A stretch of 64,000 nucleotides of DNA from Halorubrum trapanicum. GTDB taxonomy: Archaea > Halobacteriota > Halobacteria > Halobacteriales > Haloferacaceae. A program made the translations under genes and the position numbers. The stretch is taken from positions 992,001 through 1,056,000 of the forward strand of contig NZ_AP017569.1 of NCBI RefSeq assembly GCF_002355655.1, read 5' to 3'. This document shows positions 1 to 64,000 of this stretch, piece by piece. Positions within the stretch are counted from its first letter, which is position 1; each line of letters starts with the position of its first letter. The notes below the pieces were generated by a model. The model worked only from the letters and a program-made list of their open reading frames with translations. It ran no database searches and was not told where the DNA came from.

Positions 1-1
1 C

Positions 2-637
2 GCCGACGGGCCCGAACGTGGCGAGGGCGGGGAGGGCGACGGATCGGCCGGCGATCGAAGGAACCACGGGTCGACCGACGACCGAGACGCGGAGGCCGAC
101 GACGGGGTCTGCGCGAACGAGCTCCTGGAGCTGCTCGGCAACCGACGGCGGCGGCTCCTGTGGCGGCACCTCCGCACGGAGGAGGCGGAGGCGGCGCTCT
201 CGGACGCCTCCAGACAGATCGCGGCGTGGGAGAACGGCGTTGACCCCGAGGACGTCGACTACGACCAGCGCAAGAGCGTGTACACGTCGCTGCGGCAGTT
301 CCACTGCCCGAAGATGGCCGACGCCGGGCTGGTCGAGTTCGACGGCCGCGACGGGACGGTTCGGCTGACCTCGGACCTCCCTGACGAGCTCGTGATCGAA
401 ATCGAGCCGGACACGGCGAACGTCGAGCGGACCGCCCTCGGCGCGCTCGCGCTGGCGGCCGGCGTCGTCCTCGGCGCGTGGGCCCTCGGGCTCCCGGTGT
501 TCGGCCCGCTCTCGTTCGCCGGCGTCGCGTTCGCCGTCGCCTTCGCGGCCGTCGCCGCCGGCGTCGTGTACGCCGTCGCCGCCCGCTCGGAGCACGGCGT
601 CTCGCTCGGCGACGCGCTGGCCCGCGTCGACGGCTGA
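2..637 (+). CDS. DUF7344-like domain membrane protein, 5' truncated
   Basis: The frame is open from the window edge, so the true start lies outside or is not identifiable. The visible 211 residues begin with an acidic linker. A winged-helix-like region follows, with the pattern ELLGNRRRRLLW, AAWENG and RKSVYTSLRQFHCPKM, typical of haloarchaeal DUF7344 domains. Two hydrophobic helices near the C-terminus are separated by a short proline-glycine turn. The family is thought to comprise DNA-binding-like domains, often fused to membrane segments. Its function here is unknown. Confidence 0.75.
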   Translation, partial: ADGPERGEGGEGDGSAGDRRNHGSTDDRDAEADDGVCANELLELLGNRRRRLLWRHLRTEEAEAALSDASRQIAAWENGVDPEDVDYDQRKSVYTSLRQFHCPKMADAGLVEFDGRDGTVRLTSDLPDELVIEIEPDTANVERTALGALALAAGVVLGAWALGLPVFGPLSFAGVAFAVAFAAVAAGVVYAVAARSEHGVSLGDALARVDG

Positions 638-735
638 CGGGACGGCTCCGCCGGGTCGACGTACCGGGTCGAACGGCCGGTCGGGCCGACGCACCCAGAC
701 CGAACGGTTATTTCCGCCCGTCTCCTCCGTCCCGT

Positions 736-1461
736 ATCACGGTCCTTCGACTCCTGCGGCTGACCGCGCCCGCCGACTTCGCGGCCTGGTACGCCGCCGG
801 CCGCGCGTACACGACCGGCGTCGCGGCGGGGATGGGCTTTCCCGGCGTCGACGGACTCGACGACGACCGGATCGTCCGCCGGCTCCGGACGGCCCCCGAC
901 GAGCTGACGCCCGCCGAGGCGCGCTCCGTGGCGGCGACGCTGCTCGCGGACGGCGCGTTCTCGGAACCGTACTGCGAGTGGCTGCCGACCTGGTACGAGC
1001 TCGCGCTGATCGCGCCGGTCCGGTACGGCGACTGGCGGCTGCGACGGGTCGCCGGCGCGGTCGCCGACGAGGCGGGCGTGACGGTGACCGCGCCGCGGTT
1101 CTCGCGCCCGACCGACGTCCGAATCGACGGCGCGCCGGCGCTGTCGCGGGTCGACGGCTTCCGCGAGCGGTTCCTCCTCGCCGACTCGCTGCTCCACCTG
1201 GAGTGGTTCGAGCACGTCGCAGCCGCGGACGGGATCGACGTCCCCGCCGACCTCGTCGCGCGGACCCGCGAGGAGTCGCTGTCGTACTACGGCGGCGACC
1301 GCGACCGCCTCTCGCCCGACGTGCGGCGGTTCCAGCGTCACCTGTTCGCCGACGACCGCTGGGTCAGCCGCGTCGACGAGGCGTACGACCTCGACAGCGT
1401 CCTGTTCCGCCTCTGGGAGCGGCTCCTGCGCGACGAGCGGCGGCGACTGAGCGACGACTGA
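736..1461 (+). CDS. Hypothetical protein, start codon unclear
   Basis: An open frame encodes about 240 residues with haloarchaeal composition and good third-position GC bias. I do not recognise the family. Dense motifs include CEWLPTWYELALIAP and a C-terminal helix rich in Arg and Asp. No ATG, GTG or TTG lies in frame between the previous gene's stop and the ATG at 832. Starting at 832 would remove about 32 residues that look coding. The coordinate given is an ATC codon about 27 nt after a TTAT box at 708-711, where a leaderless start would fall. A CTG a few codons later is an alternative. It is probably soluble and lies 98 bp after the preceding gene. Confidence 0.55.
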   Translation: MTVLRLLRLTAPADFAAWYAAGRAYTTGVAAGMGFPGVDGLDDDRIVRRLRTAPDELTPAEARSVAATLLADGAFSEPYCEWLPTWYELALIAPVRYGDWRLRRVAGAVADEAGVTVTAPRFSRPTDVRIDGAPALSRVDGFRERFLLADSLLHLEWFEHVAAADGIDVPADLVARTREESLSYYGGDRDRLSPDVRRFQRHLFADDRWVSRVDEAYDLDSVLFRLWERLLRDERRRLSDD

Positions 1462-1532
1462 TCGGGGAGGGCGGTCGACCGAGTCGCGGTGCGGGCCAAG
1501 CGGGTCGTGGTCTGAGTCGACCAAGCCGAAGT

Positions 1533-1570
1533 GTTACAGATCCGGTAACAAGTTACGGGACCTAATCCCG
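1533..1570. promoter_or_regulatory. Pair of short inverted repeats
   Basis: GTTAC and GTAAC are separated by 7 nt at 1533-1549. They are followed by CGGGA-CCTAA-TCCCG at 1556-1570. The sites lie just upstream of a TATA-like stretch at about 1580-1590, so a regulator-binding role is possible. No bound factor can be named. Confidence 0.35.
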
Positions 1571-1862
1571 AAACGGGAGGTAAGTATAGGCGGATCCCTC
1601 GATTACTGCGTTGTACGAACCGCGTTTCGGTTCGTTGTCCCCGACCTTCGGCCCTCGTTTTCGTTCGCGGCCGAGACCCGTTCGTCGCGGCACCGATCCC
1701 ACTCGTGGTCGTACCGGAGGCGCCGGGTATCGGCAGCGCCGCGCATCGCGTTCGAGCTGTGGAGAGCCCTCGCCTGCCATCGGCCCGATCCGGCGACAAC
1801 CGACGCAGGCCTCCCCCTCGCTGGTGAAGGGACCGGGAACGGCGACCGCGACGAACGGAGAC

Positions 1863-1890
1863 AACTCGGCGGCGAGTAATCTTTTATTCA
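1863..1890 (+). promoter_or_regulatory. Probable ppsA promoter with TrmB-like half-match
   Basis: ATCTTTTATTC at 1879-1889 is a haloarchaeal TATA box about 57 nt before the ppsA ATG, which gives a leader of roughly 30 nt. Directly upstream, AACT-N7-GAGTA (1863-1878) differs by one base from TACT-N7/8-GAGTA, the motif described for TrmB in Halobacterium. In that organism gluconeogenic genes, including ppsA, are TrmB targets. Regulation here is inferred. Confidence 0.4.
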
Positions 1891-1946
1891 GCGTTGCGGC
1901 CGCCGGAACCTTCATACGTCGCCTCGCGGATCCTCCGGGTACACGA

Positions 1947-4322
1947 ATGGCAGTACTCTTGCTGGAGGATGTCGATGCCGACGACGTCGGGACCGTCGGC
2001 GGAAAGGCCGCGTCGCTCGGCGAACTCATCGGTGCTGGGCTCCCGGTGCCGCCGGGGTTCGCCGTCACCGCGGGGACGTACCGCACCTTCATCGAGGAGG
2101 CCGGGATCGACGACGAGCTGTTCGACGCGGTCGACGTCGACCCCGAGGACTCCGCGGCGCTCCGCGAGGCCGAGGCGCGCGCGGAGGAACTCATCCTCGA
2201 CACGCCGTTCCCCGAAGAGGTGCGCGAGGAGATCGTAGAGCAGTACCGCGCGATGGCCGAGGACGGCGAGGAGGCGTTCGTCGCGGTGCGCTCCTCGGCC
2301 ACGGCCGAGGACCTCCCCGACTCCTCCTTTGCCGGCCAGCAGGAGACGTTCCTCAACGTCCGCGAGGACGACCTCCTCCGGCGCGTGAAGGAGTGCTGGG
2401 CCTCGCTTTTCACCCAGCGCGCGATCTACTACCGACAGCAGCGGGGGTTCCCGCACGCCGAGGTCGACATCGCGGTCGTCGTCCAGCGGATGGTCGACGC
2501 CGACAAGTCCGGCGTGATGTTCACCAGCCACCCCTCGACGGGCGAGCCGCAGGTCACCATCGAGGCCGCGTGGGGGCTCGGCGAGGCGGTCGTCTCCGGC
2601 ACCGTCTCCCCCGACAACTACGTTTACGACCGCGAGCGCGGCGAGGTCGACGCGGTCACCGTCGCGGACAAGAAGGTCGAGATGGTGAAAGACGAGGAGA
2701 CCGGCGAGACGGTCCAGCTCGACGTCGGCGAGGACCGCCGACACGAGCGGGTGCTCTCGGACGCCGAGATCGGCGATCTCGTCGAGCTCGGCGAGCGGGT
2801 CGAGGAGCACTACGGCTCGCCCCAAGACGTCGAGTGGGCGATCTACGACGGCGAGATATATATGCTCCAGTCGCGCCCGATCACGACGATCCGGGAGGAC
2901 GCCGGCGACGAGGCGGGCGCGAGCGGCGACGCCGCGGGCGGGGGCGCCGCGGGCGGAGAGAGTGCGGGCGCGACGACCGCCGACGGCGCCGGGGGCGCGC
3001 CGGGAAGCGGCCCGAACGGCGGGACGGTCGGCGGGGACGACGCGGACGTCCTCGTCGACGGGCTCGGCGCCAGCCCGGGCGTCGTCTCCGGGGCCGTCCG
3101 GCTCGTCCACAAGCTCGACCACCTCGACCAAGTCCAGGAGGGCGACGTGATGGTGACGGAGATGACGATGCCGGACATGGTGCCCGCGATGAAACGCGCC
3201 GCCGGCATCGTCACCGACGAGGGGGGAATGACGAGCCACGCGGCGATCATCTCCCGCGAGCTCGGCGTCCCCGCGGTCGTCGGCACCGGCAACGGGACCC
3301 GCGTCCTCGAAGACGGCCAGCAGGTGACCCTCGACGGCGACAAGGGGACGATCCGCGCGGGCGAGTCGGAGTCGGCCGAGTCCGGCGAGGAGTTCGAGCC
3401 GGTTGAGGCCGCGCGCCCCGAGACACCCGTCAAGCCGATGACGGCGACGGAGGTGAAGGTGAACGTCTCGATCCCGGAGGCTGCCGAGCGCGCCGCGGCG
3501 ACGGGCGCCGACGGCGTGGGGCTGCTCCGGATCGAGCACATGGTGCTCTCGCTCGGGAAGACCCCCGAGAAGTACATCAACGACCACGGCGCCCGCGCGT
3601 ATCAGGACGAGCTGATCGAGGGCGTCCGCCGCGTCGCCGACGAGTTCTACCCCCGACCGGTCCGGGTTCGGACCATCGACGCGCCGACCGACGAGTTCCG
3701 CGAGCTGGAGGGCGGCGAGGGCGAACCCGCCGAACACAACCCGATGCTCGGCTGGCGCGGGATCCGCCGGAGCCTCGACAAGCCGGAGCCGTTCCGGCAG
3801 GAGCTGGCCGCGTTCGCGCGCCTCTACGACATGGGGTACGACAACCTGGAGGTGATGTTCCCCCTCGTCAACGACGCCGCGGACGTCGAGGGGATCGCGG
3901 ACCACATGCGCGAGGCCGGGATCGACCCCGAGGCGCGCCGCTGGGGCGTGATGATCGAGACGCCCGCCAGCGCGCTCCAGATCGAGGAGCTGGCGGAGGC
4001 CGGCATCGACTTCGCCTCCTTCGGCACCAACGACCTCACGCAGTACACGCTCGCGGTCGACCGCAACAACGAGCACGTCGCCGACCGGTTCGACGAGCTC
4101 CACCCGGCCGTGCTGCGGCTCATCGGCGACACGATCGAGACGTGCCGCGAGCTCGGCGTCGACACCAGCATCTGCGGGCAGGCCGGCTCGAAGCCCGAGA
4201 TGGTCGAGTTCCTCGTCGAGAAGGGCGTCTCCTCCATCTCCGCGAACATCGACGCGGTCCGCGACGTCCAACACGAGGTCAAACGGACCGAACAGCGCCT
4301 GCTGCTCGACTCGGTCCGCTGA
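1947..4322 (+). CDS. ppsA: Phosphoenolpyruvate synthase
   Basis: This enzyme makes PEP from pyruvate and ATP, releasing AMP and phosphate, for gluconeogenesis in the cytoplasm. The 791-residue protein has the normal family layout. The N-terminal PEP/pyruvate-binding ATP-grasp domain spans residues 1-315. The swivelling phosphohistidine domain carries GGMTSHAAI with His431 as the expected phosphorylated residue. A C-terminal TIM-barrel PEP-utilising domain carries the proton-donor Cys743 in SICGQ. Between the first two domains is an unusual Gly/Ala-rich linker at about residues 317-362. The ATG at 1947 starts the conserved MAVLLLEDVDADDVG segment; the upstream in-frame TTG is rejected. Pyruvate kinase, the opposing enzyme, is also in the window. 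Confidence 0.95.
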   Translation: MAVLLLEDVDADDVGTVGGKAASLGELIGAGLPVPPGFAVTAGTYRTFIEEAGIDDELFDAVDVDPEDSAALREAEARAEELILDTPFPEEVREEIVEQYRAMAEDGEEAFVAVRSSATAEDLPDSSFAGQQETFLNVREDDLLRRVKECWASLFTQRAIYYRQQRGFPHAEVDIAVVVQRMVDADKSGVMFTSHPSTGEPQVTIEAAWGLGEAVVSGTVSPDNYVYDRERGEVDAVTVADKKVEMVKDEETGETVQLDVGEDRRHERVLSDAEIGDLVELGERVEEHYGSPQDVEWAIYDGEIYMLQSRPITTIREDAGDEAGASGDAAGGGAAGGESAGATTADGAGGAPGSGPNGGTVGGDDADVLVDGLGASPGVVSGAVRLVHKLDHLDQVQEGDVMVTEMTMPDMVPAMKRAAGIVTDEGGMTSHAAIISRELGVPAVVGTGNGTRVLEDGQQVTLDGDKGTIRAGESESAESGEEFEPVEAARPETPVKPMTATEVKVNVSIPEAAERAAATGADGVGLLRIEHMVLSLGKTPEKYINDHGARAYQDELIEGVRRVADEFYPRPVRVRTIDAPTDEFRELEGGEGEPAEHNPMLGWRGIRRSLDKPEPFRQELAAFARLYDMGYDNLEVMFPLVNDAADVEGIADHMREAGIDPEARRWGVMIETPASALQIEELAEAGIDFASFGTNDLTQYTLAVDRNNEHVADRFDELHPAVLRLIGDTIETCRELGVDTSICGQAGSKPEMVEFLVEKGVSSISANIDAVRDVQHEVKRTEQRLLLDSVR

Positions 4323-4397
4323 GGCCGCTCGCGGTCGGTTTCCCGACGCACCCGAGAACGGAACCGGTAAGAGCCGTCCGCGGCAACTGGGGGGCAG

Positions 4398-5489
4398 ATG
4401 CGACAGCCGGAACCGGAGCCGCAGTCGTTCGACCGGGTGCTCTCCTCGATGTGCACCGAGCCGCACCCGGACGCCCGCGCGGCCGCCGAGCGGTTCCTCG
4501 CCACGAACCCCGGCGACCCCGCCACGTACGAGGCGGTCGCGGAGCTGGAGGCGCGCGCGGTCGAGGGGCTCGCGACGCTCGCCGCCCACCCGACCCCGGC
4601 CGACGCCGCCGGGTACGTCACCTCCGGCGGCACCGAGGCGAACGTTCAGGCGGTGCGGTCGGCGCGGAACCGGCGCAGCGAAGGGAGTACGAAGCGCGGA
4701 GACGAGGTCAACGTCGTCGCGCCGGCGAGCGCGCACTTCTCGTTTCACAAGGCCGCGGAGGTTCTCGGCGTCGAACTGCGGACGGTCCCCCTCGGCGACG
4801 ACCACCGGGCCGACCCCGAGGCCGTCGCGGCCGCGGTCGACGACGCGACCGCGCTCGTCGTCGGCGTCGCCGGCAGCACGGAGTACGGGCGGGTCGACCC
4901 GATCCCCGAGCTGGCGGCGATCGCCGAGGAGGCCGGCGCGCGGCTCCACGTCGACGCCGCGTGGGGCGGGTTCGTCCTCCCCTTCACCGACCACGCGTGG
5001 TCGTTCGCCGACGCGCCGGTCGACACGCTGACGATCGACCCCCACAAGTTCGGGCAGGCACCGGTCCCCGCCGGCGGTCTGCTGGCCCGCGAGGACGCCG
5101 CGCTCGACGCGCTCGCGGTCGACACCCCGTACCTGGAGTCCCGGTCGCAGGCGACGCTGACCGGGACCCGGAGCGGCGCGGGCGTCGCCGGCGCCGCCGC
5201 GGCGATGGACGCGCTGTGGCCCGACGGCTACCGCGAGGCCGCGGAGCGCGCGGCCGACAACGCCGACTGGCTCGCCGCCGAACTCGCGGACCGCGGGTAC
5301 GACGCCGTCGAGCCCGAACTCCCGCTCGTCGCGGCCGACGTGCCCGAGTCCGAGTTCGCCGCCCTTCGCGAGGCTGGCTGGAAGGTGTCGCGGACCGGCG
5401 CGGGAGAGCTCCGCGTGGTGTGTATGCCGCACGTGACGCGGGCGGCGCTGCGGGCGTTCCTCGACGACCTCGACCGGATCCGGCGGTAG
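4398..5489 (+). CDS. mfnA: PLP-dependent aspartate/tyrosine decarboxylase MfnA
   Basis: This is a group II amino-acid decarboxylase of 363 residues. TSGGTEAN binds the cofactor phosphate, HVDAAWGG holds the Asp that contacts the pyridine nitrogen, and Lys217 in TIDPHKFG is the PLP Schiff-base lysine. Methanogen MfnA decarboxylates tyrosine for methanofuran. Haloarchaea lack that pathway, so the likely role is aspartate to beta-alanine for coenzyme A synthesis, which is an inference from family knowledge. It starts 76 bp after ppsA in the same direction and may be co-transcribed. The next feature is repeat copy A. Confidence 0.88.
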
Positions 5490-5526
5490 ATCCTTTTAAA
5501 TACTCGACCGCGGTGGCGAGTCACCC

Positions 5527-5936
5527 TTATAAACGAACACGCCGAGCGGTGGCGCGTGCCACCGAGCGGCCGGAGCGAAGCGGAGGCCGCGAGGAGCACG
5601 CGCGAGGGAGTCGCTGGCGGCGCCAGCCGCCAGCGACGAGGCTGGGGAGGGGTGAGGCGCGGGGCGGTGCTGTGCGGGGAGGGACTCGAAGGGGCAGTCG
5701 CGAGGCGGCCGCAGGCGACGCAAGCACCGCAGGAACGAGCGGAGCGAGTGACGAGGAGCGCAGCGAGCGTGCGGCCGCCTCGCGGCTGGGGCTTCGGAGG
5801 CGGTCGCGTCGATTGTTAGTTTATAAGCAATTACGTACAGCCGAGCGTCCGGGGCTTCGGTGGCGGTCGCGTCGATCGTCGATTTATAAGTAGCCACGTA
5901 CAGCCGAGCGTCCGGGGCTTCGGTGGCGGTCGTCGT
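5527..5936 (+). repeat. Structured repeat copy A (candidate RNA) with two extra 63-bp satellites
   Basis: This is one of seven related intergenic elements. A TTATAAA box (5527-5533) precedes stem I, GCGCGTGC (5552-5559) pairing with GCACGCGC, which encloses a GCGGCC/GGCCGC helix flanked by GA on both sides. Stem II is a perfect GTCGCTGGCGGC/GCCGCCAGCGAC hairpin. Stem III pairs 5695-5713 with 5770-5788 over 19 bp with one U.G. Outside it, CGAAG pairs with CTTCG, where other copies have CAAAG/CTTTG. GGGGCTTCGG recurs at 63-bp spacing (5786, 5849, 5912), with TTTATAAG between units. No gene is seen in the 508 bp between mfnA and the halocyanin. Confidence 0.85.
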
Positions 5937-5997
5937 TCAACAGTGATCCCGCGTTCGGATCAACATATTCACTACGGGTCGCCACGAACCGCCTCGT

Positions 5998-6630
5998 ATG
6001 AGTTCGGACGACGTCTCTCGGCGCACGTTCATGCGGACGGCCGGCGGTGCGGCGGCCGCCGCCGGCGCGGCGACGGCGACGGCGGGGACGGCGGCTGCAC
6101 AGGAAGTGGAACCCGACTGGCCGAGCGCCGCCGTCGGGAACGTGGGCTCGTACACCGACGCCCGCGGTCAGGACTCGGTGACTATCTCGGTCGGCGCCGG
6201 CGACCAGGGGCTCGCGTTCGACCCGACCCTCGTGTGGGTCGACGAGGGGACGACGATCACCTGGGAGTGGACGGGCGCCGGGGGCTCGCACAACGTCCAG
6301 ACGGTCAACGGCCCAGCGAGCCTCGACAGCGGTAACCCCGTCGGCGAGGAGGGGGCCACCTACGAGTACGAGACGTCCGGCGAGGACGCCGGCATCACCC
6401 ACTACCACTGCGTCCCCCACACCGCGGTCGGCATGCACGGCGGCCTCGCCGTCGGCGGGGACGTCGCCACCGTCGAGACCGGCGGTGGCGGCGGCTCGAA
6501 CGCGGTGTTCGTCCCGGACGCCGCCCGCGCGCTCGGGATCGCGACGTTCATCGCGATGGTGAGCACGCTGGGGCTGGCGTTCGTCTTCATGAAGTACGGC
6601 GGCACGATCACCGGACAGGACCAGGCGTAG
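5998..6630 (+). CDS. Membrane-anchored halocyanin (blue copper protein)
   Basis: This is a small extracytoplasmic electron carrier. A twin-arginine signal (SRRTFMRT followed by an Ala-rich stretch) covers about the first 36 residues. A plastocyanin-like domain follows with type-1 copper ligands His98, Cys138, His141 and Met146 in the C-x2-H-x4-M arrangement. A Gly-rich linker leads to one C-terminal transmembrane helix (about residues 178-200), so the domain is held on the outer membrane face. The 210-residue length fits the anchored halocyanin type. The ATG at 5998 lies about 34 nt after CATATT. Copy A of the structured repeat lies just upstream. Confidence 0.9.
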   Translation: MSSDDVSRRTFMRTAGGAAAAAGAATATAGTAAAQEVEPDWPSAAVGNVGSYTDARGQDSVTISVGAGDQGLAFDPTLVWVDEGTTITWEWTGAGGSHNVQTVNGPASLDSGNPVGEEGATYEYETSGEDAGITHYHCVPHTAVGMHGGLAVGGDVATVETGGGGGSNAVFVPDAARALGIATFIAMVSTLGLAFVFMKYGGTITGQDQA

Positions 6631-6665
6631 CGGACGGCGACCGATTTCTTTCGCGGTGTCCGCTC

Positions 6666-7715
6666 TCACTCCCCGTCGACGAGCTCCTCGTACAGCGCGA
6701 CGTAGCGGTCGATCACCGCGTCGTGGTCGAACGAGGCGAACTCGCGGTCGACCGCGCGGCGTTCGAGGTCGCCGACCGCGACGAACTCGTCGGCCAGCTC
6801 GGCCGGGCTCGTCACGAGCCGCCCGCGCTCGCGCCCCTCGACGAGCTCGTGGGCGCTGGAGTCGGCCTGGTACTCGACGAGGGCGACGCAGCCGCACGCG
6901 ACCGCCCACAGCAGGTCGGTCGCGAACGTCTCCCACGTCGCGGTCGCGACCGCGACGTGCGTTCCTTTAAATACCGGGATCCGCTCCTCGACCGGCAGGT
7001 CGCCGAGGAACTCGACCCGGTCGTCGATCCGGAGGTCGCGGGCGATCTCCTCGATCCGGCCGCGCTCCGGCCCGTCGCCGATCACCGCGGCGGTCCAGTC
7101 GCGGCCGCGAAGCTCGGCGAGCCCGAGGAGGAACGTCTCGACGTTGGCGTGGCGGTCGAGCCGCCGCGAGTACACCGCGTCGAAGCGGTCGTCGACGCCC
7201 GCGGCCTCGACGGCGTCGAAGTCGATGCTCTCGGGGAGCACGCGCACGTCGTCGCCGTCGGCGCCGTGTTCGCGGACGCGCGTCTTCGTGGTCCGGGAGG
7301 GGGCAGTCACCGCGTCCGCGCGCCGCGCGAGGGGCCGGTACCAGCGGCGGGCGTCGGCCGGGTGGTCGCGCCACCAGTCGACGACGACCGGGGCCCGCGA
7401 GAGCGACCCCGCGACCGTGGCGGCGAGCGCGGGCGTCGGCGGGGTGTTGACCGCGTGAACGACGTCGGGACCGACGCGCCGGAGCGCGACCGGGAGCTTC
7501 GCGGCGAACGCGACCGGCGCGGGATCGACGGTGACCGACCGGTACTCGACGCCGTCCTCGGAGAACGAATCGTGGTCGCCGCCCCACCACTGCGCGCAGA
7601 GCCAGGTCACGTCGTGACCGCGGTCGGCGAGCGCGCGGGCGGTCCGCAGTGTTCGCGTTCGCGCTGGAGTCTCCCCGTGTCCGGGGGCGAAGAGCGAGAC
7701 GAACGCGACGCGCAT
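6666..7715 (-). CDS. GT4-type glycosyltransferase
   Basis: A 349-residue GT-B fold glycosyltransferase. The N-terminal acceptor domain starts MRVAFVSLFAPGHG. The C-terminal nucleotide-sugar domain contains VIGDGPERGRIEEIARDL and VEFLGDL, characteristic of glycosyl transferase group 1 (GT4). The usual ExE-like region is ATATWETFATDLLWAVACG. It probably transfers a sugar to a lipid or polysaccharide acceptor at the cytoplasmic membrane; donor and acceptor cannot be told. The ATG at 7715 is chosen over a longer open frame because the upstream translation is low-complexity. It converges with the halocyanin gene, whose stop is 35 bp away. Confidence 0.88.
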   Translation of the reverse strand: MRVAFVSLFAPGHGETPARTRTLRTARALADRGHDVTWLCAQWWGGDHDSFSEDGVEYRSVTVDPAPVAFAAKLPVALRRVGPDVVHAVNTPPTPALAATVAGSLSRAPVVVDWWRDHPADARRWYRPLARRADAVTAPSRTTKTRVREHGADGDDVRVLPESIDFDAVEAAGVDDRFDAVYSRRLDRHANVETFLLGLAELRGRDWTAAVIGDGPERGRIEEIARDLRIDDRVEFLGDLPVEERIPVFKGTHVAVATATWETFATDLLWAVACGCVALVEYQADSSAHELVEGRERGRLVTSPAELADEFVAVGDLERRAVDREFASFDHDAVIDRYVALYEELVDGE

Positions 7716-7812
7716 ACGCCGACCGGACGGCGGGCGCCGGTAAAAAGACACGGCATCCCGCGGAGGAGCGAGGCCGGAGCGGCGAGCGGAAGCGTCGACG
7801 CGGCAGTCCGCC

Positions 7813-7875
7813 CGGCCGCGCGGCAACCCGCCCCGGTCGCGCGCCAACACGTCCCGGCCGCGCGCCAACACGTCC
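7813..7875. repeat. Three tandem 21-bp units
   Basis: Three consecutive 21-base units (7813-7833, 7834-7854, 7855-7875) share the CGGYCGCGCGCCAACACGTCC pattern. Units 2 and 3 differ at one base. They lie in the 216-bp gap between the divergent glycosyltransferase and S9 peptidase genes. They do not look coding. Confidence 0.75.
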
Positions 7876-7931
7876 CGGGGCGGGGTTCCGTCACCCGAAA
7901 CGGTTTCACGGGGCGCGCGGAACCGAGTGGC

Positions 7932-9782
7932 ATGCGACAGTACGACATCGAACGCTACCTCAACGTCCGGAACGCGGGCGGCGCCGACCTCGGTCCCGAC
8001 GGCCGGCTGTCCTTCCTCCTCGACACGACCGGGACGGGCCAGGTGTGGTCGGTCCGCGAGCCGGAGTCGTGGCCCGAACAGCACACCTTCTTCGAGGAGT
8101 CCGTCTCCTTCGTCGACTCCTCGCCGGAGCGCTCCGAGGCCGTCTTCGGCATGGACGAGGGGGGCAACGAGCGCGCGCAGCTGTACCGGCTCGACTACGA
8201 GTCGGGCGCGATCACGAACCTGACCGACATGCCCGAGGCGAAACACCGATGGGGCGGCTGGGACTCGACGGGCGACCGGTTCGCGTTCGCGTCGAACCGC
8301 CGCGACGAGGCCGTCTTCGACGTGTACGTCCAGGGCCGCGACGAGACCGGCGACGACGCCGAACTCGTGTACGAGGGGGACGGCTGGCTCTCGGTGGCCG
8401 GCTGGTCGCCGAGCGACGACCGGCTGATCGTCCACGAGGCGCGCTCCTCGTTCGACCACGACGTGTACACCCTCGATCTGTCGACCGGCGACCTCACCCA
8501 CCACACGCCCCACGAGGGCGACGTGCGCTACTCCGGCCCGGAGTGGGGCCCCGACGGCGAGGGAATATACCTCGTCACCGACCGCGACACGGACACCCTC
8601 CGGTTAGAGCGGCTCGACCTGGCGACCGACGAGTTCGACGTCGTCGCCGACGGCGGCGAGTGGAACGTCGACGGCGTCGCGATAGACGACGAGTCCCGCC
8701 GGCTCGTCTACTCCCGGAACGTCGACGGCTACACCGAGCTCACCGCCGGCGAACTCGTCGCGCCCGACCGGATCGACGAGTTCCCGGAACCGGACCTCCC
8801 GGACGGCGTCGCGGGCGGCGTGAGCTTCGGCCCCGACGGCGACCGGTTCGCGGTGACGGCGACGGGCAGCACGCACAACGCGAACGTCTACGTGGTCGAC
8901 GCGACCACGGGCGAGGCCGAGCGCTGGACGCGCGCCTCGACGGCGGGCATCCCCCCGGACACGTTCGTCGAGCGCGAGCTGGTTCACTATCCCACCTTCG
9001 ACGTCGACGAACGACGTTCGTCGGCCAGCGAGACGTCGTCTCGCGCTGGTCGAGAGATCCCCGCGTTCTTCTCCGTGCCCGAGACCGAGCCGCCGGAGTC
9101 GGGCTACCCGGTCGTGGTCGACATCCACGGGGGGCCGGAGTCGCAGCGGCGGCCCTCCTTCGCCTCGGTCACGCAGTACCTCCTGAACAACGGGTACGCG
9201 GTCTTCGAGCCCAACGTCCGCGGCTCCTCGGGCTACGGGAAGGCGTACTCCGGGCTCGACGACGTAGAGAACCGGATGGACTCGGTGAAGGACATCCGGG
9301 AGGGGGTCGGCTGGCTCCACGACCACCCCGAGGTCGACCCCGACCGCGTCGTCGCGATGGGCGGCTCCTACGGCGGCTTCATGGTGCTCGCGTCGCTGAC
9401 CGAGTACCCGGAGCTGTGGGCCGCCGGCGTCGACATCGTCGGCATCGCGAACTTCGTCACGTTCTTGGAGAACACCGGCGACTGGCGGCGCTCGCTGCGC
9501 GAGGCCGAGTACGGCTCGCTCGACGAGGACCGCGAGTTCTTGGAGTCCGTCTCGCCGATCAACAACATCGAACGGATCGAGGCCCCCCTCTTCGTCCTCC
9601 ACGGCGAGAACGACCCGCGGGTGCCCGTCGGCGAGGCCGAACAGATCGTCGAGGAGGCGCGCGAACAGGGCGTCCCCGTCCGGAAGCTGATCTTCGACGA
9701 CGAGGGGCACGGGTTCGCGAAGCTCGACAACCGGATCGAGGCGTACCGCGAGATCGTCGACTTCCTCGCCGAACACGTCTGA
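7932..9782 (+). CDS. S9 family prolyl oligopeptidase-like peptidase
   Basis: A 616-residue serine peptidase of the acylaminoacyl peptidase/dipeptidyl-peptidase class. The first 370 residues are WD40-like beta-propeller repeats (for example WGPDGEGIYLVTDRD, FGPDGDRFAVT). The C-terminal alpha/beta hydrolase domain carries GGSYGG with nucleophile Ser479, Asp561 in HGENDPRVP and His593 in DEGHGF. No signal peptide is seen, so it is cytoplasmic and probably trims peptides. A short segment at about residues 358-374, encoded by 9005-9060, is made of palindromic DNA and looks inserted. The ATG at 7932 precedes the conserved MRQYDIERYLN start. Confidence 0.92.
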   Translation: MRQYDIERYLNVRNAGGADLGPDGRLSFLLDTTGTGQVWSVREPESWPEQHTFFEESVSFVDSSPERSEAVFGMDEGGNERAQLYRLDYESGAITNLTDMPEAKHRWGGWDSTGDRFAFASNRRDEAVFDVYVQGRDETGDDAELVYEGDGWLSVAGWSPSDDRLIVHEARSSFDHDVYTLDLSTGDLTHHTPHEGDVRYSGPEWGPDGEGIYLVTDRDTDTLRLERLDLATDEFDVVADGGEWNVDGVAIDDESRRLVYSRNVDGYTELTAGELVAPDRIDEFPEPDLPDGVAGGVSFGPDGDRFAVTATGSTHNANVYVVDATTGEAERWTRASTAGIPPDTFVERELVHYPTFDVDERRSSASETSSRAGREIPAFFSVPETEPPESGYPVVVDIHGGPESQRRPSFASVTQYLLNNGYAVFEPNVRGSSGYGKAYSGLDDVENRMDSVKDIREGVGWLHDHPEVDPDRVVAMGGSYGGFMVLASLTEYPELWAAGVDIVGIANFVTFLENTGDWRRSLREAEYGSLDEDREFLESVSPINNIERIEAPLFVLHGENDPRVPVGEAEQIVEEAREQGVPVRKLIFDDEGHGFAKLDNRIEAYREIVDFLAEHV

Positions 9783-9892
9783 GACGAGGAGTTCGGTCGG
9801 AGGCTCGAATCTGACTGAACGGTCACAGTTCTTTATTTATAACTGAGAGAGCGCAGTGCGGCGGCGGATATCTTCAAACCCCTACTCAGCCG

Positions 9893-10203
9893 TTTATAAA
9901 TAGATAACAGTGGCTCGGCGGCGACCACCGCCAAAGCCCCAGCCGTGAGACCGCAGTACGCTCGTTGCGCGCTTCAGTCGCTCACTCCGTTCGCTCCTTC
10001 CAGTGCTTACGTCGCCTACTGCGGTCTCACGGCTGCCCCTTTGAGTCCCACCACGCCCGCACAGCAACCGCACCTCACACCTCCCCAGCCTCGTCGGCCT
10101 CCCTCCGCTTCGCTCCGGTCGGCCGACTCCCTCGCGCGTGCTGCTTCGCGGCCGCCGAGGGCGGCCACTCGCAGGCACGCGCCACCGCATCGTTTATTTA
10201 AAA
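9893..10203 (-). repeat. Structured repeat copy B (candidate RNA)
   Basis: A minus-oriented copy lies between convergent genes. Stem III is a perfect 19-bp inverted repeat (9940-9958 with 10017-10035) whose inner half differs completely from copy A, yet pairing is kept. On the minus strand stem I has GCGCGTGC/GCACGCGC around GTGGCCGCC/GGCGGCCGC with one U.G, and tandem GA. Stem II is GTCGGCC/GGCCGAC. TTTATAAATAG marks the right end (9893-9903) and TTTATTTAAA the left end (10193-10202). Confidence 0.85.
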
Positions 10204-10217
10204 GAGGCGTCGCTCGC

Positions 10218-11048
10218 TTACCAGTCCGGCCCGAAGTCGGGGTTGAGCTGGCGGTCGGTGCGGCCGAGGGAGTCGATCGCCGCGACGTCCTCGTCGTCGA
10301 GCCGGAGGTCGACGCTCGCGAGGTTGTCGCGGATGTGGTCGATCCCGGTCGCCTTCGGAATGGCGGTGACGCCCTTCTCGCGGAGCCACGCGAGGCTCAC
10401 CTGCGCGGCGCTGACGCCGTGCTTCTCCGCGATGTCGACGATCGCGGGGTCGTCGAGGATCTCCCCGCGGGCGAGCGGCGAGTAGGCGACGAGTTCCACG
10501 TCGTTGGCGTCGGCGTACTCGCGCAGCTCCTCCTGGCGGAGCAGCGGGTGCATCTCGACCTGATTCGCGAACGGCGCCTCGCCGAGCGCGTCCGCCGCGG
10601 CGTCGAGGTGATGCGGCTCGAAGTTGGAGACGCCGATGCGGTCGATGAGGCCGTCGTCGCGCAGCTCGGCGAACGCCGGCAGCGTCTCCTCGGGCTCGTA
10701 CTCCCCGGCCGGCCAGTGGACGTACATGAGGTCGACCGCGTCGACGCCGAGCTTGTCGAGGCTCTCGCGGGTCGAGGAGACTACGTCCTCGGGCGAGAGC
10801 TCGTCGATCCACACCTTCGACGCGAGGAAGATCTCGTCGCGGTCGACGTCGCTCTCCGCGATCCCCTCGCCGACGGCCGCCTCGTTGCCGTAGATCTGGG
10901 CGGTGTCGACGTGTCGGTAGCCGGCGTCAAGCGCGTTCGCGACCGACTCGGTACACTGCGCCGGGTCGTCGTTCTCCCACGTTCCGAGCCCGAGGACGGG
11001 CATTCCGTTGCGGGTCGGTACCGCGGGGTGCTGCTGTTGGTCGGTCAT
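10218..11048 (-). CDS. Aldo/keto reductase
   Basis: A 276-residue NAD(P)H-dependent oxidoreductase of the (beta/alpha)8 AKR superfamily. The catalytic tetrad is visible: Asp48 and Tyr53 in HVDTAQIYGN, Lys78 in FLASKVW and His111 in MYVHWP. The sequence resembles the 2,5-diketo-gluconate reductase/AKR5-like group, with GVSNFEPHHL and a C-terminal IPKAT cofactor-binding motif. The substrate cannot be assigned. The ATG at 11048 is preferred to a GTG one codon upstream. The gene lies next to repeat copy B. Confidence 0.92.
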   Translation of the reverse strand: MTDQQQHPAVPTRNGMPVLGLGTWENDDPAQCTESVANALDAGYRHVDTAQIYGNEAAVGEGIAESDVDRDEIFLASKVWIDELSPEDVVSSTRESLDKLGVDAVDLMYVHWPAGEYEPEETLPAFAELRDDGLIDRIGVSNFEPHHLDAAADALGEAPFANQVEMHPLLRQEELREYADANDVELVAYSPLARGEILDDPAIVDIAEKHGVSAAQVSLAWLREKGVTAIPKATGIDHIRDNLASVDLRLDDEDVAAIDSLGRTDRQLNPDFGPDW

Positions 11049-11181
11049 CACTCCCGTCTACTCGCGTGAGCCGAAAATCGCTTGCGGTAGGGGCGGACGC
11101 GGCCGGGTCGCGCGGGACGGGCCGGAGCGGAGCGACACCGGGGAGCGAGCGCGGGCCGCGGGGCGGCGCCGAGCGACGCGA

Positions 11182-11631
11182 TCACTCGACCTCGTCGACG
11201 AGCACGAGCATGTACCCGACGACGGCGAGGTCGATCGCGAGCGAGACGGCGGGCGCGGCGACGCCGTCGCCGGCGCGGAGCGCGAACAGGACCTGCCCCG
11301 CCGCCAGCATGGCGGCGACACCGAAGAACAGCGCCGTAAGCCCGATCGCCCGCGGTCGGAGCCGGTAGAGGCCGATCGCCGCCCAGCACTTCACCGCGCC
11401 GATGCCGGCGACCGGGACGCCGATCAGGAAGAGCGGACCGAGGGTCATCAGCAGTCCGCTGCCGAGGTCGGCCAGTCCGCTGAACAGGCCGACCGTGGCG
11501 ACGAGGGCGACGCCGAGCCGGCGGTCGTCGGACTCCTCGCTCGTCTCGTCGTCGGAGGGCGTCGAGCGGCGGCGTCCGCGCCGCTCGGCTTCGCCGAGGG
11601 GCATGTCGGGGGCCAGCGCGGGCGACGACAT
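11182..11631 (-). CDS. Small predicted membrane protein
   Basis: A 149-residue protein with an acidic, Ser/Arg-rich N-terminal tail of about 38 residues. Four hydrophobic helices follow (starting around LGVALVATVG, TLGPLFLIG, AIGLTALFF and AVSLAIDLAV). I recognise no conserved catalytic motif; short four-helix proteins like this are common in haloarchaea. It sits 110 bp downstream of the copper ATPase on the same strand and could be co-transcribed, but a tandem repeat lies between them. An internal ATG about 9 codons in is an alternative start. Confidence 0.7.
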   Translation of the reverse strand: MSSPALAPDMPLGEAERRGRRRSTPSDDETSEESDDRRLGVALVATVGLFSGLADLGSGLLMTLGPLFLIGVPVAGIGAVKCWAAIGLYRLRPRAIGLTALFFGVAAMLAAGQVLFALRAGDGVAAPAVSLAIDLAVVGYMLVLVDEVE

Positions 11632-11644
11632 GTGTCTTGGGGTC

Positions 11645-11734
11645 GGCGGCGTGGCGGTTGGGGCGGGCGGCGTGGCGGTTGGGGCGGGCGGCGTGGCGGT
11701 TGGGGCGGGCGGCGTCCCGCTCGGGGTCGGCGGC
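11645..11734. repeat. 21-bp tandem repeat, three exact units plus one variant
   Basis: Three identical units of GGCGGCGTGGCGGTTGGGG plus CG occupy 11645-11707, and a diverged fourth unit reaches 11728. The array fills the gap between the copper ATPase stop and the next minus-strand gene. In the minus direction it reads C-rich. It has no obvious coding role. Confidence 0.8.
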
Positions 11735-11740
11735 GCCCGG

Positions 11741-14308
11741 CTACTCCTCGGCCAGCAGCGCCCGCGAGGAGTTCGTCACCACGAGCAGGCTCGACGCGCC
11801 CATCGCGACGGCGGCGAACAGCGGGTTGAGCAGGCCGGTCGCCGCGAGCGGGATGGCGACCGCGTTGTAGCAGAACGCCCAGCCGATGTTCCCCTTCACG
11901 CGCCGCCCGGCCGCTCGGGCGAGCTCGAAGACGGTCGCCACGGAGCCGAGGTCGTCGTCGACGATGGCCACGTCGGCGGCGTCCGCCGCCATCGCGGTGC
12001 CGCCGCCGAGCGCGATCCCGAGGTCGGCCGCGGCCAGCGCCGGCGCGTCGTTGGTTCCGTCGCCGACCATCACGGTGACGCCGCGCTCCTTCAGCCGCCC
12101 GACCGCCTCGGCCTTCCCCTCCGGCGGCACGCCGGCGAACACCGACGAGACCGCGTCGTGGTCGGCGAACAGGGTCGCCGCGCGCTCGTCGTCGCCGGTG
12201 AGGACGATCACCTCGACGCCCGACTCGTCGAGCGCGGTCACCGTCTCCTCCCAGCCGTCGCGCAGCTCGTCGCCCACCACCACGAACCCCTCGGCGGCGC
12301 CGTCGCGGCCGACCGCGACCGGGACGCGGCCCACGTCGCGCGCGTCGGCGACCGCCTCGCGGACCGCGTCGGGGACGGCCCAGCCGCGCTCGTCGAAGAG
12401 GTCCGGGTGGCCGACGACGACCTCGACGCCGTCGACGACGCCGGAGACGCCGCGGGCGTGGCTCTCGAAGGACTCGACGGCGTGAGCGTCGCCTCCCTCG
12501 CCGGTCCCGGCGTCGACGGCTTCCGCCCCGCCGTCCGCGACCGCCGGGGTCGCGCCGTCGTCGACCGCCTCGCCGGGACCGGCCTCGACCGCGTCGGTCG
12601 CCCCCCGTGCCGCCGCGATCGCCTGTCCGACCGGGTGGGCGGACCGCGATTCGAGGGCGGCCGCGAGCCGGAGCAGGTCGTCGTCGACCGCGCGGTCGAC
12701 CAGCCGCATCTCGCCGGTCGTCAGCGTCCCGGTCTTGTCGAAGACGACCGTGTCGGCGTCGCGGATCCGCTCGAAGACGGTGTCGTCGAAGACGACGATG
12801 TTGCGTTCGAGGGCGTCGCGGATCCCGGCGGCGACCGCGAGCGGGGTCGCCAGCCCGAGCGCGCACGGACACGAGACGATCAGCACCGTCAGTCCGACGA
12901 GCATCGCGTCGGTCGGGGCGCCGTCGAGCGCGAGCGACGCGCCGGCCGCGACGACCGCGATGACGAGGACCGCCGGGACGAACACCGTGGCGAGCCGGTC
13001 GGCGAGCTTCTGGACGCCGTGGTTGCCGCTCTGGAGGTCGTACACCAGCTCCGCGACGCGGTCGAGGCTGGAGGTCGCGTCCGGGCCGACCGCGACCGTG
13101 AGCGAGCCGTCCGTCACGACGGAGCCGCCGACGACCGCGTCGCCGGCGACCTTCCGGACCGGCAGCGACTCGCCGGTGACGACCGACTCGTCGACCGCGG
13201 CGTCGCCGTCGACCGCCTCGCCGTCGACCGGGACCCGCTCCCCGGCGCGCACGAGGAGCCGGTCGTCCGGTTCGAGCGCGTCGACGGCGACGGACTCCGT
13301 CTCGCCGTCACCGGTCAGCCGCCGGGCGTCGTCGACCTGGACCGCGGTGACCTCGGAGAGCAGCTCCGTCGCCCGGTCCTTCACGGAGTCCTCGTAGTGG
13401 TTCCCCACCGTGACGATGACGACGATCGCGACGGTCACGTCGTAGTATATCGAGGGCGACTCCACGAAGATCACCGCGAGCGTGCTGTAGAGGTAGGCGC
13501 TCACCGCCGCGACCGCGACGAGGAGGTCCATGTTCGGCGAGCGCGTCTTCGCGCTGACGTACGCGCCCCGCAGGATCGGCTTCCCGGTGAAGAAGAGGAC
13601 GATGGTCGTGAGGACGGCGATGACGATGAAGAAGTAGGTTCCCGAGGTCGAGGCCATCGCCTCGTTCAGGTAGTCGAGGGTCCGCTGGTTGTAGAACGGG
13701 AACGCGAAGTACGTCGGGTAGATGAGGACGATGTACTGTAGCATGACGGCCATCCCGACGAGCACGCCCGCCGCGAGCCGCGCCGTCGCCATGTTGTCCG
13801 CCTGTCGGCGCGAGAAGGCGTCGTCGCGGGCGTACGCGCTGTACCCCAGCCCGCTCACCGTCTCCGTGAGGTCGTCGACGGTGACCGCGTCGGGGTCGCG
13901 GTCGATCCGCACCGTGTCGGTGACGTAGCTCGCGCTCGCGCCGCTGACGCCGTCGGCGTCGGTCGCCACCGTCTCGATGAACGCCTCGCAGGTCGCGCAG
14001 TGCATCCCGTCGACCTCCAGGTACGTCGCCTCGTGGCCGTCGGGGACGTCGCGGTCGCCGTCGGCGTCGGCGCCCGCTCCGCCGTCGTCCTCCGCGGCGC
14101 CGCCCCGATCCCGTCGCCGCTCGCGGACCGCGTCGGCGTCCACGTCGACGTCGCCGAGCGCGCCGTACACGTCCCGGCAGCCGGTACAGCAGAACCGGTT
14201 CCCCTCCTCGTCGGTGACGTCGACGCCCTCGGTCGGGAGTTCGCAGAGGGTACAGGCGGCGGGGTCGCCGTTCCCGCCTGCGCCCGGAGACGGGGGCGCC
14301 TCGCTCAT
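11741..14308 (-). CDS. P1B-type copper-transporting ATPase (CopA/CcoI-like)
   Basis: An 855-residue heavy-metal P-type ATPase in the cytoplasmic membrane. The N-terminus has a cysteine cluster (CTLCELP, CCTGC) resembling the YHS/TRASH-type zinc motif seen in CcoI/FixI ATPases. A heavy-metal-associated domain follows with GMHCATC (Cys104, Cys107). Membrane helices include the CPC metal site (Cys480, Cys482). The phosphorylated Asp524 lies in DKTGTL, and MVGDGTNDAPAL forms the hinge. The CPC and the neighbouring TauE/SafE-like and halocyanin genes point to copper(I), perhaps export or delivery to cuproproteins. Its start is one base from the stop of the upstream gene, so they form an operon. 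Confidence 0.93.
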   Translation of the reverse strand: MSEAPPSPGAGGNGDPAACTLCELPTEGVDVTDEEGNRFCCTGCRDVYGALGDVDVDADAVRERRRDRGGAAEDDGGAGADADGDRDVPDGHEATYLEVDGMHCATCEAFIETVATDADGVSGASASYVTDTVRIDRDPDAVTVDDLTETVSGLGYSAYARDDAFSRRQADNMATARLAAGVLVGMAVMLQYIVLIYPTYFAFPFYNQRTLDYLNEAMASTSGTYFFIVIAVLTTIVLFFTGKPILRGAYVSAKTRSPNMDLLVAVAAVSAYLYSTLAVIFVESPSIYYDVTVAIVVIVTVGNHYEDSVKDRATELLSEVTAVQVDDARRLTGDGETESVAVDALEPDDRLLVRAGERVPVDGEAVDGDAAVDESVVTGESLPVRKVAGDAVVGGSVVTDGSLTVAVGPDATSSLDRVAELVYDLQSGNHGVQKLADRLATVFVPAVLVIAVVAAGASLALDGAPTDAMLVGLTVLIVSCPCALGLATPLAVAAGIRDALERNIVVFDDTVFERIRDADTVVFDKTGTLTTGEMRLVDRAVDDDLLRLAAALESRSAHPVGQAIAAARGATDAVEAGPGEAVDDGATPAVADGGAEAVDAGTGEGGDAHAVESFESHARGVSGVVDGVEVVVGHPDLFDERGWAVPDAVREAVADARDVGRVPVAVGRDGAAEGFVVVGDELRDGWEETVTALDESGVEVIVLTGDDERAATLFADHDAVSSVFAGVPPEGKAEAVGRLKERGVTVMVGDGTNDAPALAAADLGIALGGGTAMAADAADVAIVDDDLGSVATVFELARAAGRRVKGNIGWAFCYNAVAIPLAATGLLNPLFAAVAMGASSLLVVTNSSRALLAEE

Positions 14309-14309
14309 C

Positions 14310-15140
14310 TCACATTCCCCCCATCATCCCGGCGTCGAGCGGGTTCCAGAACGGGAGCCGCGGGTGCGGCACGTGGATCCCGACGGACATCAGCCCGTGC
14401 GCGAACAGCACGTAGCCGAGCGCGACGAACGCGACCCCCAACAGCCGGTGGATCCGGCGGCGGTGGACCGGGTCGACGCTCTCGATCAGGGTGCCGTACG
14501 CGAAGACGGCGGGGATCGTCCCGAGCCCGAGCGCGCCGAGCGCGACGCCGCCCGCGACCGCCGAGCCGCTCGCGAACGCGTACAGGTACGCCGGGTAGAG
14601 GATCGGACAGGGGAGTAACCCGTGGACCGCGCCGAGCGCGACGATCCCGGGGCCGTTCGCGAGCCGGTCGACGTGCCCCGTGAGCCACCCCGTGACGCGT
14701 TCGAGCCCGGGGAGGTGGACGCCGCCGGTCGCGCCGCCGAGGAGGTACCGGACCCCGACGGCGATGACGGCCGCGCCGACGAGGAGGCCGACTCCGCCGC
14801 GGACGGCCTCCGCGGCGCCCGTCAGGGTCGCGGTCGTGACGAGGACCGCGCCGCCGAGCGCGCCGAGGAGGGTCCCGATCGTCGCGTAGCTCGCCGCCCG
14901 ACCGAGGTTGAACAGCGCGTGCTGGCGGACCTCGTAGGTTGTCAGGTGCCCCTCGCGACCGGTCGGCGCGTTCGAGGCGCGCGCGGCGCCGGCCTCGCCG
15001 CCGTCGGTCCGCCCCGCGTCCATCCGGCTCGCGTACACCGTGACGAGCGGGCCGCACATCCCGATGCAGTGGGCGCCGCCGAGCAGCCCGATGGCTGCGA
15101 ACAGCAGGACGTCGGTCCCGAGGAGCGCCGAGAGGGTCAT
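14310..15140 (-). CDS. TauE/SafE-like (COG2836) membrane protein, copper-linked
   Basis: A 276-residue polytopic membrane protein. The N-terminus has GGAHCIGMCGPL, a Cys/His motif typical of COG2836 proteins that accompany CcoI-type copper ATPases in cytochrome oxidase biogenesis clusters. Around six hydrophobic segments follow, with a repeated HGLLPCPILYPAYLYA half containing a second Pro-Cys motif. The family tag sulfite exporter is based on fold; adjacency to the ATPase argues for a copper role, which is inference. The stop abuts the ATPase start (1-bp gap), indicating translational coupling. A His/Met-containing tail (GIHVPHPRLPFW, MMGGM) ends the protein. Confidence 0.8.
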   Translation of the reverse strand: MTLSALLGTDVLLFAAIGLLGGAHCIGMCGPLVTVYASRMDAGRTDGGEAGAARASNAPTGREGHLTTYEVRQHALFNLGRAASYATIGTLLGALGGAVLVTTATLTGAAEAVRGGVGLLVGAAVIAVGVRYLLGGATGGVHLPGLERVTGWLTGHVDRLANGPGIVALGAVHGLLPCPILYPAYLYAFASGSAVAGGVALGALGLGTIPAVFAYGTLIESVDPVHRRRIHRLLGVAFVALGYVLFAHGLMSVGIHVPHPRLPFWNPLDAGMMGGM

Positions 15141-15249
15141 GCGAGCCAGTCACCTCCAGTTCGAGGCGCGGGCGGAAACGGGTTTCGTCGGCCGGAGTCG
15201 GCGGGGCGGGCCGCGGTTCGTCGGGCACCGTCGAGACGGGTCACACCGA

Positions 15250-15675
15250 TCACTCCTCCACGACGACCGTCCCGTACATGCCGGCCTTTCGGTGCGGGAT
15301 ACAGACGTACTCGTGGGCACCGGGGACCGTGAAGGTGTGTTGGAAGCGGTCGCCGCTCTCCAATCTCCCGCCGAAGTCGGACTGCCACGCCGACTCCGCG
15401 GTCTCGTAGTCGTCGAAGCCGCCCGAGGCGAAGAACTCGGCCCCGTCCGGAAGCCCCCCCGCCGTCGCGGTGACCGTGTGTGCGCGGGCGCTCGTGTTCT
15501 CCCAGACGACGGTGTCGCCGACGGAGACCGTGATCTCGCGGGGCTGGTACGCGGTCGCGAGCATACCGACGTCGTAGTCCGGTTCGCCGCCGACGCCCGC
15601 GCAGCCGGCGAGGGCGACCCCGACCGCCGCGCTCCCGACGGCGCCCGTCCGCCGGAGGAACCGTCTGCGATACAT
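15250..15675 (-). CDS. Halocyanin-like blue copper lipoprotein
   Basis: A 141-residue secreted cupredoxin. The N-terminal RRRFLRRTGAVG is a twin-arginine signal ending in the lipobox LAGC, with Cys25 as the likely lipidated residue. The copper site is His66, Cys125, His128 and Met133 (CIPHRKAGM). Unlike the halocyanin at 5998 it has no C-terminal helix, so it would be lipid-anchored. It is the first structural gene of a copper cluster on this strand, 109 bp ahead of the TauE/SafE-like gene. It may accept copper or electrons, with no partner evident. Confidence 0.9.
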   Translation of the reverse strand: MYRRRFLRRTGAVGSAAVGVALAGCAGVGGEPDYDVGMLATAYQPREITVSVGDTVVWENTSARAHTVTATAGGLPDGAEFFASGGFDDYETAESAWQSDFGGRLESGDRFQHTFTVPGAHEYVCIPHRKAGMYGTVVVEE

Positions 15676-15738
15676 ACCCCATCTGGGGGCCTGAACGGTT
15701 TCAATATCGCGGTCGACCCCGCCGCGTGGGAACGGGGT

Positions 15739-16527
15739 TCATCCGCCGACGAGGTCCTCGAAGACGCGGCGCTGCGCCGCCGCGAGGTGTTCCGAGAACG
15801 TCGCGCGGGCGATGCCGATGGCGTCGGCCACCTCCGTCGCGCTCGCGCCGCGCGGGTGCTCGAAGTAGCCGAGCCGGTGGGCGGTCCGGACCACCTCGCG
15901 CTGCCGCTCCGTGAGCCGTCCGCGGTCGACGACGACCGGGTCCGAGCGGGTGTCGGCCCCGCCGGAGCTCGTGAGCCGTTCGAGTCGGACCGAGCCGCCC
16001 GTCGCCTCCAGCGCGTCGATCACGTCGCCGAGCGGGTCGGCCGCGGGCAGGGAGAGCCCGAGCCGAACGCGGTCCGGCGCCGTCCGGACCGTGACCGACG
16101 AGACGGGGTAGCCGAGAGACTCGACGGCGTCGGAGGGGAACTTCCCGGACGCTCGGCTCCGGCAGCGGTAGACGAGCTCGTCGCCCCCGTCGAAGACGAG
16201 TTCGGCGTCGACGGCGCGGTCGGCGCGGAACTGCGAGACGACCGCGTCGTCGACGCGGACGCGGTCGACGTCCTCCGCGACCGCCCCGGGCGGCAGCGCC
16301 CCCGCCACCGGCGCGGGCGTCGGGTCGCGGACCACGACCTCGACGCGGACGCCGGCCTCGTCGGACCGGCCGGGCGACCGCGGCGCGTCCGACTCGCTTC
16401 GAGCCGCGTCCGATCCGCTTCGAGCCGCGTCCGCGGAGGCGACGCCGTCGGAGCCGGAGGGGCCGGCCGGTCCGGACTCCCGGGGTTCGGGGGCGCCGGA
16501 GTCGGACGAGCGCGACCGCTGTCCCAT
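15739..16527 (-). CDS. HTH_10 (bacterio-opsin activator-type) regulator
   Basis: A 262-residue transcription regulator. The C-terminal 55 residues match the HTH_10 domain of the Bat family: LTERQREVV, GYFEHPRG, ATEVADAIGIARATFSEHL. The N-terminal part is a non-PAS sensor-like domain preceded by about 55 low-complexity residues with short Ser/Asp/Arg repeats (DAARSGSDAARSESDAPRS). It lies between the copper block on its own strand and the divergent desaturase and halorhodopsin genes, so it might control either. It lacks the PAS and GAF domains of true Bat. Its start is 134 bp from the divergent desaturase. Confidence 0.85.
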   Translation of the reverse strand: MGQRSRSSDSGAPEPRESGPAGPSGSDGVASADAARSGSDAARSESDAPRSPGRSDEAGVRVEVVVRDPTPAPVAGALPPGAVAEDVDRVRVDDAVVSQFRADRAVDAELVFDGGDELVYRCRSRASGKFPSDAVESLGYPVSSVTVRTAPDRVRLGLSLPAADPLGDVIDALEATGGSVRLERLTSSGGADTRSDPVVVDRGRLTERQREVVRTAHRLGYFEHPRGASATEVADAIGIARATFSEHLAAAQRRVFEDLVGG

Positions 16528-16661
16528 ATTCCGATCTATCGGTCGAACCCGGAAAAAAAGCGAGCCGAACGAGTACGCGTCGCGGCGGTCCGGCGGACGC
16601 CTTCATAAAGCCCCGTCGAGAGTTGGCGACGACTCACACGGCGCGAGCCCGTGGCACGCAC

Positions 16662-18194
16662 ATGGACGAGGAGTCGCTCCGCGGGCGGTCGGTCGGAGTG
16701 GTCGGGGCGGGCGTCGGCGGGCTCTCCGCGGCGGCCTACCTCGCGGCCGACGGCGCGGAGGTGACGGTGTACGAGCGCGCCGAGCGGGTCGGCGGGGTGG
16801 CCGGCCGGCTGGAGGTCGACGGGTTCCGGTTCGACACCGGTCCGTCGTGGTACCTGCTGCCGGACCTGTTCGAGCGGTTCTTCGACGACTTCGGTCGGTC
16901 GCCCGACGAGTTCTACGAGCTGACCCGGCTCGACCCGCACTACCGCGTGTGCTGGGACGACGGCGACAGCGCCGACGTTCCCGCCGATCCGGACGCGGCC
17001 GCCGACCTGTTCGAGTCGTACGAGCAGGGGGCGGGCGCGGCGTTCCGCGAGTACCTCGACGACGCCGAGCGAGCGTACGACGCCGGGATGGAGCGGTTCG
17101 TCCTCCCCGGGCGGTCGCGGTTCCGCGACTACCTCTCGCTCGACGTGCTCGCCGGGGGGCGGGAGCTGGATCTCCTGTCCAGTCTCGACGAGCGGGTGCG
17201 GTCGTACGTCGACCACCCGAAGCTCAGACAGCTGCTGGAGTACACCCTCGTCTTCCTCGGCGGGTCGCCGCACAACACGCCGGCGCTGTACCAGCTGATG
17301 AGCCACGTCGACTACGGGCTCGGCGTCTACTACCCGATGGGCGGGATGTACGAGGTGATCGAGGCGGTCGAGACGGTCGCCCGCGAGGCCGGCGCCGACG
17401 TCCACACCGGCGTCGAGGTGACGGGGCTGGAGCCGGTCCAGGGGGGCGTCGAGGTCGAGCTCGGCGGCGACCGCTACGTCCACGACCGAGTCGTCTGTAA
17501 CGCGCCGCCCGCGCACGTCGAGCGCGAGCTGCTCCCGGACGGCACCGTGCCGCGGCTCGGCGACTACTGGGAGCGGCGGACGTACGGCCCCTCGGCGCAC
17601 CTGCTGTACCTCGGCGTCGAGGGGGAGCTGCCGGAGCTGGAACACCACACGCTCGCGCTGCCGACGGACTGGGACCCGCACTTCGCGGCGATCTTCGACG
17701 ATCCGGCGTGGCCGACGGGGGAGGTCGAGCCGGTCGTGTACGTGAACGTCCCGTCCCGGACCGACCCCTCGGTCGCGCCCGAGGGCCACGAGGCGGTCGT
17801 GACGCTCGTGCCGCTCGCGCCGGGGCTCGACGACACGCCGGAGCGCCGGGCGGCGCTCAGGGAGCGCGTCCTCGACGCGGTGGCGTCGCGGACCGGCGTC
17901 GACCTCCGCGACCGGATCGTCGCCGAGGAGTCCGCGTGCGTCTCCGAGTTCGCGGAGCGGTTCGACCAGCCCGGCGGGAGCGCGCTCGGGCTAGCGCACA
18001 CGGTGCGACAGACCGGTCCGCTCCGTCCCGGGCCGCGCGTTCGCGGCACCGACCGACTCTACTACGTCGGCGGGAGCAGCAACCCCGGGATCGGCGTCCC
18101 GATGTGCCTGCTCGGCGGCGAACACGTCGCCGACGCCGTCGCGGCGGACGTCAGCGGCGGGCCGTTCGACCGGCTTCCGCTGGTCGGTCGGTGA
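16662..18194 (+). CDS. CrtI-family carotenoid desaturase/oxidoreductase
   Basis: A 510-residue flavoprotein of the phytoene desaturase family. The N-terminal dinucleotide-binding motif is VGAGVGGLSAA (Gly15-Gly20 region), followed by YERAERVGGVAGR and GFRFDTGPSWYLLPDLFERFF. The C-terminal signature YYVGGSSNPGIGVPMCLLGGEHVAD is the carotenoid dehydrogenase FAD-binding motif. It would desaturate a C40 or C50 carotene in the membrane on the route to bacterioruberin and retinal precursors. Which haloarchaeal CrtI paralogue this is cannot be decided from sequence alone. The ATG at 16662 is chosen over an upstream TTG. A TTCATAAAG box lies at about 16602. Halorhodopsin follows 148 bp downstream. 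Confidence 0.9.
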   Translation: MDEESLRGRSVGVVGAGVGGLSAAAYLAADGAEVTVYERAERVGGVAGRLEVDGFRFDTGPSWYLLPDLFERFFDDFGRSPDEFYELTRLDPHYRVCWDDGDSADVPADPDAAADLFESYEQGAGAAFREYLDDAERAYDAGMERFVLPGRSRFRDYLSLDVLAGGRELDLLSSLDERVRSYVDHPKLRQLLEYTLVFLGGSPHNTPALYQLMSHVDYGLGVYYPMGGMYEVIEAVETVAREAGADVHTGVEVTGLEPVQGGVEVELGGDRYVHDRVVCNAPPAHVERELLPDGTVPRLGDYWERRTYGPSAHLLYLGVEGELPELEHHTLALPTDWDPHFAAIFDDPAWPTGEVEPVVYVNVPSRTDPSVAPEGHEAVVTLVPLAPGLDDTPERRAALRERVLDAVASRTGVDLRDRIVAEESACVSEFAERFDQPGGSALGLAHTVRQTGPLRPGPRVRGTDRLYYVGGSSNPGIGVPMCLLGGEHVADAVAADVSGGPFDRLPLVGR

Positions 18195-18284
18195 CCGACG
18201 CGTCGCCGTAACGTCCGTCCACTCCTCGATCCGGTAATCGGAATGTTTTGAGAAATACCGCCCGATAACGGAATTCATCAAGAA

Positions 18285-18318
18285 AACCTTACCAGTAAGG
18301 TTAGTACATTTAATAAAT
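18285..18318 (+). promoter_or_regulatory. Halorhodopsin promoter with Bat-UAS-like palindrome
   Basis: AACCTTACCAGTAAGGTT (18285-18302) is a perfect 8+2+8 palindrome immediately upstream of the TATA box ATTTAATAAAT (18308-18318). The ATG is at 18343, so the transcript is nearly leaderless. The core ACC-N2-ACCAGT-N2-GG resembles the UAS ACC-N2-ACTAGT-N2-GG reported for the Halobacterium bop regulon and lies at the same distance from the TATA box. This suggests light- or oxygen-responsive activation by a Bat-type protein. Confidence 0.75.
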
Positions 18319-18342
18319 ACGCGGCGTACTTTTCGGCGTCGC

Positions 18343-19197
18343 ATGATCGAAACAGCCGCGGCCGACCTGCTCGCAAGCGGAACAGTCCCGCTCGAAATGA
18401 CCCAGACCCAGATCTTCGAGGCGATTCAGAGCGACACCCTCCTCGCCTCGTCGCTCTGGATCAACATCGCGCTCGCCGGCCTCTCGATACTCCTGTTCGT
18501 CTATATGGGGCGAAACGTCGAGGACCCCCGCGCCCAGCTGATCTTCGTCGCCACGCTGATGGTACCGCTGGTGTCGATCTCCAGCTACACGGGGCTCGTC
18601 TCCGGGCTCACGGTGAGCTTCCTCGAGATGCCGGCCGGCCACGCGCTGGCCGGCCAAGAGGTACTCACCCCGTGGGGGCGGTACCTCACGTGGGCGCTGT
18701 CGACGCCGATGATCCTGATCGCGCTCGGGCTGCTGGCCGGGTCGAACACCACGAAGCTGTTCACCGCGGTCGTCGCCGACATCGGGATGTGCGTCACGGG
18801 GCTCGCGGCCGCGCTGACCACGTCCTCGTACCTGCTGCGCTGGGTCTGGTACGTCATCAGCTGCGCGTTCTTCGTCGTCGTCCTCTACATCCTGCTCGCC
18901 GAGTGGGCCGAGGACGCCGAGGTCGCCGGCACCGCGGACATCTTCAACACGCTGAAGGTGCTCACCGTGGTCCTGTGGCTCGGCTACCCGATCTTCTGGG
19001 CGCTCGGCGCCGAGGGGCTCGCCGTGCTCGACGTCGCGGTCACCTCGTGGGCGTACAGCGGGATGGACATCGTCGCGAAGTACCTCTTCGCGTTCCTCCT
19101 GCTGCGCTGGGTCGTCAACAACGAGCGGACGGTCGCCGACGTGGCGTCCGGGCTCGGCTCGGGCTCCCGCGGCGGCGCGGCGCCCGCCGACGACTGA
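18343..19197 (+). CDS. hop: Halorhodopsin (light-driven chloride pump)
   Basis: A seven-helix retinal protein of 284 residues that pumps chloride inward on absorbing light. Helix C reads GRYLTWALSTPM. Thr116, Ser120 and Ala127 occupy the positions of the bacteriorhodopsin proton acceptor, Thr89 and donor; this T-S-A set marks a chloride pump rather than a proton pump. Arg113 is the equivalent of Arg82. In helix G, Asp242 is the counter-ion and Lys246 in MDIVAKYLF binds retinal. The long B-C loop (SFLEMPAGHALAGQ) and C-terminal PADD also match halorhodopsins. Retinal would derive from the carotenoid route to which the upstream desaturase belongs. Confidence 0.97.
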   Translation: MIETAAADLLASGTVPLEMTQTQIFEAIQSDTLLASSLWINIALAGLSILLFVYMGRNVEDPRAQLIFVATLMVPLVSISSYTGLVSGLTVSFLEMPAGHALAGQEVLTPWGRYLTWALSTPMILIALGLLAGSNTTKLFTAVVADIGMCVTGLAAALTTSSYLLRWVWYVISCAFFVVVLYILLAEWAEDAEVAGTADIFNTLKVLTVVLWLGYPIFWALGAEGLAVLDVAVTSWAYSGMDIVAKYLFAFLLLRWVVNNERTVADVASGLGSGSRGGAAPADD

Positions 19198-19303
19198 CCG
19201 GCCGCGGTCCGTTCTCCGCCTCTCTGTATTTTAACCGACGACGAGCCGCCGCCACGGCACCCGAGAGCGAAGCGCTAAACCCCCGGCGGCGGTGAGACGA
19301 GAC

Positions 19304-19642
19304 ATGAAGCAGGCCATCGTCGCCCGGGCGGACATCGGCATGGGCGAGGGGAAGCTCGCCGCGCAGGTCGCGCACGCGTCGCTGTCGGCGTACCAAGACG
19401 CGGGGCGGCGCGCGCGGAAGAAGTGGCAGGGGGAGGGCCAGAAGAAGGTCGTCCTCAGGGGCGACTCCGAGAGCCAGCTGTTCGAGCTGGCCGACAAGGC
19501 CGACACGGAGGGGCTGCCCTACGCCGTCGTCCGCGACGCCGGCCACACCCAGCTGGAGCCGGGCACCGTCACGGCGCTCGCGGTCGGGCCCGCCCGCGAC
19601 GACAGCGTCGACCGCGTCACCGGCGACCTCTCGCTGTACTGA
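19304..19642 (+). CDS. pth2: Peptidyl-tRNA hydrolase, archaeal type
   Basis: A 112-residue Pth2 enzyme that releases tRNA from peptidyl-tRNAs dropped by ribosomes. The conserved start [20 protein letters not shown], the [13 protein letters not shown] segment and [16 protein letters not shown] with its catalytic Asp/Thr region are all present and of normal length. The ATG at 19304 is preferred over an in-frame GTG four codons upstream. Its stop TGA is directly followed by the ATG of truD, so the two genes form an operon, a pairing common in haloarchaea. Confidence 0.95.
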
Positions 19643-21139
19643 ATGACTTCCGAACGCACGCTCCGCGAGGCGCACCCGACCGAGCGCGCGGTGGGGATGG
19701 ACCACTACGTCAGCGGCGCCGACGGGATCGGCGGGCGGCTCCGCGAGTCGCCCGAGGACTTCCGCGTCCGCGAGCTGGAGGCGTTCGACGCGGCGCCGCT
19801 CGACGCCGACCCCGGGAGCTACCCCGACGTAGTCCTCCGGGCGACGCTCCGCGACTGGGACACCAACGACTTCGCGCGCCGGCTCTCGGACGCGCTCGGA
19901 ATCAGCCGCGAGCGCGTCTCGTGGGCCGGGACGAAGGACAAGCGCGCCGTCACCACGCAGCTGTTCACGGTCCGCGGCATCGACGCCGACGACCTCCCCG
20001 AGATCCGCGGCGCCGAGATTGAGGCGCTCGGCCGGGCGGGTCGGAGCCTCTCGTTCGGCGACCTGGCGGGCAACGCCTTCGAGATCCGCGTCGCCGACGC
20101 GGTCGACGAGGCGCCCGAGCGCGTCGCCGAGGCGGTCGCCGACCTCCGGGCGTTCGCGGGCGGCGAGGGCGCTGACGACGGGGATAACAGCGGCGACGCG
20201 GACGCCCACGAGTTCTCGATCGAGGCGACCGTCGGCGTCCCGAACTACTTCGGCCAGCAGCGCTTCGGCAGCCGGCGGCCGGTGACGCACCTCGTGGGGC
20301 TCGCGATCGCCCGGCGCGACCCCCGTGAAGCGGTCCGGCTGTACGCCGGCAACCCGGCCGAGACGGAGCCGGACGACACCCGGGCCGCGCGCGACCGCGT
20401 CGACGCGGCGTTCGGCGTGAGCGGGGGGAGCGAGTCCGGCGACGCCGGCGACGGTCCCGCCGCCGACGGCACGGGCGACGGCGACTGGACCGCCTGTCTC
20501 GACGCGATCCCCGGCAAGCTCCGGTTCGAGCGCTCGATGGTCCACCGGCTCGCCGACCGCGGCGTCCCCCCCGACGCGCCGCCCGACGACGAGGACTGGT
20601 GGCACGCGCTGGAGGCGGTGCCCTCGAACCTCCAGCGGCTGTTCGTCAACGCCGCGCAGTCGTCCCTCTTCAACCGGATCGCGAGCGAGCGACTGCGCCG
20701 CGGGCTCCCGTTCGACCGCCCCGTCGCCGGCGACGTGGTCTGTTTCGCCGACGGCGACGCGCCCGAGGCGCTGTACGCGCCGGACACCGACCGGCTCCAG
20801 CGGGTCGACGAGGACCGGGTCTCCCTCGTCGCCCGCCACTGCGAGCGCGGGCGGGCGTTCGTCACCGCGCCGCTCGTCGGCACCGAGACGGAGCTCGGCG
20901 ACGGCGAGCCGGGGGAGATCGAGCGGGAGATCCTCGCCGACGCCGGGATCGAGCCGGGCGACTTCGCGCTCCCCGGCGAGTTCGACTCCAAGGGGACCCG
21001 GCGGGCGATCCTCCTGCGCACGGACCTCGACGTGACGTTCGCGGACGGCGACCCGCGCTTCGCGTTCGCGCTCCCGAGCGGCTCGTACGCGACCGTGCTG
21101 CTCCGCGAGTTCACGAAGCGCGGCCCGCTCGACCTCTGA
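19643..21139 (+). CDS. truD: tRNA pseudouridine synthase TruD
   Basis: A 498-residue pseudouridine synthase acting on tRNA position 13. Motif I (FRVREL), the catalytic Asp99 in [13 protein letters not shown], and the [15 protein letters not shown] motif are clear. The TRUD insertion domain is stretched by two acidic low-complexity loops (about residues 174-192 and 257-275). The start codon follows the pth2 stop with no gap. C-terminal GTRRAILLR and [16 protein letters not shown] complete the catalytic core. Confidence 0.95.
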
Positions 21140-21243
21140 TCGATCCACGATTGTGTACTACTAAGTGAGTTCAGCGGTCGAAACCACCACATTACTGTGT
21201 TCCGTTCCGAGCCGTTTTTGTGCGACAGCCCGCAACCGAAGGC

Positions 21244-21798
21244 ATGACCCGGATCGTCGTCATCGACCTCCACGGCCAGTTCACCCACCTCGAACGGCGG
21301 GCGCTCCGCGACCTCGGCGTCGACACCGAAATCGTCTCCGCGGACACGCCGACCGACGAGGTCGACGCGGACGGAGTCGTCCTCTCGGGCGGCCCGGACA
21401 TGGACCGCGTCGGCAACGCCCCGGACTACCTCGAACTGGACGTCCCCGTCCTCGGGATCTGTCTGGGAATGCAGCTGATCGCCGCGGAGCTCGACGGGTC
21501 GGTCGGCGCGGGCGATTACGGCGGCTACGCCGACGTCGACGTCGAGATCACCGACGACGAGGACCCGCTCGTCGGGTCGCTCGCGCCCGAGACGCGCGTC
21601 TGGGCCTCGCACGCCGACGAGGTGACCGAGCTGCCCGACGGGTTCGCCCGCACCGCCACCTCCGACGTCTGCGGCATCGAGGCGATGGCCGACCCGGACG
21701 CGGGGCTGTACGGCGTCCAGTGGCACCCCGAGGTCGCCCACACGGAGCGCGGTGAGGAGGTCTTCGAGAACTTCGTCGCGATCTGCGAGTCGGCGTAG
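21244..21798 (+). CDS. guaAA: GMP synthase, glutamine amidotransferase subunit
   Basis: A 184-residue class I glutamine amidotransferase that supplies ammonia to the separate ATP-pyrophosphatase subunit (GuaAB), converting XMP to GMP. The triad is Cys73 in GICLGMQ with His161 and Glu163 in QWHPE. The short stand-alone form is the archaeal pattern, where the two halves are separate genes; the synthase subunit is not in this window. The ATG at 21244 begins MTRIVVIDLHGQ; an in-frame GTG eight codons upstream is less likely. A T-rich TTTTTGTG box lies about 26 nt upstream. Confidence 0.92.
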   Translation: MTRIVVIDLHGQFTHLERRALRDLGVDTEIVSADTPTDEVDADGVVLSGGPDMDRVGNAPDYLELDVPVLGICLGMQLIAAELDGSVGAGDYGGYADVDVEITDDEDPLVGSLAPETRVWASHADEVTELPDGFARTATSDVCGIEAMADPDAGLYGVQWHPEVAHTERGEEVFENFVAICESA

Positions 21799-21821
21799 GA
21801 ACGTCGGCAGGCAGCCGAGAA

Positions 21822-22247
21822 CTATTCGCTGATGTGCGCCGTCAAAACCGGGAGTTCGCTATATCGGACGACCCGCTCGGCGACCGACCCCGCCGTGACG
21901 AAGCGCCCGATCCCGGTGCGGCCGTGGGTCCCCATCGCGATCAGGTCGGCCCCGTAGTCGGCCGCGGCGTCGAGGATCTCCTCGTGCGGGCGACCGCGAC
22001 GGAGGTGGAGTTCGGCTTCGACGCCCCGCTCCGCGGCCGCCTCCGCGACCGCGTCAAGCGCGCGCTCGCCGCGCTCCTCCTCGCGTTCGACGACCATATC
22101 CCACTCGTCGGCGCCGGCGACGCCCTCGTCGACGACGAACAGCCCGTGGATCCGGGCGCCCGTCAGCGCGGCGAGCCCGCAGGCCTGCTCGATCGCGGCG
22201 GCGCTCCCGGCGCTCCCGTCGGTCGGACATAAGATTGCGTCGTACAT
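21822..22247 (-). CDS. Universal stress protein (UspA family)
   Basis: A 141-residue single-domain UspA protein. It has the expected ATP-binding features: Asp near the N-terminus in ILCPTDGS and the glycine-rich GTHGRTGIGRFVTAGSVAERVV loop matching G-2x-G-9x-G(S/T). Such proteins bind ATP as dimers and modulate stress responses; a specific target cannot be named. It is convergent with guaAA (24 bp between stops) and 24 bp downstream of the small zinc protein on the same strand. Confidence 0.92.
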   Translation of the reverse strand: MYDAILCPTDGSAGSAAAIEQACGLAALTGARIHGLFVVDEGVAGADEWDMVVEREEERGERALDAVAEAAAERGVEAELHLRRGRPHEEILDAAADYGADLIAMGTHGRTGIGRFVTAGSVAERVVRYSELPVLTAHISE

Positions 22248-22271
22248 CGGTGTCGGTCTCGCGCCCCCGTC

Positions 22272-22469
22272 TCAGAGCCGGTACCGCCGGACCGTCGCCT
22301 CGCCACAGCCCGGGCACTCGTGGCGGTACTCGACGGTCGCGCCCGTCGTCGCGGCCGTCCACTCGCTCTCCTCGTCGACGAACCCGCACTCCTCGCAGAC
22401 GTGCGGTCGGCCGTCGAAGCGCGCCCGGAGCCGGTCGAACGCCGTGGTACCGCCGGTACGAGATGACAT
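22272..22469 (-). CDS. Small two-CxxC zinc-ribbon protein
   Basis: A 65-residue protein with CEECG and CPGCG knuckles about 25 residues apart, forming a predicted zinc ribbon. Tiny zinc-finger proteins are frequent in haloarchaea and mostly uncharacterised. The conserved start MSSRTGG and an Arg-rich first half suggest nucleic-acid or protein binding, which is inference. It probably shares a transcript with the UspA gene downstream. Confidence 0.85.
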   Translation of the reverse strand: MSSRTGGTTAFDRLRARFDGRPHVCEECGFVDEESEWTAATTGATVEYRHECPGCGEATVRRYRL

Positions 22470-22633
22470 GTGGTAACGGTACTCAATAGCATTATTAATA
22501 GTTTACTACGAGGGGTAGCAGCCGCGCCCAGCGGCAGGAGTAGCTCCTCGCGTCCGACATCGACTCCGGAAAACGGGTGTGCCGCCCACCTGACGGACGG
22601 ACGGACGTGCCGCCTGACAGTCAGGCGCGCCGC

Positions 22634-22900
22634 CTACTCCGCGAACAGCTCGTCGACGGCCTCACCCGCGGTCTCGACGGCCTCCTGCGCGACCGCCTCG
22701 CGGTCGGGCTCCGCGTCCTCGGGCGCGTTGAGGTAGACGTCCACGTCGAGGACGCCCTCCTCGAACGTGACGGTGACGTCCAGATCCGTGACCGTCGACT
22801 GGTCGTAGTGTTTGAACACGATCCCCTCGGCCGCCTCGGCGGCGGTGCGAACGACTTCGTCGTCGCTCGGCTCCGAGTCGGCGTCGGCGTCGTCGGGCAC
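22634..22900 (-). CDS. DUF3194 family protein
   Basis: An 88-residue acidic protein with a GTG start at 22900, four bases after the prefoldin beta stop. The pattern VVRTAAEAAEGIVFKHYDQSTVTDLDVTV is that of DUF3194, an archaeal family nearly always encoded next to prefoldin beta. Its role is unknown; the constant neighbourhood suggests a link to protein folding or the adjoining translation genes. It is the last gene of a five-gene minus-strand group. Confidence 0.88.
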   Translation of the reverse strand: MPDDADADSEPSDDEVVRTAAEAAEGIVFKHYDQSTVTDLDVTVTFEEGVLDVDVYLNAPEDAEPDREAVAQEAVETAGEAVDELFAE

Positions 22901-22904
22901 GGCC

Positions 22905-23306
22905 TTACGCGCCGCCGGCGCCCGGACCGCCCGGTCCCATCGGGCCGCCGCCGCCGCCCGCGCCGCCCTGGAGCATCTGCTGGAGCTCGCTCTGGAGGTC
23001 GTCGAACTGCTCTTCGACGCGCTCCTCCTGCTTCTCGAGCTGCTCGACGCGGACCTCGAGCGAGTCGACCTTCTCCTCGAGGTCGTCGTAGGCGGACTCG
23101 TAGTCCGTCTCGACGAGGACCTCGCCGATCTCGCGGTACATCCCCGCGTCCTCGTCGACGTCTTCGAGGGCGTCGAGGGCGGTCTTCGACTCGTTGAGCG
23201 CGGACTGCGCCTGCTCCTTCTGCTCGGCGACCTGCTGTGCGGTCTCCTGAAGCTCCTGCAGTTCCTCGATCTTCTCCTGTGCCTCGGGCGGCATGTTCCC
23301 TTGCAT
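22905..23306 (-). CDS. pfdB: Prefoldin subunit beta
   Basis: A 133-residue subunit of the jellyfish-shaped archaeal prefoldin chaperone, which hands unfolded proteins to the thermosome. Two long coiled coils flank a short beta hairpin ([18 protein letters not shown]), the family layout. A Gly/Pro-rich C-terminal tail ([16 protein letters not shown]) replaces the usual short end. The ATG at 23306 gives [16 protein letters not shown]; the second Met is an alternative. It sits between pcc1 and DUF3194, the usual archaeal order. Confidence 0.94.
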
Positions 23307-23413
23307 GGGCGGACCGAGGCGGCCCGGACAGAAAAACCCCTTACTTCTCCGACGAGGGAGAGATGGGCTCGCAGCGGCCCGAAGAGTCGCGGTATCGGCG
23401 TATTCGGTGAGCC

Positions 23414-23671
23414 TCAATCGCGCCCCGCGCCGACGTCCTCGGCGACCGCGACCAGCCGCGACCAGCTGTTGACGCCGGCGCGCAGCGCCACGAGGTCGTC
23501 GGCGAGCACGCGGACGCGGACCGACTCGCCCTCGCGGTCGACCGTCGCGCTCGATCGGGCGTCGTCGATCTCGCCGACCTCGGGACCGAGCGCGTCGGCC
23601 ACGACGCGGGCGCGCCGCTCGGTGGGGTAACTGAAAGAGAGGACCGTCTCGTGTGCGCGCGTCGCCGTCAC
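23414..23671 (-). CDS. pcc1: KEOPS complex subunit Pcc1
   Basis: An 85-residue protein matching Pcc1/CTAG, the dimerisation subunit of KEOPS, which makes the t6A modification of ANN-decoding tRNAs. The two-strand, two-helix pattern [17 protein letters not shown] and [24 protein letters not shown] is diagnostic. The start is GTG at 23671. The gene is between rpoP and prefoldin beta, as in many archaea. Confidence 0.9.
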
Positions 23672-23694
23672 GGTCCGAAATGGAGGGAGGTCGC

Positions 23695-23829
23695 TTACTC
23701 GACGTCGACTTCCTTGATGTCGCCGCCGCGCTCCTTCAGGAGGACGCGGTGGCCGCAGTACGGGCAGCGCACGCCGCCGTACTCGTCGAGGGTGACGTCG
23801 CGCTTACAGCGGGAGCACTTGTAGCTCAT
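23695..23829 (-). CDS. rpoP: RNA polymerase subunit P (Rpb12-like)
   Basis: A 44-residue protein starting [14 protein letters not shown] and containing [12 protein letters not shown], that is, two zinc-binding C-x2-C pairs followed by the conserved basic strand. This is archaeal RNAP subunit P, which helps RNAP assembly and open-complex formation. It lies 4 bp after the rpl37ae stop and 23 bp before pcc1. Its length and order are as expected for archaea. Confidence 0.95.
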
Positions 23830-23833
23830 CGTC

Positions 23834-24100
23834 CTATTCCTCGTCGGCGAGCGCGGCGCGGATGGAGCGGCGGACGGTGCGACCGCCGGGCGTCTCGGGG
23901 CGGTACGCGCCGCCCGTGAACGTCTCGCCGGTCTCCTCGTTGACCCAGATGCCGGTGCCTTTGCGCGTGACGTCGTCGCCGTCGACGGTCGCGTTGCGCA
24001 TCTCCGCTTCGATGTCCTGGACCCGCTTGCGGGAGACCCGGCCGTAGCGGGCGCCGAATCGGCCCGCGCTGCCGGTGCTTCGAGCCTTGTCCTCAGCCAT
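23834..24100 (-). CDS. rpl37ae: Ribosomal protein eL43 (L37Ae) lacking zinc-finger cysteines
   Basis: An 88-residue large-subunit protein with the family hallmarks [30 protein letters not shown] and [19 protein letters not shown]. In known archaeal and eukaryotic eL43 the middle carries a C-x2-C...C-x2-C zinc ribbon. Here that stretch reads [25 protein letters not shown], with no cysteine at all and about four residues fewer in the first knuckle. The fold would have to be held without zinc. The start ATG at 24100 and operon position with rpoP confirm identity. Confidence 0.93.
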
Positions 24101-24180
24101 AGTAGCCACTTCTACCGCCAGCGTAGGTAAAAAGGCTGCGAGTTGGGGGCGGGCGGCGACGACGGAGTACGAGCCGAAGG

Positions 24181-24530
24181 CGGTGGCGCGTGCCTGCGAG
24201 CGGCCGGAGCGAAGCGGAGGCCGCGAAGCCAGCACCGCGCGAGGGAGTCAGTCGCCGGAGCGAAGCGACGGCGACTGACGAGGCTGGGGAGGCGTGAGGC
24301 TGCTGTGCGGGGCGGTGCGGGGTGGGACTCAAAGGGGCAGTCAGGAGGCAGGCGCAGGCGAAGTAAGCACCGCAGCGAAGGAGCGACAGCGACTGAGCGA
24401 GGAGCGCAACGAGCGTGCGCCTGCCTCCTGGCTGGGGCTTTGCCAGTGTTCGCTGTTGATCCGTAGTCGAGTTCGGACAACCGAGCGACTGGGGCTTTAG
24501 AGGTGTTCGTGTCGATGTTGTCGGTAGGAA
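24181..24530 (+). repeat. Structured repeat copy C (candidate RNA) with one extra 57-bp satellite
   Basis: This copy lies between divergent rpl37ae and thi4. Stem III pairs 24338-24356 with 24416-24434 over 19 bp with one U.G; its sequence (GGAGGCAGGCGCA arm) differs from copies A and B. Stem II is GTCAGTCGCCG/CGGCGACTGAC. Stem I has GCGCGTGC against GCACCGCGC with one bulge and tandem GA. CTGGGGCTTT recurs at 24432 and 24489, 57 nt apart. It is the only copy without TTTATAA boxes at both ends. Confidence 0.82.
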
Positions 24531-24567
24531 TCATACACACAGCGACGTACCGACCGCAACCTCTTTC

Positions 24568-24590
24568 ACTACCAAGTAATACTACCAAGT
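24568..24590 (+). promoter_or_regulatory. Direct repeat at the thi4 start, candidate ThiR operator
   Basis: ACTACCAAGT occurs twice (24568-24577 and 24581-24590), 13 bp apart, ending 4 nt before the thi4 ATG at 24594. A site here would overlap the transcription start of a leaderless mRNA and suit a repressor. Haloarchaeal thi4 is known to be repressed by the HTH-ThiN protein ThiR, and such a protein is encoded at 30573 in this window. The match of site to regulator is inference. Confidence 0.5.
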
Positions 24591-24593
24591 TGT

Positions 24594-25529
24594 ATGAAGG
24601 GATTCAACGGCTTCGCGGACGTGAGCGAGACGGACGTGACGAGAGCGATCGGAAACGAGTGGACGGACGGATTCCTCGACTTCACGGACTCCGAGGTCAT
24701 CGTCCTCGGCGGCGGCCCCTCCGGGCTGATGGCCGCGAAGGAGCTGGCCGAGCGCGGCGTGAAGGTGATGATCGTCGAGAAGAACAACTACCTCGGCGGC
24801 GGGTTCTGGCTCGGCGGCTTCCTGATGAACACGGTGACCGTCAGAGATCCCGCACAGGAGATCCTCGACGACCTCGACGTCGACTACGAGCCGGTCGCGG
24901 ACGTGGACGGCCTCTACACCGCGGCCGGGCCCGAGGCCTGCTCCGGGCTGATCAAGGCCGCGTGCGACGCCGGCGCGCGCGTCCAGAACATGACGGAGTT
25001 CACCGACCTCGTCGTCCGCGACGACCACGAGGTCGGCGGCATCGTGATGAACTGGACGCCGGTCCACGCGCTCCCGCGCGAGATCACCTGCGTCGACCCG
25101 ATCGCGGTCGAGTCCGACCTCGTGATCGACGCGACCGGCCACGACGCCGTCGCGATCAGCAAGCTCGACGAGCGCGGCGTCCTCTCCGCGCCCGGCATCG
25201 AGCACGCGAAGGAGCACAACACCGGCATGGACCAGACGGGCGACGGCGAGTACGGCGCCCCCGGCCACGACTCGCCCGGCCACGACTCGATGTGGGTCGG
25301 CGAGAGCGAGGACGCCGTCGTCGAGCACACCGGCGTCGTCCACGACGGCCTGATCGCCTCCGGGATGGCGGTCGCGACCGCGCACGGCCTCCCGCGGATG
25401 GGGCCGACGTTCGGCGCAATGTTAGTGTCGGGGAAGCGCGCCGCACAGACCGCGCTGGACGAGCTTGAGGTCGACGCGCCCGAGGTCGAGCTGTCGGTCG
25501 GGAGCGGGCCCGCGCCCGCAGACGACTGA
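24594..25529 (+). CDS. thi4: Thiazole synthase Thi4 (cysteine, single-turnover type)
   Basis: A 311-residue FAD/NAD-binding enzyme that builds the thiazole phosphate moiety of thiamine from NAD and glycine. The dinucleotide fold is [18 protein letters not shown]. Cys166 in REITCVDP aligns with the residue that donates sulfur in yeast Thi4 and in Haloferax, giving a suicide enzyme. Methanogen homologues have His there and use free sulfide. C-terminal [17 protein letters not shown] is conserved. It is monocistronic and flanked by repeat copies C and D. Confidence 0.94.
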
Positions 25530-25581
25530 CGAGTCACCGCTGACGCTCCGGCGCCGGACTCCCCCGCGTACTCGGTCGATC

Positions 25582-25914
25582 TTTTATAAGTGGTTACCGA
25601 CGAAGCGACGGCGAACACCTCCAAAGCCCCAGCCGCGAGGACGCCGCACACTCGCTGCGCTCCTCACTCGGTCGCTCACTTCGTTCGCTCCCTCGTTGCG
25701 GTGCTTACGTCGTCTGCGGCGTCCTCGCGACTGCCCCTTTGAGTCCCGCCCCGCGCCGCACAGCGCCGCAGCCTCACGCCTCCCCAGCCTCGCGGCTCAC
25801 GCTTCGCGGCTGCGCCGCTCGCGTTCGCCGCGTCCCTCGCGCGTGCTGTCTCGCGGCCTCCGCTTCGCTCCGGCCGCTCGCAGGCACGCGCCGACCGCGT
25901 GTTGATTTATAAAC
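25582..25914 (-). repeat. Structured repeat copy D (candidate RNA)
   Basis: A minus-oriented copy lies between thi4 and pyk. Stem III pairs 25630-25648 with 25715-25733; read on the minus strand it has one U.G and 18 Watson-Crick pairs, with an inner GGACGCCGCA sequence unique to this copy. Stem I keeps GCGCGTGC/GCACGCGC with tandem GA; stem II closes with CGCGGC/GCCGCG. TTTATAAG (25583-25590) and TTTATAAA (25906-25913) mark the two ends. Confidence 0.85.
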
Positions 25915-26025
25915 GGACGTCGCGCTCCGGAGCCTGAACCCGCGACACGACCGTCCTTCACGAACGTTTACTCGGGAGCGACGCAACCGGGTGCCTTTTT
26001 CCGGCGCTACGTCGAACCCGGCGAC

Positions 26026-27783
26026 ATGCGAAACGCCAAGATCGTCTGTACGATCGGTCCCGCCTCGGACGACCGGGACACGATCCGCGGCCTCGCCGAC
26101 GCGGGGATGTCCGTCGTCCGGCTCAACGCCAGCCACGGAACGACCGACCACCGGGAGACGGTGATCGAGCGCGCTCGCGAGGTCGACGAGGAGATCGACG
26201 ACCCGCTCGCGGTGATGGTCGACCTGAAAGGGCCGGAGGTCCGCACCGCCGAGATCGACGAGCCGATCTCGCTCGCGACGGGGTCGGAGGTCACCTTCGC
26301 CGAGGGGGACGACGCGACCCCCGATCGCGTCGGCCTCACCCACTCGATCGGGGCCGCCGAACCGGGCGACACGATCCTGCTGGACGACGGCCGGATCGAG
26401 TGCCGCGTCGAGCGCGTCGACGGCGAGTCCGTGGTCGCGACGGTCGTCTCCGGCGGGAAGCTCGGCTCGCGGAAGGGCGTGAACCTCCCCGGCGTCGCCA
26501 TCGACGTCGACCTGATCACGCCCGAGGACGAGGCGGAGCTCGACCTCGCGGCCCGGACGAACGCGGACTTCGTCGCCGCCTCGTTCGTGCGCGACGCCGA
26601 CGACGTGTACCAGATCGCCGACGAGCTGGAGGCCCGCGGCGGCGCCGACATCCCGATCGTCGCGAAGATCGAGCGCGCCGGGGCGGTCGAGAACCTGGAG
26701 GGGATCGTCGACGCCGCCGACGGCGTGATGGTCGCCCGCGGCGACCTCGGCGTCGAGTGTCCCTTAGAGGACGTGCCCGTGATCCAGAAGCGCATCATCC
26801 GGACCTGCGTCAACGAGGGCGTCCCCGTCATCACCGCGACGGAGATGCTCGACTCGATGGTCTCCTCGCGGCGACCGACCCGCGCGGAGGCGTCCGACGT
26901 GGCCAACGCCGTCCTCGACGGCACCGACGCCGTGATGCTGTCGGGCGAGACCGCCGTCGGCGAGGACCCCGTCAACGTCGTGGAGACGATGGACCGGATC
27001 GTCCGGCAGATCGAGGCCAGCGACGAGTACGCGGAGACGCGCGAGCAGCGCGTCCCGACCGCGGAGGAGGGCTCGCGCACGGAGGCGCTGGCGCGGTCGG
27101 CGCGCTACCTCGCGCGCGACATCGGCGCGTCGACCGTCGTCGCCGTCTCCGAGTCCGGCTTCACCGCGCGCAAGACGGCCATGTTCCGGCCGGGCGTCCC
27201 GGTCGTCGCGACGACGCCGAACGACCGTGCCCGCCGCCAGCTCGCGCTCTCGTGGGGCGTCCGCCCCGTCCTGACCGAGTACGCCGACGACATGGAGGGG
27301 ATCCTCGACAACGCGGTCGACGCCGCGCTCGACCGCGGCGGCGCCAGGTCCGGCGACACCCTCGTGGTCCTCTCCGGCATGCTCACCGAGTTCGAGGGGA
27401 CGAACACGACGAACACCCTGAAGGTCCACGTCGCCGCCGAGACGGTCGTGACCGGGAAGGCGGTCGTCGCCGGCCGCGTCGCCGCCCCCGTTCACCGGAC
27501 CGAAGACGGCGACCTCGACGCGCTGCCGGACGGCTGCGTCGTCGCGCTCGGCGCCGACTTCGACGGCGAGTTCTCCGGCGACCTCGACCGGATCGCCGGC
27601 ATCATCGACGCCCGCGAGGGGATGACCGGCTACCCCGCCGTCGTCGCCCGCGAGCTCGGCGTCCCGATGGTCTCGGGCGCCGGCCTGCCCGAGTCCGTCG
27701 CGGACGGCACCACGGTGACCGTCGACGGCGAGCGCGGCGTCGTCTACGACGGCGACGTGCTCCGGGCGGCCCGAGATCGGTAG
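26026..27783 (+). CDS. pyk: Pyruvate kinase with C-terminal PEP-utiliser domain
   Basis: This enzyme makes pyruvate and ATP from PEP in glycolysis. At 585 residues it is about 110 longer than the core enzyme. The TIM barrel with MVDLKGPEVRT, IVAKIERAGAVENL and the substrate loop VITATEMLDSMV spans residues 1-345. The C-terminal allosteric-type domain follows. A PEP-utilising mobile domain ends the protein (RIAGIIDAREGMTGYPAVVARELGVPMVSGA), as in Bacillus-type enzymes. That extra domain lacks the phosphohistidine of PEP synthase: ARELGVP follows TGYPAV instead of TSHAA. Confidence 0.95.
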   Translation: MRNAKIVCTIGPASDDRDTIRGLADAGMSVVRLNASHGTTDHRETVIERAREVDEEIDDPLAVMVDLKGPEVRTAEIDEPISLATGSEVTFAEGDDATPDRVGLTHSIGAAEPGDTILLDDGRIECRVERVDGESVVATVVSGGKLGSRKGVNLPGVAIDVDLITPEDEAELDLAARTNADFVAASFVRDADDVYQIADELEARGGADIPIVAKIERAGAVENLEGIVDAADGVMVARGDLGVECPLEDVPVIQKRIIRTCVNEGVPVITATEMLDSMVSSRRPTRAEASDVANAVLDGTDAVMLSGETAVGEDPVNVVETMDRIVRQIEASDEYAETREQRVPTAEEGSRTEALARSARYLARDIGASTVVAVSESGFTARKTAMFRPGVPVVATTPNDRARRQLALSWGVRPVLTEYADDMEGILDNAVDAALDRGGARSGDTLVVLSGMLTEFEGTNTTNTLKVHVAAETVVTGKAVVAGRVAAPVHRTEDGDLDALPDGCVVALGADFDGEFSGDLDRIAGIIDAREGMTGYPAVVARELGVPMVSGAGLPESVADGTTVTVDGERGVVYDGDVLRAARDR

Positions 27784-27832
27784 GTCGCCCGACCCGAACG
27801 CACCGACCGCTCCGACCATCCCACCCGACCCG

Positions 27833-27904
27833 ACCGTCTCACCCGACCCGACCGTCTCACCCGACCCGACCGTCTCACCCGACCAGACCGCCCCATCCGA
27901 CCCG
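27833..27904. repeat. 18-bp tandem repeat downstream of pyk
   Basis: Four consecutive 18-base units (27833, 27851, 27869, 27887) follow ACCGTCTCACCCGACCCG; the last two carry one to three substitutions. Related CCGACC-rich sequence extends both sides (27790-27910). The array fills the gap between pyk and the next gene. Confidence 0.8.
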
Positions 27905-27953
27905 ACCGCCCGCGCCCGCCAGCCATTTATTACGGAGTCGCGTACGTCCGACC

Positions 27954-28241
27954 ATGAGCGACGAATCCGGCGACGAGGCCCGCGACCGGGACTCCGCCGA
28001 CGCCTCGGAGTCGGCGGAGTTCGGCGAGCGGAGCCGGGCCAACGACGCCGGCGACGAGAGCGCGGACGACGGGCGCGAGTGGCGCTTCGCGGTCGACGAC
28101 GTCGGCCCGGACGGGGTCACCGAGGACACCGCCACGCCGGCGGACGAGCCGATAGAGCCGGGCGACGTCACCCTCGAACACGCGGTCTTCGTCGTCCTCG
28201 GCGTCGCGCTCACGGTCGGCGTCCTGCTGGTCGGGTTCTGA
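27954..28241 (+). CDS. Small acidic single-helix membrane protein (DUF7312-like)
   Basis: A 95-residue protein. The first 70 residues are strongly acidic and Ser-rich, with the motif REWRFAVDDVG in the middle. A single transmembrane helix (LEHAVFVVLGVALTVGVLLVGF) ends the protein. The pattern resembles a haloarchaeal DUF annotated as DUF7312, but I assign that from memory. Its function is unknown. A CATTTATTA box at about 27924 lies 30 nt before the ATG. Confidence 0.75.
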   Translation: MSDESGDEARDRDSADASESAEFGERSRANDAGDESADDGREWRFAVDDVGPDGVTEDTATPADEPIEPGDVTLEHAVFVVLGVALTVGVLLVGF

Positions 28242-28346
28242 ACGCGACCGTCGCCGCTCGGGCGCGAACCCGCACCGACGGCGGCCGACCCGACCGACGC
28301 CGCGGGCGCGCGCACCACTTATCAGGCCGCGGCCGTAGGACCGAAC

Positions 28347-29003
28347 ATGAACGCGCTCGCACAGTCCGGGCTCCTCTCGCCGGACACCCTCCCGCTCCTG
28401 CTTTTGACCGCGGGGCTGCTGCTCTCGATGGCGGAGGCGCTCGCCCCGGGAGCGAACTTCATCGTCGTCGGCATCGCGCTCATCGGCGCGGGGCTCGGCG
28501 GGCTCGTGTTGAGTTCGCTCGGCGTCGCCGGCGCCCTCCTCACGCTGCTCATGGCGCTCCTGACGCTCGCCTTCGGCGCCGCCGCGTTCTACGGCTACCA
28601 CGAGTTCGACCTCTACGGCGGAAAAGGGCAGCAGCAGACCAGCGACAGCGACTCGCTGAAGGGGAAGACGGGGACGGTCACGGAGCGGGTGACCCCCACG
28701 GGCGGCGAGGTGAAGCTCTCCGGCGGCGGGTTCAACCCCCACTACTCCGCGCGCTCGATGGACGGCGAGATCGACGAGGGCGAGGAGGTGATGGTGGTCG
28801 ACCCCGGCGGCGGCAACGTCGTCACCGTGGAGTCGACCGGGTACGTCGAGGACGACATCGATCGCGAGCTGGCGGCCGACCGCGCGCGGAAGGCGGCCGC
28901 GAGCGACGCCGACGCGGATGAGACCGCCGCGAGCGAGGCGGAAGGAGACGGCGCGGAGCCGGAGACCGACGCGGAACGGGAGCCGGAGTTCGACCGGGAG
29001 TGA
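28347..29003 (+). CDS. NfeD-like membrane protein
   Basis: A 218-residue protein. Two or three hydrophobic helices fill residues 10-85 (PLLLLTAGLLLSMAEALAPGANFIVVG, AGALLTLLMALLTLAFGAAAF). An OB-fold domain follows, with LKGKTGTVTERVTPTGGEVKLSG and EVMVVDPGGGNVVTVE, the NfeD C-terminal signature. An acidic tail closes it. NfeD proteins partner stomatins and membrane serine proteases; no stomatin is adjacent here, although SppA is encoded 10 kb away. Confidence 0.85.
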   Translation: MNALAQSGLLSPDTLPLLLLTAGLLLSMAEALAPGANFIVVGIALIGAGLGGLVLSSLGVAGALLTLLMALLTLAFGAAAFYGYHEFDLYGGKGQQQTSDSDSLKGKTGTVTERVTPTGGEVKLSGGGFNPHYSARSMDGEIDEGEEVMVVDPGGGNVVTVESTGYVEDDIDRELAADRARKAAASDADADETAASEAEGDGAEPETDAEREPEFDRE

Positions 29004-29083
29004 GGCGCCCCGGCGGAAACGCCGCTCCCCCGCCCGAACCGCGACCGGAAAAGCACTTGTCCGTCGCCGCCGATTCCCCGGCG

Positions 29084-29827
29084 ATGCCCTCCCCGCTCTC
29101 CGCTCTCGCGAGCCTGCCCGGTAGCCTCATCGACCGCGTCCGCGACGCCTTCGACTCCCCCCGCGCCGGCGGGGTCGCGGTCGCGCTCGTCGTGGTCGTC
29201 ACGATCGGCACCAGCGTCGGGATCCTCGCGCTCGGGGCCGTGTTCGACGCGACCGTCGACCAGCAGATCACCGTCGACAACCCGGACCGCCCCCTGGAGT
29301 CGACCTGCGAGGCGTTCGGCGACGACTCGGATTCGGTCTTCGCCGAGGAGTGCGACGAGCCGGCGCGGACCGAGGTCGACGCGGGGGAGGAGCTCCGCGA
29401 CGCCGCGACGGGACTCGTCCATTACGGGCTGTTCGGCGTCCCGCTCTGGTGGGCGCTGTTCGCGGTCGCGCTCCACGTCGGGGCGCGCGTCGCGGGCGGC
29501 TCCGGCTCCGTCGGCGACTCATTCGTGATCGCCGGCTGGGCGATCGGCGCCGAACTGCTCCGGCTCGCCGCCGGCCTCGCGGCGATCTGGTACACGCTCT
29601 CGAACGCGGCGATATCCGGGTCGACCGGCGAGGCGGTGGCGAGCGACGTCGTCGCCGCGATCACGGGCGCGACCGGCCCGCTGCTCGTGGCGTCCGCGGT
29701 CGCGATCGCGGTCCAGTGGGTGATCGTCGTCGGCGGGCTGGAGGCCGAGTACGACCTCGGCCGCGGGGCCGCGGCGGGGGTGACGACGTTCTTCGCCGTC
29801 GTCGCGCTGCTGCTCGCGGCGATCTGA
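29084..29827 (+). CDS. Yip1-like polytopic membrane protein
   Basis: A 247-residue membrane protein with an N-terminal amphipathic region (SLIDRVRDAFDSPRAGG). One helix is followed by an extracytoplasmic loop with a Cys pair (TCEAF, EECDEP) and four more helices, the arrangement of haloarchaeal Yip1-domain proteins. Its function is unknown. The two loop cysteines could form a disulfide outside the cell. The ATG at 29084 fits the hydrophobic start; an in-frame upstream open stretch overlapping NfeD is rejected. Confidence 0.75.
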   Translation: MPSPLSALASLPGSLIDRVRDAFDSPRAGGVAVALVVVVTIGTSVGILALGAVFDATVDQQITVDNPDRPLESTCEAFGDDSDSVFAEECDEPARTEVDAGEELRDAATGLVHYGLFGVPLWWALFAVALHVGARVAGGSGSVGDSFVIAGWAIGAELLRLAAGLAAIWYTLSNAAISGSTGEAVASDVVAAITGATGPLLVASAVAIAVQWVIVVGGLEAEYDLGRGAAAGVTTFFAVVALLLAAI

Positions 29828-29952
29828 CCGCCCGCCGAGCCTCCCGCCAGACTGGTCGCGACCGGAGGCGCCGAGCGCCTCGCCGACGCCGCCCGGGCGC
29901 TCGCGACCGCGGATTCGGGAGTTTTTAAGCCGCCGGCGCTCCCCGTCTCGGT

Positions 29953-30576
29953 ATGATCCTGTCCGACGCCGACATCCTCGACCGGCTCGCCGAGGGCGAC
30001 CTCGCGATCGAGCCGCTCGACGACGTCGACCAGCAGGTCCAGCCCGCGAGCGTGGACCTGCGGCTCGGCGAGCGGTTCCTGGAGTTCCAGCGCACCAACA
30101 TCCCCTGTATCCACCCCACCGACGCGGGCGAGGTGGGCGAGTACGTCATCGAGACGACCGTCGACGAGGGCGACGAGTTCATCCTCCACCCCGGCGACTT
30201 CGTGCTCGGGACGACCGCCGAGCGCGTCGCGATCCCCGACGACCTCGTCGCGCACGTCGAGGGGCGCTCCTCGCTCGGGCGGCTCGCGATCGTGGTCCAT
30301 GCAACAGCCGGTCTGTGCGACCCCGGCTACGAGGGCCAGATCACCCTCGAATTGTCGAACCTCGGCACCGCCCCCGTGGCGCTGTCGCCGGGCATGCGCG
30401 TCTCGCAGCTCACCTTCACGGAGCTGAAGCGGCCCGCAGAGCGCCCGTACGGCGCCGAACGCGGCTCGAAGTACCAGGGACAGGACGGGCCGCAGGCGTC
30501 GCGGATCGGCGACGACCCCGAGTTCGCGGGCGAGGATGGCGACCGGGCGGCGGGCTCGGAGGGCGGAGAGCGATGA
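29953..30576 (+). CDS. dcd: dCTP deaminase
   Basis: A 207-residue trimeric enzyme that converts dCTP to dUTP (or dUMP in the bifunctional type). The family motifs are clear: [44 protein letters not shown] with the catalytic Glu of the RSSLGR region, and [14 protein letters not shown] near the C-terminus. A 35-residue acidic extension follows the core. A TTTTTAAG box at 29921-29928 lies 25 nt before the ATG. The stop overlaps the start of the next gene (ATGA). Confidence 0.94.
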
Positions 30577-31481
30577 GGTTCATCGAGGAGGTCGTCGTCG
30601 ACGAGTTCCTGCCGACCGTCCGCTCGATGCTCGCCGAGGACCTCCGCGACCGCGGGTTCACGCAGTCGGAGGTCGCCGACGCGCTCGGCATCTCGCAGTC
30701 CGCGGTCTCGAAGTACGCCGCCGGCGACGTGGCGAGACACGAGCGGATCGTCGGCGACGAGCGCGTGCGCGACCTCGTCGAGCGCGTGGGCGAGGGGCTC
30801 GCGAGCGGCGACCTCACGCCCGTGGCGGCGCTCGTCGAGATCGAGGTGCTGATCCGCCAGCTGGAGGAGGGAGACCTCCTCGCGGACCTCCACGAGGCGG
30901 CCATGCCCGCGCTCGCCGACGCCGACGTGGAGTTCTCGGTCCACGACCCGGACAGCGGCCTCCGCGAGCGCGAGCGCGTCCTCACCTCGGTCCGGCGCGG
31001 GCTCCGGACCCTGACGAACGCCTCCGGGTTCGCCGGGCTCATCCCGAACGTCGGCGCGAACGTCGCCGAGTGTCTCGCCGACGCGGCCACCGTCGACGAC
31101 GTCGCGGCGGTCCCCGGCCGGCTCGTCGACGTGAAGGGCCGGGCGATGGTGCCCGGCGAGCCGGAGTTCGGCGTGAGCGAACACGTCGCGACGGTGCTGC
31201 TCGCGGCGCGCGAGGCGGGCGCGGACGTCCGCGGCGCGGTCAATCTCCGGTACGACCCGGGGACCGTCGAGGCGCTCGCGGCCGATCACCCGACCGTCGA
31301 GTTCGACGCGGAGCGACCGACCCGCGAGGCCGTCGCCGACGCGGTCGCGGCGGCCGACCGCCCGGCCGGTTCGGAGACGCTCGTGGCCTACCAGACCGGC
31401 GCGGTCGGCGTCGAACCGATCGTCTACGTCCTCGCGCCGACCGCGGCCGAGGCCGCGCGGATCGTCCGCGAACTGTTGTGA
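30573..31481 (+). CDS. thiR: HTH-ThiN protein, likely thiamine regulator ThiR
   Basis: A 302-residue protein. Residues about 28-52 form a helix-turn-helix ([21 protein letters not shown]). The C-terminal half is a ThiN-type domain ([45 protein letters not shown]), which binds thiamine phosphates. Stand-alone HTH-ThiN proteins are the archaeal repressors ThiR controlling thi4 and thiC. It lacks a ThiD kinase domain, so a purely biosynthetic ThiDN role is less likely. It is translationally coupled to dcd by a 4-bp ATGA overlap. Confidence 0.88.
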
Positions 31482-31807
31482 GCCGGTGCGGGCCGCCCGC
31501 GGCCCGCCGCGGACCGACCGCCGCCGACGCTTTTTAGACCGGACCGCACGAATCGAGGGGTGTGACTCGGATCCGACGGCCCGGGATGCGGATGCGCTCC
31601 TCCTAGCGACGGGCGGACCCGTCGCGTCGTCGCCGACCGGTAACGCGGTCGACGCCGCCGCGGCGGCGAATCCCGTCGCCTCTCCGCAGCGCCCGGGCCG
31701 TCGACAGCCTCGCGGACCGCGCAAACCTCCTCGCGACCTGCGCGATCCTCGTCGGCCCCGAACCAGCGGGCTTTAGACCCGATCGACCGACACACGACAC
31801 ACATCAC
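31482..31807. other. Intergenic region before metG
   Basis: The 326 bases contain a T-rich stretch (CTTTTTAGA at about 31529), possibly the thiR terminator or a promoter, and a CTTTAGA TATA-like box at about 31772, 36 nt before the metG ATG. A 96-codon open frame (31486-31776) lacks protein-like features. Nothing else is recognised. Confidence 0.45.
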
Positions 31808-33940
31808 ATGAGCCACGACGACTTCCCCACCGACGCGCCCGCGGTGGTGACCTGTGGACTGCCGTACGCCAACGGCGACCTCCACATCGGCCACCTCCGC
31901 ACCTACGTCGGCGGCGACGTGTACAGCCGCGCACTCGAACGACTCGGCCAGGAGACCGCGTTCGTCTCCGGCTCCGACATGCACGGGACGCCGGTCGCGG
32001 TCAACGCCGAGCAGGCTGGCGTCTCGCCCGAGGAGTTCGCGCTCGACTGGCACGAGCAGTACGCCGAGACGTTCCCGAAGTTCAACGTCGACTTCGACAA
32101 CTACGGCCACACCCACGACGAGACGAACACCGAGATCACCCGGGAGCTCGTCCGCGACCTCGACGAGGCGGGCCACCTCTACGAGAAGGAGATCATGGTG
32201 GCGTACGACCCCGTCGACGACCAGTACCTCCCCGACCGGTACGTCGAGGGGACCTGCCCGTACTGCGGCGCGCACGCCCGCGGCGACGAGTGCGACGAGG
32301 GGTGCCAGCGCCACCTCGAACCCGGAGAAGTGGAGGACCCCGAGTCGACGATCACCGGCAACCCCGCGGAGTACCGCGAGCGCACCCACAAGTTCTTCGC
32401 GGTCTCCGAGTTCGCCGACTACCTCTCCGACTTCCTCGACCGCCTCGAAGGCACCTCGAACGCCCGCAACCAGCCCCGCGAGTGGATCGAACAGGGGCTT
32501 CAGGACTGGTGTATCACCCGCGACATGGACTGGGGGGTCGACTACCCCGGAGAGAACCCGGAGGATTTGGTCCTCTACGTCTGGGTCGACGCCCCGATCG
32601 AGTACATCTCCTCGACGAAGCAGTACTCCGAGCGCGTCGGCGCCGACGCGTTCGACTGGGAGACGGCGTGGAAGGAGGGCGTCAGCGACGAGCATCCGGA
32701 GGGCGGCGAGATCGTCCACGTGATCGGCCGCGACATCATCCAGCACCACACGATCTTCTGGCCCGCGATGCTGGAGGCGACCGACCACGCGGAGCCGCGC
32801 GCGGTATTGGCGTCCGGCTTCGTCACCCTCGACGGCAAGGGGTTCTCCACGAGCCGCGACCGCGCGGTCTGGGCCGACGAGTACCTCGACGAGGGGTTCC
32901 ACCCGGACCCGCTGCGCTACTACCTCGCGACCAACGGCGGGTTCCAGCAGGACGTGGACTTCTCGTGGGAGAAGTTCGCCGAGCGCGTCAACACCGAGCT
33001 GGTGGGGACCGTCGGCAACTTCCTCTACCGCTCCCTGCTGTTCGCCCACCGCAACTACGAGGACGGCCCCGACGCCGACGCCCCGAGCGACGAGGTGGCG
33101 GCGCGGATCGACGAGGCGGTCGAGGAGTTCGCCGCCGCGGTCAACGACTACTCCGTCCGCGCGCTCGGCGACGCCGTCACCGACCTCGCGCGGTTCGGCA
33201 ACGAGTACATCCAGCGCAACGAGCCGTGGAAGCTCGTCGACGAGGAGCCCGCGGAAGCGGAGCAGGTCATCTACGACTGCGTCGCGCTCGCGAAGGCGAT
33301 CGCGGTCCTCTTCGAGCCGCTGGCCCCCGAGAAGAGCGAGCGCCTCTGGGACCAGCTCGGCGAGCCCGGCACCGTCCACGACGCGACGGTCGAGGCCGCA
33401 CGCGAGGGGCCCGCCGGCGACCTGAGCGAGCCGACCGAGCTGTTCGAGCAGGTCGAAGACGAGCGCGTCGAGTCCTTGAACGAGAAGCTCGAAGCGCGCG
33501 TCGCCGAGTCGGAGAGCGACGACGGCGACGGGAGTGAGGGCGACGAGACGGACGAAGAGAGCGACGACAACGAAACCGACACCGACGACACCGACGTGAC
33601 CGATATCGAACCCCTCAGCGACGACCGCATCAGCTTCGACGAGTTCCAGGAACTGGACATCCGCGTGGGGCGGATCGAAGCGGCCGAGGGAATCGAGGGC
33701 GCCGACGACCTCGTGAAGCTCACGGTCGATCTGGGCGCGGAGATCCGGACGATCGTCGCGGGGCTCAAGCAGCTCCACGACGTCGACGGCCTGCCCGACA
33801 CGAAGGTTATCGTGCTCGCGAACATGGAGACGGCGGAGCTGTTCGGCGTCGAGTCGAACGGCATGGTCCTCGCGGCCGGCGAGGAGGCCGACCTCCTCAC
33901 CACCTACGAGGACGCCGAACCGGGTACGAAGGTGAAGTAG
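31808..33940 (+). CDS. metG: Methionyl-tRNA synthetase
   Basis: A 710-residue class I synthetase. The HIGH motif is His26-Ile-Gly-His29 (GDLHIGHLRT). The zinc-binding connective domain contains CPYCGAHARGDECDEGC. KGFSTSR (344-350) is the KMSKS counterpart. The anticodon-binding helix bundle follows. After an acidic linker of roughly 30 residues (DGDGSEGDETDEESDD region) the C-terminal OB-fold EMAP-II/Trbp111-like domain (from about residue 607, ELDIRVGRIEAAEG) aids tRNA binding and dimerisation. This fused C-terminal domain is usual in haloarchaea. Confidence 0.96.
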   Translation: MSHDDFPTDAPAVVTCGLPYANGDLHIGHLRTYVGGDVYSRALERLGQETAFVSGSDMHGTPVAVNAEQAGVSPEEFALDWHEQYAETFPKFNVDFDNYGHTHDETNTEITRELVRDLDEAGHLYEKEIMVAYDPVDDQYLPDRYVEGTCPYCGAHARGDECDEGCQRHLEPGEVEDPESTITGNPAEYRERTHKFFAVSEFADYLSDFLDRLEGTSNARNQPREWIEQGLQDWCITRDMDWGVDYPGENPEDLVLYVWVDAPIEYISSTKQYSERVGADAFDWETAWKEGVSDEHPEGGEIVHVIGRDIIQHHTIFWPAMLEATDHAEPRAVLASGFVTLDGKGFSTSRDRAVWADEYLDEGFHPDPLRYYLATNGGFQQDVDFSWEKFAERVNTELVGTVGNFLYRSLLFAHRNYEDGPDADAPSDEVAARIDEAVEEFAAAVNDYSVRALGDAVTDLARFGNEYIQRNEPWKLVDEEPAEAEQVIYDCVALAKAIAVLFEPLAPEKSERLWDQLGEPGTVHDATVEAAREGPAGDLSEPTELFEQVEDERVESLNEKLEARVAESESDDGDGSEGDETDEESDDNETDTDDTDVTDIEPLSDDRISFDEFQELDIRVGRIEAAEGIEGADDLVKLTVDLGAEIRTIVAGLKQLHDVDGLPDTKVIVLANMETAELFGVESNGMVLAAGEEADLLTTYEDAEPGTKVK

Positions 33941-34011
33941 CCCGAACCGCGGCAGACCGCGGCGCGGTTTCTCGAAGTTTTATTTGACTGACCGTTGAAC
34001 GCGGGACCGCA

Positions 34012-34221
34012 ATGGCCCTCCTTCCCCGCTGGTTCGAGGCGCTGTCGTTCCAAGCACAGATCGTCGTCCTCGCGCTGGTGTTCGATCCGATCGGCTTCGG
34101 CGCCGGCTACCTGCTCGGTCCCGAGTTCGGCGTCGAACCGATCCTCGGCGGCGTCTACGGACTCGTCGCCGCGAGCGTCCCGACGTCGCTGCTCGTGCTG
34201 CGCGAGTCGATGGCGGGATAG
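34012..34221 (+). CDS. Small two-helix membrane protein
   Basis: A 69-residue protein starting MALLPRWFEALSFQAQIVVLALVFDPIGFGAGYLLG, with two hydrophobic segments and a short basic N-terminus. No motif is recognised. TTTTATTTG at about 33978-33986 is a TATA box 26-34 nt before the ATG, so the gene has its own promoter downstream of metG. Its size and composition match conserved haloarchaeal mini-membrane proteins. Confidence 0.75.
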   Translation: MALLPRWFEALSFQAQIVVLALVFDPIGFGAGYLLGPEFGVEPILGGVYGLVAASVPTSLLVLRESMAG

Positions 34222-34255
34222 GCCGGCGCACGGTCCGCGCGGTCCGGAACTGTCC

Positions 34256-34675
34256 TCAGGCGTCGAGCACCTCGATCAGGTTCCCCTCCGGGTCGCGAAC
34301 GAACAGGACGGTCGTCCCGCTCTCGGTCGTCCGCGGCGGACTCAGCGTCTCGACGTCGTCCCTGAGGTCGGCGTAGAACGCTTCGACGTCGTCGACGGTG
34401 AGCCCGAAGTGGGTCGCGCCGGGCCGGTTCAGCTCGGGCTCGGCGGCCGGGCTGCCGTCCGGATCGTACGCGACGAGTTCGAGGCGGACGCCGTCGGCGT
34501 CGAGATGAGCGAACTCCGCCGCGGCGCCCTCGACGGCGACCGCCTCGGCGAAGGCGTCGCCGCCGACCGAGAACTCGGCGACGACGTCGAGGTCGAACGT
34601 CTCGGCGTAGAACTCGACGGCGCGGTCGAGGTCGGCGACGGTGACGCCGACGTGGTGCGCGGTTGGGTCGGACAC
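34256..34675 (-). CDS. VOC-superfamily (glyoxalase-like) protein
   Basis: A 139-residue protein with two beta-alpha-beta-beta-beta modules, starting HHVGVTVADLDRAVEFYAETF and ending VLFVRDPEGNLIEVLD. His in HHVGVT, a His in THFGLTV and the final Glu in IEV are the usual metal ligands of this superfamily. It might be a lactoylglutathione-lyase-like isomerase or dioxygenase; the substrate is unknown. The start is GTG at 34675. Confidence 0.88.
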   Translation of the reverse strand: MSDPTAHHVGVTVADLDRAVEFYAETFDLDVVAEFSVGGDAFAEAVAVEGAAAEFAHLDADGVRLELVAYDPDGSPAAEPELNRPGATHFGLTVDDVEAFYADLRDDVETLSPPRTTESGTTVLFVRDPEGNLIEVLDA

Positions 34676-34714
34676 GGCCGGTCGGACGGTCGGCTCCCGG
34701 GAAACCGTGTCGGG

Positions 34715-34840
34715 TCAGAGCCCGAACAGGCGGGCGGCGAGCCCGGCGAGCACGACCAGCGCGCCGAGGATGAACGTGCCCGGGATCGGGAGGAGGAACA
34801 GGGCGACGCCGATCAGGACCACGATCGTCGAGGTTCTCAT
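34715..34840 (-). CDS. Tiny hydrophobic membrane protein
   Basis: A 41-residue protein beginning MRTSTIVVLIGVALFLLPIPGTFILGALVVLAGLAARLFGL. Two short hydrophobic helices are separated by a Pro-rich turn. Small proteins of this kind are conserved among haloarchaea and of unknown role. The longer frame upstream is rejected because its translation is arginine-rich and overlaps the promoter of the divergent gene. Confidence 0.7.
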   Translation of the reverse strand: MRTSTIVVLIGVALFLLPIPGTFILGALVVLAGLAARLFGL

Positions 34841-34957
34841 TGGGTCCGGTTCGGCCTCGCGCCGGATACGCTTTGGGTCGGGGCGACCGCCGCGGTCGAA
34901 GGTCGCGCAGACCTCCCCGACCGAAACGACCATTCCGCGTCCGGACGACCCTCGCGT

Positions 34958-35635
34958 ATGCACGTGGTCGTCAACGCGGCCCAGAGCGTCGACGGGAAGC
35001 TCGCCACCCGCCGCCGGGAGCAGCTCCGGATCTCCGGATCAGAGGACTTCGACCGGGTCGACCGCGTCCGGGCGGCCGCTGACGCGGTGCTCGTGGGCGT
35101 CGGGACGGTCCTCGCGGACGACCCGCACCTCACGCTCGACGAGGAGGACCGCCGCGTCGAGCGCCTGCGGAACGGGCGGTCGGGCGACCCCGCCCGCGTC
35201 GTTGTCGACTCCACCGGGCGCACGCCGACCGACGCGCGGATCCTCGACGACGCGGCGACGACGTACCTGCTCGTGTCGGCCGCGACCGACCGGGAGCGGC
35301 GGGAGACGCTCACCGACGCCGGGGCGGAGGTGATCGTGGCCGGCGAGGAGCGCGTCGACGTCGCCGAGGGGCTCGATCGGCTCGCCGACCGCGGCGTCGA
35401 CCGCCTGATGGTGGAGGGCGGCGGCGAGGTGATCTTCTCCTGCTTCGAGGCCGGCGTCGTCGACGAGCTCCACGTCTACGTCGGCTCGCTCGTGATCGGC
35501 GGCCGCGACGCGCCCACGCTGGCGGACGGCGCGGGGTTCACCGAGGAGTTCCCCGACCTGACGCTCACGGGGACGGAGCGGCTCGACGACGGCGTCGTCC
35601 TCTCGTACGCGGTCGACGAGGAGGACGGATCGTGA
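34958..35635 (+). CDS. arfC: 2,5-diamino-6-ribosylamino-pyrimidinone phosphate reductase
   Basis: A 225-residue RibD C-terminal (dihydrofolate reductase-like) domain protein. In archaeal riboflavin synthesis it reduces the ribosylaminopyrimidine phosphate to the ribitylamino form using NAD(P)H. Family motifs are MHVVVNAAQSVDGKLA, DAVLVGVGTVLADDPHLT, VDSTGRTPTDARIL and LMVEGGGEVIFSCFEAGVVDELHVYV. No deaminase domain is attached, as in other archaea. The ATG at 34958 follows a 117-bp divergent promoter region shared with the tiny membrane protein. Confidence 0.9.
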   Translation: MHVVVNAAQSVDGKLATRRREQLRISGSEDFDRVDRVRAAADAVLVGVGTVLADDPHLTLDEEDRRVERLRNGRSGDPARVVVDSTGRTPTDARILDDAATTYLLVSAATDRERRETLTDAGAEVIVAGEERVDVAEGLDRLADRGVDRLMVEGGGEVIFSCFEAGVVDELHVYVGSLVIGGRDAPTLADGAGFTEEFPDLTLTGTERLDDGVVLSYAVDEEDGS

Positions 35636-35744
35636 CGACGGACGGCGAGAGAGGCGGGCCGCGGCCGACGACCGTGTGAACCGTAACCACGGAAATCGGC
35701 CGTTACACGCTCCGTGACACCGGTGTACACGAAAATCACCGAAG

Positions 35745-35896
35745 TATTTATGTATCGCCCGGGGGTAGTTGCGGGTACCAGAACGCCTCTGGCGCTGGTG
35801 GAATCGCACGCTGAAATGAACGGGAGTTCTTGCAGACGGCCCGACGCACCACAGCGAGCGTCCGCTATCGCCGGAGCGGTGATGGAGAGATAACAA
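35745..35896 (+). promoter_or_regulatory. Promoter and long structured leader of the coiled-coil gene
   Basis: TATTTATG (35745-35752) is a good TATA box, which places the transcript start near 35775 and leaves about 120 nt of untranslated leader, unusual for this genome. The leader holds a hairpin CCAGA-ACGCC-TCTGG (35778-35792) and a GGAGAGA Shine-Dalgarno-like stretch about 7-10 nt before the ATG. Regulation at the RNA level is possible. Confidence 0.5.
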
Positions 35897-36820
35897 ATGG
35901 TAACGAAAGAAGAAGTCATCGAGCAGTACGACGTGGAACCGATGGACGAGGCGGACAACGTGGACCTTTCTGAGGACGACTTGGAGAACGGCTCCAAGGG
36001 TCAGCTCATCAAACGCGCCGGCCAGCTGCGAGACCGACGCAACGAGCTGAACCAGATGGCGTCCGAGCGCGCCTCCAAGCGCGACGACCTCAACGCGAAG
36101 ACGCGCGAGAAGGTCGACGAGGCCCAGGAACACCGCGAGCAGCGCGACGAGCTCAACGAGCAGGTCCAGGAACACAAGGACAAGCGCAACGAGCTCAACG
36201 CCGAGGCCAACGAGCTGTTCGACGAGGTCGAGGAGCTCAAACAGGACCTCGAGCTCGGCTCCGGGAAGTCCATCGAGGAGCTTGAAGAGGAGATCGAGGA
36301 CCTCGAGTTCCGCCAGCAGACCGAAGTGCTCGACGCGGAGGACGAGCGCGAGCTGATCGAGAAGATCGACGACAAACGCGAGAAGCTCGCCGAGAAGAAG
36401 GAGAAGGTCGACGACACGAGCGAGCTCGACGAGCTCGTCGAGGAGGCCGAGGAGGTCCGCTCCGAGGCGTCCCAGCACCACCAGAAGGTGACGGAGCTCG
36501 CGGACAAGGCCCAGGAGCACCACAACCAGATGATCGAGGCCTACCGCGAGGCCGACGACATCCGCGACGAGGCCGACGAGATGCACGAGCTGTTCGTCGA
36601 GGCCCAGGAGGCGGCCGACCGCCACCACGAGGACTTCGTCCGCGTCCAGAAGCGCCTGCGCGAGCTCGACAAGAAGGAGGAGGAAGAGCGGCAGGACGAG
36701 CGCGCCGAGAAGCGCGAGGAAGAGAAGGAAGAGGCCGAAGAGATCTATCAGAAGTTCAAGGAGGGCGAGACGCTCGACACCGAGGACCTGATGAAGCTCC
36801 AGAAGACCGGCCTCCTGTAA
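35897..36820 (+). CDS. Archaeal coiled-coil protein (COG1340-like)
   Basis: A 307-residue highly charged protein. Almost all of residues 30-290 have heptad-like Glu/Lys/Arg patterning predictive of long coiled coils (for example RDRRNELNQMASERASKRDDLNAK and EEVRSEASQHHQKVTELADKAQEHHNQ). The N-terminus VTKEEVIEQYDVEPMDEADN is conserved among haloarchaea, and the C-terminus KFKEGETLDTEDLMKLQKTGLL ends the family. Its function is unknown; structural or chromosome-associated roles have been guessed for similar proteins. It has its own promoter and a long leader. Confidence 0.85.
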   Translation: MVTKEEVIEQYDVEPMDEADNVDLSEDDLENGSKGQLIKRAGQLRDRRNELNQMASERASKRDDLNAKTREKVDEAQEHREQRDELNEQVQEHKDKRNELNAEANELFDEVEELKQDLELGSGKSIEELEEEIEDLEFRQQTEVLDAEDERELIEKIDDKREKLAEKKEKVDDTSELDELVEEAEEVRSEASQHHQKVTELADKAQEHHNQMIEAYREADDIRDEADEMHELFVEAQEAADRHHEDFVRVQKRLRELDKKEEEERQDERAEKREEEKEEAEEIYQKFKEGETLDTEDLMKLQKTGLL

Positions 36821-36946
36821 GTCGGTCGATTCCCCCGGTTCCGACGCGGTTTTCTGCGGTTTTTCTCGGTCGACAGCGTCGCCCCCGTCAAGCGGAAGGA
36901 CCGGCCGTGACGACCGACGGCGCCGGGAATATAGGCCGAGGTGCGA

Positions 36947-38281
36947 TTACTGCTCGGCCCCGCACTCCGGGCAGTACGCCGGGTCGTCGAGCCCGCGTTC
37001 GGCGAAGTTCATCCCGCAGTTTCGACACGTCCGGTGGACTCCACACGACGGGCAGAACTCCGACTCGCCGGACGCGGGCAGATCCGCACCACAGCTCTCG
37101 CAGCTCCCGGCCTGCATCTCAGCCGGCTCCACGTCCCCCGTCCGGTCCGATCGGTCCCTCACCTCTATGGCGCCGGAGCGGCCCGTTTCGGTCCGGGCTA
37201 CGGCGTACACGTTCCCGTTATAGTTCCCGAAGAATACCGTCGAGTCCGTCAGCGTCGCCACGGACCAGTCCCCGGCGCTGGCCTCGAAACGCCACTCCTC
37301 GGTCCCGTCGTTCGCGTCCACCGCACACACGATCCCGCCGTGGCCGCCGACGAACAGGCTCGAATCCGCCACGGTCGGTGCGGTTTGGATCTCTCCTCCG
37401 ACAGCGAAGCGCCAGCGTTCGGTCCCGCTGTTCGCGTCCACCGCATACACGGTCCCGTCGCTGCTCGCGACGTACACCGTCGAATCGACCACGACGGGAG
37501 AAAAGCGGAACTCCCCCTCGGTTTCGAACCGCCACTGTTCGATCCCGTCTCTCGCGTCCACCGCGTACACGGTTCCGTCGCCGCCCCCGACGTACGCCGT
37601 CGATCCCGTTACCGCCGATGGAGCGTCCCCGACTCCGACCGCGAAGCGCCACTTCTCGGTCCCGTCGTTCGCGTCTACCGCGTACAGATTCCCGTCGCCG
37701 CTCTTGACGTATATCGTCGACTCCGCGACCACCGGCGGACTCCGGATCAGGTCTCCGGTCTCGAAGCCCCACCGTTCGATCCCGCTGGTCGCGTTCAGGG
37801 CGTACAGGCTGCCGTCGTGGCTTCCGACGTAGACGGTCCCGTCGGCCGTTCTCACCGACCGTTGGACGTACCCGTCGGTCTCGAAACGCCACCGTTCGTC
37901 TCCGGTCGCGGCGTCGAGCGCGTACAGACACCCGTCCGTACGGCCGCCGGTGTACACGGTCGCGTCCGCCACGATCGGCCGTTTTCCACCGTCGAAGCGC
38001 CACCGTTCGGTCCCGTGTTTCGTGTCTATCGCATACAGACCTCCCGACCGGTGCCCGACGTATACCGTTTCGCCCGCTACGACCGGCGTCGTGGCGAAGT
38101 GCCCCTGAGTCTCGAAGCGCCACCGTGCCGACCCGTCGGCCGCGTCCACCGCGTACACGGTCCCGTCGGTGCTCCCGACGTACACCGTTCCGTCCCTCAC
38201 CGTCGGCCAACAGGTGTCCCAGCGGTCGGCCTCGAAGCGCCACCGTTCGGTCCCCGGGGATGACCGTTGCCCGTCGCTCAT
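36947..38281 (-). CDS. PQQ-like beta-propeller protein with C-terminal zinc ribbons
   Basis: A 444-residue protein with about nine repeats of roughly 39 residues, each carrying a variant of VYVGSxDGxVYAVDAxDGxxRWRFE, typical of PQQ/YVTN-like propellers. No signal peptide is seen. The last 60 residues contain two C-x2-C...C-x2-C zinc ribbons (CESCG/CPSCG and CRNCG/CPECG). A cytoplasmic scaffold or sensor is more likely than a quinoprotein dehydrogenase, as no catalytic domain is present. The codons are less GC-extreme than those of its neighbours. The promoter box CCAAAATAAAAC (38303-38314, minus strand TTTTATTTT) gives a near-leaderless start. Confidence 0.88.
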   Translation of the reverse strand: MSDGQRSSPGTERWRFEADRWDTCWPTVRDGTVYVGSTDGTVYAVDAADGSARWRFETQGHFATTPVVAGETVYVGHRSGGLYAIDTKHGTERWRFDGGKRPIVADATVYTGGRTDGCLYALDAATGDERWRFETDGYVQRSVRTADGTVYVGSHDGSLYALNATSGIERWGFETGDLIRSPPVVAESTIYVKSGDGNLYAVDANDGTEKWRFAVGVGDAPSAVTGSTAYVGGGDGTVYAVDARDGIEQWRFETEGEFRFSPVVVDSTVYVASSDGTVYAVDANSGTERWRFAVGGEIQTAPTVADSSLFVGGHGGIVCAVDANDGTEEWRFEASAGDWSVATLTDSTVFFGNYNGNVYAVARTETGRSGAIEVRDRSDRTGDVEPAEMQAGSCESCGADLPASGESEFCPSCGVHRTCRNCGMNFAERGLDDPAYCPECGAEQ

Positions 38282-38451
38282 CGCTGACCGGTACCACGTC
38301 GTCCAAAATAAAACGCCCAGTTCGGAACGGCGCGGAACAACCGTTCGATGGAACGGCGGCCGCGGTGTCTGCGTCGGATCCGTCAGCGCACTCCGCCGCC
38401 GCCGATTTCCACAACGCCAGTATATAACCGTCCGCGTTCCCTACCGCCGGT

Positions 38452-39387
38452 ATGGACGACGCGCCGACGAACGGACGGAAGGGGCTGCTCGCGGCCGCCG
38501 CGGTGGGCGCGGCGACGACGATCGCGGGCCGCGCGCTCCTCGGGCGGCTCACCGGCGGGCGGTTCGGTGACGCGGACGAGTACAACACCGCGAAGGTGAC
38601 CGTGTCGGGGCCGATCCGGCGGCGTCAGGGGCGACCCTCGCCGCTGTCGGGCCCGAGCGGCGCGACCGCCGACGACGTGGTCGAACAGATCGAGGCGGCC
38701 GACGAGGACGAGGACGTCGAGGCGCTGCTCGTCGAGCTCAACACCCCCGGCGGGGAGGTCGTCCCGAGCGACGACATCCGGCGGGCCGCCGCCGACTTCG
38801 ACGGGCCGACGGTGGCGTACGCGACCGACACCTGCGCGTCCGGCGGTTACTGGATCGCGAGCGGCTGCGACGAGCTGTGGGCGCGCGAGGCGAGCCTCGT
38901 CGGCTCCATCGGCGTCGTCGGCTCCCGCCCGAACGCGAAGGGGCTCGCGGACAAGCTCGGCATCTCCTACGAGCAGTTCACGGCGGGCGAGTACAAGGAC
39001 GCCGGCGTCCCGCTGAAGGAGATCGAGGAGGACGAGCGCGAGTACCTCCAGGGGATCATCGACGGCTACTACGAGCAGTTCGTCGAGACGGTGAGCGAGG
39101 GGCGCGACATGGACCCCGAGGCGATCCGGGAGACCGAGGCGCGCGTGTACCTCGGCGACGACGCCGCGGAGCTGGGGCTCGTCGACGAGCTGGGCACCGA
39201 GGACGACGTCGAGGACCGGCTCGCCGACCTGCTCGGGGCCGAGCCGGAGGTCAAGGAGTTCACCCCCGAGCGCGGGCTCGCCGAGCGGCTCGGTATCGGC
39301 GCCGAGCGCGTCGCGTTCGCGGCCGGGAGCGGCGTCTCGGACGCCTTCGTCGACGACGGCGGCGACATCGACGTGGAGTTCCGATAA
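38452..39387 (+). CDS. sppA: Signal peptide peptidase SppA (S49 family)
   Basis: A 311-residue membrane-associated protease that degrades cleaved signal peptides. The N-terminal region has a hydrophobic stretch (LLAAAAVGAATTIAGRALL). The Ser/Lys dyad is Ser130 in TCASGGYWIA and Lys182 in GEYKDAG. ELNTPGGEVVPSDDI and SLVGSIGVVGSRP are family motifs. It is a single-domain form, as in archaea and Bacillus. The TATA box TATATAA (38421-38427) lies 25 nt before the ATG. The C-terminal domain is acidic and has no extra catalytic part. Confidence 0.92.
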   Translation: MDDAPTNGRKGLLAAAAVGAATTIAGRALLGRLTGGRFGDADEYNTAKVTVSGPIRRRQGRPSPLSGPSGATADDVVEQIEAADEDEDVEALLVELNTPGGEVVPSDDIRRAAADFDGPTVAYATDTCASGGYWIASGCDELWAREASLVGSIGVVGSRPNAKGLADKLGISYEQFTAGEYKDAGVPLKEIEEDEREYLQGIIDGYYEQFVETVSEGRDMDPEAIRETEARVYLGDDAAELGLVDELGTEDDVEDRLADLLGAEPEVKEFTPERGLAERLGIGAERVAFAAGSGVSDAFVDDGGDIDVEFR

Positions 39388-39472
39388 CGGGCGGAAGCGG
39401 GTCCGCGAGCGCGGAACGCCGCGCGGCCGGAGACGGGGAGGATTTTTGTCCGGTCGCGGTGTGGGACGACAC

Positions 39473-40609
39473 GTGACGACGCTGGTCATCTGCGTCGACC
39501 GGTCCGGAGCGATCGGTCGCGCCACCAACGTCCCGATGCCGGTCGCCGGCTGGGAGGCCGTCCGGTCGCTGGTCACGGACGCCGGGCTGGACGACCCCGA
39601 GGACGCCAGCGTGAACTGCCTGCTGGAGTCGCTGCGCGTCGCCCGCGACCTCAGGGACGAGCGCGAGGAGTCGGTCGTGGCGGTCGTCTCCGCCGAGAGC
39701 GACACGGCGGTCGGCGCCGACCGCTCTATCGCCTCCCAGCTCGACGACCTCGTGGACCGGTACGACCCGCGGGCCGCGATCGTCGTCGTCGACTCCGCCG
39801 AGGACGAGCGCGTCCTCCCCGTCGTCGAGTCGCGGATCCCGGTCGACTCCGTCGACCGCGTCGTCGTCCGACAGGCCCGCGACATCGAGTCCACCTACTA
39901 CCTGCTCAAGCAGTTCCTCGCCGACGAGCAGCTTCGCTCGACGATCCTCGTGCCGTTCGGCGTCGCGCTCCTCCTAGTCCCCGCGCTGTTCGCCTGGTTC
40001 TCCGCCGGCGAGGCGATCGCCGGCGTCGCCGGCCTGCTCGGCGCCGCGCTCCTTTATAAAGGCCTCGCGATCGACCGGTTCGTGGCGGGGATGCCGGAGC
40101 GCGTCCGCGAGGCGCTGTACGCCGGGCAGGTGTCGGTCGTGACGTACGTCGTCGCGGGCGGGCTCGCCCTCGTCGGCGGCTTCTTCGGCTTCCTCGCCGC
40201 CTCGGACCTGAACCCCGGATCGCCCCGGCTCGTCGAGGTCGTGGAGTTCGCCTACGCGGCGGTCCCGTGGTTCGCGGTCGCGGGCGTGACCGCGGCTGTG
40301 GGGCGACTCCTCGACGAGCTGATCCGCGACGAGGGGATCCGGACGCCGTACCTCAACCTCCCGTTCGTCATCGGCGCGGTCGCCCTCGTCGTCCGCGGGT
40401 TCGCGGGCTACTTCCTCGCGCAGGAGGCGATCCACGAGCCGCTGTCGGTGTACGGGATGACGATGACGCCGGTCCAGCAGCTCGCGGCGTTCATCGTCGG
40501 CGGCATCGTCGTGTCGCTCGTCGGCGTCAAGGTCGCCAGCGACGTCGGCACCGAGACCCTCGAAGACGTCATCGACGCGGAGCGGGACGCCGAAGGGCAG
40601 CGGGAGTGA
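39473..40609 (+). CDS. DUF373 family membrane protein
   Basis: A 378-residue protein with a soluble N-terminal Rossmann-like part (TLVICVDRSGAIGRATNVP, AAIVVVDSAEDERVLP) and about six transmembrane helices from residue 160. This is the archaeal DUF373 layout. Its function is unknown. A GTG start at 39473 is chosen; it lies 32 nt after the GATTTTTG box and directly opens VTTLVICVDRSG. A motif of note is RTPYLNLPFVIGAVALVVRG in the membrane part. Confidence 0.88.
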   Translation: MTTLVICVDRSGAIGRATNVPMPVAGWEAVRSLVTDAGLDDPEDASVNCLLESLRVARDLRDEREESVVAVVSAESDTAVGADRSIASQLDDLVDRYDPRAAIVVVDSAEDERVLPVVESRIPVDSVDRVVVRQARDIESTYYLLKQFLADEQLRSTILVPFGVALLLVPALFAWFSAGEAIAGVAGLLGAALLYKGLAIDRFVAGMPERVREALYAGQVSVVTYVVAGGLALVGGFFGFLAASDLNPGSPRLVEVVEFAYAAVPWFAVAGVTAAVGRLLDELIRDEGIRTPYLNLPFVIGAVALVVRGFAGYFLAQEAIHEPLSVYGMTMTPVQQLAAFIVGGIVVSLVGVKVASDVGTETLEDVIDAERDAEGQRE

Positions 40610-40685
40610 GAGCGCGGTCGGAAACAGACGAGAGGGGCCACCACCGACCGACCGCCTTTTGTCGGTCGCGGCCGCGTGAGCGGGC

Positions 40686-41510
40686 ATGGACGTGTACGGA
40701 CTGATCGGGAACCCGGTCGGCCACTCGCTGTCGCCGCCGATGCACGAGGCGGGCTACGAGGCGCTCGGCCTCGACGCCCGGTACGTCACCTTCGAGCCGG
40801 ACGCCGACGCGGCGGCCGCGGCTATCGCGGGCGCGGTCGACCTCGGCGTCGCGGGGCTCAACGTGACGGTGCCGTTCAAGCGAGACGCGCTGAGCGCGGT
40901 CGACCCCGCCCCGCTCGCCGAGCGCATCGGCGCGGTCAACACGGTCGATTACGGACCGGTCCGGACCGGCGAGGCCGACCGCCCGCGCGGGCACAACACC
41001 GACGCCGCCGGGGTGACGCGGGCGCTCGCGCACCACGACGTCGCCGTCGACGGCCGCGACGCGCTCGTGGTGGGCGCGGGCGGCGCGGGGCGGGCGGCGG
41101 CGTTCGCGCTCGCCGACGCGGGCGCGGCGGTCCACGTCGCGAACCGGACCGCGGAGCGCGCGGTCGAACTGGCCGAGGACGTGCCGGACGCGACCGGCGG
41201 CGGCCTCGACGACCTGAGCGACCGCGTCGCGGCCGCCGACCTGCTCGTCAACGCGACGAGCGTGGGGATGGAGGCGCCGGAGGAGACCCCGGTCCCCGCG
41301 GAGCACCTCCACGGCGACCTCGCGGTCCTCGACGCGGTGTACGCGCCGATCGAGACCCGGCTGCTTCGGGAGGCCGCCGCCGCGGGCGCGACGACCGTCG
41401 ACGGCGCGTGGATGCTGCTGTATCAGGGCGTCGAGGCGTTCGAGATCTGGACGGACGAGGACGCGCCGGTCGACGCGATGAACGCGGCGCTGCGCGCGGA
41501 GTTGGAGTGA
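40686..41510 (+). CDS. aroE: Shikimate dehydrogenase
   Basis: A 274-residue enzyme reducing 3-dehydroshikimate with NADPH in aromatic amino acid synthesis. The substrate-binding segment [10 protein letters not shown] (Ser14, Ser16), catalytic Lys65 in NVTVPFK, the Asn/Asp of HNTDAAG, and the nucleotide loop [11 protein letters not shown] are all present. ATSVGM and the C-terminal [11 protein letters not shown] are conserved. It stands alone here, away from other aro genes, with repeat copy E immediately downstream. Confidence 0.95.
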
Positions 41511-41524
41511 CGCGGCGGCAAGTT

Positions 41525-41836
41525 ATTTATAAATAGACGATACAGTGGCGCGCCGGTGAGCGGCCGCCACCGGCGGCCGCGAACCGTCCGCGAGGGAGTC
41601 GCTGGCGCCGGAGCGAAGCGGAGGGGCCAGCGACGAGGCTGGGGAGGTATGAGGTGCGGTGCGGTTGCGGTGCGGGGCGGGACTCAAAGGGGCAGCCGTG
41701 AGGCGGGCGCAGGCGAAGCAAGTACCGCAGGGAGCGAACGGAGTGAGCGACCGAGGAACACAGCGAGCGTGCGCCCGCCTCACGGCTGGGGCTTTGGAAG
41801 TGTTCACCGCCGATCTGCTGTCAGCTATTTATAAGC
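41525..41836 (+). repeat. Structured repeat copy E (candidate RNA)
   Basis: This is the most compact complete copy, between convergent aroE and the CopD-like gene. It is bounded by TTTATAAA (41526-41533) and TTTATAAG (41828-41835). Stem III is a perfect 19-bp pair (41693-41711 with 41770-41788). Stem I carries GCGGCCGCC/GGCGGCCGC with tandem GA and an extra CGGT/ACCG helix not found in other copies. Stem II is GTCGCTGGC/GCCAGCGAC. There is no satellite repeat. Confidence 0.86.
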
Positions 41837-41882
41837 GAGCAACGGCATCTTAAAAAGAACCGACTACCCGAACTAAGCCCTT

Positions 41883-42341
41883 TTAAACCAATCCCGGGCT
41901 CGCGAGCAGCCCGGCGGTGACGATGAGCCCCACGGAGACGGCGGACGCGCCGTAGAGGAAGGGTTTAGCGTCGCGGGCTGGCTCGCGGAGCTTGCCGGCG
42001 TCGAGCCCCTCCGCCAGCTTCGAGCCGGCGACCTCGACGAGCCCGGTCCCGACGAACCACAGGCCGAGCATCGTCAACACGAGGTGGCCGCGGGGCGTCC
42101 CCGTCAGCGCCTCGAACGTGTACAGCGTCCCGGCCATGTGCCCGCCGGTGGCGACGAACGCGACCGCGCCGATCCGGGTGATCCAGCGCAGGCGGCCGAC
42201 GACCGAGCCGAGCGCGTCGCCGCCGATGTCACCGCGGAGCGCGGGCGGGAGGACCGCGAGAGTGACGAACAGCACGCTGCCGACCCAGAGGACGGCGAAG
42301 CCGACGTGGACCGACCACATCACGGGGTTGAGAACGTCCAT
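41883..42341 (-). CDS. CopD-like four-helix membrane protein
   Basis: A 152-residue integral membrane protein with four hydrophobic helices. Histidines lie at the ends of helices one and three (VMWSVHVGFAVLWVGSV, GGHMAGTLY), and the WITRIGAVAFVATGGH segment is typical of the CopD/DUF2269-like group that binds haem or copper. Its role is not established. TTATAAA about 25 nt upstream of the start (42366-42372 in the minus direction) provides a promoter. The longer frame upstream is dismissed. Confidence 0.75.
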   Translation of the reverse strand: MDVLNPVMWSVHVGFAVLWVGSVLFVTLAVLPPALRGDIGGDALGSVVGRLRWITRIGAVAFVATGGHMAGTLYTFEALTGTPRGHLVLTMLGLWFVGTGLVEVAGSKLAEGLDAGKLREPARDAKPFLYGASAVSVGLIVTAGLLASPGLV

Positions 42342-42445
42342 ACCACCGGAACGGGCTGATCGCACTTATAAACCGGCGGGACGGTGACGGCGGTCGATTG
42401 CGTCGGAGACGGTTTTTAAATATCTCGCACGTGTAGCCGCCGGCA

Positions 42446-43078
42446 ATGGCTCTACTCCAGAAGCTCAAAGAGAAGCTCGGATTCGGGAGCGGTTCGGGCG
42501 AGCGCGAGTCCGGCGAGACGGAAGTGACGGTCGAGCGCGAATCGGAGCCGCCGGCCGAGTCCGAGCCGGCCGCCGAGGCGCCCGAAGCGGACGACGAACC
42601 GGCGGACGAGACCGGGTCGGCGGCCGCCGCAGCGGACGAGGAGGAGTCCGAGGCAGAGGAGGACGACGACGAGCCGGTCGCCGCGGAGACGGAGGCCGCC
42701 GCCTCGACCGAGTCGCTCGTCGACGAGGAGGCGGCCGCGAGCGCCGCCGAGACGGCGGCCGAGCCGGCGGAAGCCGCGACGGCCGAGGACGACGAGGCCG
42801 ATATCGACGACGCCGAGGACGACGAGGCCACGGGCGCGGACGAGGCCGCCGCCGAGACCGACGCCGACGAGGCCGCCACCGAGACCGACGCCGACGACCG
42901 CGGCCCGAGCGTCGAGGAGATCAAGGGGATCGGCCCGGCGTACGCCGAGCGCCTCGCGGAGATCGGCATCGAGACGGTCGGCGACCTCGCCGACGCGGAC
43001 GCCGCCACGGTGGCCGAGGGGACGAGCGTCGGCGAGAACCGCGCCGCGACGTGGATCGACCGCGCGAGCGAGTTCTGA
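42446..43078 (+). CDS. Acidic protein with C-terminal helix-hairpin-helix domain
   Basis: A 210-residue protein. A short basic start (MALLQKLKEKLGFGSGSG) is followed by about 130 extremely Asp/Glu/Ala-rich residues. A C-terminal HhH domain follows (VEEIKGIGPAYAERLAEIGIETVGDLADADAATVAEGTSV), the type that contacts DNA backbones or mediates protein interaction. The acidic linker may act as a salt-adapted spacer or DNA mimic. TTTTTAAATAT at 42413-42423 supplies a promoter with the ATG 22 nt later. The pab operon follows 48 bp downstream. Confidence 0.85.
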   Translation: MALLQKLKEKLGFGSGSGERESGETEVTVERESEPPAESEPAAEAPEADDEPADETGSAAAAADEEESEAEEDDDEPVAAETEAAASTESLVDEEAAASAAETAAEPAEAATAEDDEADIDDAEDDEATGADEAAAETDADEAATETDADDRGPSVEEIKGIGPAYAERLAEIGIETVGDLADADAATVAEGTSVGENRAATWIDRASEF

Positions 43079-43126
43079 AGGTCGGGCGACCGCAACTGTT
43101 TCGTCGCCGCCGCCGAACGGAGTCCC

Positions 43127-44860
43127 ATGAGGCGAACGGTACACACCGACCGGGAGCGGTTCCGCGCGGTCGCGGCCTCAGCGCCGGACGGCGCGCGGGT
43201 CCCGGTCGAACTCCGGGTCGCCGTCGACGACCCCTTCGACGCGTACCGCCGGGCGCGCGACGGCCCCGGCGGCGTCTTCTACGAGACGACCGGCGGCCAG
43301 TCCGGGTGGGGGTACTTCGGCGTCGACCCGGTCGAGCAGCTGACGGTCGCCGGCGAGGCGGTCGTCGCGGGCGGTGCGGGCGATTCCCCCGACGAGCGCG
43401 ACGACCCGCCGGCGACCGGCGACTACCGGCGGCCCTCCCCTTCGCTGGCGGCGCTGGAGGGCGTCCTCGACGGCGAGCGGCTGGCGCGCGGCGACTGCGA
43501 GGTGCCGTACCCGTGCGGCGCGTTCGGCTGGCTCTCCTACGACGTCGCCCGCGAACTGGAGGAGTTCCCGCCGGCGGCGCCCGAGGGGCCCGGCGCGGTC
43601 GACGACCGGGGGCTCCCGCGGCTCCGGGCCGCGCTGTTCGACCGGATCGCGGCGTGGGAGTGTCCGACCGGAGCGGACGGCGCCGAAAGCGGCGAGGAGG
43701 TCATCCTCCACGTGACAGCCTGCCCCCGCGTACCCGAGGGACTCGACGACCCCGACGAGGACCGCGACGCGCTCGACGCGCTGTTCGACGAGGGGCGGAC
43801 GCGGGCCGCGGACCTGATAGACCGGATCGAGACCGGCGACCCGAGCGCCGAGGCCGCGCCCGACCCGACCGCCGAGAGCGCGACCTTCGAGAGCGACGTG
43901 GGGCGCGAGGGGTACGCCGACGCGGTCCGGCGGGTCAAGGGGTACGTCCGCGACGGCGACACGTTCCAGGCGAACGTCTCCCAGCGGCTCACCGCGCCGG
44001 CCGCGGTCCACCCGGTCGAGGCGTACGACGCCCTGCGGACGGTGAACCCCGCGCCGTACTCCGGGCTGATCGAGTTCGGCGGGAGCGGAGAGACCGGGAC
44101 CGGCGAAACCGAAGCCGACCGGCCGAGCGGCGTCGACCTCGTGAGCGCGAGCCCGGAGCTCCTCCTGGAGCGCGAGCCGACCGCCGACCCCGACCGCGGC
44201 GCCCGCCTCGTCACGGAGCCCATCGCGGGGACGCGGCCGCGGGGAGACACGGAGGCGGCCGACGCCGGGCTGGAGGCCGAGCTGACCGGCGACGAGAAGG
44301 AGCGCGCCGAGCACGCGATGTTAGTCGACTTGGAGCGCAACGACCTCGGGAAGGTGTCGCGGTTCGGCACCGTCGACGTCGCGGAGTACCGCCGCGTCGA
44401 CCGGTACAGCGAGGTGATGCACCTCGTGAGCCTGATCGAGGGCGAGGCGCGGCCGGACGTCGGCCTCGCGGACGCGGTCGCCGCCTGCTTCCCCGGCGGA
44501 ACCATCACGGGCGCGCCGAAGCCGCGGACGATGGAGATCATCGACGAGCTGGAGCCGACGCGACGGGGGCCGTACACCGGGTCGATGTTCGCGGCCGGGT
44601 TCGACGGGCGCGCGACGCTGAACATCGTCATTCGGACGCTCGTCCGCCACGCCGCCGAGTACCACCTCCGCGTCGGGGCCGGGATCGTCCACGACTCCGA
44701 CCCGGACGCCGAGTACGAGGAGACGCTCGCGAAGGCGCGCGCGCTCGTGAGCGCGGTCGACGAGGCGCTCGCCGCGGGCGGGATGGCGGTCGAGGCCGGG
44801 GACGAGTCCGCGGCGGAGACGGCCGGCGACGACCCCGCTGAGGAGGCGGTGGAGCGATGA
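43127..44860 (+). CDS. pabB: Aminodeoxychorismate (or anthranilate) synthase component I
   Basis: A 577-residue chorismate-binding enzyme. The catalytic half runs from about residue 260 with [69 protein letters not shown] and [11 protein letters not shown]. The motif has Ala367 (PIAGT) where Escherichia coli PabB has its Lys nucleophile (PIKGT), as in TrpE and in PabB of the ammonia-nucleophile class. The neighbouring PabC points to folate p-aminobenzoate synthesis. The gene overlaps pabA by 4 bp (ATGA). Confidence 0.88.
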
Positions 44861-45498
44861 CCGAATCGGCGGCCGAGACGACGAAACGCGGCTGGCGCCC
44901 GGGCGCGGGCGACTCGGACGCGCGGGTCCTCGTCGTCGACAACTACGACTCGTTCGCGTACAACCTCGTCCAGTACGTCGGCGAGGTCGCCGGGGCGGTG
45001 ACGGTGCGGCGCAACGACGCGGTCGACCTCGCGGGGATCCGCGCGCTCGACCCGGACGGCGTCGTCGTCTCGCCCGGACCGGGCACCCCGGCCGACGCCG
45101 GAATCTCGACCGCGGTCTTCGAGCTCGACCGCCCCGTGTTCGGCGTCTGCCTCGGCCATCAGGCGCTGTGCGCGAGCCGCGGGAGTCCCGTCGGCCACGC
45201 GCCGGAGGTCGTCCACGGGAAGCCCTCGACGATCACCCACGACGGCGAGGGGGTGTTCGCGGGGCTCCCCGACCGCCTGCGCGTCGGCCGGTACCACTCG
45301 CTGTGCGTCGAGCGCGAGGACCTCCCGGACGAGCTCGTCGAGACCGCGCGCACCGACGAGGAGCGCGGGGTCGTGATGGGTGTGCGCCACCGCGAGAAGC
45401 CGCACGTCGGCGTCCAGTTCCACCCGGAGAGCATCCTCACGCCGCGCGGGAAGCGACTGGTCCGGAACTTCGTGGAGGTGTGCGAAACGCATGAGTGA
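44857..45498 (+). CDS. pabA: Aminodeoxychorismate/anthranilate synthase glutaminase
   Basis: A 213-residue glutamine amidotransferase that feeds ammonia to PabB. A 21-residue N-terminal extension precedes [28 protein letters not shown], Cys98 in [11 protein letters not shown], and the His/Glu of [12 protein letters not shown] complete the class I triad. It overlaps pabB at the start and pabC at the end (8 bp), so the three genes form one translationally coupled operon. Confidence 0.92.
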
Positions 45499-46399
45499 CG
45501 ACCCGCTGCGGTACCACGTCGACGGCGAACTCGTCCCCGCCCCGGAGGCGACCGTCTCGGTGGAGGACCGCGGGTTCGCCTACGGCGACGCCGCCTTCGA
45601 GACGATGCGCGCGTACGGCGGGGACCTCTTCCGGTGGGACGCGCACGCCGACCGGCTCCGGGACACCTGCGAGACGCTGGCGCTCGACCACGGGATCGGC
45701 GACGCGGAGCTGAAACGGCGGGTCGACGAGACGCTCGCCGCGAACGACCTCGCGGACGCGTACGTCAAGCTCTCGATCACCCGGGGCGTTCAGCCCGGCA
45801 CGCTCGACCCGAAACCCGAGGTCGACCCGACCGTGGTCGCCATCGCGAAGCCGCTCCCGCGCGGCGGCGTCGGGAGCGACCCGGTCCACGACGGCCCGGC
45901 CGCGCTCCAGACGACGAAGACGCGCAAGCCCGCGGACCGCGCGGTCCCGGCCGCGGCGAAGACGCACAACTACCTCAACGGAATCCTCGCCCGGCTGGAG
46001 CTCCGGGTGACCGGCGCCGACGAGGCGCTCATGCTCGACCCGGACGGCCACGTCGCGGAGGGCGCCACCTCGAACCTCTTTTTCGTCGACGGGACGGCCC
46101 TCAAGACCCCGTCGCTCGACGGCCCGATACTCCCCGGAGTCACCAGAGCGACGGTGATCGAGATCGCGGAGTCGGAGGGGATCCCGGTCGAGGAGGGGAC
46201 CTACGCGCCGGACGCCGTGCGCGAGGCCGACGAGGTCTTCCTCACGAACTCGACGTGGGAGGTCCGGCCCGTGGCGACCGTCGACGGCATCGCGGTCGAC
46301 GGCGACGGGGAGGGGACCGCCGGCCCGCTCACGACGCTCATCTCGCGCCTCTACGACCGGCGGATCGAGGAGCGACACTACGACGGCGAGCGGCTGTGA
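45491..46399 (+). CDS. pabC: Aminodeoxychorismate lyase / class IV aminotransferase
   Basis: A 302-residue fold-type IV PLP enzyme. YHVDGELVPAPEATVSVEDRGFAYGDAAFETMRAY, Lys157 in AKTHNYLNG as the PLP lysine, and EGATSNLFFVDG with the cofactor-phosphate loop are diagnostic. The operon with pabB and pabA favours aminodeoxychorismate lyase, releasing pyruvate to give p-aminobenzoate. By sequence alone a branched-chain or D-amino acid aminotransferase cannot be excluded. Its ATG lies within the end of pabA. Confidence 0.85.
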   Translation: MSDDPLRYHVDGELVPAPEATVSVEDRGFAYGDAAFETMRAYGGDLFRWDAHADRLRDTCETLALDHGIGDAELKRRVDETLAANDLADAYVKLSITRGVQPGTLDPKPEVDPTVVAIAKPLPRGGVGSDPVHDGPAALQTTKTRKPADRAVPAAAKTHNYLNGILARLELRVTGADEALMLDPDGHVAEGATSNLFFVDGTALKTPSLDGPILPGVTRATVIEIAESEGIPVEEGTYAPDAVREADEVFLTNSTWEVRPVATVDGIAVDGDGEGTAGPLTTLISRLYDRRIEERHYDGERL

Positions 46400-46459
46400 C
46401 GGTCGGCGACCGCAGCTGACCGGGGTCGCCCTGCCCGATCGTCGTCGATCGCGACACCG

Positions 46460-46832
46460 TATTTAAAAATGGTGTGCGGTGCGGTGGCGCGTGCCTGCGA
46501 GCGCCCGAAGGGCGCGAGACAGCACGCGCGAGGGAGTCGCGACCGGAGCGAAGCGGAGGGAGCGACGAGGCTGGGGAGGTGTGAGGTGCTGTGCGGTCGC
46601 GGTCGGGCGGGACTCAGAGGGGCAGTCGCGAGGGCGAAGCACGGCGTAGCAAGCACCGCAGCGAATGAGCGAGCAACGCGAGCGACTGAGCGAGGCGCGC
46701 AGCAAGCCGCGCGAGCCCTCGCGGCTGGGGCTTTGGCGGTGTTCTTTGCCGATCCGCCAGCAACTACCTATAAGAGAGCGACTGGGGCTTTGGCGATAAT
46801 CACCGTTGATCTTCAGTCAGCTATTTATAAGC
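46460..46832 (+). repeat. Structured repeat copy F (candidate RNA) with one extra 57-bp satellite
   Basis: This copy lies between pabC and the Rieske gene. ATTTAAAA (46461-46468) precedes it. Stem I keeps GCGCGTGC/GCACGCGC with tandem GA around GCGCCC-GAA-GGGCGC, a sequence change from the GCGGCC seen elsewhere. Stem II is shortened to GTCGC/GCGAC. Stem III is shorter, about 13 bp (46623-46635 with 46715-46727), with one U.G. CTGGGGCTTT recurs at 46725 and 46782, 57 nt apart, and TTTATAAG (46824-46831) ends the element. Confidence 0.83.
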
Positions 46833-46914
46833 GAGCGGGCGCCGCGCGGACGCTCTCCGACGAGGTGCCGAGCCCGACCACAGCGTTCAAATCGAGCCCA
46901 CGCCACCGACTCGT

Positions 46915-47385
46915 ATGGACGAGGCTCGCCGGATGGCCGGCGTCGAGGAGGTTCCCGAGGAGAGCACGCTGCTCGCGACGCTACGCCCGGTCGGACCCGA
47001 GTCGGTCGACGAGGGGGAGGGCGACCTCGGCGAGGGCGAGGACGGGGGCCCCGAGGTCGAGGCGATCCTCACCCGCGCCGCCGGCGAGGTGCGCGCGTTC
47101 CGGAACTACTGCCAACACTGGACGGACGTGCGCCTCGACAAGGACGACGGCGCGTTCGTGCGGGAGGGCGAGGTGTTCTGTCAGACGCACGGCGCGACGT
47201 TCGAGGCCGACGGCGGCTACTGCAACTTCGGCCCCTGCGAGGGCGCCGTCCTCGAATCGGTCGACGTCGCGGTCGCGGACGACGCGGTGTACCTCGACGA
47301 CGACGCCTACGAGTTCGTCCGGCTCGGCCCCTCCGACGGAAAGGGCGACGGCAGCGGGTCGCGGATCGATTTCACCGGGAACTGA
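46915..47385 (+). CDS. Rieske-type [2Fe-2S] ferredoxin-like protein
   Basis: A 156-residue soluble protein with a Rieske cluster site: Cys66-x-His68 (NYCQHW) and Cys89-x2-His92 (FCQTHG), 20 residues apart, followed by DGGYCNFGPCEGAVLE. There is no signal or membrane anchor, so it resembles the ferredoxin component of dioxygenases or a small regulatory electron carrier rather than a bc1 subunit. No oxygenase partner is adjacent. The acidic loop at residues 33-45 is halophile-specific. The start ATG lies 27 nt after a TTCAAAT box. Confidence 0.87.
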   Translation: MDEARRMAGVEEVPEESTLLATLRPVGPESVDEGEGDLGEGEDGGPEVEAILTRAAGEVRAFRNYCQHWTDVRLDKDDGAFVREGEVFCQTHGATFEADGGYCNFGPCEGAVLESVDVAVADDAVYLDDDAYEFVRLGPSDGKGDGSGSRIDFTGN

Positions 47386-47422
47386 GCGCCGCGAGCGCGA
47401 GTGCCCGCGCGAGCGCATCCGG

Positions 47423-47869
47423 TCAGAAGCGCGTGCGACCGCCGCCCCCGCTCGCGTCGTCGCGGCCGAGCGCCTTCTTTAAGAAGTTCATCCAGCGCTT
47501 CCGGTCGGCGGCCTCCTGCCGTTTCGCCTCCGTCTCCGGGTCGGGCGCGTCGAGCCCCTCTAACGCCTCCAGCGCGCGGTCGATGCCGATGATCGACGCC
47601 GCCAGCCGCTCGCCCTCCTCGTAGCTCACCTCGTTCTCCTCGATGCGTTCGAGCCGGTCGATCCGCTCGCGCCGCAGGTTCCGCTTCGCGCGCTCGACGC
47701 GGTCGCGCTCGCCGGGCGGAACGGTGTCGCGGCGCTTGATCTCGAAGACGAACGACCGCAGGTCGATCGCCTCGCCCTGGATCTCGATCGACTCGGGGAT
47801 GTCGACGCCGATCGTCGAGGACTCCCGCTCGACCCGTTCCAAGAGCTGTTTTCGCTCGAACTCCTTCAC
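47423..47869 (-). CDS. DUF5788 family protein
   Basis: A 148-residue charged, mostly helical protein starting KEFERKQLLERVERESSTIGVDIPESIEIQGEAIDLRSFVFEIKRRDTV. This matches the haloarchaeal DUF5788 family. GTG start at 47869. C-terminal helix NFLKKALG and a Gly-rich tail follow. Its function is unknown. It is convergent with the Rieske gene and divergent from the YkgJ-type gene 119 bp away. Confidence 0.8.
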   Translation of the reverse strand: MKEFERKQLLERVERESSTIGVDIPESIEIQGEAIDLRSFVFEIKRRDTVPPGERDRVERAKRNLRRERIDRLERIEENEVSYEEGERLAASIIGIDRALEALEGLDAPDPETEAKRQEAADRKRWMNFLKKALGRDDASGGGGRTRF

Positions 47870-47988
47870 GCCGAGCCGGTAGGGGACGGGCGCACTTCGC
47901 TCCTTCGCCCCCCGGTCGTCGCCGGCCGAACGAAGCGGGCGTCACTCGAAGAGACGACGTTAACCGCGTCGCGCCGCAACCGGGTCGC

Positions 47989-48792
47989 ATGGAGTCGCTC
48001 GAAGCCGAACTCGCCGCGGCCCGCGACCTCGACGTCGCGGAGCTGGCGAACGCCATCGAGTCCATCGGCTTCGAGTGCACGCGCTGTGGCGGCTGCTGTA
48101 CCGGCTACGCGCCCGACGAACCGGGCGGCGCGCCGGAGGGAGCGGGGAAAGATGAGGACGCGGCCGAGGACGACGGAGCGGGAGGCGCCGAGAGCGAGTC
48201 CGGCTGCCACGACGGCGACGACGCCGACCGCGAGCCCCACACCGCGACCGTCTTCCCGGACGAGGTCCGCCGCGTCGCCGACGCCGCCGAGGAGGAGTTC
48301 GGCGAGGCGTACGACTGGCGCGACGTGGCCCGGCCGATGCCGTTCGGCCTCGACGCGGACGGAGAGGGAGGACCGTCCGGCGAGACGTTCGAGTGGGCGC
48401 TCGCGACCGACGGCTGCGGCGACTGCACCTTCTACGAGGAGTCGGACGGCCAGGGTGCCTGTACGGTCCACGACGCGCGCCCGCTGATCTGCCGGACCTA
48501 CCCGTTCAGCGTCGCCTTAGAGGGGACGAGCCAGCCGATGGGCGAGGCGGTCGACGAGGCGGGCGTCGTCCGCGCCCACGAGTGCGAGGGGCTCGGCCGC
48601 GACATCTCCCGCGACGACGCCGAGGAGTTGGCCGGCGCGCTGAAGGAGCGCGCGGTGCGCGAGCTGGAGGAGGCGATCGGCGTCCGCGACGGCTACGACC
48701 CCGGCGCGCGAGAGCGGGCCGCCGGCGACGTCGTCGTCTTCGACTCCGAGGGCCCGAAGGAGGCCGACGGGACCCCCGTCCGCGAAGGGTAG
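47989..48792 (+). CDS. YkgJ-type cysteine cluster protein
   Basis: A 267-residue protein of the CxxCxxCC (YkgJ/DUF UPF0153) zinc or iron cluster family. CTRCGGCCTGY near residue 30, CGDCTFYEE, CTVHDARPLICRTYPFS and a final HECEG provide eight cysteines in the family order. An acidic insert of roughly 35 residues (PGGAPEGAGKDEDAAEDDGAGG) separates the first cluster from the rest. The family may be an oxidoreductase or flagellin-modifier-like group, with no tested role in haloarchaea. Confidence 0.88.
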   Translation: MESLEAELAAARDLDVAELANAIESIGFECTRCGGCCTGYAPDEPGGAPEGAGKDEDAAEDDGAGGAESESGCHDGDDADREPHTATVFPDEVRRVADAAEEEFGEAYDWRDVARPMPFGLDADGEGGPSGETFEWALATDGCGDCTFYEESDGQGACTVHDARPLICRTYPFSVALEGTSQPMGEAVDEAGVVRAHECEGLGRDISRDDAEELAGALKERAVRELEEAIGVRDGYDPGARERAAGDVVVFDSEGPKEADGTPVREG

Positions 48793-48816
48793 CGACCGCC
48801 CGGATCCGCGTCGCTC

Positions 48817-49722
48817 TCAGACGACGTCCAGCGCCGCGTCCACGTCGGCGCGAATGTCCTCGCGGGCGGCCTCGTCCGGGAGCGTGAGCGGCGGGCGCAC
48901 GGCCGGATCCGGGACGAAGCCGCGGTGGGCGGCCGCGACCTTCGTCGCGGGCGCGAAGCCGTGGTCGCCGCAGCGGGCGAACAGCGGCCTGACCGCGCGG
49001 CGGTGGAGGGTCAGCGCGCGCTCGTCGTCGCCGTCGCGGATCGCCTCGCCGAGCGCGACGAAGACCTCCGGGATCACCTGTGAGAGCGCGTGGATCCCGC
49101 CGTCGACGCCGAGGCTCGCGCTCGGGTACAACAGCGCGTCGACGCCCTGGAAGACCGTGAACTCGTCCGGGGTCCGGTCGACGGCGGTGTCGACCGCCGA
49201 GACGTCGCCGCTGGTGTCCTTCAGCCCGACGATCGAGTCGCGCTCGGCGACGGCCGCGAGCACGTCGGGGTCGATCGGCTCGCCGACCGTCGAGGGGATG
49301 TCGTAGAGGTAGATCGGGAGCGGCGCGTCGTCGGCGACCGCGTCGAGGAAGTCACGCTGTCCCGCCGGCGCCGTCGAGTTGTGGTAGTACGGGAGGGTGA
49401 CCAGCGCCGCGTCCGCGCCGGCCGCGTCGACGGCGTCGAGGCGCTCGCGGACCCCCGCGACCGAGGTGTCCGCCGCGCCGGCGATCACCGGCACGCGCCC
49501 GTCGGCCGCGTCGACGACCGTCTCGACCACGGTCCACCGCTCCTCGTCGGTGAGGCTGGCGAACTCGCCCGTGGTCCCGCAGGGGACGATCCCGTCGAGC
49601 CCGGCCTCGACGAGCGCGTCGACGTGGTCCGCGAGCGCGTCGGTGTCGACGTCGCCGCCGGCGTCGAACGGGGTGACGATCGGTGGTGAAACGGCGCCGT
49701 GTCGGAACTCCGGTGCTGTCAT
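48817..49722 (-). CDS. DapA/KDG-aldolase family lyase
   Basis: A 301-residue class I aldolase of the N-acetylneuraminate lyase superfamily. GTTGEF (Thr50, Thr51) binds the keto-acid. Tyr140 in LYDIPS and Schiff-base Lys168 in GLKDTSG are the catalytic pair. YDIPS rather than the YNVP typical of dihydrodipicolinate synthase, together with haloarchaeal sugar metabolism, makes a 2-keto-3-deoxy sugar aldolase equally possible. The ATG at 49722 starts MTAPEFRHGAVSPPIVTPF; a longer upstream frame is rejected. Confidence 0.85.
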   Translation of the reverse strand: MTAPEFRHGAVSPPIVTPFDAGGDVDTDALADHVDALVEAGLDGIVPCGTTGEFASLTDEERWTVVETVVDAADGRVPVIAGAADTSVAGVRERLDAVDAAGADAALVTLPYYHNSTAPAGQRDFLDAVADDAPLPIYLYDIPSTVGEPIDPDVLAAVAERDSIVGLKDTSGDVSAVDTAVDRTPDEFTVFQGVDALLYPSASLGVDGGIHALSQVIPEVFVALGEAIRDGDDERALTLHRRAVRPLFARCGDHGFAPATKVAAAHRGFVPDPAVRPPLTLPDEAAREDIRADVDAALDVV

Positions 49723-49807
49723 GGGGCCTGATTCGGCCGGGCGTGACAAAGACCTTCGTCCCGTGACGAGGAGTTCCGGGGGTAGTGGGGATCCGGAGGC
49801 GGCGGGG

Positions 49808-49880
49808 CTCCGAAGGCGACGGCGCTCCGAAGGCGACGGCGCTCCGAAGGCGACGGCGCTCCGAAGGCGACGGCGCTCCG
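49808..49880. repeat. 17-bp tandem repeat
   Basis: CTCCGAAGGCGACGGCG is repeated four times exactly or almost exactly (period 17: 49808, 49825, 49842, 49859), with a partial fifth at 49876. It occupies the 249-bp gap between the divergent DapA-like and TRAM genes. The first unit differs at one base. Confidence 0.85.
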
Positions 49881-49971
49881 GGAACCGGCCGAGACTCGGA
49901 TCGGCGCGACGCCTGACTGTGTCGGCGGTACAACTATACTGGCTCGCGATCAGTCTCCGGTGGAGTCTACT

Positions 49972-50382
49972 ATGGAAATCTCCGAGAAGCTCCTCTGTCT
50001 GTTCAGCGCGGAAGTTCGCGAGACCGACGACGGCGAGTACGTCGTCGACGTGCCCGACCGAGAGATCGACGCCGGATCGCTGGAACCGGGCGAGACGTAC
50101 CGCGTCGCGCTCGTCGCCCGCGACGGGACCGCGGCGTCGGCGGACGGCGCCGACGCCTCCCCCTCGCGGAACGACGACGGACCGCAGCCCCCGGTCGAGC
50201 CGGGTGAGATGCGCTACGTCGAGATCGAGGACCTCGGCAAGCAGGGCGACGGGATCGCCCGCGTCGAGCGCGGGTACGTGATCATCGTCCCCGACACCGA
50301 GGTCGGCGAGCGCGTGAAGATCGAAGTGACCGAAGTGAAGTCCAACTTCGCCGTCGGCGAAGTCGTCGAAGAGGCGGGCTGA
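49972..50382 (+). CDS. TRAM-domain protein
   Basis: A 136-residue protein whose C-terminal 60 residues form a TRAM domain (MRYVEIEDLGKQGDGIARVERGYVIIVPDTEVGERVKIEVTEVKSNFAVGEVVE), a beta-barrel that binds RNA. The N-terminal EISEKLLCLFSAEV segment is conserved in haloarchaeal TRAM proteins. Archaeal TRAM proteins have been linked to RNA chaperone activity, similar to bacterial cold-shock proteins; that role here is inferred. ACTATACT at about 49933 is a possible TATA box. An upstream in-frame GTG (49960) is less likely. Confidence 0.88.
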   Translation: MEISEKLLCLFSAEVRETDDGEYVVDVPDREIDAGSLEPGETYRVALVARDGTAASADGADASPSRNDDGPQPPVEPGEMRYVEIEDLGKQGDGIARVERGYVIIVPDTEVGERVKIEVTEVKSNFAVGEVVEEAG

Positions 50383-50439
50383 GCGGCTACGATCGTTCTT
50401 TCAGCGGCGGGACAGGACGTGTCGAACCCGTCGCGCCGC

Positions 50440-51159
50440 TCACTCCTCGCCCGTCACCCGGGCGTCCCAGTACGACACCGAGGCGACGTAGTCGCCGGGA
50501 ATCGTGTCGCCGACGAGTTCGTCGAGCGTCCGGAACGGCTTCGCGACGGCGCCCGGGAGCTCGCGGTAGAAGCCGTACGGCAACACGAAGTCGTGCTCCT
50601 CGTTCGCGAGCGTGAGCCCCGCCTCGCCGAGCATGGCGGCGACCTGCCGCTCCGAGTAGAGCCGCGAGCCCATCGGGAGCAGCCAGGTGTACAGCGTCCG
50701 CAGGCTGCGGCCGTTGAACGTGTCGAAGAACACCTGATCGCGGCTGACCCGGCGGAGCTCCTTCGCGAACGGGACCGGGTCCTCCATCAGGTGGAAGAAG
50801 CGCATCGCGACGACCGTGTCGAAGTGGTCGTCGGGGAACGGGAGCCGCGAGGCGTCCCCGCGGAGGAACTCGACCGCGTCGGCGTGCCCGGCGGCGGCGA
50901 CCTTCTCGCGGGCCTGTTCGAGCATCTCGCGGGAGACGTCGAGCCCGACGACATCCGCGCCCTGGTCGGCGAGCATCGTCGTGAACCGACCGGTGCCGCA
51001 GGCGACCTCCAGCACGCGGTGGCCCGGGTCGATCGGGCCGAGCGCGGCGAGGACGGCCTCCTTCTCGCGGCGGTCGATGAGCTGTCCGCCGCCGGAGAAG
51101 CGGACATCGTCGTACTCCTCGGCGACCTCGTCGGCCTGGTACCAGTCCTGTCCCTTCAC
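50440..51159 (-). CDS. SAM-dependent methyltransferase (class I)
   Basis: A 239-residue methyltransferase. Motif I is VLEVACGTGRFTTML, with GLDVSREMLEQAREK (acidic loop), FLRGDASRLPFPDDHFDTVVAMRFFHLM (motifs II and III) and a C-terminal substrate lobe. This is the UbiE/Methyltransf_11 type. The substrate is unknown. The start is GTG at 51159. It is followed, before the next minus-strand gene, by a short stretch with a direct repeat of GGGCGGCCGGGAACGGCCC (about 51229-51280). Confidence 0.88.
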   Translation of the reverse strand: MKGQDWYQADEVAEEYDDVRFSGGGQLIDRREKEAVLAALGPIDPGHRVLEVACGTGRFTTMLADQGADVVGLDVSREMLEQAREKVAAAGHADAVEFLRGDASRLPFPDDHFDTVVAMRFFHLMEDPVPFAKELRRVSRDQVFFDTFNGRSLRTLYTWLLPMGSRLYSERQVAAMLGEAGLTLANEEHDFVLPYGFYRELPGAVAKPFRTLDELVGDTIPGDYVASVSYWDARVTGEE

Positions 51160-51292
51160 GTTGTCCGTGATGGAGGCCGGACCGACAAAACCGTACTGGA
51201 TGCGGTCCGGCGACGGCTCCGGTGCGGGCGGCCGGGAACGGCCCGGCGGCGGTCCCGATTCGGGCGGCCGGGAACGGCCCGGCGGTCCGCGG

Positions 51293-51685
51293 TTACCCGC
51301 TCGTGGCGACGTTCTCGGCCGGAATTTTGACGATCACGCGCGCGCCCTCCTCCTCGTCGTGGTGCGGGTACTCGTCGACGCCGAAGTACCGGCGGGCGAG
51401 CTCGTCGATGTGCTCGCGCGCGCCCTCCTCGGTCAGCTCCGCCTCGCCGCGGACGGAGACGTACCGGTACGGGTCGTCGGGGTCGAGCACGCTGACGCCG
51501 ACCTTCGGGTTGTGTCGGACGTTCCGCTCCTTGCGTCGCCCGCGGGCGGTGTTCACGAGGACGTACTCGCGGTCCTCGTGGTCGACCCACACCGGGGTGA
51601 CGTGGGGGAGCCCGTCAGGTCCGACGGTCGCGAAGTGCGCGTACGACTCGGCTTCGAGGATGTCGACGTGGGACTCGGGTATCAC
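51293..51685 (-). CDS. Pyridoxamine 5'-phosphate oxidase-family (flavin-binding) protein
   Basis: A 130-residue split beta-barrel protein: ESYAHFATVGPDGLPHVTPVWVDHEDREYVLVNTARGRRKERNVRHNPKVGVSVLDPDDPYRYVSVRGEAEL. This is the PPOX-class F420- or FMN-dependent enzyme pattern, where the GRRKERN and YVSVRG segments contact the flavin phosphate. It is likely F420-dependent in an archaeon, though unproven. The GTG start at 51685 sits beside a palindrome-rich divergent region. Confidence 0.87.
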   Translation of the reverse strand: MIPESHVDILEAESYAHFATVGPDGLPHVTPVWVDHEDREYVLVNTARGRRKERNVRHNPKVGVSVLDPDDPYRYVSVRGEAELTEEGAREHIDELARRYFGVDEYPHHDEEEGARVIVKIPAENVATSG

Positions 51686-51720
51686 GCGACGTGATAGGGC
51701 CCCGCGTCGGAAAACCTACC

Positions 51721-51777
51721 TCATAGATCGTCTATGATTGGCGGACGAAAAGTGATATTAACACATTATATTATCAC
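51721..51777. promoter_or_regulatory. AT-rich divergent region with two inverted repeats
   Basis: TCATAGA-TCG-TCTATGA (51721-51737) is a perfect 7-bp inverted repeat. GTGATA...TATCAC (51752-51777) is a second one, 14 nt apart. Both lie between the flavin-binding gene (minus) and the winged-helix gene (plus). The AT content is striking against the GC-rich background. A TATA-like CTATATG follows at 51790. These are candidate operators, possibly of the adjacent regulator. Confidence 0.6.
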
Positions 51778-51836
51778 AGGCAGATTCCCCTATATGTAGC
51801 CAACCTTTACCACTACCCACGAGATTCGTGTGAGAC

Positions 51837-52109
51837 ATGAGTACCAGTCCCGCGGAGACCGCTGACCAAGACCGCCTGTCGGAGTCCGAGTACCGCGACC
51901 GCCTGCGCGAGCTGCCCCCGAGCGCCAAGCTCGTCGCGAAGGTACTGGAGGGGGACGCCCCCCTCTCGCAGGGCGGCCTCGCCGAGGAGTCGCTGCTGCC
52001 CGACCGCACCGTCCGCTACGCGCTCAACCGCCTCGAGGAGGAGGGCCTCGTCGACTCGCGGTACAGCTTCAAGGACGCGCGCAAGCAGGTCTACTACCTG
52101 ACGACCTGA
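51837..52109 (+). CDS. Winged-helix transcriptional regulator
   Basis: A 90-residue MarR-like winged-helix protein: LPPSAKLVAKVLEGDAPLSQGGLAEESLLPDRTVRYALNRLEEEGLVDSRYSFKDARKQVYYLTT. The helix-turn-helix is around residues 40-62 and the wing at residues 72-88. It has no effector domain. It probably acts locally, as palindromes lie directly upstream. CACGA-GAT-TCGTG (51818-51830), just before the ATG, is another small inverted repeat. Its target genes are unknown. Confidence 0.88.
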   Translation: MSTSPAETADQDRLSESEYRDRLRELPPSAKLVAKVLEGDAPLSQGGLAEESLLPDRTVRYALNRLEEEGLVDSRYSFKDARKQVYYLTT

Positions 52110-52215
52110 ACGGTTCGCGCGCCGCGACCGCTGACCGCAGCCGACTCGGAGCCGACCCGAGCCGGCCGAACGCACACGCAGTCCTTTTTACCTCCTCGTC
52201 CCGATAGCGGCTCGT

Positions 52216-53232
52216 ATGGACCTCTCGGTCGTCGTCCCGACGCTCAACGGTCGGGACCGCTTGGCCGCCTGCCTCGACGCGCTGGCGGTCGACGCGCCGG
52301 ACGCCGAGGTGATCGTCGTGAACGGTCCCTCGGCCGACGGCACGACCGGCATGGTTCGCGACCGCGACGGCGTCGACGTGCTGGTCGAGATCTCCGACCG
52401 CACCGTCAACGTCGCCCGCAACGCCGGCATCGAGGTGGCGACGGGCGACGCGGTCGCGCTGGTGGACTACGACAACCGGATCGAGCCGGGGTGGCGGAAC
52501 GCGGTCACCGAGGGGCTCGACGCGGCCCCCGTGGTCTCGGGACCGGTAACGCCCGTCCCGCCGAGCGGGGCGGACGCGGGAGCTGACCGCCCGGACGACG
52601 CGCCGGGCGACGACCCGAGCGAGCCGGAGCGCAACCGGATCGCCGGCCGGGACGTCACCTACTTCGAGAGCGGGAACGTCGCGTTCCGGCGGGACGCCCT
52701 CCGGGACCTCGACGGCTTCGACGAGTACCTCCGGGTCGGCGGCGCGCGCGACGCGGCCCACCGGCTCGCGCGGATGGACCGCGAGGTGGCGTGGCGGCCG
52801 GCGATGGCCGCGCGGAAGGAGCTCCCGACCCCGACCGCCGCGGACGGCGGGCGCAGCGCCCACGAGTGGGGCTGGAAGTACCGCGGGCTCGCCTACCGCC
52901 TGCTGAAGAACTACGGCGTGCGGCCGACCGTCCTCCTCCGAACGGGATCGCACGCGGTCGGCGACGCGCTCGGCGCCGCGAGGGACGTGGTCCGCGGCGA
53001 GTCGACCCCCTCGCGCTGGGCCGCGACGGGCCGCGACGTGCTGGTCGGGCTCACCGGCGGCACCTCCGACGGGCTCGTCGCGCGGCGTCGCGACCGGAGC
53101 CCCGCGCGGAACCCGAACGGGGTCTCGACGCGCGCGGACCGCGCCGTCGCGAAGTACGACCGGCGGGCCGAGACGGGCGGCGAGCGCGTCGGGGCCGAAG
53201 ACGAGGGTGCTGCGGTCGACGACGCCGAGTAG
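52216..53232 (+). CDS. Family 2 glycosyltransferase
   Basis: A 338-residue GT-A glycosyltransferase. The N-terminal nucleotide-sugar domain is MDLSVVVPTLNGRDRLAACLDAL, with VNGPSADGT. The position of the metal-binding DxD is occupied by VDYDNRI. ESGNVAFRRDALRDLDGFDEYL is the usual acceptor segment. The C-terminal basic tail has no transmembrane helix, so the protein is peripheral. An acidic insert (GADAGADRPDDAPGDDPSEPE) is present. Sugar and acceptor are unknown. The promoter box is CTTTTTACC at 52182, 34 nt before the ATG. Confidence 0.88.
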   Translation: MDLSVVVPTLNGRDRLAACLDALAVDAPDAEVIVVNGPSADGTTGMVRDRDGVDVLVEISDRTVNVARNAGIEVATGDAVALVDYDNRIEPGWRNAVTEGLDAAPVVSGPVTPVPPSGADAGADRPDDAPGDDPSEPERNRIAGRDVTYFESGNVAFRRDALRDLDGFDEYLRVGGARDAAHRLARMDREVAWRPAMAARKELPTPTAADGGRSAHEWGWKYRGLAYRLLKNYGVRPTVLLRTGSHAVGDALGAARDVVRGESTPSRWAATGRDVLVGLTGGTSDGLVARRRDRSPARNPNGVSTRADRAVAKYDRRAETGGERVGAEDEGAAVDDAE

Positions 53233-53293
53233 GACCTCGCCGAGTGAGCCCCGGGCCTTTTAACCGGAGCCGCGGCCTACGCTCCGCCAACGA

Positions 53294-54112
53294 ATGGGAC
53301 TCACGAAGCGCATCATCCCCTGTATCGACGTCGACCTCGACGACGACGGTGACGCCGCGGTGTACACCGGCGTCAACTTCGAGAACTTGGAGTACACGGG
53401 CGACCCCGTCGAGCTGGCGAAGAAGTACAACGAGGCGGGCGCCGACGAGTTCGTCTTCCTCGACATCACCGCCAGCGCCGACGGCCGCGAGACGATGCTC
53501 GACGTGGTCAACCGGGTCGCCGACGAGTGTTTCATCCCGCTGACGGTCGGCGGCGGCATCCGCACGAAGGCCGACATCAAGGAGACGCTCCGGGCCGGCG
53601 CGGACAAGGTGTCCATCACGACCGGCGCCCTGGAGCGCCCGAAACTCATCGAAGAGGGCGCGGCCGCGTTCGGCAGCCAGTGCATCGTCATCTCGGTCGA
53701 CGCGCGCCGCCGGTACGACGACGAGGGCGAACACTTCTACGAGGACGAGGACGGCGAGACGGTGTGGTTCGAGTGCACGAAGAAGGGCGGCCGCGAGGGC
53801 ACCGGCATCGACGCCGTCTCGTGGGCGACGGAGGCCGAGGAGCGCGGCGCGGGCGAGCTGTTCGTCAACTCCATCGACAAGGACGGGACGAGGGACGGCT
53901 ACGACGTCCCGCTGATGAAGGCGGTGGGCGAGGCCGTCTCGACTCCCCTCATCGCCTCTTCCGGTTGCGGGAGCCCGGAGGACATGTACGAGGTGTTCAC
54001 CGAGGCGAACGCCGACGCCGGGCTCGCGGCCTCCATCTTCCACTTCGGCGACTACTCCATCGAAGAGACGAAGGCGTACCTCGACGAGCGCGGCGTGCCG
54101 GTGCGCCGCTGA
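53294..54112 (+). CDS. hisF: Imidazole glycerol phosphate synthase, cyclase subunit
   Basis: A 272-residue TIM barrel that closes the imidazole ring in histidine synthesis, paired with the amidotransferase HisH (not in the window). The catalytic Asp12 is in IIPCIDVD; the second catalytic Asp is in VISVDARR. Phosphate-binding loops are [22 protein letters not shown] and the AGADKVSI segment. An acidic YEDEDGE insertion in the central loop is halophile-specific. A TTTTAACC box at about 53259 lies 35 nt before the ATG. Confidence 0.96.
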
Positions 54113-54260
54113 GCGCGGCGTCTCGGTGTGACGCTGAGCGCGGCGTTCCGATGTCGCCCTGAACGCGGCGTTCCGAACAGACGTTAACTACTTCAGTAGT
54201 GTGTATTTTTCCGCGTTCGAAACCAACAGTTATTATCCGACGGAGCGCGAACTGTGACGT

Positions 54261-54446
54261 ATGTCCACGTCCACGTCACCCACGCGTGTTCGCGACGGCT
54301 CGCCGGAGCTCGTCTGTAAACGGACCGACGACGGTGACGGCGGCGAGGTGACGTTCTTCGAGCGGGACGTCGACCCGGACGAGCGGACCACCCGGTGGAT
54401 CACGGTCCGCGAGTCCGACTGCGTCCCCCGCGACGAGTGGCGATAG
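54261..54446 (+). CDS. Small conserved haloarchaeal protein (DUF7511-like)
   Basis: A 61-residue protein: SPELVCKRTDDGDGGEVTFFERDVDPDERTTRWITVRESDCVPRDEWR. Two cysteines and a predicted small beta-sheet are visible. It resembles a haloarchaeal family listed as DUF7511, an assignment from memory. A TTATTAT box lies at 54230-54236, 25 nt upstream of the ATG, so it is probably leaderless and monocistronic. The gap to hisF (148 bp) carries three imperfect copies of GAGCGCGGCGTTCCGA-like sequence (54111-54177). Confidence 0.72.
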   Translation: MSTSTSPTRVRDGSPELVCKRTDDGDGGEVTFFERDVDPDERTTRWITVRESDCVPRDEWR

Positions 54447-54474
54447 GAGCGGTTTTACTGCGTTTTTGACGCTC

Positions 54475-54903
54475 ATTTATAAAGCGCTACCAGCGACGCA
54501 ACGGTGAACGCCTCCAAAGCCCCGGCCGCTCGCTTATAAATAGTCGCTGGCGGATCGACGGCGAACACCGCCAAAGCCCCAGCCGATTGCTTATAAATCG
54601 CTGACTGCGGATCGACGGTGAACACCTCCAAAGCCCCAGCCGCGAGGCGGGCACAGGCGAACCACGCTCCTCACTCGTTCGCTCCGATCACTCGTTTCGG
54701 TGCTTGCGTCGCCTGAGCCCGCCTCGCGACTGCCCCTTTGAGTCCCGCCCCGCTCAGCAACGCACCTCACGCCTCCCCAGCCTCGCGGTTCGCTCGGGCT
54801 CCCTCCGGTCGCCCGTCGCTCACCGCGTCCCTCGCGCGTGCGACTCGCGCCCTGCGGGCGCTCGTCGGCACGCGCCGACCGCAGCGTGGTCGTTTATAAA
54901 TAG
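54475..54903 (-). repeat. Structured repeat copy G (candidate RNA) with two extra 57-bp satellites
   Basis: A minus-oriented copy. Stem III pairs 54637-54655 with 54714-54732; on the minus strand it has one U.G and one mismatch. Stem I carries GAC/GTC and GCGCCC-GCA-GGGCGC with tandem GA, distinct from other copies. Stem II closes with CGCGGT/ACCGCG. On the plus strand CAAAGC recurs at 54515, 54572 and 54629, exactly 57 bp apart, each 30 nt after a TTATAAA box. TTTATAAA (54893-54900) ends it. Confidence 0.85.
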
Positions 54904-54916
54904 CGTCGCAGTCCGA

Positions 54917-57013
54917 TCAGTCGTCGTCCGCGGCGGCGCGGTCGGCGAACTGCGGCAGTTCGTCGTCGAGCAGCGCGACCGTCGCCAGCCGGATCGCGTG
55001 CGGCCAGCCGAGCGGGGTCGCGCTGTCGGGCGTCCCGTCGTCGAAGAACTGCTCGGGGAGGTACGTCGTCGGCTCGCAGAGCGTACCGCCCGGCGAGACG
55101 TGCGCGAGCAGGTCGCGGGCCCGGGCCGTCATCTCGGCGGCGCGCGGGTCGTCGTGCGCCGCGAGCAGTGCCGCGAGCTCCGCGCAGGCGTTCGCCCCCC
55201 ACGCGGTCGAGACGGTCCACACCTTCTCGGAGAGCTGGTCCGCCCGTCGCCAGCCGTCGCCCTCGTAGCGGATCAACCCGGTGACCTCGTCGGTCTCGTG
55301 GTGGAGCCCGTCGACGACCGTCTCCACGTGCGAGACCAGCCGGTCGAGGCGCTCGTCGTCGACCGCGCCGACCGCGTCGAACGAGCGGTGCGCGGCCGCG
55401 AGCGCCAGCGTGGCGGAGTCGAGCCGGTCGTCGATCCCGCCGTCGAGCGTCTCGCAGACCGCGTAGCAGCCGCGTTCGGGCACCCAGAGGTCGTCGAGCG
55501 CGTCGTACACCTCGCGGGCCCGGTCGCGGGCGTGCGCGGCGAGGTCCTCGGGCAGCGAGTCGGCGCCCGGCACGGCGTCGGGGTCGTCGAGCGCGTCGGC
55601 GGAGAGACCCTCGCCGTGTCGGCCGAGCTCGCTGTACGCCTCCAAGAACGTCGCGGCGGTGTGCGTGAACCGCCCTGCCGAGTCCTCCCACGCGTTCTGA
55701 CAGACGACCGGGCGGCCGTCCGGTTCGAGCGTCCGGTCGAGCCCCGCGAGCGCGGCGACCAGCGTGCGGTCGAGCCCCTCAGTGTCGACGCCGGCCGCCC
55801 GGGCCCGCGCCAGGTACGCGACGACGCTACCGGTCTGATCGGCCTGGTAGTCGACGTCCGGCCCGTCCTCGATGCGGGCGTTCGCCCACCCGGGCGCGAG
55901 CGCGCCGTCGCGGGGCCACACCCGGTGGGGCCACGAGCCGTCGGGGCGCTGCGTGGCGACGTACATCCGCGCGGAGCGGGCGTGCCAGTCGTCGAGGTCG
56001 AGGCCGAGCGCGTCGGCGGCGCCGAGGAGGAACCCGGATATCTCCGCGTCGTCGCGGAACCACGTGTAGCCGTAGCCGCCGGAGTGCTCGTAGTAGGGGT
56101 CGAAGTCCGGGCCCGCGATCCGGAGCCCGCTGGGGGCGGAGAGCAGCGAGAGGACGCGCAGGTCGGCGACCACGGAGTCGCAGGCGGGCGTCGACTCGGG
56201 CACCGAGGGGAGCGCGTCGGCGGCCGCGTCCGCGAGCGCGTCGACGGTGTCGAGGTCGGCGAAGAGCGCGTCGAGGCGCTCGCGGGCCGCCTCGCGGTCG
56301 GTCTCGGTCCGGTCCGTCAGCAGCGTGGCGACCGTCGCGACGCCGTCCGAGAACGGGACGTCGGCGATCACCTCGCCGGAGAGCCGCTCCTCCTCGTACC
56401 GGTCGCCGTCGCGGTCGCGCGGGAGGTCGGTCGGGTCGTCGGCGAGCAGTTCGGGAAACGTCGCCGGGAGCTGGCCGCGTAGGTCCGCGAAGCCGGTCGC
56501 GCTCGCGAGGAAGTCGTGCTCGTCGGCGTGGTACACCTCGACGGCGTCGTCGAACCGGAGCTGTCCCACGCGGTCGTCGCGGCCGTCGGGCGCGAAGCGG
56601 GCGTAGACGACGAGCGAGGCGTCCGCGGGGTCGACGTCGTTGTCCGCGAACTCGACCGACGCCCGAGTGAGATGCGCGTCGCCGAGCGTGACGTCGTGGC
56701 GGGTCACGGTCGCGCGCGGCGTCTCGTGGACCGTCTCGACCAGCGCGGTGTCGCCGACGTACCGCTGGGTCGTCTCGGCCTCGTCGAGCCACGCCACCTC
56801 GTCGCCGACGGCGAGGCCGATCCGGGACCGGACGAGCCCCGTCCGGCCGGTGAGCGGGTAGCCGAAGTCGCGGAGTTCGCCGTCGTCGCCGACGTGGACG
56901 AGCCGGCCGTCGCCGCCCGAAAACCGGCCGGAGACGGTGCGCCGCTCGCCGGGGAAGCGCGTCCCGTCGCCGGCGTGACGCTTGTAGTCGTCGAGCGCGT
57001 CGCGGAGCTGCAT
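54917..57013 (-). CDS. GH15 glucoamylase-type glycoside hydrolase
   Basis: A 698-residue protein of the archaeal/bacterial glucoamylase family. A beta-sandwich N-terminal domain (about residues 1-280) is followed by an (alpha/alpha)6 barrel. In the barrel, SGGYGYTWFRDDAEI, RPDGSWPHRVWPRDG, QNAWEDSAGRFTHTAATFLEAY with the catalytic-acid region, and EKVWTVSTAWGANACAEL near the catalytic base are clear. It would release glucose from alpha-1,4-glucans. No signal peptide is evident, so it acts on cytoplasmic glucan or maltodextrin. The ATG at 57013 starts MQLRDALDDYKRHAG. It is divergent from GH13 by 104 bp. Confidence 0.9.
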   Translation of the reverse strand: MQLRDALDDYKRHAGDGTRFPGERRTVSGRFSGGDGRLVHVGDDGELRDFGYPLTGRTGLVRSRIGLAVGDEVAWLDEAETTQRYVGDTALVETVHETPRATVTRHDVTLGDAHLTRASVEFADNDVDPADASLVVYARFAPDGRDDRVGQLRFDDAVEVYHADEHDFLASATGFADLRGQLPATFPELLADDPTDLPRDRDGDRYEEERLSGEVIADVPFSDGVATVATLLTDRTETDREAARERLDALFADLDTVDALADAAADALPSVPESTPACDSVVADLRVLSLLSAPSGLRIAGPDFDPYYEHSGGYGYTWFRDDAEISGFLLGAADALGLDLDDWHARSARMYVATQRPDGSWPHRVWPRDGALAPGWANARIEDGPDVDYQADQTGSVVAYLARARAAGVDTEGLDRTLVAALAGLDRTLEPDGRPVVCQNAWEDSAGRFTHTAATFLEAYSELGRHGEGLSADALDDPDAVPGADSLPEDLAAHARDRAREVYDALDDLWVPERGCYAVCETLDGGIDDRLDSATLALAAAHRSFDAVGAVDDERLDRLVSHVETVVDGLHHETDEVTGLIRYEGDGWRRADQLSEKVWTVSTAWGANACAELAALLAAHDDPRAAEMTARARDLLAHVSPGGTLCEPTTYLPEQFFDDGTPDSATPLGWPHAIRLATVALLDDELPQFADRAAADDD

Positions 57014-57117
57014 TACGCGAACACACGCCGCCGGCCGGTATGAAGCTTTGGTGTAATTATTGTTCATTCGTTTAGCGAACGGAAACCCTCAAACCGCGGC
57101 GCGACGAGAGGCGGAGC

Positions 57118-59463
57118 GTGCACGAACCCGGCCCCCCGCGAACGACGAGCGTCGGCGAGCCCGTCGAGCTGGCGCCGCGATCCCCCGACCCCGACGGGAC
57201 CTACCGCTGGACCGTCCGCGACGCGCCCGCCGACAGCGACCTCTCCCCCGGAGACGGTCCGGACCCGGACGCGACGGGCCCGCCGAGTTCGGCGACCGCG
57301 GTCGAGGACGAGGAGCCATCGACCGCGGACGCCTCGTCGGCGGTGCTGCGCGCGGGCGAGACGGGCCGCGGCGACGACCCGGTCGTCCACCTCGCGCCCG
57401 ACGCCCCCGGGACCTACGTCCTCGCGCTCGACGCGCCCGACGGCGTCCACCGCCAGCGCGTCAGGGTCTTCCCCGACGAGCGGCGCGAGGCGGCGATCCG
57501 CGTCTCGGCCGACGACCTCGCCGTCGAGGAGGGCGAGGTCGACCGCGTCTCCCTGCTGTGGCCGCACAACGAGAACCGGCTCGCGCTCGATCACGCCGAG
57601 CGCGACGGCGACGAGTGGGTCGCCTCGGTCCGCGTCCCGCCGGGGCGACACGGCTACGGCTTCGTCCCGAACGGCGACCGCTCGGCGGCGGTTCACGGGG
57701 AGTGCGAGGTGCCCGGCCCCGGCCGACCGCGCCTCTCGCTGGACGCGACAGTCGTCGAGGCCGACGAGCCCGGTGACGACGGAGGGAGCGACCGGCTCCG
57801 ACTGACCGCCGCGGTCGAGCCCGCTCCGGCGGTCGACGAGGTCGAGCGCGGCGGCGACCCGGACGCGCTCGACGCGACGTTCCTCGTCGACGACCGCGAC
57901 GCCGACCCGGAGACGGTCGCGGCGGTCGAGTCGCGCGCGGACGGCCGGACGCTCACGGTCCCGCTCGACGACCTCCCCGAGTCGGTCCGGATCCACGCGG
58001 TCCCGCGCGGCGAGCGGTACGGCGCCGCGGAGACGGTGCGGATCGAGACGGGTGGAACCGACGCGAACTCCGAGGGGGGCGTCGACGACGCGGTCGCGGT
58101 CGCCGACCCGAACCCGACGCCCGAGTGGGCCGAGTCGCCGACGGTCTACGAGGTGTTCGTGCGGTCGTTCGCGGGCGACACGCTGCCGACGACGTTCCGG
58201 GAGATCGAGCGCCGGGTCGAGTACCTGGAGCACCTCGGCGTCGACGCGCTGTGGCTCACCCCCGTCCTCGCGTCGCCGACCGAGCACGGCTACCACGTCA
58301 CCGACTACGACGACACCGCCGCGGACCTCGGCTCCCGCGAGGCGTTCGAGTCCTTGGTCGACGCCTGCCACGACGCCGGGATCCGCGTGATATTCGATCT
58401 GGTGATCAACCACACCTCCCGCGACCACCCCGCCTTCCAGCTCCACTCTGCCGGCGTCGACGCGTACGCCGACCACTACCGGCGGACCGACGGGGCCGCC
58501 GACGTGACCGGGATCGACTGGGCCGAGCTCGGCGAGGGGGACATGCCCGACTACTACTTCGAGTGGGGGCGGATCCCGAACCTCAACTACGACAGCCCGA
58601 CCGTCCGCGAGTGGCTGCTCGGCGTCGTCGACGAGTGGGCCGGCGTCGTCGACGGGTTCCGCGCCGACGTGGCGTGGGGGGTCCCGCACGGCTTCTGGAA
58701 GGAGGTCGCCGACCGCGTCCCGGACGACGTCCTCCTCCTCGACGAGACGATCCCGCACGACCCGTTCTACGGCGAGGGCGAGTTCCACCGCCACTACGAC
58801 ACCTCGCTGTACGAGACGCTCCGCGCGGTCGGCGCGGGCGAGGCGCCGGCGGACGCGGTCGAGACCGCCCTCGCGCGCGGCGAGTGGCTCGGCTTCGACG
58901 ACCCCGCTTCCCAGATGCGCTACGTCGAGAACCACGACGAGGACCGGTACCTCGCCGAGCACGGCCGAGCGGCCCTCCGCGCGGCCGCGGCCGTGACGTT
59001 CACGCTGCCGGGCGCGCCGATGATCTACGCGGGACAGGAGCGCGGCAACGAGACGTACCGGGGCCCGATCCGGTGGCACGACGGCGACAACGGCCTCACC
59101 GAGTTCCACCGCCGGCTGGCCGCGCTGCGCGAGGCGGAACCGCTCCTCCGCGACGGAGCCGTGAGGTTTGACGACCGGGCGGCCGACGCCCGCGTCGTCG
59201 AGGGGGACGCCGAGCGCGTGCTCGCCTACGAGCGGACGCCGCCGGCGGACGGGGCGGCCGACGGCGGCGACGCCGATCGCGACCCGCTCCTCGTCGTCGC
59301 CAACTTCGCCGAGGCGTCGGCGACCGTCGCCGTGCCCGACGGAGTCGAGGCCGACCTGTTCGGGGGCGACGAGGAGATACTCGGAGCGAGCGACGCGAGC
59401 GACGATGAGGCGGAAGACGGCGAGACCAGAATCGAGGTCGACGCGGTCGCGGTCCTCCGCTGA
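57118..59463 (+). CDS. GH13 alpha-amylase-family enzyme
   Basis: A 781-residue alpha-glucan-active enzyme. N-terminal beta domains (about 1-330) are followed by the catalytic TIM barrel, with regions DLVINH, DGFRADVAW (nucleophile Asp517), LLLDETI (acid/base Glu543) and VENHDED (Asp607). The C-terminal beta domain is interrupted by acidic loops. No signal peptide is seen and the start is GTG at 57118, so it is cytoplasmic. Substrate specificity (amylase, neopullulanase or debranching-like) is not settled. It is divergent from GH15 and followed 104 bp later by TrmB, a plausible sugar-sensing regulator of both. Confidence 0.9.
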   Translation: MHEPGPPRTTSVGEPVELAPRSPDPDGTYRWTVRDAPADSDLSPGDGPDPDATGPPSSATAVEDEEPSTADASSAVLRAGETGRGDDPVVHLAPDAPGTYVLALDAPDGVHRQRVRVFPDERREAAIRVSADDLAVEEGEVDRVSLLWPHNENRLALDHAERDGDEWVASVRVPPGRHGYGFVPNGDRSAAVHGECEVPGPGRPRLSLDATVVEADEPGDDGGSDRLRLTAAVEPAPAVDEVERGGDPDALDATFLVDDRDADPETVAAVESRADGRTLTVPLDDLPESVRIHAVPRGERYGAAETVRIETGGTDANSEGGVDDAVAVADPNPTPEWAESPTVYEVFVRSFAGDTLPTTFREIERRVEYLEHLGVDALWLTPVLASPTEHGYHVTDYDDTAADLGSREAFESLVDACHDAGIRVIFDLVINHTSRDHPAFQLHSAGVDAYADHYRRTDGAADVTGIDWAELGEGDMPDYYFEWGRIPNLNYDSPTVREWLLGVVDEWAGVVDGFRADVAWGVPHGFWKEVADRVPDDVLLLDETIPHDPFYGEGEFHRHYDTSLYETLRAVGAGEAPADAVETALARGEWLGFDDPASQMRYVENHDEDRYLAEHGRAALRAAAAVTFTLPGAPMIYAGQERGNETYRGPIRWHDGDNGLTEFHRRLAALREAEPLLRDGAVRFDDRAADARVVEGDAERVLAYERTPPADGAADGGDADRDPLLVVANFAEASATVAVPDGVEADLFGGDEEILGASDASDDEAEDGETRIEVDAVAVLR

Positions 59464-59567
59464 CTGCCGTCGAACCGCGGACGGCGCCCGCGAGAGCGCC
59501 GACGCCGGGGCGGCGGTCTGACGCCCCGGACCGACCCTTATAAGTGCCGCTCGGAAGAGGCGTGCGT

Positions 59568-60629
59568 ATGGACGACCGGACGCTGACCGACCTCCTCCGT
59601 CGCTTCGGGCTCTCGGACAAGGAGGTCGACACCTATCTCAGTCTGCTGGAACACGGCGAGGCGAAGGCGAGCACCGTCGCCGACGCGGCGGGCGTCTCGA
59701 AGCGGTACGTCTACAGCGTGAGCGAGTCGCTGGAGGAGCGCGGCTTCGTCGAGGTGAACGACCACGTCGTGCCGACGACGATCCGCGCGAACCCGCCCGA
59801 CGAGGTGATAGACCGGCTCCGGTCCGACGTGGACGCGATGCGGCCCGGGCTGGCGGAGCGCTACTCCCGCGTGGAGCGCCAGGCCGAGCAGTTCGAGGTG
59901 ATCAAGTCGCGGGCCACCGTGATCAAGCGGATCCGGTCGCTGCTCGCTGACGCCGAAAGCGAGGTCGCGCTGTCGATCACCGCGAAGCAGCTCCCCGAGG
60001 TGAAGGAGGCGCTCGCCGACGCGGTCGACCGCGGCGTGCTCGTCCTGCTCGTGGTCTCCGACGCGGCCGCGGACCTCGACGCGGACGACCCCGCGCTGTC
60101 GGGCGTCGCGAACGTCGTCCGGACGTGGAGCGAGGCGATGCCGACGCTGCTCACCGTCGACTCCGCGGCCGGCGTCGTCTCCCCGCCCGAGCTGCTCCGC
60201 CGGTCGACGACCGACCGACAGGCGATCGCCTTCGCGCAGGAGCAGCTCGCGCCGGTGATCGTCGGCTCCTTCCTCGGGAACTACTGGCCCGCCGCGACCG
60301 AGCTCGCCGTCGCCGATCCGGCGCCGCTCCCGGCCGAGTACACCGACTTCAGGCACACCGTCCTCCAGGCGACGCTGCGGCTCCGCGCCGGCGACCAGCC
60401 GCGGGTGACCGTCGGCGGCCGGTGGACCGACGACGACGAGCCGGCCGAGGTCGTCGGCCGCGTCGTCGAGGCACGACAGGGGATGGTCGAGCCGACGAAC
60501 AACGAGTTCCCGGTCGAGCACTCGCTCGTCGTCGAGACCGACGACGGCGACGTCACCGTCGGGGGCCAGGGCGCGTTCGTCGAGGACGTCGAGGCCGACC
60601 TCGTCCGGATCGAATCCGACGCGGAATAA
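59568..60629 (+). CDS. TrmB-family sugar-sensing regulator
   Basis: A 353-residue TrmB-type regulator. An N-terminal winged helix (DLLRRFGLSDKEVDTYLSLLEHGEAKASTVADAAGVSKRYVYSV) and a coiled-coil-like linker lead into a PLD-like/TrmB C-terminal effector domain, which in Pyrococcus and Halobacterium binds maltose or glucose. Haloarchaeal homologues control gluconeogenesis and glycolysis. Here its neighbours are GH13 and GH15 glucan hydrolases. A CTTATAAG box at 59537-59544 lies 24 nt before the ATG, so it has its own promoter. An upstream in-frame extension is rejected. Confidence 0.9.
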   Translation: MDDRTLTDLLRRFGLSDKEVDTYLSLLEHGEAKASTVADAAGVSKRYVYSVSESLEERGFVEVNDHVVPTTIRANPPDEVIDRLRSDVDAMRPGLAERYSRVERQAEQFEVIKSRATVIKRIRSLLADAESEVALSITAKQLPEVKEALADAVDRGVLVLLVVSDAAADLDADDPALSGVANVVRTWSEAMPTLLTVDSAAGVVSPPELLRRSTTDRQAIAFAQEQLAPVIVGSFLGNYWPAATELAVADPAPLPAEYTDFRHTVLQATLRLRAGDQPRVTVGGRWTDDDEPAEVVGRVVEARQGMVEPTNNEFPVEHSLVVETDDGDVTVGGQGAFVEDVEADLVRIESDAE

Positions 60630-60727
60630 GGCGGCGACGCGGGCGCCGAGTCGCGGTGAATCGGAGCGCCGGAATCCGGGGCGGCGAGCCGGATCGCGCG
60701 GCGGGCGGCGCGTCGCCGCGGCGGCGG

Positions 60728-61810
60728 TCAGTTCCCCGAGGGGACCGACGCGGTCGACGGGCCGCCGTCGAGGGAGGGAGCGTCCGGGTCGACCCTGACC
60801 CACCAGTCCGAATCTGCCGAGTCGCCGGCACCCGCGAGGAGGGCGATCCCGGCGATCCGCCCGCGCGAATCCCGACGGCACACCTCTAGGGCGGCCGGGA
60901 GGGTCGCGACCCGTCCGTCGGCGGGCGACAGCGCGTACCCGGTGATCCGGACCGTCGCGTCGTCGTCCGGGCCCCCGGCGTTCGAGGCCGGTCCCGCGTC
61001 GTCGACGCGCTCGTAGCCCTCGACGAGTCCGACGGCCGCGAGGCGGTCGAACGCCGCGCCGACCGGGTCGCCGGCGGACGGCTCCGGCGGGTCGGGGAGG
61101 CGCTCGGCGGCGTCGGCCACCACCGCCGCCTGCGTCGTCGGACCGAGGTGTCGGTCGAGAGCGGCCGCCATCGCTTCGAGTAGACAGAGGCAGAGGTCGT
61201 CGGGGTCGGAGACGCGCTCGGCGAGCGAGAAGTACGCGTCCATGACCGCCGACTCGGCGCGGTCGTGGCCGCCGGCGGAGAGCGCCTCGAACGTCGCCGC
61301 GGCCGTCGCGTGACAGAACTCGACGCGGTCGCGGGCCCGTCCGCGCCCCCCGGATCCGTCCGCGTGTCGGCGGTCCGTCGGCCCGCCGTCGCCGCCGGGC
61401 CGGCGGTGGGCGGCGCCGTCCACGATCCGATCCGTCAGCTCGTCGGGCGGCGCCACCCCGTCGTCGGGGGCGAACGTCGCGGGATCGTCGGGGGCAGGCG
61501 TCGGGGCGTCGTCGGGAGCGGACGTCCGCGCTCCGTCGTCCCGCCCCGTCGGCCGCGAGGGCGGCTCCGCGAACCCCTGTCTGACGACCACGTCGTAGAA
61601 TGGGAGTTCGGGGTCGTACCGGCGGAGCGCGTCGCGGTACTGCTCCGTCGCCCGGGCCGCCGCGCGGGCGGTCTCGCGGCTGTCGAACCGTAGCCCCGCA
61701 GCGGGGACCGGGCGGTCGCCGTACCGCGCGCAGACGAGCGAGAACTCGCCGTCCTCGCTCGCGAGCGATTCGATGTGGTCCGCGATGTCGAGTAGGGTGG
61801 TTCCGATCAC
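60728..61810 (-). CDS. DUF7551/DUF7552-like haloarchaeal protein
   Basis: A 360-residue protein. The N-terminus MIGTTLLDIADHIESLASEDGEFSLVCARYGDRPVPAAGLRFDSRETARAAARATEQYR is well ordered. A central acidic, Pro-rich linker of about 70 residues (TSAPDDAPTPAPDDPATFAPDD region) separates it from a helical C-terminal half (VEFCHATAAATFEAL, DRLAAVGLVEGYERV). The start is a GTG at 61810; other upstream codons lack any start. The assignment to DUF7551 is from memory. Its function is unknown. It is followed 26 bp upstream on the same strand by the reductase-like gene. Confidence 0.7.
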   Translation of the reverse strand: MIGTTLLDIADHIESLASEDGEFSLVCARYGDRPVPAAGLRFDSRETARAAARATEQYRDALRRYDPELPFYDVVVRQGFAEPPSRPTGRDDGARTSAPDDAPTPAPDDPATFAPDDGVAPPDELTDRIVDGAAHRRPGGDGGPTDRRHADGSGGRGRARDRVEFCHATAAATFEALSAGGHDRAESAVMDAYFSLAERVSDPDDLCLCLLEAMAAALDRHLGPTTQAAVVADAAERLPDPPEPSAGDPVGAAFDRLAAVGLVEGYERVDDAGPASNAGGPDDDATVRITGYALSPADGRVATLPAALEVCRRDSRGRIAGIALLAGAGDSADSDWWVRVDPDAPSLDGGPSTASVPSGN

Positions 61811-61836
61811 GGTCGAGTGGGTCCGGTCGCGTGCGT

Positions 61837-62613
61837 TCAGTCCTCCAGGCTCGGGTGCGTCTCCTGCGGGTCCGGGTGCGGCTCGGCGAACCGCTCGCGG
61901 GTCGCGTCGAGCGCGGCCGCCTCCCGCTCGCGGCGCTCGTCTGCGTCGATCTCCTCGCATCCCGGCGGCACGTCGCGGTCGCGGTCGGTGAAGTACCCCT
62001 CGGGCGCGACCCAGTCGTGGTAGAACGGCTCGTCGGACTCCTCCAGCAGCGTCACGGCGACCTCGGCGCCGTGGCCGGCGCACACCGCTGCCTGATGTGG
62101 TTTCCGGGCGAGTCGTCCCGCGGCGTACAGCCCGGCGACACCGGTCCGGCCGCGCTCGTCCGCGTCGACGTACTCCTTCCCGCGGTCGACGATCGCGACG
62201 CCGTCGAGATCCGCCAGGTAGCCGACCTCGTTCTTCGTCGCGGCGACGACGTGCCGCGCCCGGGTCCGGTCGCCGTCGTCGGTCGCGACGACGAATCGAG
62301 CGCCGTCGGCTGCGTCGGCGGCGGGATCAGGGTCGCCGTCGACGGGCGAGACCCGGGCGACGCGCGCGTCGAGGCGGTCCGCGCCGGCGGTCTCCGCCTG
62401 CTCGCCGAGCAGGTCAAGTAGTCGACGCGCGTCGACGCCGAGCGGGAAGCCGGGGAAGTTCTCCAGGCGGGCGTTCCGCCGGAGAATCGAACCGCCCGGG
62501 TCGACGACGAGGGTGTCGAGGCCCTGCCGCGCGGTGTAGACGGCCGCCGAGAGGCCAGCGACCCCGCCACCGACGACGACGACGTCGCGCGATGCGGTCG
62601 GTTCGCCGGTCAT
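61837..62613 (-). CDS. Reductase-like FAD flavoprotein lacking the redox disulfide
   Basis: A 258-residue protein resembling thioredoxin reductase. The FAD-binding loop VVVGGGVAGLSAAVYTARQG and the C-terminal GLYAAGRLARKPHQAAVCAGHGAEVAV segment (FAD flavin contact) are clear. ENFPGFPLGVDARRLLDLLGEQAETAGAD matches the family. The CxxC disulfide and the separate NADPH domain of real TrxR are absent, so it is not a thioredoxin reductase. It may be an FAD-dependent oxidoreductase of another substrate. The C-terminus ends with an acidic helix. Confidence 0.8.
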   Translation of the reverse strand: MTGEPTASRDVVVVGGGVAGLSAAVYTARQGLDTLVVDPGGSILRRNARLENFPGFPLGVDARRLLDLLGEQAETAGADRLDARVARVSPVDGDPDPAADAADGARFVVATDDGDRTRARHVVAATKNEVGYLADLDGVAIVDRGKEYVDADERGRTGVAGLYAAGRLARKPHQAAVCAGHGAEVAVTLLEESDEPFYHDWVAPEGYFTDRDRDVPPGCEEIDADERREREAAALDATRERFAEPHPDPQETHPSLED

Positions 62614-62761
62614 CGGCCGGACACCCGTCGGTTCCGTGGGGGGCGGTCGGTCGCCCGCGTCTCGGTCGCGTTCATACCCGCCGGCAGGGGCGCGCCGACG
62701 TAGGGGCTTCGGTCGCGCGTCGCGCTCGGTCCCGGCGGCCGGCCGGTCGAGGAGGCGCCGG

Positions 62762-62938
62762 TCACCGACGCACCCGAACCGGCCGCTCGGCCGAGATGAA
62801 CGACTCCTCCCGGTCGGTCGCCGCGAACGCGATCCCGCCGGCCTCGCCGCGCTCGACGCGCCACGCCGGCAGCGCGGGCACGTCGTAGTCGGCCGGATCG
62901 CCGTAGGTCGCCGCGACGGTCCACTCGCGGGCGCGCAT
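62762..62938 (-). CDS. Small DUF7552-like protein
   Basis: A 58-residue protein reading MRAREWTVAATYGDPADYDVPALPAWRVERGEAGGIAFAATDREESFISAERPVRVRR. The frame is closed at both ends and has normal codon bias. The motif EWTVAATYGDP and the C-terminal basic FISAERPVRVRR are compact. It is immediately next to the ABC substrate-binding gene (the stop of one touches the start of the other), suggesting co-transcription. Its function is unknown; the DUF label is from memory. Confidence 0.7.
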   Translation of the reverse strand: MRAREWTVAATYGDPADYDVPALPAWRVERGEAGGIAFAATDREESFISAERPVRVRR

Positions 62939-64000
62939 CTACAGGTCCCCGTTGATCGCGTCCGCGACCCGCTGCCGGTCGAACAGCCGCTCTTCCGCCG
63001 GGATCTCCGGGTACAGCCCCTCCTCGTAGCGCGGCCACTCGCCGAACACCTCGGGGTACAGCTGCTTCGCGGTCATCTCCAGCTGGAAGAGGTTGAGGAT
63101 CGGCCCCTGGTACCGGGCGCCCTGCGGGTGGATCCGGCCGTTTTTCACCGCCGTGACCTCCGCGCCGACCGGGTCGTCCTCGAAGGCGGCCCGCCGCCCG
63201 GCCATGGCGGTCCCGGGCTCGAAGCCGCCGAGGTAGAGGATGACGTCGGGGTCGGCCTCCAGTATCGTCTCGAAGTCGACGACGGTACCGGACTCGACGC
63301 TCCCCTCGAAGGCGTCGCGGGGCCCGAGCGGGCGCGTGTGCGACGTGAGGAAGCCGGGATTGCTCAGCGTGTACGCGTAGATCTGCTCGATGTCGGCGGC
63401 GGCGATCATGATCGCCGTCGGGCGCTCAGACTCCGGCGGGAGCCGCTCGTCGATCGTCGCGAGGAGGTCCTCGCGGACGCCCGCGAGCGCCTCGTAGCGC
63501 TCGCGCTCCCGGAACGCGTCGGCGACGATCTCGAACTGCTCCCAGAGGCCGTAGTACTGGTAGCCGTCGGCCCACTCGCCGGTCGGCTCCTGGTGGCGGT
63601 CCGAGAGCGAGTTGCCGAACCACGGCGAGACGCGCTCGGCGATCTCGTCGATGTCCTCGCGGTCCCAGGCGTCCTGCCGGGTGATCCACGCCGGGTCCGC
63701 GAGGTGGACGTCGCTGTCGAGCGCGTACAGCTTCTCCTTGTCGGGCTGCCACGAGGAGTAGAGCCCCGACCAGTCGAGCGAAACGCCGGGGAGCCGCTCG
63801 ACGAACTGGTTCCAGAGGCCGTCGTAGTAGTCCGGCGCGTGCATCGCGGTGAGCCCGTCGCTCCGCCCCAGCGCGAACGCCATGCCCGCGTGGTGCGTGA
63901 GCCGGGTGAACACGGTCTCCGGCGGCGACTCGAACGTCACCTCGCCGGTGGGCGAGATGGACGCCGTGTAGCTCCCGTCGTCGGTATCGTCCGTCGCGGA
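62939..64000 (-). CDS. ABC transporter periplasmic-type substrate-binding protein (truncated)
   Basis: The gene runs off the right edge; 353 residues of the C-terminal part are visible. The sequence YNP-like segment is SPWFGNSLSDRHQEPTGEWADGYQYYGLWEQFEIVADAFRERERYEALAGVRE. IMIAAADIEQIYAYTLSNPGFLTSHTRPLG and DFETILEADPDVILYLGG resemble iron-siderophore or cobalamin-binding (FhuD/BtuF) proteins, with a helical backbone between two lobes. The signal peptide and lipobox lie outside the window. The two following small genes may share its transcript. Confidence 0.75.
   Translation of the reverse strand, partial: SATDDTDDGSYTASISPTGEVTFESPPETVFTRLTHHAGMAFALGRSDGLTAMHAPDYYDGLWNQFVERLPGVSLDWSGLYSSWQPDKEKLYALDSDVHLADPAWITRQDAWDREDIDEIAERVSPWFGNSLSDRHQEPTGEWADGYQYYGLWEQFEIVADAFRERERYEALAGVREDLLATIDERLPPESERPTAIMIAAADIEQIYAYTLSNPGFLTSHTRPLGPRDAFEGSVESGTVVDFETILEADPDVILYLGGFEPGTAMAGRRAAFEDDPVGAEVTAVKNGRIHPQGARYQGPILNLFQLEMTAKQLYPEVFGEWPRYEEGLYPEIPAEERLFDRQRVADAINGDL

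Follow-up and report, generated by a model that had tools for sequence, protein, structure and literature searches.

For Halobacterium, the parts of the literature available to us describe a bop regulon made up of bop, bat, brp, crtB1 and blp, each serving the proton pump. Its upstream activating sequence (UAS) has the consensus ACCcnactagTTnGG, with TT before nGG. The available sections of two studies place UAS sites near bop, brp and crtB1 (PMC1447603, PMC2253796). In Halorubrum, the proline-bearing LOV domain of a BAT protein is a flavin-binding domain that responds to photoreduction as well as to chemical reduction; the accessible part of that work links BAT to bacteriorhodopsin only (PMC4682037). 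For halorhodopsin genes, the accessible part of a further paper states that linkage patterns are absent outside N. pharaonis (PMC1885257). No report of a Bat site on the halorhodopsin gene hop was found in the literature searched, the coverage of which excludes most subscription journals.

The window, i.e., the whole stretch of 64,000 nucleotides analyzed here, contains hop at 18343..19197 on the forward strand (284 amino acids; Pfam Bac_rhodopsin, E 6e-53). Its promoter carries the Bat-UAS-like palindrome AACCTTACCAGTAAGGTT (18285..18302, forward strand) as an upstream element, recognized from its sequence and from its conservation in 44 genomes. The palindrome consists of two perfect 8-base arms flanking CA, and the dyad core CCNNACNNGTNNGG is found within it (18287-18300). 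The TATA-like box ATTTAATAAAT (18308..18318, forward strand), identified by sequence and conservation, follows after a gap of 5 bases, and the A of the ACC lies 57 bases ahead of the hop start. This organization is in agreement with the original prediction, which had placed a palindrome with ACC / ACnAGT / GG spacing directly before the TATA box. The spacing is indeed matched, although the pattern as it was worded conceals that the hop box has TA where the Halobacterium consensus has TT. Just upstream of hop lies a gene for an FAD-dependent, phytoene-desaturase-like protein (16662..18194, forward strand; Pfam Amino_oxidase). This gene is presumably a crtI, and no canonical box was found ahead of it.

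The strict pattern ACC-N2-ACNAGT-N2-GG has a single match in the window, against 0.09 expected from window shuffles. The search of the whole 3.08-Mb genome that had been proposed for this pattern was positive at hop and negative elsewhere, the hop box being the single match. Genome-wide, the pattern is not enriched (one match versus ~4 expected, scaled from the window shuffles), and a regulon defined by it was rejected. The window contains 45 inverted repeats whose arms measure 8 bases and whose loops measure 0-4 bases; therefore, rarity alone is insufficient to make the case. AACCTTACCAGTAAGGTT is the only one of these repeats in which A+T makes up at least half of the bases. The loose dyad CCNNACNNGTNNGG has 60 matches in the genome, mostly G+C-rich, versus 15 for a reversed control pattern.

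The search for hop covered 52 genomes of the genus, and the upstream stretches of the orthologues were compared. A rhodopsin match of some kind is present in 50 of them and a hop orthologue in 44 (71-100% identity). In each of the 44 hop promoters, CC-NN-AC-NN-G(T)-NN-GG stands at an unchanged position; the seven invariant bases are C, C, A, C, G, G and G, and the T is kept in 43. The A of ACC lies 57 bases from the ATG in 34 promoters, 56 in six and 58 in four. These boxes comprise 25 different 15-mers. Information averages 1.98 bits in the eight core columns and 0.27 bits in the 60 columns that precede the box, and in the TATA region the TT at box columns 24-25 is kept in 43 and 44 of the 44 promoters. 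Perfect 8-base dyads are common in such a G+C-rich window (the 45 mentioned above), and the box could on that count be a chance palindrome. This explanation was rejected by the complete conservation of the box against an unconserved upstream sequence, and its probability is negligible. The core reads CC-NN-AC-NN-GT-NN-GG on both strands, a symmetry that points to recognition of the box by a symmetric dimer.

A sister site is found at the other opsin gene of this genome. The promoter of bop (G000:C1:973242-974015), which we take to be archaerhodopsin-like, carries ACCTGACTGGGTTGG 56 nt ahead of the start. The matrix used to look for further sites derives from 26 distinct 16-mers of hop promoters. 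As the window's own site is among them, the score obtained at hop is not an independent one. When 92.5 kb of this genome were scanned with this matrix, the two best sites were those of hop and bop. Within the genus, the matrix reaches at least 13 bits in 18 of the 27 class-1 bop loci, where the match lies 56 nt ahead of the start. It does so too in 10 of the 11 class-2 bop loci (from 10 genomes), L082 being the one that does not score. Nine class-1 loci have a low score or their best match elsewhere. The half-site CCTNACT stands at the place of the box in all 27, and nine of these promoters retain the left half alone. The box is well supported as a Bat-UAS-like element common to hop and the proton-pump opsin gene. 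A zinc-finger gene divergent from bop (L046:4687-5064, reverse strand) resembles OE3095R of Halobacterium, as described in the available part of PMC2253796.

The same matrix also recognizes UAS-bearing promoters of Halobacterium. In 20.8 kb of Halobacterium sp. TGN-42-S1 (L228), it ranks ACCATACTGATTGGGT, 54 nt before the start of bop, first with 18.0 bits. The second match also falls in the bop promoter, 30 bases further in, and the third (11.7 bits) is a site before crtB1, the name that we give to the ORF at 1790-2767 on our reading. The bop sites of Haloplanus ruber (L230) and of L231 are weaker, ranking 4th and 6th among the matches listed. For Halobacterium salinarum DSM 3754 (L229), no box is visible in the ~80-90 bases by which the contig precedes bop.

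The hop box and the Halobacterium UAS have in common the half-sites CCNNAC...GG, in an ACC-N2-AC-N2-GT-N2-GG dyad that deviates at hop by the TA. Both are located just upstream of the TATA box, ~55 nt before the start, within a range of ~50-60 nt that includes hop (57) and the bop of this genome (56), and in both cases a bat gene is present in the genome. The hop box differs in being a perfect dyad and in having a chloride pump gene as its target. Unlike in the Halobacterium regulon, the retinal and carotenoid genes examined in this genome, crtB and blh, are without a box, which bears on the extent of the regulon and not on the nature of the site. None was found in the promoter of either SQS_PSY-family gene or before blh, and in the bac-bat intergenic stretch only the left half CCTAACTGG was seen. 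Co-regulation of hop with an opsin and carotenoid regulon, as originally predicted, is consequently upheld in its opsin part, by the 44 hop promoters, the bop box and the co-occurrence with Bat described below. Its carotenoid part is unsupported in this genome.

The HTH_10 gene predicted 1.8 kb upstream of hop is present at 15739..16527 on the reverse strand, 1816 bases away. It encodes a regulator with DmsR_N and HTH_10 domains (Pfam; HTH_10 E 6e-19) and is DmsR-like, not a Bat. DmsR of Halobacterium has an HTH motif like that of Bat, according to the available part of PMC1447603; the gene here differs in being located by the crtI-like gene and hop. The hop box might be read by this neighbor or by another member of the HTH_10/BAT family, such as a BAT paralogue, with Bat1 as a bystander. 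In favor of the neighbor, the DmsR-like gene (E 1e-50) is present in 24 of the 52 genomes, all 24 of which have hop, and it invariably shares a contig with hop, at a distance of 0.9-2.2 kb. Against it, 20 of the 44 hop-bearing genomes are without this gene and keep the box, by which it was rejected as the sole reader. Its promoter moreover has a different conserved sequence of its own, CCGAACGAGTACG (16565..16577, no strand assigned), in the divergent HTH_10/crtI-like promoter region. This sequence is identical in all 20 intergenic stretches compared, of 24 possible, and differs from the hop box, with an ACNNGT core common to both. Located ~50 nt before the HTH_10 start, it is perhaps that gene's own operator.

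Bat1, a Bat orthologue, is encoded in the bop cluster (G000:C1:976651-978651), 32 kb before hop. It is composed of a receiver, a PAS domain of the LOV type with Pro replacing the reactive Cys, and GAF, BAT and HTH_10 domains. In this composition, and in the motif GRNPRFLQ of its PAS/LOV domain, it is like the Halorubrum BAT with a Cys-less LOV domain, as far as the latter is described in the accessible part of PMC4682037. The motif was found in 29 of the 30 Bat1 loci scanned, including the one of this genome, as well as in those of G019 and G002; it was not found in the Bat locus of G042. Bat1 orthologues (E 1e-100 or better) are present in 34 of the 52 genomes. Ten hop-bearing genomes have none, and nine of these carry a second type, Bat2. 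Bat2 was found in 11 genomes, or 12 if a 42% match in G030 is counted, and differs from the described BAT in its reactive LOV cysteine (GRNCRFLQ, in all 12 loci of the Bat2 search).

Bat1 or Bat2 is present in 43 of the 44 genomes with hop versus one of the eight without it (Fisher 5e-7, relatedness ignored). The first exception is G017, which has hop with neither regulator; this is also the single genome in which the core T of the hop box is lost. The second is G037, in which a Bat2 orthologue (L139, G037:C23:125058-126719) occurs in a genome without hop or bop and is either a relic or a gene with another target. Six genomes have hop, Bat1 and the core of the box without bop. The BAT domain in general is found in all 52 genomes, so its presence does not discriminate those with hop from those without, whereas the Bat1 and Bat2 orthologues do. 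Since Bat paralogues are abundant (eight BAT-domain matches in this genome), the exact reader could be another one, but a reader from this wider family, including the DmsR-like neighbor, is on the whole unlikely.

The co-occurrence also bears on the possibility that the box is an extended core-promoter element, similar to a BRE, without a dedicated regulator. Its fixed distance just upstream of the TATA box would fit such a role. Core elements would however recur widely, and this box is prominent only at hop and bop in the 92.5 kb scanned, is dyad-symmetric and tracks the presence of Bat, which makes this explanation very improbable.

As judged from sequence comparison, AACCTTACCAGTAAGGTT is probably an upstream activating site of the hop promoter belonging to the Bat-UAS class, with Bat1 as its most likely reader here. 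In that case, a site of a known kind would have a new target in hop. The two CCNNAC half-sites, 5 bases upstream of the TATA box, would be bound by a dimeric Bat-type regulator, most likely Bat1 in this genome, which would recruit TBP/TFB. Its effect would presumably be activation and not repression, and the transcription start predicted from this geometry would make the hop transcript leaderless or nearly so. Because of its receiver, PAS, GAF, BAT and HTH_10 domains, the signal sensed by Bat1 would probably be flavin redox and light. The flavin binding and the reduction response described in the available part of PMC4682037 make a redox or light signal plausible for Bat1. With Bat1 acting on both boxes, the expression of hop and bop would be expected to rise together. 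Such a site suggests one light/oxygen regulator for the chloride and the proton pumps.

Outside the genus, the association of hop with Bat takes the form of gene adjacency. A hop match was found in 208 of the 391 genomes of the class. From the 167 matching non-genus genomes, 40 loci were chosen by hand and not at random, 35 genera being represented by one or two each. In 15 of these 40 loci, a box with at least 7 of the 8 core bases lies 50-62 nt before a possible start, the chance of such a box being 1.2% per locus as determined by shuffling. A Bat-type gene is found within ~0.5 kb of hop in nine genomes (G077, G177, G253, G302, G332, G110, G287, G228 and G097), spanning seven other genera, and within the genus it adjoins hop in G042. 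The box is present in eight of the nine hop loci with an adjoining Bat-type gene versus seven of the 31 others (p 0.0006, for these 40 chosen loci). The helix I(T or S)RQT(F or Y)HQHLRAA occurs in the HTH of eight of the nine hop-side Bat proteins, as in Bat1; the helix of the ninth, L193, was not matched by the search pattern used. In L168 (G253), bat and hop are divergent neighbors with no recognizable box between them. The hop genes of three Halobacterium-type genomes (g26) have no box, as seen in one by the scan of the 40 loci and in two by reading; the assignment of g26 to Halobacterium is a probable one, based on its bop sequence.

These pairs also bear on a last candidate, a small zinc-finger protein similar to Brz/OE3095R, acting on the hop box alone or jointly with another protein. 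Brz affects bop and crtB1 in Halobacterium (accessible part of PMC2253796), and the gene divergent from bop is of the CPxCG type. A 14-base dyad would, however, better suit an HTH dimer, and both the adjacency and the co-occurrence favor Bat, so that we regard the involvement of such a protein as improbable. A Bat site on hop, together with hop-bat pairs in several genera, would extend the bop regulon to chloride uptake and would account for the retention of Bat in some genomes that have no bop. The 44 hop promoters would then also provide a natural set in which DNA recognition by an HTH_10 regulator could be dissected.

The box may differ in its spelling according to the type of Bat. Base 13 is A in 33 of the 34 Bat1 genomes and G in eight of the nine Bat2-only genomes. 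On the hop protein tree, however, this corresponds to only about two independent, well-supported contrasts, most pairings agreeing in direction (p 0.5). We tentatively put forward, as one possibility, a joint reading in which Bat is a general regulator of light-driven ion pumps and not a bacteriorhodopsin regulator by origin. Here, hop, an adjacent or distant bat and the CCNNACNNGTNNGG box would form a module that persists without bop; Bat1 and Bat2 would have been swapped, with the spelling of the box shifting along (NAGG with Bat1, TGGG with Bat2). In the loci read, Bat2 is located directly upstream of the second bop class (L125:8069-10613, L122:9525-12040), and in both of them Bat2 and the class-2 bop adjoin a gene for subunit B of an A-type ATP synthase.

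Follow-up and report, generated by a model that had tools for sequence, protein, structure and literature searches.

Candidate tandem promoter modules in the 57-bp units of an interspersed hairpin repeat of Halorubrum

An array of tandem 57-bp units, each with a TATA-like box at a set distance from a conserved sequence block, raises the question of whether such units are promoters and, if so, what they transcribe. The array lies in a stretch of 64,000 nucleotides of the Halorubrum trapanicum genome (positions 992,001 to 1,056,000 of contig NZ_AP017569.1), called here the window. It belongs to one of the copies of a repeated element found in the window, copy G, which has the following organization.

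54475-54905, plus strand: copy G element, three 57-bp units followed by three hairpins
54477..54483, plus strand: TATA-like box TTATAAA of the outermost unit; predicted start at 54507 from the own-genus promoter distance
54515..54523, plus strand: CAAAGCCCC block of the outermost unit; the GGCCG after the block is a copy of the hairpin-1 5' arm
54534..54540, plus strand: TATA-like box TTATAAA of the middle unit; predicted start at 54564
54572..54580, plus strand: CAAAGCCCC block of the middle unit, read from the sequence
54591..54597, plus strand: TATA-like box TTATAAA of the innermost unit; predicted start at 54621
54501..54643, plus strand: 57-bp tandem array found by TRF, 2.5 copies
54629..54740, no strand assigned: hairpin 1, CAAAG-CCCC-AGCCGCGAGG...CCTCGCGACTG-CCCC-TTTG, from copy comparison and folds
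54730..54746, plus strand: most conserved core CTGCCCCTTTGAGTCCC, mostly 95-100% per column
54785..54827, no strand assigned: hairpin 2, between the invariant CTCCCCAGCCTC and TCCCTCGCG
54834..54876, no strand assigned: hairpin 3, 3' end GCACGCGCC, with compensatory pairs
54893..54900, no strand assigned: TTTATAAA past the right end of the element, at a variable gap from hairpin 3

Six further copies in the window carry related units.

5788..5922, minus strand: copy A units, CGAAGCCCC blocks at 63-bp steps, read from the sequence
9894..9940, plus strand: copy B, TTATAAA, 31 nt, CAAAGCCCC
24434..24499, minus strand: copy C, two blocks 57 bp apart, without TATA box
25584..25630, plus strand: copy D, TTATAAG, 31 nt, CAAAGCCCC
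41788..41834, minus strand: copy E, TTATAAA, 31 nt, CAAAGCCCC
46727..46830, minus strand: copy F, two 57-bp units, the outer with TTATAAA and the inner with the mutated TTATAGG, each 31 nt before the block

An earlier note on this DNA had located the CAAAGCCCC block of copy G at 54515, 54572 and 54629 of the plus strand in 57-bp steps, which is borne out by the sequence and the TRF array; the window contains nine exact matches to the block, where chance would give 0.09. The distance from TTATAAA to the block in copy G is constant, as had been claimed, and its value needs correction from 30 to 31 nt by strict count. The same correction holds for copies B, D and E, which share a single gap of 31 nt provided that the copy D box is taken as TTATAAG. 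The second unit reported 57 nt away in copies C and F was found in both, though copy C has no box and the inner box of copy F is mutated. The 63-bp units of copy A are also confirmed; there TTATAAA stands 23 nt ahead of the CGAAGCCCC block in the two inner units. Copies C (minus) and D (plus) lie in inverted orientation around a single gene (24594-25529) in the segment 24180-25915, a layout that recalls a composite transposon.

The element is present in about 170 intergenic copies of 300-420 bp on the main chromosome of the source genome, ordered as one to six tandem units, then hairpin 1, hairpin 2 and hairpin 3. The 57-bp array is the 5' part of this modular interspersed repeat, and each 57-bp unit combines a TATA box with the hairpin-1 5' arm. 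The core CTGCCCCTTTGAGTCCC served as pattern for counting copies; genome-wide counts were 93+83 against 9 for the control with a first pattern and 83+91 against 2 with a second. The main contig (2.84 Mb of a 3.08-Mb genome) holds all 173 placed copies, and the two smaller contigs (245 kb in all) hold none. Among 166 copies, 72 have one block, 63 have two, 24 have three and seven have four to six; the distance between blocks is exactly 57 in 111 cases and the gap from TATA box to block is exactly 31 nt in 173 of 214 pairs. Three unit types are distinguished by a box gap of 31, 28 or 23 nt, constant within each type, and 251 of 304 source-genome units keep the box.

The genome stretches around the copies were the material of the analysis, with genes called by a purpose-made codon-score caller. 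No copy lies within a called gene. Sites between convergent genes are enriched and receive about a third of the copies (56 of 156, with 19 between divergent genes). Copies are slightly more evenly placed than random (CV 0.83 versus 0.99, P 0.0075) and show no replichore strand bias (24% of shuffles are as strong). An Rfam search of the element gave nothing above gathering score, and no account of this repeat family was found in the open literature searched. By analogy, its high copy number, intergenic location and variable tandem modules are those of a BOX-like modular repeat. The BOX elements of Streptococcus pneumoniae (boxA-boxB(n)-boxC; PMC3049150) share with it the variable tandem middle units, predicted stem-loops and excess between convergent genes, while the Halorubrum element is archaeal and GC-rich, and its repeated unit, composed of a TATA box and one hairpin arm, stands at the end.

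The reading that best fits these observations, and on balance a probable one, is that the units act as promoter modules in tandem, from which transcription proceeds into the element, within a portable repeat. The earlier note had drawn tandem promoters from the constant spacing. That argument loses some force with the spacing not being universal (28- and 23-nt types, many boxless Halorubrum copies); it gains from the retention of TTATAA detailed below, from a plus-strand match to promoters and from an analogy with halovirus HF2.

Promoters of leaderless genes of the same genus provide the reference for this match. Their TATA motif starts at -31/-30 (126 hits versus roughly 2-5 per background position) and A is favoured at -12 to -10 and at +1. 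The TTATAA of the unit begins 30 nt ahead of the A in GAACACC, which is the own-genus distance, and this A, 8 nt upstream of CAAAGCCCC, is the predicted start; the box thus lies within the ~26-31 nt upstream of the start that characterize the TTWT-type TATA box of haloarchaeal promoters. The WW expected at -10 is found in the 31-nt type, where A84/T83 at -18/-17 from the block correspond to -10/-9 from the predicted start. A matrix was built from 140 own-genus leaderless promoters, whose training sites were chosen to begin with ATG so that A at +1 is built in. Downstream of the box, 184 of 242 units have a higher score on the plus strand than on the minus strand (means of -1.0 for plus, -4.5 for minus and -6.2 for shuffled sequences). 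As TTTATAAA is palindromic, direction rests on context alone.

Other promoter features agree less well. On the BRE side the plus strand scores hardly better than the minus strand, and the haloarchaeal BRE motif CGAAA (PMC4983044) is not found upstream of the box, where GCTCGC stands; the HF2 IR4 promoter is unaffected by BRE mutation (PMC8707807). The predicted start is preceded by G or A, whereas the own-genus preference at -1 is T. GAACACC is conserved also in boxless copies, which rules it out as a pure initiator. The 23-nt unit type has no promoter-like matrix score. A bacterial sigma-70 scan gave no match, its model being bacterial and not relevant to archaea.

Two known systems are close to such an arrangement. 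In Haloferax, promoter activity has been proven for the 58-bp class I intergenic repeats of halovirus HF2, whose TATA box is at -26 from the mapped start (PMC8707807). They resemble the Halorubrum units as haloarchaeal AT-box repeats of about 58 bp, with TATA promoters of fixed start proven for HF2, and differ in having seven copies, in viral intergenic regions, and no hairpin domain described. Correia repeat enclosed elements (CREE) of Neisseria (PMC2649163, PMC5039591) are likewise dispersed, could form hairpins and are able to provide promoters. Inverted repeats delimit the CREE, whose promoters are at the ends, while the promoter-like boxes of the Halorubrum element lie in direct tandem units and the element showed no terminal inverted repeat. 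BOX, Correia and HF2 repeats are taken as analogues by layout, with no sequence relation claimed.

If the units are promoters, each would be a small one whose plus-strand transcript enters the hairpins, and a tandem array would stack promoters to yield nested transcripts with a common hairpin domain. Unit number would rise and fall via slippage or template switching between the repeated hairpin-1 arms. The element would then behave as a portable promoter-plus-hairpin cassette influencing nearby transcription; between convergent genes its plus-strand transcript would be antisense to the gene on the right. A more far-reaching and only tentative proposal is that each element might be a self-contained gene for a member of one family of structured non-coding RNAs, its promoters stacked and their dosage changing with unit slippage, and that the elements set local transcription at many loci at once. 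They would then form a class of interspersed repeats in archaea that carry promoters, with about 170 copies per chromosome, present genus-wide and restricted to the chromosome. Should the units fire, Halorubrum chromosomes would hold hundreds of evolving intergenic promoter modules, antisense or read-through transcription at many loci would be predictable from sequence, and archaea would have, in this family, an equivalent of the BOX and Correia elements.

The earlier note took the boxes as promoters, perhaps of transcripts running antisense to a structured RNA encoded on the minus strand, and the identity of the RNA strand bears on this view. Purine-rich motifs (GA/GA tandem, GGG/GGG loop) read on the minus strand, whose folds are the more stable: both strands fold better than shuffles, with z of -4.2 for plus and -5.2 for minus. 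Hairpin 1 also has 44 G-U wobbles on the minus strand and 15 on the plus strand. The corresponding counts are unbiased in hairpin 2 (53:54) and hairpin 3 (22:18), so that wobble counting (G-U vs A-C) favours no strand consistently over the three hairpins. Wobble pairs are moreover scarce in hairpin 1 (59 of 2444 cells), which is unusual under RNA-level constraint, and if the right-end box set a start on the minus strand, the predicted position would by reasoning cut into the first arm of hairpin 3. The antisense arrangement is doubtful; the plus-strand product may equally be the sense RNA.

Hairpin 1 has additional features of interest. The pairing of its stem is preserved by compensatory changes across 166 copies, and its 3x3 internal loop CCC/CCC, read GGG/GGG on the minus strand, is conserved in 163-166 of them. 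In the ortholog of copy G in a relative (L300), the 3' arm was made a perfect palindrome, with GGGGC replacing GCCCC, and the interior is inverted; inversions of this kind are also seen at G068:C2:324496, G158:C2:153463 and G158:C2:824634. The L300 correction suggests template switching at the DNA level. Since palindrome correction would erase a mismatched loop, the CCC/CCC loop is probably maintained by selection. An invariant mismatched loop amid near-perfectly complementary arms points to a putative specific binding partner.

Constant spacing could also reflect shared descent alone, one unit having been duplicated and dispersed with the AT-rich box as an inert passenger. The units are plainly homologous and amplify locally: adjacent units are more alike within an element than between elements (0.708 versus 0.628, 0 of 2000 permutations), hence local amplification of the arrays, and 10 neighbouring pairs are identical. 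Slippage between the repeated hairpin-1 5' arms is inferred to change unit number. At the copy G site, after gene 53294-54112 (read as hisF), the elements of relatives differ in unit number and in unit length (51, 54, 57 and 69 bp). At two loci of relatives boxless inner units were amplified (L297, 51 bp; L311, 54 bp) while the outermost unit retains the box.

Boxless copies are indeed numerous in Halorubrum. In relatives 83 of 180 last units have no TATA box; it is common in H. xinjiangense, sp. CSM-61, sp. Atlit-26R and H. lipolyticum, absent in the few copies seen from H. rubrum, H. yunnanense, H. coriense and H. californiense, and several species are mostly without it. The CTCGGCTRTACG motif is present in boxless units and, in the 23-nt type, about 10 nt upstream of the box.

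Sequence retention in the source genome argues against a passive box. Of the innermost units, 58% have an intact TTATAA, versus 24% for the median hexamer, and no hexamer outside the hairpin arm is kept better. In 50 decayed second units (27-44 of 57 positions identical) the in-register TTATAA is kept in 50% versus 12%; it is still present in 35 of them, 13 of those with a broken block, and decayed outer units keep TTATAA as well as the block itself. The GC-rich genome does not favour AT-rich words. The box appears to be under selection in the source genome because TTATAA is retained about four times as often as the median hexamer in decayed outer units, and shared descent alone is considered an unlikely account of its spacing.

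A selected box might instead be recognized, for binding or for recombination, by some factor other than TBP, such as a nucleoid protein, a recombinase or a transposase acting on an end. Its palindromic sequence, the similar box often found past the right end and the presence or absence of the element between species are compatible with such a role. The right-end box, however, lies at a variable distance, and the context downstream of the box, on the element side, matches promoters. One close species lacks the element at sites A, E and F, and site A is empty in two. These empty orthologous sites, whose regions differ elsewhere too, show no clear target-site duplication or terminal inverted repeat, the hallmarks of MITEs and transposon-mobilised repeats. 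TnpB genes are not consistently linked to copies either, and on these points together a non-TBP site is improbable; the 15 TnpB matches, without consistent adjacency to the ~170 copies, also speak against an IS200/IS605 TnpB-associated RNA.

The exact hairpin pattern is found in all 19 Halorubrum genomes sampled and in none of 274 genomes from 86 other genera of the order. All named records with this pattern are Halorubrum except the uncultured archaeon A07HR67. Plasmid records gave only two partial matches, one in Halobaculum. A viral or phage origin was considered; neither IMG/VR nor the phage collection has a match to the element. A covariance model of hairpins 2-3 detects divergent relatives in other genera of the family, some of which also have a hairpin-1 homologue (GAAAGCCCC...GCCCCTTTCAGTCCC); the TATA box is absent from the examples read.

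That the boxes are promoters of neighbouring genes is highly improbable: the copies are all intergenic, but the box is present in 49 of 54 copies whose left gene points away and in 94 of 102 whose left gene points toward the element, and convergent rather than divergent sites are enriched. The direction of the left gene makes no difference to whether the box is present (p=0.77), which rules out promoters of the left neighbour; therefore the boxes belong to the element, in line with the reading as promoter modules.

Some copies carry additional sequences. Secondary insertions are seen between hairpins 1 and 2 (L299, L036, L051) and inside the element (L305, L022, L028, L301); they comprise a ~75-nt segment, GGAAGACG...CTGCTCGC, in several copies and small GC-rich hairpin pairs (CTGCCAGAGGCGCG...), and look like further small dispersed repeats. 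In the right flank of many copies (for example L034, L040, L050, L057, L060, L079), TATTTAAATA often lies ~25-30 nt past the right-end TTTATAA. Elsewhere in the window, internal repeats of ~120 bp at 37268-38198 (minus strand) lie within the called gene 36947-38281 and probably encode protein repeats of the beta-propeller type.
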